NCBI GenBank assembly: GCA_025457815.1
Contig: JALOTQ010000005.1
Span: 1-36,629 of the forward strand
Origin: Thermoplasmata archaeon
GTDB lineage: Archaea; Thermoplasmatota; Thermoplasmata; UBA10834
DNA length: 36,629 nucleotides
Direction of reading: 5' to 3'
In this document: one piece after another, positions 1 through 36,629 of the stretch
Layout of the letters: every line of letters starts with the position of its first letter
Position numbering within the stretch: the first letter of the stretch is position 1
Notes under the pieces: model-generated
What the model saw: only the letters and a program-made list of their open reading frames with translations
Database searches by the model: none
What the model was told of the DNA's origin: nothing
Program-made: the position numbers and the translations under genes

Positions 1-309
1 AATGCTTTAGACCCAGGTGTTCAATATGATTTCATCCTTGATGCCGTTGGAAAAGCAAAAACTTCAAAATTGAAAGTTGCATGCAAGAAAGCTCTTGCTC
101 CAAAAGGAAAATACGTATCAATTGATGATGGAAGCCTAATGTTAGACTCGAAGCGTCTTGCTTCAATCAAAGAACTGGTTGAAGCTGGACACATTAAACC
201 AATCATTGATAAATGCTTTCGGTTTGAAGAGATCGTCGAGGCTCACAGGTATGTTGGCAAGGGACATAAAAGGGGAGGAGTTGCAGTAAGCATAGCGCGG
301 TCGTCCTAG
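1..309 (+). CDS. Zinc-type/medium-chain alcohol dehydrogenase, C-terminal fragment (5' end outside window)
   Basis: Frame 1 is open from base 1 (NALDPGVQYDFILDAVGKAKTSKLKVACKKALAPKGKYVSIDDG...IKPIIDKCFRFEEIVEAHRYVGKGHKRGGVAVSI), typical MDR C-terminus; stop at 307-309. Confidence 0.8.
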   Translation, partial: NALDPGVQYDFILDAVGKAKTSKLKVACKKALAPKGKYVSIDDGSLMLDSKRLASIKELVEAGHIKPIIDKCFRFEEIVEAHRYVGKGHKRGGVAVSIARSS

Positions 310-546
310 GGCTCTTCATGGCCAGAGCAAGAGGAACGCTAGGCGAGGAAATGGACAGAGGAAGATCATCCCATCAGCCTCATGAAGCGGCTTGCTGGGA
401 CGTCATAAGAAGACGAGGGCGACAAGAGGTCAGTGAGTCCTTCTCTGTCGAGCAATCCCTTGCCGTTTGCACACAAGGAAGAAGAAAAAGAGGTTTGCGG
501 ACGCCTTGGTGCAATTCCGCATTGATTGAACCGATGACTCTAGTGT

Positions 547-580
547 CTGGCTTGGACGAGTTCAAGGCTCGCCCGGTCCA
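547..580 (+). repeat. Direct repeat copy 1 (CTGGCTTGGACGAGTTCAAGGCTCGCCCGGTCCA)
   Basis: 29/34 identical to 2264-2297; the 3' 23 nt (GAGTTCAAGGCTCGYCCGGTCCA) match 22/23. Confidence 0.75.
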
Positions 581-893
581 AACTCACGCATTGGCCGAAC
601 TCGGAAGAGGATGCCTCGCCAACCTCAGCTTCACGGCCCATCCACATCGCTTTTCTGATGCATAGCGTGATGTCTCGCCGCGCTCTATCCAGCAACCACG
701 ACACCTACGCAGGGTCACTCCATCAACGCTCCCACGAGAGAGGACTGGTGATTCGATTCGGAGGAACCGGGGACGATCTTGCCGCCTGTAAGACCTTCTC
801 TTGAACAACAGAGTATCCATCGATATCGAAAGGTGACCCGACCTCCGAAAGACAATAATGGAGGAAGACCATCTCTCATGCGAGTGAACCATA

Positions 894-2213
894 ATGTCCA
901 CGCTCAAGGCAATCGGCTCCGGCCTCTATCCGGGTGTCGGTCCAGGAACAGCTACCGCGGCGAGACCAAGCGGCAGGAAGCATCGAGTTATGGTCTCGAT
1001 GGTCGCCGTCGCGTTGGCCGCAGTCTTGGTCCTCGCGCTGTGCATCTTCGCTGTCACTTCGAAGGAATCCCTCAGACGCGCGACGCCATCTGATGCCGTC
1101 GGCTGGACCCTGGAAACCGTAGACAACACGGCGAACTCGGGCTGGTTCACCTCGATCGATGTTGACTCCAGCGATTACGTTCACATAGCCTACTGCAATT
1201 ACCCGCTCGTTGGTGATGAAGATCTTATGTATGCGACCAACTCCGGGGGCTCTTGGGCATGCCAGACACTGTACAGCGACGGACGCGTTGGCTCGCACAC
1301 TTCGATTGCCCTGGACGCCGACGACAACGTCCACATAAGTTACCTCAATGACACGGATGGGGACCTCAACTACGCCACGAACGCCGAAGGCTCGTGGGCC
1401 AACTACACTATTGACGGCCTTGGGTCCGTCGGAGCGTTTTCCTCCATAGCGGTAGACTCTGACAACAACGTCCACATAAGCTACTATGACGGTTCGACGA
1501 TGAGCTTGAACTACGCCACCAATGCCAGTGGCTTATGGGTGGTCTACGACCAGCTGGATGGAAAGTTCGGGATAGACATCGGACAGTACACTTCAATCGC
1601 GGTGGATGCGAGCGACGACGTACACATAAGCTACTATAGTGTCATCGCCCGCGACCTGAAATACATCACCAACTCAGGTGGTTCGTGGGCAACGCCAATA
1701 GTATTGGACAGGTATGGCGATGTTGGCAAGGGCACTTCGATCGCTGTTGACTCCAACGGCTATGTCCACATAAGCTACTACAACTACTCTGCCAGGGACC
1801 TCAAGTATGCCACCAACTCAACGGGCTCGTGGGCGAACTACACCCTCGATGGTAAGGGTTTGGCCAACGACGTCGGCATGTTCTCCTCCATAGCCCTCGA
1901 CGCCGACGATGATGTCCACATAAGCTATTCTAACGAATCGTCCGGCGACCTCATGTACGCCACGAACGCGGGCGGGTCGTGGGCAATCTACACAATAGAC
2001 AGCACCGGGTGGGTTGGCGCGCACAATTCGATCGCCACAGACTCCCTTGGCCATGTCCACATCAGCTACTTCGATGACACGAACACCGCCCTCAAGTATG
2101 CCACGAACGGAGTGGTGATCCCTGAGTTCCCGCTGGCCGGCGTGGCGACGGTGGTGATTGCGTCCGTGTGCATACTGGCCGCTCTGAGGCGAAGGGCCAT
2201 CGAGGACCAGTGA
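894..2213 (+). CDS. Surface-anchored seven-repeat beta-propeller-like protein with C-terminal PEFP-TM-Arg anchor
   Basis: N-terminal TM segment (VMVSMVAVALAAVLVLALCIFAV), seven repeats built on TSIAxDxxxxVHISYxxxxxxDLxYATNxxGSW, C-terminus IPEFPLAGVATVVIASVCILAALRRRAIEDQ. Confidence 0.85.
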   Translation: MSTLKAIGSGLYPGVGPGTATAARPSGRKHRVMVSMVAVALAAVLVLALCIFAVTSKESLRRATPSDAVGWTLETVDNTANSGWFTSIDVDSSDYVHIAYCNYPLVGDEDLMYATNSGGSWACQTLYSDGRVGSHTSIALDADDNVHISYLNDTDGDLNYATNAEGSWANYTIDGLGSVGAFSSIAVDSDNNVHISYYDGSTMSLNYATNASGLWVVYDQLDGKFGIDIGQYTSIAVDASDDVHISYYSVIARDLKYITNSGGSWATPIVLDRYGDVGKGTSIAVDSNGYVHISYYNYSARDLKYATNSTGSWANYTLDGKGLANDVGMFSSIALDADDDVHISYSNESSGDLMYATNAGGSWAIYTIDSTGWVGAHNSIATDSLGHVHISYFDDTNTALKYATNGVVIPEFPLAGVATVVIASVCILAALRRRAIEDQ

Positions 2214-2263
2214 GAGAGAACACCGCCTCGAATCCCAGGTGATTGGCGTCAGATACAAGAGGG

Positions 2264-2297
2264 CTGGCTCTCGCGAGTTCAAGGCTCGTCCGGTCCA
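2264..2297 (+). repeat. Direct repeat copy 2 (CTGGCTCTCGCGAGTTCAAGGCTCGTCCGGTCCA)
   Basis: Matches 547-580 at 29/34 positions. Confidence 0.75.
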
Positions 2298-2334
2298 CTT
2301 CTACACTCCGCCGCATTTGTTCGCTGATGCGGAA

Positions 2335-3684
2335 TCATCGGGATTTCGTCTCCTCTTTGAGAGCCCTCTCCAAGATGTCAAGGCCCGTCTCCAACAATGA
2401 CCTGGTGATCGTGAGCGGCGGATGAAGCCTCAACACACTGTTGAAGTAACCCCCTGAGGACACGTAAAGTCCCTTCTTGAAACAACTGAGCTGCACCTTC
2501 CTGGCCAGCTCAGGCGCGGGCTCCTTCCCTTTCTTCGTTCGTACCAGTTCGATGGCCATCATCGCCCCCAACCCTCTCGCATCACCGACCTCTTCGAACC
2601 GGCTCTCCCATTCTTCAAAGCGCCTCTTCTCAACGCTGTGAATCATCTTCGCATTCGAAGTCCACCGCTTGGCCAACTTGATGGCTTCCAGAGCGCCGGC
2701 GCAGCAGATGGGGCTTCCTCCGTATGTCCCGCCCAGGCTCGCAGGGGTTGGCGCGGACATGATCTCATCTCTTCCCGTCACTGCTCCTATGGGCAAGCCC
2801 ATTGACAGCGACTTCCCGGTGACCACAATATCAGGTTCCACCTTCCAGTGCTCGATCGCGAACAGTCTTCCTGTCCTTCCGAAGCCAGTCTGAATCTCAT
2901 CGTCGATCAGTATGATTCCGTTGTCGTCGCATATTCTCCTGATCTGCTCCCAGTAGCCTGGCGGAGGGCAGAGGAATCCGCCGGCTCCTTGGACCGGCTC
3001 CATGACAAGGCAACAGACATCGTCCTTGAGTTTCTTCGAGGTGACGGCTTCCTCGACGAGGCCCGTGCAAGAAATGCCACATGAGGGGTACTCCAGATCC
3101 AGAGGACACCTGTAGCAGTATGCGAAGTCCACCAGCTTCACATTCTGATACATCGAACCGAAACCCTCGCGGAACGGCTTCTCCTTGCCCATGAGCGAGA
3201 GTCCGAGGTATGTCCTCCCGTGGTATCCGGTGACGTAGGACACCAGCCATCTCTTCCTGTTGTACGCCTTGGCTATCTTGACTGAGTTCTCGATGGCTTC
3301 AGAGCCGCTGTTCATGATCAGGCTCTTCCCCAAGTGTCCGGGGCAAATCCGCGACAGCTCCTCAGCGAGCCTGAGATATGGCTCGTACATCGAGACCATG
3401 GCGCAGATATGATCAAACTTGTCAATCTGGCGCTTCCACGCATGCACGACCTCCTTTGGCCTGTGTCCGCAGTTCAGTGCGCCCAGACCGACCGTGAAAT
3501 CCAGATAGACGTTGCCGTCGACGTCCTGGAGAAACGGACCATCGGCCCTGTCTATCACGGCTGGAAGGCTGACTCCGAGACCGACGGTCACAAATCGCTC
3601 TTTCCTCTTGATCGCAGACCTGGACCTTGGCCCTGGAGGCTCCACCACTATCCTAGGACCACTCAACTTCCCCTTATCTGCCAT
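2335..3684 (-). CDS. Class-III PLP-dependent aminotransferase (4-aminobutyrate/acetylornithine aminotransferase-like)
   Basis: MNSGSEAIENSVKIAK, GYHGRTYLGLS, LIDDEIQTGFGRTGRLFA, VVTGKSLSMGLPIGAV. The track ORF starts at 3756; the internal Met (MADKGKLSG...) at 3684 is the more likely start. Confidence 0.9.
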   Translation of the reverse strand: MADKGKLSGPRIVVEPPGPRSRSAIKRKERFVTVGLGVSLPAVIDRADGPFLQDVDGNVYLDFTVGLGALNCGHRPKEVVHAWKRQIDKFDHICAMVSMYEPYLRLAEELSRICPGHLGKSLIMNSGSEAIENSVKIAKAYNRKRWLVSYVTGYHGRTYLGLSLMGKEKPFREGFGSMYQNVKLVDFAYCYRCPLDLEYPSCGISCTGLVEEAVTSKKLKDDVCCLVMEPVQGAGGFLCPPPGYWEQIRRICDDNGIILIDDEIQTGFGRTGRLFAIEHWKVEPDIVVTGKSLSMGLPIGAVTGRDEIMSAPTPASLGGTYGGSPICCAGALEAIKLAKRWTSNAKMIHSVEKRRFEEWESRFEEVGDARGLGAMMAIELVRTKKGKEPAPELARKVQLSCFKKGLYVSSGGYFNSVLRLHPPLTITRSLLETGLDILERALKEETKSR

Positions 3685-3886
3685 GGAATCTCCGCCGAAT
3701 GCTGCAGCCGGCCCTGAAGACGGTTCATCTGCTTGGATGAAGGGTATGAGTGACATTATGAAAAAGGTTGTCGCGGCAGGATGTCTGGCTCGGACGAATT
3801 CTAGGCTTCACATGCCCATTGTCCCGGATAGCCAGCATCTCCAAACTCTTATGCTCTGACCCCCCAATCGGGTTTCCAGAGATGTC

Positions 3887-4339
3887 TTGAGCGAGAACGT
3901 AAAAGCCATCGGTGTCATGTTCGGTCTTGTTGGAGGCCTTGTCGGCACGGTCCTCATGGACGTCGCGATGATGATCATCTTCGTCTCCGTTGGGGAGCGA
4001 CCCGACATGTTCTTCGCAATGGTTGGCGAGAAAGTCGGCGGGACTGCGGTATTGGGACTCGCGATCCACAACATCATTGGCGCGAGCGGCGGGTTTGTCT
4101 TCTCCCTCATAGTACTGAACATCTCTGCACTCGAACTGACGAGTGTCGGGAAGGGGCTGAAGCTTGGCGTTGCCGCCGGAGTCATCACGATACCGCTGGG
4201 CTGCGTTCCGATGGCGATCTGGCTCGGTGAGCCTGTAATGAACGTGGTTGCCTTCTCGATTGTCCCACACCTTGTGTGGGGGACAGTCCTCGGATGGATA
4301 GTGGCGTCAGGGCTGCTGCGGTTCACGACCCGTTCCTGA
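3887..4339 (+). CDS. Small multi-pass membrane protein of unknown function
   Basis: 150 aa, TTG start, about four hydrophobic segments (AIGVMFGLVGGLVGTVLMDVAMMIIFV ... HLVWGTVLGWIVASGLL). Confidence 0.65.
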   Translation: MSENVKAIGVMFGLVGGLVGTVLMDVAMMIIFVSVGERPDMFFAMVGEKVGGTAVLGLAIHNIIGASGGFVFSLIVLNISALELTSVGKGLKLGVAAGVITIPLGCVPMAIWLGEPVMNVVAFSIVPHLVWGTVLGWIVASGLLRFTTRS

Positions 4340-4349
4340 CCAAGCTCTG

Positions 4350-4979
4350 TCAGGCAACGGTCTGTCGCTTCGAAGTGGCGTCCCCGAGCAGGTTCCCGCC
4401 GAATGCGACCATCCAAAGCAGAGCGGGGTAGGCGATCAGCCGCTCCGTTCCACCATGCCCGATGCTCCCAGAGACGTCCACTGCATTGGAGTCAACGAGG
4501 ATCATCATGACGAGGAAGACAATTCCAGTGGCTCCCGCGAGCAACGACATCACCTTCAGAGGCCCCTTCGTCAGTCTCACGCACGTGATGGCCTCCAAGT
4601 TGATGAAGAAGAACGCCACGAATGCGAACAGTCCGTGGATGCCAATCGGGCTGTCGAGCGGAATCGCAGCCGCGCCCATTGCGCCGATGCCGCCAAGGAC
4701 AAACATCGCGTAGAGGACCCGGCTTCCGTGCACCTTGTAGAAGAAGAACCCCGCGAAGAGGTTGAGCAGTCCTATCGCGAACATCGAGGCGTTGAAGAAG
4801 AGCCGCGTCTCGTCGATCACCCCGAGGTCGCTGATCGCGTTCTCGTGCATGCTGTAGTCCGGCGCCACAGCCTCTGCAACCATCATCACTACGAGGAACT
4901 GGGCCGAGGCAACCAGCAGCAACAAGCCCGTCATGGCTTTGGTTTCGGCAAGCAGTGACCTCAAAGACACCACAAACAC
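4350..4979 (-). CDS. DUF998-like integral membrane protein
   Basis: 209 aa, about six TM segments; MHENAISDLGVIDETRLFFNASMFAIGLLNLFAGFFFYK is typical of the family. Confidence 0.75.
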   Translation of the reverse strand: MFVVSLRSLLAETKAMTGLLLLVASAQFLVVMMVAEAVAPDYSMHENAISDLGVIDETRLFFNASMFAIGLLNLFAGFFFYKVHGSRVLYAMFVLGGIGAMGAAAIPLDSPIGIHGLFAFVAFFFINLEAITCVRLTKGPLKVMSLLAGATGIVFLVMMILVDSNAVDVSGSIGHGGTERLIAYPALLWMVAFGGNLLGDATSKRQTVA

Positions 4980-5256
4980 ACCTTCCGGCCGGTGAGACTC
5001 TCGCCAGCTCTATAAACATGTGCAATCGACACGATCTAAAACCTCAGCTCCTTCAACGCGCTCGCGCGGTTGAATTCGAGGCTTTGGTTCTGAACGAGGG
5101 GCCTTGCCTGGGTGTATGTCTCCATGGAAGCGAGATGATTGCCCCGCAACTTGAATCTGCCTTGTCCCCTGCTTCCTGTGATTGCACACAAGCGTACAAC
5201 GTTCGAGAACCAGTCTCCCATGTCCCGTAGGTTCACTGGGGGGGCACTGGCGAGCC

Positions 5257-5264
5257 ATAAATAT
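5257..5264 (+). promoter_or_regulatory. Archaeal TATA-like box (ATAAATAT)
   Basis: Centred about 30 nt upstream of the ATG at 5291, implying a short or absent leader. Confidence 0.5.
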
Positions 5265-5290
5265 CTGGATGGCGATTTGACCTGGATATC

Positions 5291-5776
5291 ATGGCCGACA
5301 CCAGCAGGAAACCCAAACCTGTCTCTGTTACTACTTTGATCGTGTTGGAAGCAATCCTGGCATTCTTCGGGTTCGCAAGTGGAAGCCAGTTCATCCGCGA
5401 CCCCTCGGGAGGGACTCACGACATGGACACTTCGATACTCGAAGGCACCCCGGTTGGAGACTTCCTAATCGTCGGGCTCTTCTTCGTCATCTGCTACGGA
5501 TTCCTGCCCGTCCTGAACATATACGGCCTCCTGAGGCTCCCGAGATGGCGTTGGACTGACGCGGTCAACAAGTGGACCGGGCAGAACTGGGCATGGACTG
5601 GAACTGCGGCGACCGGCGTGATCCTCATAATCTGGATAGTCGTCGAGATAGCCTACATCGGCTCTCCTGAGGGTTTCCCGCGATTCCTTCAGGTCACATT
5701 CGCCCTTCTCGGCGTCGTCATCCTCGCGCTGGCATTCCTTCCAAGCGCAAGAGCATACGCGAAGTTCGTGGACTGA
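5291..5776 (+). CDS. Four-TM membrane protein of unknown function
   Basis: 161 aa, hydrophobic segments VTTLIVLEAILAFFGFASG, FLIVGLFFVICYGFLPVLNIYGLL, WTGTAATGVILIIWIVVEIAYIG, FLQVTFALLGVVILALAFLP. Confidence 0.7.
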   Translation: MADTSRKPKPVSVTTLIVLEAILAFFGFASGSQFIRDPSGGTHDMDTSILEGTPVGDFLIVGLFFVICYGFLPVLNIYGLLRLPRWRWTDAVNKWTGQNWAWTGTAATGVILIIWIVVEIAYIGSPEGFPRFLQVTFALLGVVILALAFLPSARAYAKFVD

Positions 5777-5812
5777 GCACTTCAAAGGGCAGATCAGGAG
5801 ATGTGATTCGAC

Positions 5813-6304
5813 TTGAGAATCGAATACTACCACGCCTCGGAATACGGGAACGGTGCGCAGGTCGCGGAGGAGTTCAAGAGGGTAATGGCGACCCTTGGAG
5901 CCAGCGTCAGCGTCCATCATGTCCGGGACGTGAAACCGATGGAGCTCCCCCCTGCGGACCTCTACCTGTTCAGCTCGCCGGGCCGGTTCGGGAAGCCGAT
6001 CGGTGACATGCGCCGCTTCCTGAAGAAACTGAACCTGCCTTCAGGAGCGCGCTACGCGCTCCTTGTCACGGAGTTGAACCCCGTTGCGGACAAGAAGACT
6101 GAGAAGGGACCTTCCGAGGACGAGCTGGGGAAGTGCCAGCAGATCATCCCGAGGATGGACGAAGCTCTCCAGGCCAAGGGCCTCTCGAAAGTGGTTGATG
6201 GGAAGATCTACGTGACAGGCATGAAAGGACCGCTCGAGAGCGGGTGGCAGGGCAAGGTGATGGATTTCGCCCAGACTGTCCTCAGGCAGACATCTTGCCC
6301 ATAG
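5813..6304 (+). CDS. Flavodoxin-fold protein with atypical FMN phosphate loop
   Basis: 163 aa, TTG start; MRIEYYHASEYGNGAQVAEEFKRVM...PADLYLFSSPGRFGKPIGDMRRFL follows the flavodoxin pattern. Confidence 0.65.
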   Translation: MRIEYYHASEYGNGAQVAEEFKRVMATLGASVSVHHVRDVKPMELPPADLYLFSSPGRFGKPIGDMRRFLKKLNLPSGARYALLVTELNPVADKKTEKGPSEDELGKCQQIIPRMDEALQAKGLSKVVDGKIYVTGMKGPLESGWQGKVMDFAQTVLRQTSCP

Positions 6305-6782
6305 TCTCTCTGGCGAAGGCACGTGCCTTCTCTATCCTCTTCTCATCTGGCTGGCCCTTGCTGTTGTCCTTCTTGGCATCGGCCCTCAGCTTCTTGTTCG
6401 GAGAGATCTTCATGATGATTTTGATGCCGCCCGCGAGCTGGCCCTGGCAGTCGAAAGCCCCCACGATGTCCGCGCCCGAAGCTGCCTGCTTGAATTTCGC
6501 GACGTACTCTACGACCTCAGGCTCACTTTCTGGTGCCGCGTGAGTCACGAAGAGAGCGACCTTCTTGCCGTCCTTGCACAGCCTCTCCAGCATTGCCTTG
6601 GTCTTCTTGTCAGGACCATATCCGTGTGTTGGGAAGCCCAGGAATGACAAGTCGTATGCACCCAGACTCTCCACTTCGTTGACCGGCTTGATCTCTTTCT
6701 CCGCCGCTATCTCGCTGTAGATCGCTTCGGCGACCTTCTTGGTGTTCCCTGTAGAAGACATATACGCAACGAGCACTTTCAT
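6282..6782 (-). CDS. Flavodoxin family protein
   Basis: MKVLVAYMSSTGNTKKVAEAIYSEI (canonical SSTGNT loop), YDLSFLGFPTHGYGPDKKTKAMLERL. Confidence 0.85.
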   Translation of the reverse strand: MKVLVAYMSSTGNTKKVAEAIYSEIAAEKEIKPVNEVESLGAYDLSFLGFPTHGYGPDKKTKAMLERLCKDGKKVALFVTHAAPESEPEVVEYVAKFKQAASGADIVGAFDCQGQLAGGIKIIMKISPNKKLRADAKKDNSKGQPDEKRIEKARAFARETMGKMSA

Positions 6783-6813
6783 ACAATCCCCGGGCCAGGG
6801 AACTGCGAGACCG

Positions 6814-6822
6814 CATATAACC
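6814..6822 (-). promoter_or_regulatory. TATA-like box upstream of flavodoxin gene
   Basis: GGTTATATG on the minus strand about 33-40 nt upstream of the ATG at 6782. Confidence 0.4.
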
Positions 6823-7089
6823 AGTTCGGTGCATCACCGGACTTATGGCGCCCGGAAAGCTCAGACTTCGACAACTTTCGGGTGCACTCAATGCGGGGCA
6901 TCCGAATCGAGCCGAGGGCAATGACTATCGGGCTCAATGTGAAATGACCAAGACATCATTCAGGGGCGACTGTGAGGAACGCTCTGAGCATCCCAGAGGC
7001 TTCTTCACCCTCGAAGGTCCCCGATCGAAGCGGAATTCTCGAAAAATGAAAAGGGTTTGGTGAGTTCCATACCTCGGACTTCGGGTGGA

Positions 7090-7866
7090 TCAGGCTGCCT
7101 GCAGCTCAAACGACTTGAGGACGAAAGTCGCATCGCCCTGAGTGAGCGCCACTCCGCTGGCAAGGCTGCAAGTTCGACCGAACGAGAAGCCAATCTCGTG
7201 AATATCCGCGATCGCTGCCTCGAATTCGCTAAGTACAGTGCTGCCCAATTGCCCGTCGTGGTTGAGCCATAGTTCTGGCGTCAGCTCTACTTCGAGCACG
7301 AGCAGGGTGTTCAGTATGTCAGGATCCGTGACAGGGCCCTGGAGCTCGTAAGACGTTAGGACGATGTAGTCCTCCGCTGACCACCATAGATCCGACGGTT
7401 CGTATGCTCCTCCCGTCGTCTGGAACTGCAGCCTGAGCTGTACCTGAGTATCGGCCCGTCTGGCGACGAATATCGGAACCTCGTCCGATTCCTGCCTTAT
7501 CTCGAATGCCGCCGTGATTTTCATGCCTGTGAGGTCTCCTTCCCACACGTTGTTGACGTAGACCGTGAACCAGCCATCAGTGGCGTCATAGAACGGGACT
7601 TCAAGGGCGCCGTCCACCATGCCAGGGAACCAGTAATCCCAAATCTGAACCGCTCCGGTGTTGGTGTGTGTGGACACATCCTTCACCTTCCAATTCACAG
7701 CGTTCTCGGACACCAAATCCGAGAATGTCTGTCCGCTCGCAATCATTGCCAATCCCATGAGCGAACCGCCGATTAGCAGCAGCACGCACATGCCCGCGAG
7801 GGCGAAACGTATTCTTCTCTCCGGAACCCTGCGCGGGAAATCCCTTGCATCTCCGACATCATTCAT
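7090..7866 (-). CDS. Membrane-anchored extracytoplasmic protein of unknown function
   Basis: The track ORF starts at 7995, but the internal ATG at 7866 has GGAGGA six nt upstream and begins MNDVGDARDFPRRVPERRIRFALAGMCVLLLIGGSLMGLAMIASG (TM anchor). Confidence 0.7.
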   Translation of the reverse strand: MNDVGDARDFPRRVPERRIRFALAGMCVLLLIGGSLMGLAMIASGQTFSDLVSENAVNWKVKDVSTHTNTGAVQIWDYWFPGMVDGALEVPFYDATDGWFTVYVNNVWEGDLTGMKITAAFEIRQESDEVPIFVARRADTQVQLRLQFQTTGGAYEPSDLWWSAEDYIVLTSYELQGPVTDPDILNTLLVLEVELTPELWLNHDGQLGSTVLSEFEAAIADIHEIGFSFGRTCSLASGVALTQGDATFVLKSFELQAA

Positions 7867-8154
7867 CCAATTCCTCCATTCAAGTAAGGCGGCGGCACGC
7901 CGCATCCTCCAAGGGCTAGAAAAGCGCCCGGACCGACCAGCGTCCTGTCTCCTCGATACTCGGCCGCAACCCTCAGAGTCGAACCGTTTCCCCACATCCG
8001 AGATCCGAAGATCCCGCTACCCGACTGGGTCGCGATGAGCATCCAACGATTTAACGATTGTTCTCGGATGAGGGAACAATCCCAGCTTCCTGTTGGAGCT
8101 GAGTAAACCGTCTTGCGTCTGTTGCGACGAAACATGACCTGGGAAAACAAGACG

Positions 8155-8178
8155 CCCTCCGGCGCTGACGCCGGAGGG
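8155..8178 (-). terminator. Perfect 10-bp GC-rich stem with 4-nt loop, 3' of the M28 peptidase gene (terminator-like)
   Basis: CCCTCCGGCG-CTGA-CGCCGGAGGG, 16 bp past the stop of the minus-strand gene; followed on the minus strand by CGTCTTGTTTTCC. Confidence 0.5.
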
Positions 8179-8194
8179 ATTTTGAGTTTTGGCT

Positions 8195-10360
8195 CTACAG
8201 AACTGCCTCGAGCACTTCCGAGGAGCTTAGGTACGCCCATTCCAGCGTCATTACATCCTCCTGGAACCACGGAAGGAGCTGGTTGTCCCTGATCCATATC
8301 AGCTGGGAGAGAGCTTCCTCTGCAGACATTGATCCGTCCTTCAGGCCCAGGTAGACACCCTGCACATCGACGTATCCCTGGGCCTGGTCGTAGTCATCGC
8401 CCCAGTACATGAAGCATTCAGTCATCTGCACGAAGACCTCGACGTACGCCTCGCGGCTGCAGTACTTGCCCCATTCCATCGACCGGACGCCCTCGAGGGC
8501 GATCACTGCGCCAGCTACCGCACCGTTCTCAAGAGACGATATCGCGGCGGCGACAGCCTTGTGGTCCGTCGCATGCTGGTGGGGCCGCAGGAACGGCTCC
8601 CAGGACGGCATCATGCCGCCTTCGCCCATCGAATAGGGGATGAATATCCTCCTCGCATCGATCATGGCGCGGTTCAGATCGTCGGCCATCTCCTTGATCG
8701 CGGCCTTCTTGGCCGGTGATTTCGCGGTTGCGTACATCTCGGTCAGTTCAGCCGCCTCAGCGTTGAGCGCAGCAGACACGTCCTCGAACACGCCAAGTGC
8801 CGCGATGGCCTTGTCGATGTCGGCGCGCGCCGGTGCGACCATGCGCTTCTCCTTCGCAAGGTATTGCGCTGCCCAGTCACAGGCAGCCACGAAGTCCAAC
8901 GGAAGGACGAGCGCGCTAGTCGCCCTGAACGCCATCAGAGCCGTCATCTCCAGGACGCATGCAACCATGTCTTCAGACTGTATGTCTATCGTGTCCAACT
9001 GTGTGTGGTAGTACGGGTCGAACCCCGCACCCCAGCACAGGTTGATCGCAGTCCCTCCTCCCTTCGCGGCGAAGGACCACGCATCTGTCCAGCTCCAGAC
9101 GGGTGTGTATGTGCTCAGCGTGTTGAGGTAGCCGAGGTCGGCGATCGCCTTCTTCGCGAACGCGTTGATCTCACAGGCCACCTCCAGCCACACCTTGCCT
9201 CCGACCTTCGGGAAGCTGCCGGCATCGATGTTGAGTTCCAGCACCAGGCCATCCATGATGCCAGGGTGAGCGGAGACGAACTCGTAGGACCCGACGAGCC
9301 AGTTGAACCAGGTGCCACCAGGGCCGCCTGTCTCTTCGGCGCCCATCGAGCAGAAGACCAAGGTACGCTCGCTGACGTATAGCCCCGACTCCCGCGCCTC
9401 CGAGAACATCCGGGCCATCTCCAGCATTATCGCGATCGAGGAGCAGTCATCGAACGCTCCCCACCACCAGGTGTCGATGTGTCCAGATATCACGACGTAC
9501 TCATCCGCTCTGGTCGTGCCCTCCAGCACCGCAGCGACGTTCACCGACTTCACGCTGGAATACGTGTTGGCTTCTCCCGAAACTGCCACGGTGACAGGGC
9601 CGTCCACCATGAGTTCCTGAATGTGCGCGGCCGAGTTGGGCGATATGGATATCGCTGGGATCTTCGAGAAGACAGAATCCTGCTTGATGCCTTCGGGGTT
9701 GTCCGCACCGGCGAAGTATCCGTACATCATGATTGCGCATGCGCCGTGATAGAATGCATCTGTGATCGGAGCGTTGGGCCATCCCTGAGTGTTGTCATCC
9801 CTGTGTATCAAGGCGACCCTGCCGGTGATGTCCCCAGCAGCGTCGAGCTCCGCGTGGGTCCCGTAGCCGACATCGACGACCTCCGCGACAAGGGTCTTCC
9901 CATCTGGCTCTGTGGCGAATGAATACGGCACACCGTCGTTCTTGCCCCATACCGAGGGTGTGTCACCGTAGGTCGTTGCGGGAATGTCCTCGTCCCCATT
10001 CGACACGATCTTGACGGTGGTCCCGAAGTGTTCCCAATTTGAAACGATGAACTCCTCCCATAGTATCTCATCGAACGACATCTCCCAGAGCTCGCCACGG
10101 ACGTACTCCTGAGCACGTCTCTCCTCATCTGAGCCGGCCGTCTTCTCGCCCAGCGAGGAGAGATAGACGAGTTCGTTCCACGCGTGGTCGTAGTCGATAG
10201 CGTCGATCAACGCCTGCTCCTCTGGAGCGAGGGCAATCGGTTTCCCGTTGCCGATGGCCGGCGCCCCGTAAGCCACAGGCATCGCAATCAGAGTCGCGAA
10301 CAACAATGCCAATCCAACGCTGACAGTTCTCCTCGTGATTCTCCCCCCAAACGACGGCAC
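8195..10360 (-). CDS. Secreted M28-family metallopeptidase with PA-like insert
   Basis: Signal peptide TVSVGLALLFATLIAMPVAYGAPA; metal-site motifs VVISGHIDTWWWGAFDDCSS, MGAEETGG, ELNIDAG, PYYHTQLDTID. Confidence 0.88.
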   Translation of the reverse strand: MPSFGGRITRRTVSVGLALLFATLIAMPVAYGAPAIGNGKPIALAPEEQALIDAIDYDHAWNELVYLSSLGEKTAGSDEERRAQEYVRGELWEMSFDEILWEEFIVSNWEHFGTTVKIVSNGDEDIPATTYGDTPSVWGKNDGVPYSFATEPDGKTLVAEVVDVGYGTHAELDAAGDITGRVALIHRDDNTQGWPNAPITDAFYHGACAIMMYGYFAGADNPEGIKQDSVFSKIPAISISPNSAAHIQELMVDGPVTVAVSGEANTYSSVKSVNVAAVLEGTTRADEYVVISGHIDTWWWGAFDDCSSIAIMLEMARMFSEARESGLYVSERTLVFCSMGAEETGGPGGTWFNWLVGSYEFVSAHPGIMDGLVLELNIDAGSFPKVGGKVWLEVACEINAFAKKAIADLGYLNTLSTYTPVWSWTDAWSFAAKGGGTAINLCWGAGFDPYYHTQLDTIDIQSEDMVACVLEMTALMAFRATSALVLPLDFVAACDWAAQYLAKEKRMVAPARADIDKAIAALGVFEDVSAALNAEAAELTEMYATAKSPAKKAAIKEMADDLNRAMIDARRIFIPYSMGEGGMMPSWEPFLRPHQHATDHKAVAAAISSLENGAVAGAVIALEGVRSMEWGKYCSREAYVEVFVQMTECFMYWGDDYDQAQGYVDVQGVYLGLKDGSMSAEEALSQLIWIRDNQLLPWFQEDVMTLEWAYLSSSEVLEAVL

Positions 10361-10662
10361 TGGCCGTCCCCAACGGACCAGGCCTGGCTCCCGAATCGGA
10401 AGCTAGCTATATTGATTTATTGAGAAGCCCGGCGAGTCAGTCATTCGCACGGAACATACTGGACTCAGGCGCACGCATCAATCGACGAGGCCTGACTGTC
10501 CCGATAGTGTCGCAGCCTGGTCCGGGCGAACATGCTGAGGGAGCGGTCCGGCGGCCTCGAAATCGCGAATCGAGACACGCTGGCCATTGAGTTATCAATT
10601 CTGAGAACGGGGAGCGCAGGGATAAATACGGTGCACTCCAAGAGTGTCCCCTAGGTGGACCT

Positions 10663-11103
10663 ATGGGTTTCCTCGACAAGATGAAGGACATGGGAAGCGC
10701 CATGACAGGTGGCGCAGCCAGAGTGAGCATCGAGTATCCGCACCAGCCTATGAGGCCGGGCGACTCGATATCGGTGAGGGTAACAGCGGTCTCGACCGGC
10801 AAGGAGGTCAAGTCGGGCGGAGTGTATGTTGACATCCACGCGACGGAACAGGGCCAGGTCAAGTGCAAGAACTGCCAGAAGATGACCGGCTTCCAGAACG
10901 AGACGGTCAAGGCGGCGATATCAATCGCACCAGCGTTCATACTGCAGCCCAACGAAACCAAAACCTTCGAGGCCACGATCCAGATACCTATGGGACAGCC
11001 GACTTACAACGGCACCCTCAGGCACGAGTGGAAGATCAGGGGAAGGCTGGACGCCTTTGGAAACGACCCTGACTCGGGGTTCCAGAGCTTCGAAGTCCGG
11101 TGA
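10663..11103 (+). CDS. Arrestin/Spo0M-like beta-sandwich protein with CxxC motif
   Basis: 146 aa; MGFLDKMKDMGSAMTGGAARVSIEYPHQPMRPGDSISVRVTAVSTGKEVKSGGVYVDI...CKNCQKM; GGTGG upstream of ATG; TATA-like GATAAATAC at about 10621-10629. The fold call is tentative. Confidence 0.6.
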   Translation: MGFLDKMKDMGSAMTGGAARVSIEYPHQPMRPGDSISVRVTAVSTGKEVKSGGVYVDIHATEQGQVKCKNCQKMTGFQNETVKAAISIAPAFILQPNETKTFEATIQIPMGQPTYNGTLRHEWKIRGRLDAFGNDPDSGFQSFEVR

Positions 11104-11242
11104 CCAACCAGCACAAGGGCCGTCACCCAGAACGGTGGCGCCCTCTTGTCCGATTTTCCTGCGCATTTCCCCGGCTCGTGGGGCTTCATTGCCGCCAGCG
11201 GTGCCGCTGACACAAGGCGTTTCCGACATCCTCTGCGATAGC

Positions 11243-14200
11243 TCAGATCTTCGACTCGCACGTGGCCGCAAGCACCGGCTCGTATTGTACTGGCGTGTCA
11301 AGCTGCGGGAGTGGTATGATTGGCGGCGGTTCCTGCAGGCGCGGGACCAGCGGCGTGCCGACGAAGACGTGCTCCACATGTGAGGCCTCGACGCCGAACA
11401 CGTTCCTGACCGTGAGCTCCACCTCGTAAGCCCCCGCTGCCGCGTACGCATGCGTCACCTGCCATCCGGTGGCATAAGTGCCGTCCCCAAAGCTCCAGAT
11501 GTAGTCCGTTATCCCGACCTCGTCGTACGACCCGTAGGCATAGAATGTGACCTGCTGGTCGACGAACGGCAGAATGGGAGAGTGCCGGAACTCGGCAACT
11601 GGCACCGACGCGACTACGATAGTGACCACGTCCTCATCCACGAGACCGCTCTCGTCGATGACTGTCAGCTCGACCTCGTAGGTGCCCGCGTACTGGTACA
11701 CGTGCCAGACCGCCTGGCCGGCCGCCACGGCGCCGTCCCCGAACTGCCATATCCAGGTGACGATCGATCCGTCCTGGTCGATGGAGAACGAGCCGTCGAA
11801 CATGACCAGCTCCCCCACGAGCGGCCTCGGCGGCGAGTACGATGCCACGGCAAGCGGAGGCATTGGCTCGGTGACCACGAAGAGCAGCTCCGTCCAACCG
11901 TATCCTCCCGATTCATCCGTCACGAACAGCGCGACAGTGTGGACTCCGGCGGAGACGAACACGTGGCTGACGACCGGCCCAGAGGCGGTCGTCCCGTCGC
12001 TGAAGTTCCACCAGTAGCCCATGATCGCGCTGCCATCCGGGTCGTATGAGGCTGCCCCGTCGAACGTGACGGCGGAGCCTACCGAGCCCGAATCCGTCGA
12101 TGGAATGATAACGGCGACCGGCGCCTCGTTCACGACAACGGTGATGTTCACGGACGAGTATAGCCCGCTGTTGTCCACGGCCGTCAGGATGACCTCGTAT
12201 GTCCCCCCTTCGGAGTAATAGTACCAGAGGTCCCACGACGTCGTCCAGATGTAGCCGTCGTCACCCATGTCCCACTCGAAGTGGTCTATCCACCCGTCGG
12301 GGTCATAAGACCCGCTCGCGCTGAAGCAAATCGTCTCCCAGGGGACAGGATCCCATGGGAAGTAGCTTGCGTACACGATCGGAGGCTGGCCGGAGCCGAC
12401 ATGTATGACCACATAAGTGCTGTTCGCCCATCCGAAGTTGTCCCAAACCGTAAGCCAGACGACATGATCCCCGGCGGTCCAGAAGGCGTATGAGGTCGAT
12501 TCCCCCCACACGGACCAGCCGTCGTCGAACTGCCAGAACCAATCGACTATCCACCCGTCGGGATCGTATGACAGGTTCCCACCGAAGTACACGCTCTGCC
12601 CGACAGATGCGTAGGTTGGCCAAGCGTCGATGACGGCCACTGGCGATTGGTTCGTGGACTCGAAGATCTCAAGGTAAGCGTACGCGATTGCGCTTCCCCC
12701 CATGTCGTCCACTGCGGTCAAGGACACCTCGTACATGCCCGCGGCGGCGTAGACATGGCTCACCCAGCCGCCGTCCACCACCGTGCCGTCTCCGAGGTCC
12801 CATGTCATCTCGACGATGTAGCCATCGGGATCGTACGATGAGTATCCGTTGAAGTAGACCCACTGCCCGACGAACGGATCCCCCCAGGTGCTTATCAGGG
12901 GGACCGGCAGCTGGTTCGGGAACGGGCCGAGTGACAGCGTGAGGTTGTACAGCATTATCTCGCCCCAATGGTCGTAGGATTCGACCCTTGCCCAGTACTG
13001 CCCCGCTGGAAGGTTCATCGTTATCCTCGACCAGTAGTAGTAATTGTAGTCGTCGTTGAATGCTATCTCGTACAGTGGGACCCCCGCAGAGTCATACAGC
13101 CAGAGCATCGTGTCGACCCAATCGCTGAATGGCCCGCAGGTCTCAATCCGAACGTCCGACTGGGATGCGATGCTGAACGTGACCCAATCAACATCGAGGC
13201 CGCCGTCGTGTATGCTGTGGAACTGGGTTTCGCCGACAGCAATCGTGTTCGCTTCCGTCCAGACATCGTCACTCTCGTACGAGTCCGGCTCCGCAGGGTA
13301 AATCACCGAGAACTCCAAGGTCAGGTTGCCCGTGGCACCGTCATCGTCCATCACCGTCAGGGTGATGTAGTAGATGCCGGCCGAAGCGAAGACGTGTTCC
13401 ACTATCATTCCGGAGGCGGTCGACCCATCCCCGAAGTACCAGAACCAGTCCACGATGTACCCATCGGGGTCCCATGAATATGAGCCGTTGAAGATGGCAG
13501 GAACGCCGACCATGGGCTGCGAATCTGGATACCAGTCTGCATATGGGGGCTGGTTCGGGTAGTACCCAGCGGACACGATGAGGTAGTAGAGCGGTATGTC
13601 CATTGCCTGGGCGAACGAAGTCACCTTGACGTAGTAGTATCCTGCGCTGGGCAGAGCGGTCTGGATCACAGACCAAGTTCCGTTGGCGTCATCGCTGTAT
13701 GCGATCGCGCTGTACGGGACGCCTGAGGAATCGAACAGCCACAGCTCCGTGTCGAAGTACATGCCCCAGCCTCCGAAGGTCTCCACGCGCACATCCGTGG
13801 GCCCGTCGATGTAGAACATCGCCCAGTCGACATCGAGGCCACCGTCGTGTATCGAGTGCGTCTGCGCCTGGCCGAGAGTCAGCCAACTCGCGTAGTTGTA
13901 TTCGTTGTCCGGTTCGTATGCATCGGGAACCACCGAGACAGCGGTCTGTAAGAATTCGTCCCAGAGACAATCAGAAGCGAAATCGAGATCGTCGTACGAC
14001 GCATAGTATCCAGACGGCGGATAGTATATCGAAACTCCGTGCGCCTGTGCGTGGTAGTCGCCGTGCGCCTCAGCTATCACCGCCTCATCCAGTGCTAACA
14101 TCAAATCCATGCTCGCGTTGCGCAGGCTGCAGTCGGGCAACCTGGAGGCCAGCTCGTTCGCGAAGTCGTAGAGATCGGCATAGTCCCAGCCGAACATCTC

Positions 14201-17200
14201 AGTCGCCCAACGCGCGTCGGAGATCTGCATGCTGTAGTTCTCGAGCTCCAACATCAGCTCGGCCGCGAACGCGTCGACGGCAGAGAACACGCCTGCCATC
14301 CCCGTCATGGACACGGCGGACATCTCGTCGAAGCCCAAGGTTCCGAAGTACTCGATGAATCTCTGGACCATGACAGCCCCGAGATCGACCGCATTCATGC
14401 CGGGCGTCGATAGGAGGTCGTACATGATCGTGTCGTATGGGAAGCCCTCCCACGCGACCAGCTCCTCCGAGGCGACCATGACGTCCATGTACTCGTGGAA
14501 CTCATATGCGACCTCGACCATGCCCATGAGGCACGCGTCGAAGCCCACGAGGTTCATCCGCGCGCCGGTCGATGAATAGACCGTGGCCATCGCCAGCTCA
14601 AGCTCGTCCAGCGTCAGGCTGTCTCCGAAGCTCGTGTCATCCCAACAGACCGCGCCGTCCCAACCACCGCCGTGGTCCCACAGGATGAGCGCGTAGTTGT
14701 CCGCTGGATAGAGGTTGACACCCCATGTGACGAAGTCGGCAAGGGTCGTCCAGTCGCCCATGTTCGCTTCACCTATGTCCTCGAGGGCGCTGGCCGCATA
14801 CGGCTCGGTTCCCCATTCGACCAGGAACCTCTTGGTCGAGGTCCAGTCTCCGTAGCTGTAATCGCCGCCCGAGATCCTGTCGAACTGGACGAGTATGTTG
14901 ACGTCCACGCTCGACCCGACCGTGGCCATCTCCTGGAAGTCCCATATCCCGGCCGTCTCGAGGTTGTTGTCGGCGTCCATGTAGACCATGAACGTCCAGC
15001 TCGAGGCTCCTGTGCTGAGCTCCAGGCTGAGATAGTATGTCGGTATCTCATAGGACATGTTGACGGACCAGACCAGGACGTAGTAGGTGCCTGGATCGAG
15101 CGTCGCCCTGATCATCGCCCAATAGTGGCCTCCGGAGTTGTCGTCGGAAGCGATGGGCGTGACAGGCACGCCCGCGGAGTCATAGAGCTCCATCATCGTA
15201 TCTGTCCACTGCCCAAGTGGCCCCGATGTCCGGATCCTCAAGGTCGTCTGCTCGGACAAGGTGAACGTGGCCCAATCGACATCCAGTCCGCCATCGTGTA
15301 TGCTTCTGAGCTGCGACTCCCCGACGGCGATCATCTTCGCAAGATCATAGGAATCGTCGGGCTCGTACAGGTCGGGCTCCGCGGGCATGCATACCGGCAC
15401 GTAGGCGTCAGCCCACGACCAATCCCCGTCATCGTCCATCACGCCCAATTGAACCCAGAACTGGCCTGCCTCGCTGAAGGTGTGCATCACCACGGGCTCA
15501 GACGAGGTCTCGTTGCTGTCGGAGAAGTACCAGTAGTACTGCACGATGTATCCGTCAACATCGTAGGAACCCGAGCCGTCGAAGAGAATCGGGACTCCGA
15601 CCGTTGGCGTGCCCAGCCAGACGAACTGGGCAACTGGAGGTATGTTCGGCCCTGGGCCAATGTCGAGCGCAAGGTAGTACTCGGCAATGTCCATCGTCGA
15701 ATATGGCCGGACCATGGCGTAGTATACGCCTGGATCCAGGTAGATCTCTATGCGCGAGTACAGATTGCCTCCAGAGTCGTCGTCGTACGCGATGTGGCTG
15801 TATGGCACATTGTAGGAATCGTAGAGGTAGATCATCGTGTCGTGGTAGGTGCTGATGGTTCCGTACGTGTAGATCGCAGCCCACGCGGACTCGTTGATTG
15901 AGAACCAGACCCAGTCCACGTCGGTGCCGGAGTTATGGATGCTGTGCAGCTGCGACTCCCCTGGCGATATTGGGGTGGCATCCATGTAGAAGTCGTCCGG
16001 CTCGTAGGCATCGGCATCCCCTCCCCCAGAGACCTCTACAGGGTATGTCACGTAGTCGCCGAAGCCCATGTTGTCGACGATCGATAGCGTGACAAGGAAG
16101 GTTCCCGGGCTGTAGAAGGAGTACCATACGTACGGACCGATGCCGTACCCGCCGCCGTCTCCGAAGTACCACTGGTAGGCCACGATGTAGCCGTCGTAGT
16201 CGTACGACAGGCTGCCGTCGAAGTAGATAGACTCACCCACCGCGGGGTTCGTCGGGTTCCAGTAGAACTCCGCCACTGGCTCCCCGGTGACATCGAGGAC
16301 CTCGACGGACATTGTCGAGGACGAACTGTCGCCCTCGTCGTCGGTCACCGTGACCGTGGCGAGGTACGAGCCTGCAGCGGAGTAGTAGTGCACCGCAGAT
16401 GAGTTCGTTGTGTAATCCGACATTGCGTCTCCGAAGTCCCAGACATAGCTCGAGATCTCGCCGCCGTCCACATCGACCGCGTCGACGGTGAAGGTGACCG
16501 GCGATGTAAGGGATGTCGGGTTCGGCCAGCAATCGAAGGAGTATATGACCGGCGGCCCCGCGACCGCCACGGATGTCCACGCAACGCCGAACTCGCCCAC
16601 GGAATCCGTAGCGCGGAGGTTGACCGAATACATGCCCGGTTCCGCAAAGACATGCCTCACGCGGGCCCCCGTGCCCGTGGTGCCGTCTCCGAAGTTCCAT
16701 TCGAAGGTGTAGGGCTTGTCGCCGCCGGAGACCGTTCCTCTGAACGAGAACTCTGCCGGGTTGCTGTTCGAAACGCGGTACGTGATTTCAGCCACAAGGG
16801 TGGGGACGCTCGTGTCGATCATCCCGAACCATGCCTGGAAACCCATCGAGATGTCGTAGTTGTCCACGGAGGCGTCCGGATCCGAAACCGTTAGTGTCAC
16901 GCTGGACGCCGCTGGCCAAATAGGCTGCCATGTCACAGTGTCGACAGACCAGTAGTTCTCAAGAGGCGTGACCTGCACGCCCGGGATGGGCAATCCGACA
17001 ATGTTCACCGGACCGTACGACCCTCCAGCAATCACTAAGCCGCCAGTGGGAACGGAAACGACGTCGTTGAACAGAAGCTGCCCGCCGGTGGGCTCCTGAG
17101 GATAGTAAGTGGCATCGAGGACGGCGCCTGACTGGTCGACCTGGATGATCGAAGGTCCGTCGGTGCCATTTGACCTGTCATCGACCACGCCTATAGCATA

Positions 17201-18094
17201 CAATGTCCCGTCCGGCTGAGGCACCAGACATGTCTGGTCCTGATACAGCAACGGATTGCCGATGAGCTCCGCCCAGACGTGCTCGTACGCAGCCGAGAGC
17301 TTGAGCATCAGGACCTGGCCTTCCTGGTAGGCGGAGCCTAGGAGGTATATGTTCCCGTCCTCTCCCCGGGCGATGTCCCACGAATACTCGTAGGTGTACG
17401 GTATGCTGAAGAGCCTCTGCGTGATTATGGACCCGACCGAGTCGAATACGATGAGCCCGACGTCTGTGCCGTCGTTCCTGTCCATGAACGCGTACAGGTT
17501 GCCCGACGTGTCGAAGGTCGCTCCCCACGGATCGGCCGCAAACAAGCCCTCGCTCTTGGCGGCCCATCTGAGTGACCCGTCGTCGTTCACGACCACGAAC
17601 ATGCCTGTCCATCGAGAGTCATGTCCTGCCATCGCGAACGCGCCGATCTCCGGGCTGTACACTAGCCTCACGGTCTGCATGTACTCGCCAACCGAATATG
17701 CGTAGGCGAGGGTACCGTCCGTGTATATCTTGGCGTAGAACCCCATCTCGCCGGACCAGTCGGAGTATTCGCCTCCGACATAGACGTCACCTATCGGGCT
17801 GACAGCAATGTCGGTTATTGTAGTTCCGGAACCAATCTCGAGAATGCGGTCCCAGACGAGGCCCCCGCTCGGGTCGTACTTGGCTACGAACGCCTTCGTC
17901 AGGCCGGAAACCGGGTCGACGGACGGGCCGGCGATGTAGATATTGCCGAACAGGTCGGCGTCCACGGTCGATGCGAAGTCAGAAGCCGACATTCCCCATG
18001 TGTGCCCGTACGAGATCGTCACGGAGGACGAACCGGGCAGCACAGCGCACAGCATCGCTAACGCAATCACTGAAGCTATGAGTGATCTCCTCAC
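11243..18094 (-). CDS. Giant secreted multidomain protein: N-terminal propeller-like region, about 11 PKD domains, 4 PPC domains, central C11 (clostripain-like) peptidase
   Basis: GTG start with signal peptide (MRRSLIASVIALAMLCAVLPGSSS); repeated SYDPDGYIVxxxWxFGDG...HVFxxAGxYxVxLTVxDxxG (PKD); four DxYEPDD...SIHDGGLDVDWxxF (PPC); ILWDHGGGW and VGFDACLMG (C11 His and Cys). Confidence 0.92.
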   Translation of the reverse strand: MRRSLIASVIALAMLCAVLPGSSSVTISYGHTWGMSASDFASTVDADLFGNIYIAGPSVDPVSGLTKAFVAKYDPSGGLVWDRILEIGSGTTITDIAVSPIGDVYVGGEYSDWSGEMGFYAKIYTDGTLAYAYSVGEYMQTVRLVYSPEIGAFAMAGHDSRWTGMFVVVNDDGSLRWAAKSEGLFAADPWGATFDTSGNLYAFMDRNDGTDVGLIVFDSVGSIITQRLFSIPYTYEYSWDIARGEDGNIYLLGSAYQEGQVLMLKLSAAYEHVWAELIGNPLLYQDQTCLVPQPDGTLYAIGVVDDRSNGTDGPSIIQVDQSGAVLDATYYPQEPTGGQLLFNDVVSVPTGGLVIAGGSYGPVNIVGLPIPGVQVTPLENYWSVDTVTWQPIWPAASSVTLTVSDPDASVDNYDISMGFQAWFGMIDTSVPTLVAEITYRVSNSNPAEFSFRGTVSGGDKPYTFEWNFGDGTTGTGARVRHVFAEPGMYSVNLRATDSVGEFGVAWTSVAVAGPPVIYSFDCWPNPTSLTSPVTFTVDAVDVDGGEISSYVWDFGDAMSDYTTNSSAVHYYSAAGSYLATVTVTDDEGDSSSSTMSVEVLDVTGEPVAEFYWNPTNPAVGESIYFDGSLSYDYDGYIVAYQWYFGDGGGYGIGPYVWYSFYSPGTFLVTLSIVDNMGFGDYVTYPVEVSGGGDADAYEPDDFYMDATPISPGESQLHSIHNSGTDVDWVWFSINESAWAAIYTYGTISTYHDTMIYLYDSYNVPYSHIAYDDDSGGNLYSRIEIYLDPGVYYAMVRPYSTMDIAEYYLALDIGPGPNIPPVAQFVWLGTPTVGVPILFDGSGSYDVDGYIVQYYWYFSDSNETSSEPVVMHTFSEAGQFWVQLGVMDDDGDWSWADAYVPVCMPAEPDLYEPDDSYDLAKMIAVGESQLRSIHDGGLDVDWATFTLSEQTTLRIRTSGPLGQWTDTMMELYDSAGVPVTPIASDDNSGGHYWAMIRATLDPGTYYVLVWSVNMSYEIPTYYLSLELSTGASSWTFMVYMDADNNLETAGIWDFQEMATVGSSVDVNILVQFDRISGGDYSYGDWTSTKRFLVEWGTEPYAASALEDIGEANMGDWTTLADFVTWGVNLYPADNYALILWDHGGGWDGAVCWDDTSFGDSLTLDELELAMATVYSSTGARMNLVGFDACLMGMVEVAYEFHEYMDVMVASEELVAWEGFPYDTIMYDLLSTPGMNAVDLGAVMVQRFIEYFGTLGFDEMSAVSMTGMAGVFSAVDAFAAELMLELENYSMQISDARWATEMFGWDYADLYDFANELASRLPDCSLRNASMDLMLALDEAVIAEAHGDYHAQAHGVSIYYPPSGYYASYDDLDFASDCLWDEFLQTAVSVVPDAYEPDNEYNYASWLTLGQAQTHSIHDGGLDVDWAMFYIDGPTDVRVETFGGWGMYFDTELWLFDSSGVPYSAIAYSDDANGTWSVIQTALPSAGYYYVKVTSFAQAMDIPLYYLIVSAGYYPNQPPYADWYPDSQPMVGVPAIFNGSYSWDPDGYIVDWFWYFGDGSTASGMIVEHVFASAGIYYITLTVMDDDGATGNLTLEFSVIYPAEPDSYESDDVWTEANTIAVGETQFHSIHDGGLDVDWVTFSIASQSDVRIETCGPFSDWVDTMLWLYDSAGVPLYEIAFNDDYNYYYWSRITMNLPAGQYWARVESYDHWGEIMLYNLTLSLGPFPNQLPVPLISTWGDPFVGQWVYFNGYSSYDPDGYIVEMTWDLGDGTVVDGGWVSHVYAAAGMYEVSLTAVDDMGGSAIAYAYLEIFESTNQSPVAVIDAWPTYASVGQSVYFGGNLSYDPDGWIVDWFWQFDDGWSVWGESTSYAFWTAGDHVVWLTVWDNFGWANSTYVVIHVGSGQPPIVYASYFPWDPVPWETICFSASGSYDPDGWIDHFEWDMGDDGYIWTTSWDLWYYYSEGGTYEVILTAVDNSGLYSSVNITVVVNEAPVAVIIPSTDSGSVGSAVTFDGAASYDPDGSAIMGYWWNFSDGTTASGPVVSHVFVSAGVHTVALFVTDESGGYGWTELLFVVTEPMPPLAVASYSPPRPLVGELVMFDGSFSIDQDGSIVTWIWQFGDGAVAAGQAVWHVYQYAGTYEVELTVIDESGLVDEDVVTIVVASVPVAEFRHSPILPFVDQQVTFYAYGSYDEVGITDYIWSFGDGTYATGWQVTHAYAAAGAYEVELTVRNVFGVEASHVEHVFVGTPLVPRLQEPPPIIPLPQLDTPVQYEPVLAATCESKI
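13940..15006 (-). other. Clostripain-like (peptidase C11) domain inside the giant protein
   Basis: SSWTFMVYMDADNNLETAGIWDFQEMATVGSSVDVNILVQFDR...ALILWDHGGGWDGAVCWDDTS...MNLVGFDACLMGMVEVAYEF...DVMVASEELVAWEGFPYD. Confidence 0.88.
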
Positions 18095-18136
18095 TACGAA
18101 CCCCCCTCAGTCTAAGACTGCCATTCGAGGCTAAGC

Positions 18137-18143
18137 TATATAT
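18137..18143 (-). promoter_or_regulatory. TATA-like box (ATATATA) for the giant protein gene
   Basis: About 43 nt upstream of the GTG at 18094 on the minus strand. Confidence 0.45.
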
Positions 18144-18264
18144 GACTTTGCGGGGAAATCACACACTGACTGGGGAGTCGAACAAGGTCTGATTCTGGGG
18201 GATTCCCGGAGAAGTGCGCCCCAAATGCACCAAGGCGCGGGGGCCCGTATCGGATGAGAAACTG

Positions 18265-18272
18265 TTTAAAAG
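18265..18272 (+). promoter_or_regulatory. TATA-like box (TTTAAAAG) for the dikinase gene
   Basis: About 31-38 nt upstream of the ATG at 18303. Confidence 0.45.
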
Positions 18273-18302
18273 AAGGCGTCAGCTTAAGGACGGAGCAAGT
18301 GC

Positions 18303-21300
18303 ATGGCGCGATTCCCGGATCACATGGACTCGAGTAAGTCAGGCGAAGCATCGACATCACTAGTTCCGCTCGGCGAATCTGCCGGCAAAGCGTCGGTCGT
18401 TGGAGGAAAGGCGGCAAACCTTGGGACGTTGATCTCGGCGGGCATCGCTGTTCCCCAAGGGGTCGTCGTTCCAACTGAAGCTTATCTGAGATTCCTGCGA
18501 GACAGCAGTCTCCAGCAGAGAATCACGACCCTGCTCGAGAAGGTGGACTACTCAGACGAGAGGTCCCTGAACGAATGCTCGCGCACAATCCGTGGCATGA
18601 TCACAGGGGTGGAACTAAATCCTGGGCTCTCGACCAGCATCGAGGTGGCGCTCGAAGAACTGGATAAGGACGCGACGTGGGCCGTGAGATCCTCTGCCAT
18701 AGCCGAAGACCTCGCAGAATCGTCATTCGCTGGTCAGCAGGACACCTTCCTGGGCATCCGAGCTGGAGACGTTCCCGACCATGTCAGGAAATGCTGGGCT
18801 TCATACTGGAACGCCAGGGCGATCAAGTACAGGCACGACGCGGGATTTCGCCGAGACGCGGAGGGTATGGCAGTCCTGATCCAGAAGATGGTAGATGCAA
18901 GCGTTTCTGGCATCCTCTTCACGACTGACCCTTTGACGGGGGACAAGAAGAAGATGATTGTCGAATCGACCCGGGGCCTCGGAGAGGCCGTCGCCTCCGG
19001 ACAAGTCATCCCCGACAGGTTCACCATCAGCAAGGACACAATCGAGGTAGTAGACAGGCGGCTCAGCGAGAGCCTGGAGCCCACTCGAACAGGGGCTTCG
19101 CTGAACGACGGCACTCTGAGATCTCTGGGCGAACTCGGATTGCGCATCGAGCGGCTCTTCGGAGCACCCCAAGACATCGAGTGGGCGGTCGAGGACGATG
19201 TCATCTTCATACTCCAGTCGAGGCCGATCACCACCCTGGGGTCGGACTCCCAGACGCTCTGGACAAGGGCCTACGGTGACGAATACTGGGCGGATGTCAC
19301 ATCTCCGCTGTTCTACTCGCTGCTGGGAGACTACCTCACGCAATATGTCAACCACGAGGGGTCAAGGATACTCGGATACACTGGCATTGTGGGCAAGGAG
19401 CTGCTGAGGGTGCACAAAGGACATGTCTACTTCAACACCGACGTCCTGGAGGAGGTTTTCAGCTACAACCCGAGGTTCTCGAGGACGAAAGAGCTCCTGA
19501 ACTACTTCCCCGTGAAGGACCAGCAAAGGATTGCGAACATCCCGACGAGAATGCTGAGGAGAATCTGGTCTGAGGTTCGAGTCATGTTCATCGACCCTGA
19601 TGGCATGATGATTCGGACCGACAAGGCGTACAACGCCTGGGCAGACCGGTTTCTGAAGGAGATGAGGCGGTTCGACGAGCTGGACCTCGGCAGACTCTCG
19701 ACCGAAGAGCTCGAGAGCGAGTTCTGGGACATGGAGAGAGCCTACCTCAAGCACTACAGGCTAATCAGGTACGGGATGGTCACCCACAGCATCGGCACGA
19801 ACCTCATAGTGAAGCGGTGGCTGACTGACTGGCTGGGCGACTCGAACGGCGTGCTGTACTCCAGGCTGATGTCCGGGCTGCCGGACAACAAGACCATCAA
19901 GACGAACATAGCGCTCGCGAAGCTTGCGAAGTTGGCCCGGGAAGACGACTCGGTCCTCGAGGCACTCCATTCAGAATCATCGCATGAGTTCCTCGCGAGG
20001 CTCAAGACCGACAAGAATCTGAACGAGTTCGGGAAGGAGCTGGGTTCCTTCTTGTCGGAGTATGGGCATAGGTCTCACACGCGGGAAATCTACTTCCCGC
20101 GTTGGGTCGACGATCCGTCTCTGGTCATAGACGTCGTGAAGGCCCTTGTCTCGTCCGAGCGGCTCTACCTGGAGGAGCTAGAGAAGGCGAAGGAGGAGGA
20201 CAGGATCAGGGCGGAAGAGGAGGTGCTCTTCAGGATCTCCCGGCAGAAGCTCGGGTTCGTCCGGAAGAGAGTCTTCAAGATCGTTCTGAGGTTTGCCCAG
20301 ACTTACCTGATGTTCAGAGAGAATCAGAGATTTTACCTCGACCATCAGATAATGCGCCAGAGAAGGCTGTTCATGGAGTACTCAAGGAGGTTCGTGGCGT
20401 CTGGAGCGTTGCAGAAGCCCGACGACATATTCTTCCTGAGCAAGGAGGAGGTATTCGGAATTGCAGGAGGTCGCGCAAAGGTCGACCGCGAGACTATCGC
20501 CATGCGCCGCAAGGAGTTCGAGGACTATCGCAGCATACTGCCTCCCAAGTTCGTCCAAGGCGACCGGGAGTTCGACGACACCGTCGTCAAACTCGACGGG
20601 AGCCTCAGAATCACAGGCACTTCGGCCAGCCCGGGCACATTCACGGGTAAGGTCCGAGTCGTGGACTCGATCGAACACCTAGCACTGGTCCAGCAGAACG
20701 AGATACTGGTGACCACCAATACCGATCCAGGATGGACTGCGGTGTTCTCGAAGCTCGGAGGGCTGGTGACAGAGACGGGAGGTATGCTCTCGCACGGAGC
20801 CGTGGTTTCGAGGGAGTACGGCATACCTGCGGTCACGGCTGTAACCGGCGCGACTTCGCTCCTAAAGACGGGCCAGATTGTAACGCTGGACGGGGGAGAA
20901 GGGGTTGTCTACATCGAAAGAGGGGTGCGGGCGAAGGACTCTGACATAATCCACGAGTTCGGTGACCACATCGACTGGAACGAGAGTTACTATTTCAACT
21001 TCTACGACCAGAGGAACGCCATCTGCGGCTTCATGCGCATCGGCCTCAAACCCAACAGGAACGAAAAGAGCATGTTCTGCTTCTTCATGATGCCGGATGG
21101 CGAAGTGATAGGGGGGAGGGAGCAGGAGAGCTTCAGGAACGCAGAGCTCAGGGTCAGGGGGCTGCGATACGAGAAGGTCGTCCCGGAAAGGACCTGGAGG
21201 CTGCTCTTCACAGGCACGATGCTGAAGTCGTCCGGACGGGAGTCGGTCGCGAGCGAGGTGTTCTTCAATCTCGAGTTCGAAGGTATGAACAAGATCTTCG

Positions 21301-21848
21301 ATTACAGAGAGAGCGTGCCTCCAGAGAAGGTCCAGATGTCGCGCGTGGCCGCGGCAGAGCACATGGAGCAGTTCGGCCGCATCACCGGCAAGCTCGTCAT
21401 CGATGGCAGGGAATACGCCATCGAAGGGCTCGGGGAGAGGGACCATTCATGGGGGGTCAGAGACTGGATCGCCCCAACGATGTGGGTCTGGCTGACCGCG
21501 CAGTTCGGAGAGGACTGTGCGTTCAACCTGACCAAACTGCTCGTGAACGAAGGTGAGGTGGACGCGGGATTCATCCACATCGATGGGGAGAACAAGGCGA
21601 TCGTGCGAGCCGAGATTCAGACGGACTTCGAGCCCGATGGTGCGCCAAGGTTTCTGAAGCTGGTCCTGCATGACAAGGGAGGGGAGGAACATCTCATCTC
21701 CGGCTCCGTCATTATGGGAACGAAGCTCCCGTTCGCGGGACCGGACGGCAGGAGCCTCGCGGTGATGCACGAGACGCTTTCAAGATACGAGTACAGGGGA
21801 ATGACGGGCTACGGAATCGCGGAGTATCTGACGAGGATGAAGGAGTAG
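18303..21848 (+). CDS. Rifampicin-phosphotransferase-like/PEP-utilizing dikinase fused to a C-terminal lipocalin (AttH/CrtC/DUF7064-like) domain
   Basis: VGGKAANLG, WAVRSSAIAEDLAESSFAGQQDTFLG, GILFTTDP, ESTRGLGEAVASGQVIPD, PQDIEWAVEDDVIFILQSRPIT (PPDK N-domain); YGHRSHTREIYFPRWVDDP and RENQRFYLDHQIMRQRRLFMEYSRRF...PDDIFFLSKEEV (Rph-type middle); TGGMLSHGAVVSREYGIPAV (phospho-His swivel). Confidence 0.88.
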   Translation: MARFPDHMDSSKSGEASTSLVPLGESAGKASVVGGKAANLGTLISAGIAVPQGVVVPTEAYLRFLRDSSLQQRITTLLEKVDYSDERSLNECSRTIRGMITGVELNPGLSTSIEVALEELDKDATWAVRSSAIAEDLAESSFAGQQDTFLGIRAGDVPDHVRKCWASYWNARAIKYRHDAGFRRDAEGMAVLIQKMVDASVSGILFTTDPLTGDKKKMIVESTRGLGEAVASGQVIPDRFTISKDTIEVVDRRLSESLEPTRTGASLNDGTLRSLGELGLRIERLFGAPQDIEWAVEDDVIFILQSRPITTLGSDSQTLWTRAYGDEYWADVTSPLFYSLLGDYLTQYVNHEGSRILGYTGIVGKELLRVHKGHVYFNTDVLEEVFSYNPRFSRTKELLNYFPVKDQQRIANIPTRMLRRIWSEVRVMFIDPDGMMIRTDKAYNAWADRFLKEMRRFDELDLGRLSTEELESEFWDMERAYLKHYRLIRYGMVTHSIGTNLIVKRWLTDWLGDSNGVLYSRLMSGLPDNKTIKTNIALAKLAKLAREDDSVLEALHSESSHEFLARLKTDKNLNEFGKELGSFLSEYGHRSHTREIYFPRWVDDPSLVIDVVKALVSSERLYLEELEKAKEEDRIRAEEEVLFRISRQKLGFVRKRVFKIVLRFAQTYLMFRENQRFYLDHQIMRQRRLFMEYSRRFVASGALQKPDDIFFLSKEEVFGIAGGRAKVDRETIAMRRKEFEDYRSILPPKFVQGDREFDDTVVKLDGSLRITGTSASPGTFTGKVRVVDSIEHLALVQQNEILVTTNTDPGWTAVFSKLGGLVTETGGMLSHGAVVSREYGIPAVTAVTGATSLLKTGQIVTLDGGEGVVYIERGVRAKDSDIIHEFGDHIDWNESYYFNFYDQRNAICGFMRIGLKPNRNEKSMFCFFMMPDGEVIGGREQESFRNAELRVRGLRYEKVVPERTWRLLFTGTMLKSSGRESVASEVFFNLEFEGMNKIFDYRESVPPEKVQMSRVAAAEHMEQFGRITGKLVIDGREYAIEGLGERDHSWGVRDWIAPTMWVWLTAQFGEDCAFNLTKLLVNEGEVDAGFIHIDGENKAIVRAEIQTDFEPDGAPRFLKLVLHDKGGEEHLISGSVIMGTKLPFAGPDGRSLAVMHETLSRYEYRGMTGYGIAEYLTRMKE
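20930..21845 (+). other. Lipocalin/CrtC-like C-terminal domain of the dikinase fusion
   Basis: About 300 residues after the His domain with EGLGERDHSWGVRDWIAPTMWVWLTAQF, resembling the G-x-RDHSWG-x-R motif of AttH/CrtC/DUF7064-type proteins. Confidence 0.6.
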
Positions 21849-21885
21849 GGCCTGAGCATCAGGACGTGGCCGAAGGGGAGATGAG

Positions 21886-22647
21886 ATGGAAGAGGACAGG
21901 CCGTTGTCGGACATGCCGAGGGAGGCGACGCGTATTGTGGACCGCGCGCGCGACCGCGGTGTCCAGCTCAGGCTGATGGGAGGGCTGGCTGTCAGGATGC
22001 ACTGCAGCAACCCTGACTTCTGCGAGAGGAAGTACTCTGACATCGACCTCATAGGCTTGAGCTCCCAGGGGGAGATGATCGAGGCAGTGTTCCGGGACCT
22101 CGGCTACGAACCCGACAAGGAGTTCAACGTCCTACACGGCACTCAGCGACTCAAGTACGAGGATCACTTCAACAACAGGCACGCAGAGGTGTTCCTCGAC
22201 AAGTTCCGCATGGATCAGACGCTCGATTTCCGGGGAAGGCTCGAGATCCATCCGTACACGATATCCCTCAGCGACCTATTCATCACCAAGATCCAGGTCG
22301 TGAAGATGGATGAGAAGGACTTCCACGACCTGTTCTCGCTCCTGAGGGAGAACAAGATAGGGGTGGACGACCGCGAGGGCGTGATAAACGCGCGCTACGT
22401 GGCCCAGATGTGCGCGCACGACTGGGGGCTGTATCATACCGTGCTCAGGAATCTCGACAGGCTCACTGAGTTCTACGACCACTTCAAGCTGGACCAACGG
22501 GAGCGAGATTCCATGGACCGGAAGATATGGATAATCAGGCTGATGATCATCGAGGAGCCGAAAGGGCCCATCTGGAAGGCCAGGGACCGTGTTGGCGAGA
22601 GGCTCCCGTATTTCGATGAGGTCGAGAGGGAGGGTGGGGAGGACTAG
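21886..22647 (+). CDS. Nucleotidyltransferase-fold protein (AbiEii/MNT-like)
   Basis: QLRLMGGLAVRMHC...KYSDIDLIGLSSQGEMIEAVFRDLGY (G-G then D-x-D NTase signature); GGGGAG just upstream of ATG; 37 bp after the dikinase stop. Confidence 0.75.
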   Translation: MEEDRPLSDMPREATRIVDRARDRGVQLRLMGGLAVRMHCSNPDFCERKYSDIDLIGLSSQGEMIEAVFRDLGYEPDKEFNVLHGTQRLKYEDHFNNRHAEVFLDKFRMDQTLDFRGRLEIHPYTISLSDLFITKIQVVKMDEKDFHDLFSLLRENKIGVDDREGVINARYVAQMCAHDWGLYHTVLRNLDRLTEFYDHFKLDQRERDSMDRKIWIIRLMIIEEPKGPIWKARDRVGERLPYFDEVEREGGED

Positions 22648-25400
22648 GCCGAGGCCCTCTTCGCGGAATTGAGGTTCTCCAGCGCCAACGCGTATGCGTG
22701 TTTGTCACCGGCGGCATCCGCAAGGCGCATCGCCTCCTGGTAATGCCTCGATGCAGCCGCAGAATCTCCTCTCTTCTCTTCGACGTTCCCACTTCGGATA
22801 TGAACCGCGATCAGGCCTTCGCTACTGCCTGTGACGAGGAGGCGCTTCTCAGCCTCCCCGAGCGATTTCGCGGCGGCCTCGAGGTCTCCAGAATCCTCGC
22901 TGACAAGAGCACTCAGAAGGTCCCGCTTCGCCATAATGCCGGGGTCGTTCATCGTGTCCGCCATCGTCGCGAACCTGGAGATCTCGCGCTGCGCCTTCTT
23001 GAGATCGCCCTGGGCGCGCCACAGGTTCGTGAGGGTTTCGGAAAGAGCTATGTCGCCCACGTCATAGCTGCGGCCGGTCTGAAACAACCCTCTCCTTCGC
23101 CTGAGGGCCGGGTTCGTCAGGGCCTTCTCGCACAGCTCGATAGCCTCGGCGTACCTGCTCTGGCCGCCAAGCACGTGCGCGGACGACGCTAGAACTCTCT
23201 TGGAGTCGGCTATCTCCCCTGAGCGTCTGAAGGCCTCCCCGGACTCGCGCAGGACACTGGCCGCCTCCGCAAGCCGCAGCTGTCCTGCCATCAGGTCGCC
23301 CAGGTTCTCCAGGCCTCTGGCCTCTCCAGAATGATCGCGCACGACATGGGCCAGTTTTATTGACTCCTTGAGCTTGACCTCGGCGTCGCCAAGCCTACCC
23401 TGGTCCGAATCAAGCAGCGCGAGGTTGTTGAGGCAGGCCGCTTGCGCCTGCCGGTCCTCGGCCTTGGAAGCTAGGGAGAGGGCCTTGTCATAGGCTTCCC
23501 GCGCTCTTCCAAAGTCGCCCTTCCGCCTCTGCACGCCGCCGATGTTGATCCATTCCCTGGCCTGTCCTTCGCGGTCCCCCGAACTCTCGTAAATCCTGAG
23601 CGCCTTCTCGTGCGCCAGGAGCGAATCAGAGAATCTCTGAATCCTCGACTGCAGCTTCGCGACCGTCTCAAGGACCAAGGCACGCCTATCGGAGTCAACG
23701 TCGCCTCCGAGGAGCGAGAGGCTCTCCTCGAAGTCCGCCAGGGCAAGCTCGATCTTGCCCATCGACTCGTTCAGCTGGCCTCTCAGGAACAGGAGCTGCG
23801 CATGATCCCTCGCAGCGGTCCCGCCTCTCGGAATTCTGGATACCAGAAGAAGGGTTTCCTCCGGGAATTCCTTCGCGAGCTCCTGGGCCCCGCTCACCGC
23901 TGCCTTGCGGGCGCGCTCGAAGTCGCCGGCTTCGACACTGTGATATAGCATCTCGAGCTGCCACTCGACGCCGGAATGGGATTCGCAGTAGGCCGCGGCC
24001 GTCTTATGGAGAGCGGTCTTCCTGGTCTGGCTCATGTGAGATGAGAAGAAATCCCTGAGCAGGTCGTGGGTCCAGATACCGTCCTGCTGCTCCAGCACGA
24101 GGGCCTTCTGCCTCAGGCCGGCAACGATCTTGTAGTCGATGTCCTGGACGGCATCGACGCGAATCGGGTGGCGGAATATGGACAGGAGTTCCAGGAGGTT
24201 CTTCTCGACCTCTGGAAGGTGAGAGTAGACTTCCCGCTCGATGAAGTCCACGACGTCCCCTTTCGCTTGTCCCTGCGCACCTCTCGCCATGAGGTTGATG
24301 AGGAGAGGATGGCCATGGCTCTGGTCCACCACGCGACCCGTATCTGAGGCCGCCAGAGTCTGGGCCATGCGCCATGCGGAATCCCGGTCGAGTCCGGTCA
24401 GCTCGATCCCGAAGTTCCCGGGCATGGTCCGTGAGAAGAAATGCGGGACAGTGCGAGAGAGCAGGACGGCCTTGCACCCCTTCGAGGTCTTCACTGCCTC
24501 CAGAAGCATAGGGAGTACGGTGCTCTGCTGGCGGTCCAGCTTGTGGACGTCGTCGAGGAACATCACGAATCGCTGTCCCGCGAGATCAGAGACCATTGTC
24601 TGATAGATCTCTGAGGCGGATGCATTCCCCTTCGACCTGGAGGAGAGTGCGGTCCTGCCGCATGCGGACAAGAATTCGGACAACGCGAGAAGGAATGAAC
24701 CCTCCGTGTCCCACTCCCTGAATGAGTACCAGAACATCGACCTCTTTCCTGAGAGTTCGTCGAAGGCCTTAGAGGCGAATGTGCTCTTGCCAATGCCAGG
24801 CATTCCCCATACGAGCACCGCGGACACGTCGGAACCTTCCAGAGCGTCAAGGAGCGCCTTTCGTTCTGAGTCCCTTCCGAAGAAGCTCTCGACCTTCGGC
24901 TTGCCCTGCACCCGCTCGACGAAGACCTGGGCTGCCGGTTGCGGTGCAGGTCTGCCGAAATCGACCACTCTGACGACATCGTTCGAACGGGCAACGTCGA
25001 CGATCTCGACCAGTCCCGGGGGTGCCCCGGAGGAGGCGCCAATCCTCCTGATCGAATCCTCGATTGTCAGCTCCTGAGTGGCCCCGTCATGCTCGAGCAC
25101 GACCTTGCGCTTGAGCACGTCGTTCCGCATGCCCAGGGCCGCCAGGCGGCCCTTCTCGGTCAGGAAGTAGGCCCTCCGTCTCTTCGGGGCGCCGCGCACG
25201 TGCGCGAGCCGGTCGAACACCAAGCCTTCCTCCTGTAGGCCCGACAGGGCCCGCGAGGCAGCGTGGACCTGAATCTGCAGCCTGTTGGCGATGCCTTCCT
25301 GGCTCGCCCCGAGAGGCACTTCGGGGTCATCCCGGTACCTGTCCAAGTCCCAGAGGTGGAGCAACAAGCGCTCGTTCTGAGACAGCACCAGACGCGGCAT
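22644..25400 (-). CDS. STAND-family NTPase: N-terminal winged HTH, P-loop NTPase, C-terminal TPR array
   Basis: wHTH (ASQEGIANRLQIQVHAASRALSGLQEEGLV), Walker A VWGMPGIGKST, Walker B RFVMFLDDVHKL, then TPR-type helices (EWINIGGVQRRKGDFGRAREAYDKALSLA, ACLNNLALLDSDQGRLGDAEVKLKESIKLA, etc.). Confidence 0.88.
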   Translation of the reverse strand: MPRLVLSQNERLLLHLWDLDRYRDDPEVPLGASQEGIANRLQIQVHAASRALSGLQEEGLVFDRLAHVRGAPKRRRAYFLTEKGRLAALGMRNDVLKRKVVLEHDGATQELTIEDSIRRIGASSGAPPGLVEIVDVARSNDVVRVVDFGRPAPQPAAQVFVERVQGKPKVESFFGRDSERKALLDALEGSDVSAVLVWGMPGIGKSTFASKAFDELSGKRSMFWYSFREWDTEGSFLLALSEFLSACGRTALSSRSKGNASASEIYQTMVSDLAGQRFVMFLDDVHKLDRQQSTVLPMLLEAVKTSKGCKAVLLSRTVPHFFSRTMPGNFGIELTGLDRDSAWRMAQTLAASDTGRVVDQSHGHPLLINLMARGAQGQAKGDVVDFIEREVYSHLPEVEKNLLELLSIFRHPIRVDAVQDIDYKIVAGLRQKALVLEQQDGIWTHDLLRDFFSSHMSQTRKTALHKTAAAYCESHSGVEWQLEMLYHSVEAGDFERARKAAVSGAQELAKEFPEETLLLVSRIPRGGTAARDHAQLLFLRGQLNESMGKIELALADFEESLSLLGGDVDSDRRALVLETVAKLQSRIQRFSDSLLAHEKALRIYESSGDREGQAREWINIGGVQRRKGDFGRAREAYDKALSLASKAEDRQAQAACLNNLALLDSDQGRLGDAEVKLKESIKLAHVVRDHSGEARGLENLGDLMAGQLRLAEAASVLRESGEAFRRSGEIADSKRVLASSAHVLGGQSRYAEAIELCEKALTNPALRRRRGLFQTGRSYDVGDIALSETLTNLWRAQGDLKKAQREISRFATMADTMNDPGIMAKRDLLSALVSEDSGDLEAAAKSLGEAEKRLLVTGSSEGLIAVHIRSGNVEEKRGDSAAASRHYQEAMRLADAAGDKHAYALALENLNSAKRASA

Positions 25401-25467
25401 TGCACCCTTGAACGAACCCCTTCCCTAATACCCCTTTCGGAACGGATTTCGAAGATAAGGGGTGCAA
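25400..25467. promoter_or_regulatory. Operator-like repeat cluster in the divergent STAND / surface-protein promoter region
   Basis: 8-bp inverted repeat TTGCACCC (25400-25407) / GGGTGCAA (25460-25467); ACCCCTT at 25416-25422 and 25430-25436 with inverse AAGGGGT at 25457-25463. Confidence 0.5.
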
Positions 25468-25552
25468 AACGACCGCAAATCCCCTGTCAGCGTTCAAATA
25501 GCCTGGAATCGACTAGTCGAATCAGAAAGCCCAAGAAAGGAGGCAGAAAGAC

Positions 25553-27028
25553 ATGAACATGAGAACTGGCTCGAAGGCGGTCGGCTCCTTGGCGGCGGTG
25601 CTGCTGATGCTTCTGGGGATCTTCGCGATCCCTTCATCCGTATCAGCCCTGCCTGTCACCATAAACGACCAGCTGACGACAGAGTCTGGGACCACGACCG
25701 ATTTCGGCGGCGGGGACTACTTCTATGTGAAGTTCGGAACCGACGCATCGTTCGGCGTGGTCTGGGGAACTGAGGAGAGCGCGAACAACATCTACTTCGT
25801 GGCGGTTAAGGCGAGGTACCTCGGAGTAGCTCAGGTCTACGACGATGAGGGTAACAAGGTTCTCGACAACCGAACCGTCAAGATCTACACCGTTTACGCG
25901 GTGAAGCTCGAGGACGTCCTTGAGTTCAGCGACATAAACGGCAACGGCGTACTGCCCTACAAGAGGGTCTATGACACGGAGTTCAACTTCACGGGAGACT
26001 ACGTGTCGTCTGAGCCGATCTACAAGAAGGTGGACCTCAAGACCGCTTGGACGCAGTCGCAGGTGAACTACGAGGAGACAGATGACGAGAAGCTCTGGAG
26101 CTTCGACCTGACGGCCTCGGACCTGCCGTATATGCCGATGGACAGCTACACGGGCGAGACCGGTGACAACGTCCTGAACAACCTGACGCTGTCGTTCCAC
26201 CTGTCCGCCAACATGATCCAGATGGACAATGCCAGCCTCCCGCAGTGGAGGATCACGGTCCAGAAGTCCCTCGGCAACATGTGGTGGTTCTACGACGCCG
26301 AGAAGATGGACGACATACAGGTGAGCGGCAAGGTGATCTCCTACAACGCGAAGTGGGACCAGAGGATCGAAGGCTGGGACTACGACGTCGAGAACACCGT
26401 GAACGCGACGCTCCTGATGGAGTTCTCCGCTCTCGCTGGCAACTACATACCGGCTGGAGCCGCGACATGGATGACCATGAACATGGTCAGGACGATGAAC
26501 GAGTACGGTTACGCCTACTGCCGGGACGTCTCAGGGGATGTCAATCTGACCGAGACCACCGGGTTCTACCCGACCCCGAGGCCCTTGGCCTCTCCGCTGA
26601 TGAAGTTCGGCGGCGAGAAGACCAGGATCGGCGCCCTTGAATGGGTGTCGAACGTGACGGTCGACGGGGAGCAGGGTCAGGTACACTCTCAGGTGATGGC
26701 CGGCATACCGGTGTACGCATTCGCGATGAACGGCGCCCGGTTCGGCGGGTTCGCCGTGCTCGGCGCGATGACCTTCCCGGGCGGACAGCTAATCGACCAC
26801 GACCCGACCTTCAGCTCTGAGGCCTTGGTCGACGTCAGCACCGATGGCGCGTCCGCGATGCCTGTAGGGATGCTGCTCATCGGCGCCGCGGCCGCGGTGA
26901 TAATCATCATCGCGATCCTGGCGCTCGTGACCATGGACAAGAAGCCTGGTCAGAAGATGCAGCAGAACTACGAGAGGACCAAGGGGTCCCAGCCAGGCGA
27001 GTGGGCCAAGTACTACGACAAGAAGTAG
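25553..27028 (+). CDS. Type-I membrane-anchored surface (possibly S-layer-like) protein
   Basis: Signal peptide, C-terminal TM (MPVGMLLIGAAAAVIIIIAILALVTM) plus 30-residue Lys-rich tail, multiple N-x-S/T sequons (NRT, NFT, NLT, NAS, NAT, NLT, NVT). Confidence 0.8.
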   Translation: MNMRTGSKAVGSLAAVLLMLLGIFAIPSSVSALPVTINDQLTTESGTTTDFGGGDYFYVKFGTDASFGVVWGTEESANNIYFVAVKARYLGVAQVYDDEGNKVLDNRTVKIYTVYAVKLEDVLEFSDINGNGVLPYKRVYDTEFNFTGDYVSSEPIYKKVDLKTAWTQSQVNYEETDDEKLWSFDLTASDLPYMPMDSYTGETGDNVLNNLTLSFHLSANMIQMDNASLPQWRITVQKSLGNMWWFYDAEKMDDIQVSGKVISYNAKWDQRIEGWDYDVENTVNATLLMEFSALAGNYIPAGAATWMTMNMVRTMNEYGYAYCRDVSGDVNLTETTGFYPTPRPLASPLMKFGGEKTRIGALEWVSNVTVDGEQGQVHSQVMAGIPVYAFAMNGARFGGFAVLGAMTFPGGQLIDHDPTFSSEALVDVSTDGASAMPVGMLLIGAAAAVIIIIAILALVTMDKKPGQKMQQNYERTKGSQPGEWAKYYDKK

Positions 27029-27065
27029 TCGGCCCGACCAAACCCTTTTCCATTCTGCTTTTTCG

Positions 27066-28358
27066 TCATTTCTTCTTCTTGGTGGCGATCTCGTTGAGCG
27101 CCTTCAGGAAGGCGAGCACTTCCTCCCTCGTGTTGTAGTGCACGAAGGTCGCCCTCAGCATCGTCTTCGTCTTGTACTGTGCCGGAACTCTCGAGTAGTA
27201 GTCCTCGGCGCCGACAGCCAGAGCGTAGTCATCCCAGAGGGCCTTGGACACTTCGTGGTCGTCCAGCCCTTCGAGCTTGAATGCGAAGGTCGGGTCCCTG
27301 CCCATCTTCACGTTGACGTCTCGCGGGCCATAGAGCGTCAGCCCCGGGACATATCTGAGGCCGAGTATCTTGCCATATCCGTCGAGCACTATCCTGGAGA
27401 GGTCCTTCTCATAGGCCTCGATCTTCTCCATCGTCTGCTTGAGCTTCCCACTCCTCTGGGGCCCTGGCTTGGCCACGTCCTTGGATGATGGGTCGCCTAG
27501 CCAGACCAGGTAGTCGATGGCGCCCTTGATGGCGGCGAACATCGCCTGATCCCTGGTCCCGAGCTCCCACTTCTCCGGGCCGTGCTTCGGTGACGGGTCG
27601 ACCTTGTACGGATTGAGATTCTCGATGTGCTCCGGCTTCATGTACATGTAGCTGCCGTGCCTCGAGAAGAGCTTGTAACCTGAGAATACGTAGGCGTCGC
27701 AGCCGAGCTTCTTCACATCTGTCGGCCCATGAGCGACATGATGCACGCCATCCACGACGAACAGAGCCCCGGCCTCCTTCGCCATCTTGCCGATCTCGAC
27801 GAGATCCGAGCGGGTGCCGAGCACGTTGGAGGCGGCGGTCACGGCCACCACTTTCGTGTTCTTGTCTATCAGGCTCTTCATGTGCTCCATGTCGAGGAGG
27901 CCGCTCTCCAGGTGGAAGTTGGCGAACCTCACCTCTTTGATGAGGTCCATGCCCCCGAGCTCCGCCCACGGGTTGATGTTGGCGAAGTGCTCGTAGCCAG
28001 TCAGGACGATGTTCTCATCGCCCTTGAAGTCCCTGCTGAGCGCGTAACTCAGGGAGAAGAGCAGGCTCGTGCAGCTCTCGCCGGAAACGATGGTCTCGGG
28101 CCCGTCCGCCCTGAGAAGGTCGGCCACGGCCTTCCTGCCCTCGAGAATGACGTCTGATGCTCCCTTCGATTCGGGGAAGTAGTTGCCCACGTTCGCGCTC
28201 CAATCGACACGCGCGCGCGCCTCCGCCTCCGAGCTGCGCCTCGTGACCAAGGTGCCTGCCCCGTTGTCGAGGAACGCCCTCTTGCGGCCCGAGGGGTCAA
28301 CTTCAGCGGCCGGGAACTCCTTGCGGATCCTCCTGATAAGCTTGACGTCGAAGGTCAT
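27066..28358 (-). CDS. Class-V PLP-dependent aminotransferase (cysteine-desulfurase-like fold)
   Basis: ESCTSLLFSLSYAL, VVAVTAASNVLGTRSDL, ALFVVDGVHHVAHGPTDVKKLGCDAYVFSGYKLFSRHGSYMYM, ATFVHYNTREEV. Confidence 0.87.
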   Translation of the reverse strand: MTFDVKLIRRIRKEFPAAEVDPSGRKRAFLDNGAGTLVTRRSSEAEARARVDWSANVGNYFPESKGASDVILEGRKAVADLLRADGPETIVSGESCTSLLFSLSYALSRDFKGDENIVLTGYEHFANINPWAELGGMDLIKEVRFANFHLESGLLDMEHMKSLIDKNTKVVAVTAASNVLGTRSDLVEIGKMAKEAGALFVVDGVHHVAHGPTDVKKLGCDAYVFSGYKLFSRHGSYMYMKPEHIENLNPYKVDPSPKHGPEKWELGTRDQAMFAAIKGAIDYLVWLGDPSSKDVAKPGPQRSGKLKQTMEKIEAYEKDLSRIVLDGYGKILGLRYVPGLTLYGPRDVNVKMGRDPTFAFKLEGLDDHEVSKALWDDYALAVGAEDYYSRVPAQYKTKTMLRATFVHYNTREEVLAFLKALNEIATKKKK

Positions 28359-28422
28359 GTGTGGGTGTATGGCAAGCGGGTTGATAAGAATTAGTCTGCC
28401 CTTGAAGGTGAATCAGGCGTCT

Positions 28423-28656
28423 TCAGCGGCATGAGCTGTGCTTGATGGCCCTCTTCGGACAGGCGTCGACGCATGCGCAGCACTGCACACATCCATCGAT
28501 GTTGGGGGCGGTCGTCTTACCCTTGACTAGCTCGTAGACGCCCGCGGGGCAGACATCCACGCACTTGCCTATGCCCTCGCACCTGTCGTAATCCACGGAG
28601 ATGACGACGCCGATCGACTCGCTCTTCCACTTCCTGACGGCGGCCAAGGAAAGCAC
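28423..28656 (-). CDS. Dicluster ferredoxin with incomplete first Cys motif
   Basis: CEGIGKCVDVCP and CVQCCACVDACPKRAI; GTG start at 28656 (internal GTG starts also possible). Confidence 0.82.
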   Translation of the reverse strand: MLSLAAVRKWKSESIGVVISVDYDRCEGIGKCVDVCPAGVYELVKGKTTAPNIDGCVQCCACVDACPKRAIKHSSCR

Positions 28657-28657
28657 C

Positions 28658-29593
28658 CTACAGTATCTGCTTCCATCTGAAGAACGCCCAGAGAGCCGCG
28701 ACGGCCGTTGCGGAGATGATGATCACTATCCAGAATGCGTGCTCCGCGTCCTCGAACGGCAGCCCTACGTTCATGCTGAACCAGCTCGCGATCATCATCG
28801 GCAGTATCAGTATGAGGCTGATGGTTGTGAGCGTCTTCATGACGGTAGAGAGTGAGTTGGCGATGGCGGACTCGTAGGCGTTCAGTATGTTCGACATTAT
28901 CTCCCGGTAGATGGTGGTCATCTCGTAGAGCTGCGCGACGTCGTTCTCCAGGTCCTCCAGCGTGTCCAGCCTTTCCTTCGTGAGGTTCAGGTGCTTGGCC
29001 CTCGGGAGCATCGAGATGGCGTTGAGGTTGGACAGCAGCGCCGTGTTGAGGAGAATCAGGCCGTTGCTCAGCGCGAAGGCCGATGATGCCACGTTCTGCC
29101 GCTTCGGGCTGAGGATCTTCTCCTGGATGCCCGAGATGGTCCTCTCCATCGGCCTTACCTTGCGCTCGATATCCCGGTTGACCTTCCGGATTAGCGCGAT
29201 GAAGAGGTCGTCCTTCGTGTCTACCCTCAGCCTCCGCTTCGTCTCGGACGTGAGGTCCTGATGCGTGAAGGTGGACCCGATCCTGACAGTGATGATTCTG
29301 TCCTTCGTCAGGAAGAGCCCGGTGGGCATCGTCTCGATCCTGTCGCCGTTCCTCTCCTCTGAGAGCAGGTTCCTGAGCACCAGGAGGTCATAGGCCTCTT
29401 CGCTCTCCACCCTGGCTCGCTCGTTGGGGTCGAGACAGTCGGCGACATCCTGAAGGTCCAGCCCGAACTCCCTGTGGAGCAGCTCCACCTCGTCCGGCGA
29501 AGGGGCGATGGCGTCGATCCAAAGAGCGTCCCGAATCCTTGACGGACCCAGCTCCTTGAGCTCGCCCTCCTCCGGATGATAGAACTTGAACAT
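28658..29593 (-). CDS. CorA-like divalent cation transporter
   Basis: Cytosolic domain with LWIDAIAPSPDEVELLHREFGL; two C-terminal TMs separated by SWFSMNVGLPFEDAEHAFW. Confidence 0.85.
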   Translation of the reverse strand: MFKFYHPEEGELKELGPSRIRDALWIDAIAPSPDEVELLHREFGLDLQDVADCLDPNERARVESEEAYDLLVLRNLLSEERNGDRIETMPTGLFLTKDRIITVRIGSTFTHQDLTSETKRRLRVDTKDDLFIALIRKVNRDIERKVRPMERTISGIQEKILSPKRQNVASSAFALSNGLILLNTALLSNLNAISMLPRAKHLNLTKERLDTLEDLENDVAQLYEMTTIYREIMSNILNAYESAIANSLSTVMKTLTTISLILILPMMIASWFSMNVGLPFEDAEHAFWIVIIISATAVAALWAFFRWKQIL

Positions 29594-29689
29594 AGCCTGG
29601 CCTCCAGCTGCCTGCCCCCGGAAGCCCGTACCTGAGATATAGGCTTTCAGGGACGTACAGACATGTGCAAGGCTGCCCTCCGGTCGGCC

Positions 29690-30322
29690 TCAGTGGTACG
29701 GATTGCCCCACCGGTCCAGGAAGAAGTTGTCACCGACCGGTTTCCGCTCTGGCCTGACCTTCTCGGCCTCCTTCTGCTTGTCGGAGAGAAGGGAATCGTC
29801 TGTCCCCGGGTAGCCCACAATGACGCAGGTTATGACGACATTCTCCTCCGGGATGCCGAAGATAGCCTTCGCCTTCAGGGGATCGTAGCCCGCGATCGGA
29901 TGGGCCAGAAGCCCCAGCTCCGTCGCCCTGAGCTCCAGCTGGCCAATGGCGAGGCCTGTCGAGAATAGGAAGTAGTCCCTCTTGTCGCTCAACTGGCAGT
30001 CGTCCGGAGGTTTCGCGGACACTATCAGGATCAGGGGAGCCTTGGTCGCCCACACATTGCCCTTGGACAGAGTCTCCTTGGCCTTCGCCAAGGCCTCCTG
30101 ACCCTTGCACAGGACTATCCGCCAAGGCTGGTTGTTGAAGCAGCTGGCCGAGAGCCTCGCGGCCTCTATGAGAGCCTCGATCTTGTCGTCCTCTACAGGG
30201 CGTTCCGATATCGCTCTTCTCGCTCTCCTCGTGCGGACCGCTTCGGCTACATCCAAATCCTCACCAAGCGGAGAATCAATCACATCGGATTTAGAGTATT
30301 CACCGATTTTCCGATGGGTCAC
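29690..30322 (-). CDS. Nitroreductase-family flavoprotein
   Basis: EAVRTRRARRAISERPVEDDKIEALIEAARLSASCFNNQPWRIVLCKG, GLAIGQLELRATELGLLAHPIAGYD. The track start is TTG at 30340; GTG at 30322 gives a GTGA overlap with the upstream stop. Confidence 0.82.
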   Translation of the reverse strand: MTHRKIGEYSKSDVIDSPLGEDLDVAEAVRTRRARRAISERPVEDDKIEALIEAARLSASCFNNQPWRIVLCKGQEALAKAKETLSKGNVWATKAPLILIVSAKPPDDCQLSDKRDYFLFSTGLAIGQLELRATELGLLAHPIAGYDPLKAKAIFGIPEENVVITCVIVGYPGTDDSLLSDKQKEAEKVRPERKPVGDNFFLDRWGNPYH

Positions 30323-31116
30323 GCCCTGAACGACTTCCAAGATATCGCGTAGCCAGTGCCCTTCTTCAGATCTGCGACGGCGCTGAGCAGCTGGTCCACG
30401 GATTCCCTGGTCCCGCAGAAGACCACGTCCACCCCTCGGCTCATCGCGCTCATGGCGGACTCGACGGGTGCGTGGACGGTGTACATCTCCTCGGTTGCCT
30501 TCGACAAAAGTGACGCCCCGACCGCATCGCCAGCAGCAAGGAGGCCCGGGGATAGCTTCTCTATCTGCTCCCTGACGCGGTCCACATCCACTCCTTTGGA
30601 GCCGCCCTCCGTCTCGGACGGCGTCTCGATCACCAAGAGCTGGCCCAGCTCGAGGTCCACGATGCCTTCGAGCGCGCCTATACGGACGTCGTCTCCCTCC
30701 CGGGCGTCCTCGAGGGCGATGCCTTTGGAGGACGACCGCCTGCCAGGTATCGCCATCAACATGCCGTCTTCCATGGTCAGGCCGACGGACTTACCTCTCT
30801 TGACGTCTGCGCCAGCGATGGCGACGCAGGTGTCGACCACCCTTATCTTGCGCAGTATCCCGTCGACCTCGTGCTTGATGCCTGTGAAATGCTCCTGCAG
30901 CATCTGCATGCCGCGACGGCTGGGCTTCAGCTTCCCGACGGCCTCCTTCACCAGGCCTTCCTTCCTCATCTCCGCGATGTACTGGCTGACGGCCTGGACG
31001 GTGATGTCGAGCTTCGCCGCCACATCCTTCAGCTTCGCGTGGGGAGATTCGAGGATCTCGACCAGGATCAGCATCTCAGTGTTCCTCTTGAGGTCCCTCA
31101 GGTTCCGTCCTGTCAC
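30319..31116 (-). CDS. Archaeal wHTH transcriptional regulator with C-terminal ligand/effector-like domain
   Basis: TEMLILVEILESPHAKLKDVAAKLDITVQAVSQYIAEMRKEGLVKE (wHTH) followed by about 190 aa; GTG start overlapping the upstream stop. Confidence 0.78.
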   Translation of the reverse strand: MTGRNLRDLKRNTEMLILVEILESPHAKLKDVAAKLDITVQAVSQYIAEMRKEGLVKEAVGKLKPSRRGMQMLQEHFTGIKHEVDGILRKIRVVDTCVAIAGADVKRGKSVGLTMEDGMLMAIPGRRSSSKGIALEDAREGDDVRIGALEGIVDLELGQLLVIETPSETEGGSKGVDVDRVREQIEKLSPGLLAAGDAVGASLLSKATEEMYTVHAPVESAMSAMSRGVDVVFCGTRESVDQLLSAVADLKKGTGYAISWKSFRA

Positions 31117-32375
31117 TTCCTCACCCCCTCTCTCGTGATCTCCCTGACCATCTCGTCCGAGCTGCAGAGCGGAATCGCTCCCGAGCTAATCAAGTCCTTC
31201 ACGATGCCGTCCGCCTTGCCACCGACGAAGTCTACGGTTCGTCCCGTCTCGGGGCGCAGGACCAGGAGCCTCTTCCCCATTTCGAGAGCTGCCTTCGCGG
31301 CCTCCATGTTCTTCAAATTGCCTGGCCCGACGGGGAACGGGGACACGACGACGAAGTCCGCCTCCTTGATGAGCCTGAGATTCTCCAGGTGCGCTGAATC
31401 GCTGATTGCCGCAAAAGGCATCTCGGCGACCGTCGGGACGTGGAGGTCCTTGGCGTTCTCGAAATCGGAGTCGAGCACGTTGAGCACCCCGGTGGAAACC
31501 CCGAAGCCCGCATCCAGAAGCGCCTTCATCAAAGGCCCCCCGACACCGCCCCCGCAGAGGATGTGCACCCTCCCTCCATGCCTCGGGGCTGTCGACAGCG
31601 TCGAGTGGGGCATCACATAGACGGCGTTCGTGAACGGGTCCTTTCTGACAACCACGTCGACGCCGTACACGCTCTGAATCGTCTCCGGCCTCAGCACCTC
31701 GGCTGGGGGGCCGATGGCTTCCAGCCATCCGTTGCTGAGGAGGGCGATCCTGTCACAGTATCGGGCGGCCATGTTGACGTCGTGAAGCACGGAGATGACC
31801 GTGATGCCCTCCTTCTTGTTCAGGCTCCTGATGAGGTCCATGACCTCGAGCTGTCCGTTGATGTCGAGGTAGACCGTGGGCTCGTCCAGCAGGAGGGCCT
31901 TGGGGCTCTGTGCTATCGCACGCGCTATGACGACCCTCTGCCTCTCTCCCCCGCTGAGCGCGAAGAACGGCCTCCCCGCGAACTTCCAGGTGTCCGTCCT
32001 CTCCATGGCGCTCTGGACCGCGTCCGCATCCTTCTTGGAGGCTCCCGCGAGCCTGTTGCTCCTGTGGGGGATCCTCCCCATCATCACGATGTCGTACGCG
32101 GAGAACGTGAAGTCCGTCGAGGAACTCTGAGGTACAACGGCAAAGGTCTTTGCCAGATCCTCCGGAGGCATCTCCTGGATGGGTCGGCCGTCTATCAGTA
32201 TCGAGCCAGGATCGGAGCGCAAGTAGTTCATGACGCATCTCAACAGAGTGGTCTTGCCGGACCCGTTCGGCCCCATCAGACCCAGGAATTCCCCAGAGTC
32301 GACCTCCAGCTCGACGTTCCTTAGGACCCTCTTCTCCCCGAAAGAGTAGGAAAGGTTGCGGACCGCGAGCTTCAT
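31113..32375 (-). CDS. btuD: Corrinoid/iron-siderophore ABC transporter ATP-binding protein with C-terminal extension (BtuD-like)
   Basis: Starts at MKLAVRNLSYSFGEKRVLRNVELEV with GGGGGAGG upstream; MGPNGSGKTTLL, FALSGGERQRVVIARAIAQSPKALLLDEPTVYLD; extension GRVHILCGGGVGGPLMKALLDAGFGVSTGVLNVLDSDF. The 761-aa track ORF is a read-through into a wrong frame of the permease gene. Confidence 0.88.
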   Translation of the reverse strand: MKLAVRNLSYSFGEKRVLRNVELEVDSGEFLGLMGPNGSGKTTLLRCVMNYLRSDPGSILIDGRPIQEMPPEDLAKTFAVVPQSSSTDFTFSAYDIVMMGRIPHRSNRLAGASKKDADAVQSAMERTDTWKFAGRPFFALSGGERQRVVIARAIAQSPKALLLDEPTVYLDINGQLEVMDLIRSLNKKEGITVISVLHDVNMAARYCDRIALLSNGWLEAIGPPAEVLRPETIQSVYGVDVVVRKDPFTNAVYVMPHSTLSTAPRHGGRVHILCGGGVGGPLMKALLDAGFGVSTGVLNVLDSDFENAKDLHVPTVAEMPFAAISDSAHLENLRLIKEADFVVVSPFPVGPGNLKNMEAAKAALEMGKRLLVLRPETGRTVDFVGGKADGIVKDLISSGAIPLCSSDEMVREITREGVRK

Positions 32376-33472
32376 GTTGCCTCCCCCGAAAGCCTGTTTC
32401 GTCTGAGGAGATACAGGAAGAACGGCCCTCCGCAGAGCGCGGTTATGATGCCCACTGGAAGTTCCGTCGGGGCGATCACGGCCCTCGCGGCCGTGTCGGC
32501 GATTATCAGGAATATGGCCCCTGTGAGGGTCGCCGCTGGAACCAGGATCCTGTGGTCGGCTCCGACAACGAGCCTCACCATGTGCGGGACGATGAGGCCC
32601 ACGAATCCGATGACGCCCGTGAAGGCGACCGCGGCGGCGGTGATGACAGCCGCGACGACCAGCATGATGGTCTTGAGGCTCTCGGGGTCTACCCCGAGGT
32701 TGTGAGCGGTCTCTTCGCCAAGGAGAAGTGCGTTGAGGTCCCGGCTGAAGATGAAGACGATCAGTATCCCCACGGCTGCCGCCAGTGCGACCACGTAGAA
32801 CCCTGTCCATGAAGCACCCGAGAAGCTCCCGAGGAGCCAGAAGATTATCCTGTGGAACTGCTGGCCGGCAAAGTAGATCATCAGGGAGACCATGGACCCC
32901 AAGAACGCGGCGACCGCCACACCTGACAGAAGAAGCGTGTTGACGTAGACCTTGCCTCCGACAGTACCGAGCGAGTAGACCGCGAAAACCGTCACAAGAG
33001 CCGTCGTGAAGGCCAATGCCGGTGTCATGAGTGCCCCGAAGAGCGCTGTGGTGCTGATGCCGACGATCCCCGCAAGGACCGCGCCGACCGACGCACCCGA
33101 TGACACGCCCACAATGTAGGGGTCGGCCATCGGGTTCCTGAAGACGGCCTGCATCGCCGTCCCGGCGCAGGCAAGGGCCGCACCGACCGCGGCTGCGAGC
33201 AACACGCGCGGCACGCGCACCTGCCAGATGATGTTGATGTGGCTCTCGGAGTAGTTCGCGTCGCTCCCGAAGATTATCCCGAAGGCCTCGTCGAACGGCA
33301 TGTACTCCGGCTCTCCGGGACCGATCGGGCCGATGCTGCCAACGAGTATGGCCACGAATGAGGAGAGAAGTAGTCCTGCGACGAGCAGGACTAGCCATAT
33401 GAACCTCCGTCTCATCACGCTGACGAAGTCCACTCCCTCGCTGACGCTCTCCTTCCTGGGCAGTGCTCTCAC
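32372..33472 (-). CDS. btuC: FecCD/BtuC-family ABC transporter permease
   Basis: About 10 TMs; ALACAGTAMQAVFRNPMADPYIVGVSSGASVGAVLA, FIGLIVPHMVR-type motif (FVGLIVPHMVRLVVG); ATGA overlap with the ATPase gene. Confidence 0.9.
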   Translation of the reverse strand: MRALPRKESVSEGVDFVSVMRRRFIWLVLLVAGLLLSSFVAILVGSIGPIGPGEPEYMPFDEAFGIIFGSDANYSESHINIIWQVRVPRVLLAAAVGAALACAGTAMQAVFRNPMADPYIVGVSSGASVGAVLAGIVGISTTALFGALMTPALAFTTALVTVFAVYSLGTVGGKVYVNTLLLSGVAVAAFLGSMVSLMIYFAGQQFHRIIFWLLGSFSGASWTGFYVVALAAAVGILIVFIFSRDLNALLLGEETAHNLGVDPESLKTIMLVVAAVITAAAVAFTGVIGFVGLIVPHMVRLVVGADHRILVPAATLTGAIFLIIADTAARAVIAPTELPVGIITALCGGPFFLYLLRRNRLSGEAT

Positions 33473-33483
33473 CTGTGACGTCT

Positions 33484-34434
33484 CTACGGGAACAGCTCCG
33501 GGTGAATTATCGCCGCGAGCTCCTCCAGGCAGTCCACGATCCTCGGGCCGTACCGGCTGAGCAGGTTCGCATCCATGCCGTAGATGTCACCATTCTGCAC
33601 GGCGGCTATGGTGTCCCACCCGGACCGGTTGAGATACGTGTCCTCGCTGAGGGTGGACCACGGGCCCGTCGTGTAGACTATGATGTCCGGGTTCTGCGCG
33701 ATTACGAACTCGCTCTCGACCATGGGGTACTCGGAACTCGTGTTGTGCGCGATGTTCTCCCCGCCCGCTGCGATCATCAGATCGTCGCCGAAGGACCCTG
33801 GACCGTAGGTCCAGAACCCCATGAAATCGTCGTATTCGATGTACACCTTCGGCTTGTCGACTCCGTCAGCCAAGGTCTTGTTCGTCACCGCGTCGATCCT
33901 CTGGGACAGCTCCTCCGCGACCTGGTCTGCCTCGTTCACGTGGCCGGTTATGACACCCGCGAGCCGGATCGTCTTAAGCACGTCCTCAAGCGTGCGGTCG
34001 GCAAGCAGAACGTAAGGAATGCCCTGGGCGGAGAGCTGCTCCAGCTCAGCGAGTGGCACGAGGTCCCCACCGACTATGAGGTCGGGCTGCAATGCGACGA
34101 CCGCCTCGATGTTGAGATAGTAGCTGCCGACCTTGGGGAGCAGGGCCGCCTCGGCCGGGTAGTCGCTGTAGTCGTCAACGCCCACGACCTGTGGGCCGGC
34201 GCCGATTGCGAAGAGTATCTCCGTCGGCGATGGCGCGATCGAGACTATTCGTTCGGGGACACCGGCCAGGGTGACTGTTCGGCCGTAGTCGTCGACCACG
34301 GTGAACCCCTCCTCCGGTTCCGACATCGTGACTCCGACGAGATATCCTCCCGCGAAGGCGAATACCCCCGTAAGAAGTACGACCAGGACTGTCCAGACTA
34401 TCCTTGTGGATTTGCTCATCCCTTGTGATGCCAT
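33484..34434 (-). CDS. btuF: ABC transporter substrate-binding protein (BtuF/FepB-like), membrane anchored
   Basis: N-terminal TM; VPERIVSIAPSPTEILFAIGAGPQVVGVDDYSDYP, NIEAVVALQPDLIVGGD, GWDTIAAVQNGDIYGMD; GGAGG SD. Confidence 0.87.
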   Translation of the reverse strand: MASQGMSKSTRIVWTVLVVLLTGVFAFAGGYLVGVTMSEPEEGFTVVDDYGRTVTLAGVPERIVSIAPSPTEILFAIGAGPQVVGVDDYSDYPAEAALLPKVGSYYLNIEAVVALQPDLIVGGDLVPLAELEQLSAQGIPYVLLADRTLEDVLKTIRLAGVITGHVNEADQVAEELSQRIDAVTNKTLADGVDKPKVYIEYDDFMGFWTYGPGSFGDDLMIAAGGENIAHNTSSEYPMVESEFVIAQNPDIIVYTTGPWSTLSEDTYLNRSGWDTIAAVQNGDIYGMDANLLSRYGPRIVDCLEELAAIIHPELFP

Positions 34435-34436
34435 GC

Positions 34437-34459
34437 GTGTGCCTCCTGTTAAAGCACAC
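34437..34459 (-). promoter_or_regulatory. Potential SD-sequestering hairpin before btuF-like gene
   Basis: Minus strand GTGTGC-TTTAACAGGAG-GCACAC, 2 nt before the ATG; AGGAG of the SD lies in the loop and the next G in the stem. Confidence 0.4.
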
Positions 34460-34570
34460 TTGAAATAATGAAAGTATATTTGAATGTTCCTACGACTCGA
34501 GCCCCAGCTCGGAGACCGAGGATGAAAAATCAGGACGTAAGTGGTTTAGGGGCCTCTGGGGCCCGCGTCT

Positions 34571-35914
34571 TCACTGTACCTTGGTCCCTTCCTCGAAGCT
34601 GGCCTCGAGGATGTCCATTGCCTGCTCGAGCACGTCGGCGGGCATTATCATCGACGGGTGCAGCCTGATTACATTGTCGAAGGTCCCGCAAGTCAGCAGT
34701 ATCATACCCTTCTTGAACGCGGCCGCCTTGATGGCCTTCGTCTCCTTGGACGCGGGCGTCTTGCTCTTCGGGTCGGACACGAGCTCCACCGCCATCATCG
34801 CGCCCATTCCCCTGATGTCCCCGATGACCCTGAATCGGGACTGCATCTCCTTGAGGCGCTTGGTCATGTACGCGTTGACCATCGGGACGTTCTTCATGCT
34901 ATTCTCGATGATGGGGAACTGAGCGAGCGCCGCCGCGCATGCGACGGGGTTCCCGCCGAATGTGCCGCCCAGGCCGCCGATCTGTGGGGCGTCCATGATC
35001 TCTGGCCTGCCCGTGACGGCTGAGACCGGGAAGCCGCCGCCTATACCCTTTCCGCTCACGAGGAGGTCCGGCTCCACGCCCGGCCAGTGCTCGACGCACC
35101 ACATCTTGCCCGTCCTGCCTGCGCCGGTCTGTATCTCGTCATCGACGTAGATTATGCCGTGCTTCTTGCAGTACTTCGTGATCTTGGCATAGAACTCCTT
35201 CGGGGGCACGATGAAACCGCCCTCACCGGGGATCGGCTCCCCGACCAGGCATGCGACCTTCCCCTCGAACTCCTTTGAGGACCATATCTCGTCGATCTTG
35301 TCCGCGCACGCGACACCGCAGCTCGGGTACTCCATCTTGAACGGACACCTGTAACAGTAGGCGAACTCGACCTTGTAGGATTCCGGCAGTGGCCCGAAGC
35401 CCGCCTTGTACGGCATCTCCTTCGACGTAAGAGCCATCGCGAGGAATGTCCTGCCGTGGAAGGCGTGGGTGAATGAGAACGCTGCGGGCTTTTTCGTGTA
35501 GTGCCTCGATATCTTGACCGAGTTCTCGACCGCCTCGGCGCCTGAGTTGAACAGCCCGGACTTGGACAGACCCTTGTGGGGGGCCACGTTCGCGAGCTTC
35601 TCCGCGAGCCGGACATATCCCTCGTACGGGACGACCATGAAGCAAGTGTGGACGAACTTCTCCGCCTGCTTCTTTATGGCGTTGACGACCTCCTTGTTCG
35701 AGTGGCCGACGTTCATGACGCCGATCCCGCTGCCCATGTCGATGAAGACGTTCCCGTCTATGTCCGTGATCAGGGAACCCTCGGCCTTCTCGATGTAGGC
35801 CGGCTGGCCGATTCCGATCGCTTTCGATATGTACTTCTCCTTCAGCTTTCCGAGCTCCACGGACTTCGGCCCGGGGACCTCGGCAGTCTTTATTGAAGCC
35901 TTTTTCGCTGCCAT
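34571..35914 (-). CDS. Class-III PLP-dependent aminotransferase (second paralogue)
   Basis: FNSGAEAVENSVKISRHYTKKPAAFSFTHAFHGRTFLAMALT, YVDDEIQTGAGRTGKMW, LVSGKGIGGGFPVSAVTG. Confidence 0.9.
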   Translation of the reverse strand: MAAKKASIKTAEVPGPKSVELGKLKEKYISKAIGIGQPAYIEKAEGSLITDIDGNVFIDMGSGIGVMNVGHSNKEVVNAIKKQAEKFVHTCFMVVPYEGYVRLAEKLANVAPHKGLSKSGLFNSGAEAVENSVKISRHYTKKPAAFSFTHAFHGRTFLAMALTSKEMPYKAGFGPLPESYKVEFAYCYRCPFKMEYPSCGVACADKIDEIWSSKEFEGKVACLVGEPIPGEGGFIVPPKEFYAKITKYCKKHGIIYVDDEIQTGAGRTGKMWCVEHWPGVEPDLLVSGKGIGGGFPVSAVTGRPEIMDAPQIGGLGGTFGGNPVACAAALAQFPIIENSMKNVPMVNAYMTKRLKEMQSRFRVIGDIRGMGAMMAVELVSDPKSKTPASKETKAIKAAAFKKGMILLTCGTFDNVIRLHPSMIMPADVLEQAMDILEASFEEGTKVQ

Positions 35915-35927
35915 GCCAATACCTCGA

Positions 35928-35943
35928 AGTTATTGCGATAACT
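35928..35943. promoter_or_regulatory. 16-bp palindrome AGTTAT-TGCG-ATAACT upstream of the aminotransferase gene
   Basis: Perfect 6-bp inverted repeat, 14-29 nt upstream of the ATG at 35914. Confidence 0.45.
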
Positions 35944-36056
35944 AGTGCCTTCGCTCGTGCATAGTTGAAATCATAGATATCCTTTTGGAACAAACTTCAA
36001 GTCTGACTGCAGGAAACGGCCAAAATTCGACAATTCGGGCGATAGTTCGAAGCGGC

Positions 36057-36629
36057 TTAGTAATAGCCCGCCACGCTTCCATCGCCGGCCTTGCTCTTCT
36101 TCTGGGCGTCCCGGTGGATCACCTTGAGCTGGGCCTCGAGCCTCTCGGCCTCCTTGCAGAGCGGCTCCACGTTCAGGTTCAGGTGGAGGACCATCTGGTC
36201 GATTGCTGAGAGAATCAGCGCGGCCGCGCGGGCGTCCGCGGCGTCCGGACGGGCCTCCGCGAGGAGCGTTATGACGTCGAAACCGCGCCTCTTGCCCTCG
36301 TTCAGGAGCACGCCTGCGGTGCCAGAGATGACGCCTTCAACGAACGGTTCGGTATCCGCCTTCAGAAGCAGCTCCTGAGCCCCTTCTGTGCTGCCGATGC
36401 CGTAGACGGCGACCTCTCCAATGTCCTCGCCTTCGACGCTTTCCTCGCGCTCGATTATGAGGCCGCCGGCGGCGATGATCACCTTGCACTTCTGCATCTG
36501 CGCGAAATCCATTATCGCGGTGCCGACGTCCCTCAGGAGGTTCGCCGACGGCTGCAGCTCGGTCGAGAAGACGACCACCTGCTGCTCGCCCGGCTTGATC
36601 TCGGACCTGGCATAGACCCTGGCAGGGCC
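36057..36629 (-). CDS. PAC2 (proteasome assembly chaperone)-like protein, 5' end outside window
   Basis: Frame is open to the window end (GPARVYARSEIKPGEQQVVVFSTELQPSANLLRDVGTAIMDFAQM...VISGTAGVLLNEGKRRGFDVITLLAEA); the track start at 36578 is an internal GTG. Confidence 0.75.
   Translation of the reverse strand, partial: GPARVYARSEIKPGEQQVVVFSTELQPSANLLRDVGTAIMDFAQMQKCKVIIAAGGLIIEREESVEGEDIGEVAVYGIGSTEGAQELLLKADTEPFVEGVISGTAGVLLNEGKRRGFDVITLLAEARPDAADARAAALILSAIDQMVLHLNLNVEPLCKEAERLEAQLKVIHRDAQKKSKAGDGSVAGYY

Follow-up and report, generated by a model that had tools for sequence, protein, structure and literature searches.

A Thermoplasmata protein joining an RPH-type dikinase to a 25-phosphosteroid lyase-like domain: a candidate ATP-dependent dehydratase

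The fused gene and its dikinase part

The window, that is, the whole stretch of DNA analysed here, comprises 36,629 nucleotides of contig JALOTQ010000005.1 from a Thermoplasmata archaeon (assembly GCA_025457815.1). An open reading frame on its forward strand runs from an ATG at 18303 to a stop codon ending at 21848, contains no internal stops and encodes a protein of 1181 amino acids in which a dikinase and a lyase-like domain are fused (18303..21848). Pfam matches above the gathering cut-offs were obtained for an ATP-grasp domain (PPDK_N, residues 32-317, 18396..19253, E = 7e-80) and for the PEP-utilizers mobile domain carrying the phospho-His swivel (residues 797-867, 20691..20903, E = 2e-24). 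Between these, alignment placed an Rph-type middle, substrate-binding region at residues ~320-780 (19260..20642). A linker at residues 874-881 (20922..20945) leads to the lyase-like domain (residues 880-1181, 20940..21845), which consists of DUF7065 (PF23213, residues 880-1053, E = 2e-19, score 70.8 versus a gathering threshold of 27) and DUF7064 (PF23212, residues 1058-1177, E = 2e-18, score 67.4 versus 24.7). The Pfam scan of the 1181-residue protein found no C-terminal PEP/pyruvate-binding barrel, the His domain closing the dikinase part, and gave no match to an APH-type kinase domain or to the CrtC family. A nucleotidyltransferase-like gene lies downstream on the same strand (21886..22647, NTP_transf_5 match below the gathering cut-off) and is probably not part of the kinase-lyase mechanism. 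The source genome holds one full-length copy of the fusion, and the sole other match in a genome search was a PEP-synthase-like gene.

When the kinase part was compared by sequence with the PDB, the best solved relatives were rifampin phosphotransferases (RPH; 5fbs, E = 3e-97), and RPH structures 5hv1 (E = 2e-39) and 5fbs also ranked best in a structural search with the whole chain. Mutagenesis of RPH-Lm has shown that K22, R117, T136, R666 and E667 are required and that H825 is the phosphate carrier (PMC4844700). These residues align with K36, R129 and T148 in the ATP-grasp domain, R672 and E673 in the middle region, and H831 in the swivel. Across 20 archaeal relatives all are invariant except T148, which is Ser in some. 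Because the RPH residues are conserved, the kinase part is probably an active dikinase that converts ATP to AMP and Pi and passes the phosphoryl group to a bound hydroxyl. The first-pass annotation had described the ATP-grasp, Rph-type middle and phospho-His domains as intact, without a TIM barrel behind them, and had taken the enzyme for an Rph-like small-molecule dikinase rather than a PEP synthase; the Pfam matches, the presence of the motifs it had quoted, the retained essential residues and the structural ranking all bear this out.

Family models for the kinase part were matched below their cut-offs: 423 bits versus 999 for the NCBIfam Rph equivalog NF041857, 364.7 versus 739.75 for PEP synthase TIGR01418, and 382-412 bits for PigC and RedH. 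The top NCBIfam matches were PRK06241 models. The protein thus shares with RPH-Lm (5fbs/5hv1) the ATP-grasp domain, middle domain, C-terminal His swivel and essential residues, and differs from it in the low Rph model score and in the additional C-terminal domain. HpeHI, which acts on 4-hydroxyacetophenone, is also an RPH-type small-molecule dikinase, but it has two subunits, uses phenol substrates and lacks a lyase (PMC12167813).

The C-terminal domain and 25-phosphosteroid lyase

A PDB search with the C-terminal domain as a single sequence returned 25-phosphosteroid lyase (25-PSL) as the sole type of molecule (E = 0.014). A profile built from 26 archaeal lyase domains matched 25-PSL over the catalytic half at E = 3e-16 (9fzn) and 3.5e-15 (9g4c) and gave no other sequence match in the PDB, although identity between the domain and 25-PSL is 17-19%. 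The AlphaFold2 model of the domain was all-beta (pLDDT 93, pTM 0.91), and in a Foldseek search the first five places went to 25-PSL (E 3.5e-15 to 3.2e-14, TMq 0.70-0.73; TMq 0.71 for the match at 3.5e-15). The next matches were the pericyclases CghA, Fsa2 and Phm7 (E ~1e-9); AttH (NE1406, 2ich) and kievitone hydratase, a member of the same fold superfamily, were also matched behind 25-PSL. The ~300 C-terminal residues had earlier been likened to AttH, CrtC and DUF7064 proteins, and this lipocalin/CrtC-like assignment was right, as seen from the DUF7065 and DUF7064 matches, the all-beta model and the Foldseek matches to AttH and kievitone hydratase. The superfamily also includes hydratases and pericyclases. 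The score for the Rv3169 family model NF053593 was 67.7 bits, below the curated cut-off of 150.

The invariant residues of the domain are concentrated in one motif, GERDHSWGVRDW, where R173, D174, S176, G178 and R180 (domain numbering) were conserved in all 26 archaeal domains. The Asp, D1047 of the whole protein, aligns with a 25-PSL Asp that is mutated in a product complex: the RDRSWGVR of 9fzn carries Asn in place of Asp in 9g4c, which according to its PDB description is 25-PSL with phosphate and the alkene product desmost-1,4-diene-3-one. From this mutant complex we infer that D1047 is catalytic. A literature search found no paper on the 25-PSL structure. Sequence, fold and the conserved Asp together indicate a probable catalytic role for the C-terminal domain, as a lyase akin to 25-PSL that eliminates phosphate and not just a lipocalin-like binder; they do not support, in that form, the earlier proposal that the domain does no more than capture a hydrophobic substrate or product.

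Kinase and lyase genes in Thermoplasmatota and bacteria

In relatives, a dikinase of ~870 amino acids is typically followed by a lyase of ~306 amino acids, encoded on the same strand by separate genes that usually overlap by 4 nt. A census was made of 392 genomes of the phylum, with the dikinase counted by its middle domain (query residues ~320-780) at E ≤ 1e-20. The lyase was found in 33/392 genomes, the dikinase in 34/392 and both in 31/392 (Fisher p = 4e-40, a value that ignores kinship among genomes), and the two genes were adjacent in 31 of the 31 genomes having both. Adjacency was kept in three distant loci (L052, L053 and L084) in which the gene order is reversed. Separate but tightly coupled genes are therefore the rule, and fusion is the exception.

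The search for other proteins with the fused architecture had a divided outcome: most relatives keep kinase and lyase apart, and a second fusion, also of 1181 amino acids, was found (locus L054, JAOUEZ010000001.1). Its kinase part is 56% and its lyase part 50% identical to the first, and the junction sequence differs. The two fused kinases form a pair in the tree with moderate support (94/91), which fits one fusion event. Since the separate genes overlap by 4 nt elsewhere, a one-base error in sequencing or assembly could join them, and the source assembly is a draft (88% complete, 154 contigs). Against such an artefact stands the second fusion, which has a different junction and a kinase that groups with the first; for this reason misassembly is not evident as the source of the fusion. 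We regard such an origin as very unlikely, and it would leave the kinase-lyase pairing intact. In the full-length model the linker had pLDDT < 50 and the placement of the domains was poorly determined (pTM 0.57). Given the low confidence of the linker, the connection between swivel domain and lyase is probably a flexible one.

In five genomes (G301, G295, G414, G403 and G397) no dikinase adjoins the lyase, and in G397 a dikinase relative is present elsewhere in the genome. Among the four of these lyases whose motif was inspected (G301, G414, G403 and G397), it is intact in G301, G414 and G397, which suggests that this dikinase may not be needed for the lyase to act. The orphan lyase of G403 has lost the Asp, its motif reading RYQTWG, and that genome has just a PEP-synthase-like gene. 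G414 is a sister species (assembly 87% complete) whose lyase is 45% identical to that of the fused protein; the dikinase is missing, and a nucleotidyltransferase-like gene, 78% identical to that at 21886..22647, also adjoins the lyase. An APH-type substitute kinase in these lyase-only genomes was considered and rejected, because a clear extra APH was present in G301 alone, where it is not adjacent.

Rv3169-family and other DUF7065/DUF7064 proteins of actinobacteria and proteobacteria belong to the same domain family and often stand beside a kinase, which unlike the archaeal partner is mostly of the APH/EcKL type rather than a dikinase; no clear fusion was seen among the loci examined. An APH/EcKL- or PPDK-type kinase lay beside the DUF7064/7065 gene or within ~3.5 kb of it in 11 of 17 plasmid loci, which were non-random picks from the top matches with no control set. 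The APH-type kinase adjoins the gene on plasmids of Pseudonocardia, Mycobacterium branderi, Cupriavidus, Rhodococcus ruber, Methylobacterium, Novosphingobium and Sphingopyxis, and is near it, not beside it, in Sulfitobacter and Rhodococcus sp. USK10. On M. avium pP7a the gene has an ecdysteroid-kinase-like gene on one side and a PEP-utilizing enzyme on the other, and in Rhodococcus sp. 008 it is directly followed by a PPDK_N enzyme. The PPDK_N kinase that adjoins a DUF7065 gene at locus L076 has no middle domain. This pairing of one lyase family with unrelated kinases is the pattern expected if the substrate of the lyase is a phosphoester, and the frequent APH-type partners agree with 25-HSK/25-PSL chemistry. 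Acyl-CoA dehydrogenases, AMP ligases and SDRs account for many of the bacterial neighbours, a setting that would suit the breakdown of terpenoids or steroids. A Nonomuraea DUF7064 reading frame has a long N-terminal extension with no Pfam match; it was rejected as a real domain and probably reflects a frame artefact of high-GC DNA. No paper mentioning DUF7064 or DUF7065 was found in the literature search, and the titles and abstracts of the Rv3169 papers listed gave no function.

Proposed reaction, substrate and significance

On balance, the fused protein is likely to be a single-chain ATP-dependent dehydratase. As judged from the conserved RPH residues, the ATP-grasp domain would split ATP to AMP and Pi and phosphorylate H831, and the swivel would then hand its phosphoryl group on to an alcohol held by the Rph-type middle domain. 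By homology to 25-PSL, the phosphoester would pass to the tethered lipocalin-fold domain, where the Asp of RDHSWG would help the phosphate leave to give an alkene. The proposed overall equation is alcohol + ATP -> alkene + AMP + 2 Pi, and in most relatives the two activities would come from two overlapping genes. A wider and more tentative proposal, which we hold with somewhat less than even confidence, is that a dikinase of the RPH type and a lyase of the 25-PSL type form a new and widespread archaeal system for ATP-dependent dehydration, which strips hydroxyls from tertiary carbons of isoprenoid lipids or kindred metabolites. Its genes would be the overlapping ones of Methanomassiliicoccales and other Thermoplasmatota and the fused one of the source lineage, and in bacteria the lyase family would recruit other, unrelated kinases.

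Other readings of the same domains were weighed. The dikinase might make a stable phosphorylated lipid or metabolite, with the lipocalin-like domain just binding or passing on substrate or product. Relatives of this fold do hold hydrophobic ligands, and at L076, where the kinase lacks the middle domain, the lipocalin could be the substrate-binding unit; but the archaeal dikinases retain a full Rph-type middle domain including R672-E673, 25-PSL, the nearest solved relative of the C-terminal domain, is a lyase whose motif has the Asp too, and the invariant residues cluster in that motif, so that a simple phosphotransferase appears unlikely. It is distinctly unlikely that the pair activates a hydroxyl or carbonyl so that phosphate leaves as a new bond or ring is formed, after the manner of the prodigiosin ligases PigC and RedH and the lipocalin-fold pericyclases. 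This reading draws on the sub-threshold PigC and RedH matches of the kinase part and on the position of CghA, Fsa2 and Phm7 as next fold matches, yet 25-PSL is nearer than the pericyclases (~1e-15 versus ~1e-9 in the fold search) and is the sole PDB sequence match, and no biosynthetic cluster was found around the pair at the loci examined. The idea of a PEP synthase variant already long known, whose C-terminal extension would be irrelevant, is scarcely credible: PEP synthase is the expected generic annotation and PRK06241 models score highest, but the PEP/pyruvate-binding barrel is missing, TIGR01418 falls far below its cut-off, the whole-chain structure matches RPH first rather than PEPS, and the source genome has another PEP-synthase-like gene.

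The proposed dehydratase has its closest counterpart in the 25-HSK/25-PSL system of Sterolibacterium denitrificans (9fzn, 9g2i, 9g4c), where 25-HSK phosphorylates the tertiary C25 alcohol and elimination of the phosphate then leaves an alkene (PMC8449060, PMC7411048). A kinase followed by a phosphate-eliminating lyase would be common to both, and 25-PSL and the fused protein share the lyase fold, the RDxSWGxR motif and a C-terminal GYGxxE motif. The systems differ in that 25-HSK is a 43 kDa phosphotransferase that forms ADP by a ternary-complex mechanism, whereas the kinase here is an Rph/PPDK-type dikinase; in that the genes here are fused or adjacent, whereas the 2021 paper reported no lyase candidate near the 25-HSK gene; and in that the one is bacterial and the other archaeal. 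Class III lanthipeptide synthetases likewise combine a kinase and a phosphate-eliminating (phospho-Ser/Thr) lyase in one chain for a net ATP-dependent dehydration (PMC10604976). Their substrates, however, are peptides, and the likeness is one of analogy only. We take their folds to be unrelated to those of the fused protein.

The immediate neighbours of the pair vary between families (inositol monophosphatase, NAD kinase, fibrillarin, transporters, anthranilate synthase) and are mostly on the opposite strand, and no conserved third gene indicating a pathway was seen among the pair loci examined. Because they differ across families, neighbouring genes were rejected as a guide to the substrate. 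A role in the mevalonate pathway was set aside since the pair is patchy and absent even from sister genomes. McrA is present in four relatives with the pair and absent from the source genome's own family; a link to methanogenesis was therefore rejected, and the source lineage is probably a non-methanogen. A literature search on hydroxyarchaeol-type lipid substrates yielded nothing useful. A hydrophobic substrate is plausible for the fused protein, most likely a hydrophobic alcohol. CrtC carotenoid 1,2-hydratase and kievitone hydratase differ from the proposed enzyme as direct hydratases without phosphorylation, and both add water to prenyl ends to make tertiary alcohols; this chemistry favours a substrate whose hydroxyl is on a tertiary carbon of an isoprenoid chain, which is our guess.

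Unactivated tertiary alcohols are hard to dehydrate, and the sole well-described kinase/lyase route found in the literature search was anaerobic cholesterol side-chain degradation in one betaproteobacterium. The archaea carrying the pair are not known to be sterol degraders. Both enzyme types are known and their combination is new; neither the dikinase-lyase combination nor its archaeal spread and fusion was found in the literature search. If the proposal is correct, DUF7065/DUF7064 proteins next to a dikinase would gain a function, and the annotation of genes likely labelled PEP synthase would be mended. Kinase/lyase dehydration chemistry would then be spread over archaea, and the one-chain enzyme would make the coupling of ATP to alkene formation directly testable.

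Genes flanking the fused gene

A 2283-aa protein is encoded at window 11243-18094 and transcribed divergently from the dikinase-lyase fusion gene (window 18303-21848, + strand); read by eye, its N-terminus is signal-like, and the chain contains PKD-like repeats as well as a stretch resembling clostripain. Window 22644-25400 encodes an AAA/NB-ARC-like ATPase with TPR repeats and a helix-turn-helix match at its N-terminus, and a similar protein occupies the equivalent position in the sister species G414.

DUF7065/DUF7064 genes on bacterial plasmids

On plasmid pR8L1 of Rhodococcus sp. 008 (L076:1-2569), a DUF7065 gene is followed, after 4 nt, by a 527-aa PPDK_N + PEP-utilizer enzyme. The middle substrate domain seems to be missing from this enzyme, and the lipocalin-type DUF7065 protein might supply it. 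One gene row on M. avium plasmid pP7a (L071:3690-8680) comprises an ecdysteroid-kinase-like gene, an LLM oxidoreductase, a DUF7065/7064-type protein and a PEP-utilizing enzyme, in which ATP-grasp was not detected.

Dikinase and lyase in other Thermoplasmatota

An apparent frameshift, which may be genuine or stem from misassembly, divides the dikinase of G308 into two ORFs (L040:6476-9578). The G403 genome, which has no dikinase, carries an orphan DUF7064 lyase homologue (L082:7545-8480). Its sequence reads RYQTWG at the RDHSWG position, with loss of the Asp presumed to be catalytic.

When the G414 locus (L081:6598-8373) was compared with window 20922-22644, identity was 78% for the downstream nucleotidyltransferase-like gene and just 45% for the lyase. 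The dikinase is absent there, with the downstream gene kept. This lyase divergence and dikinase absence point to rapid evolution or replacement.
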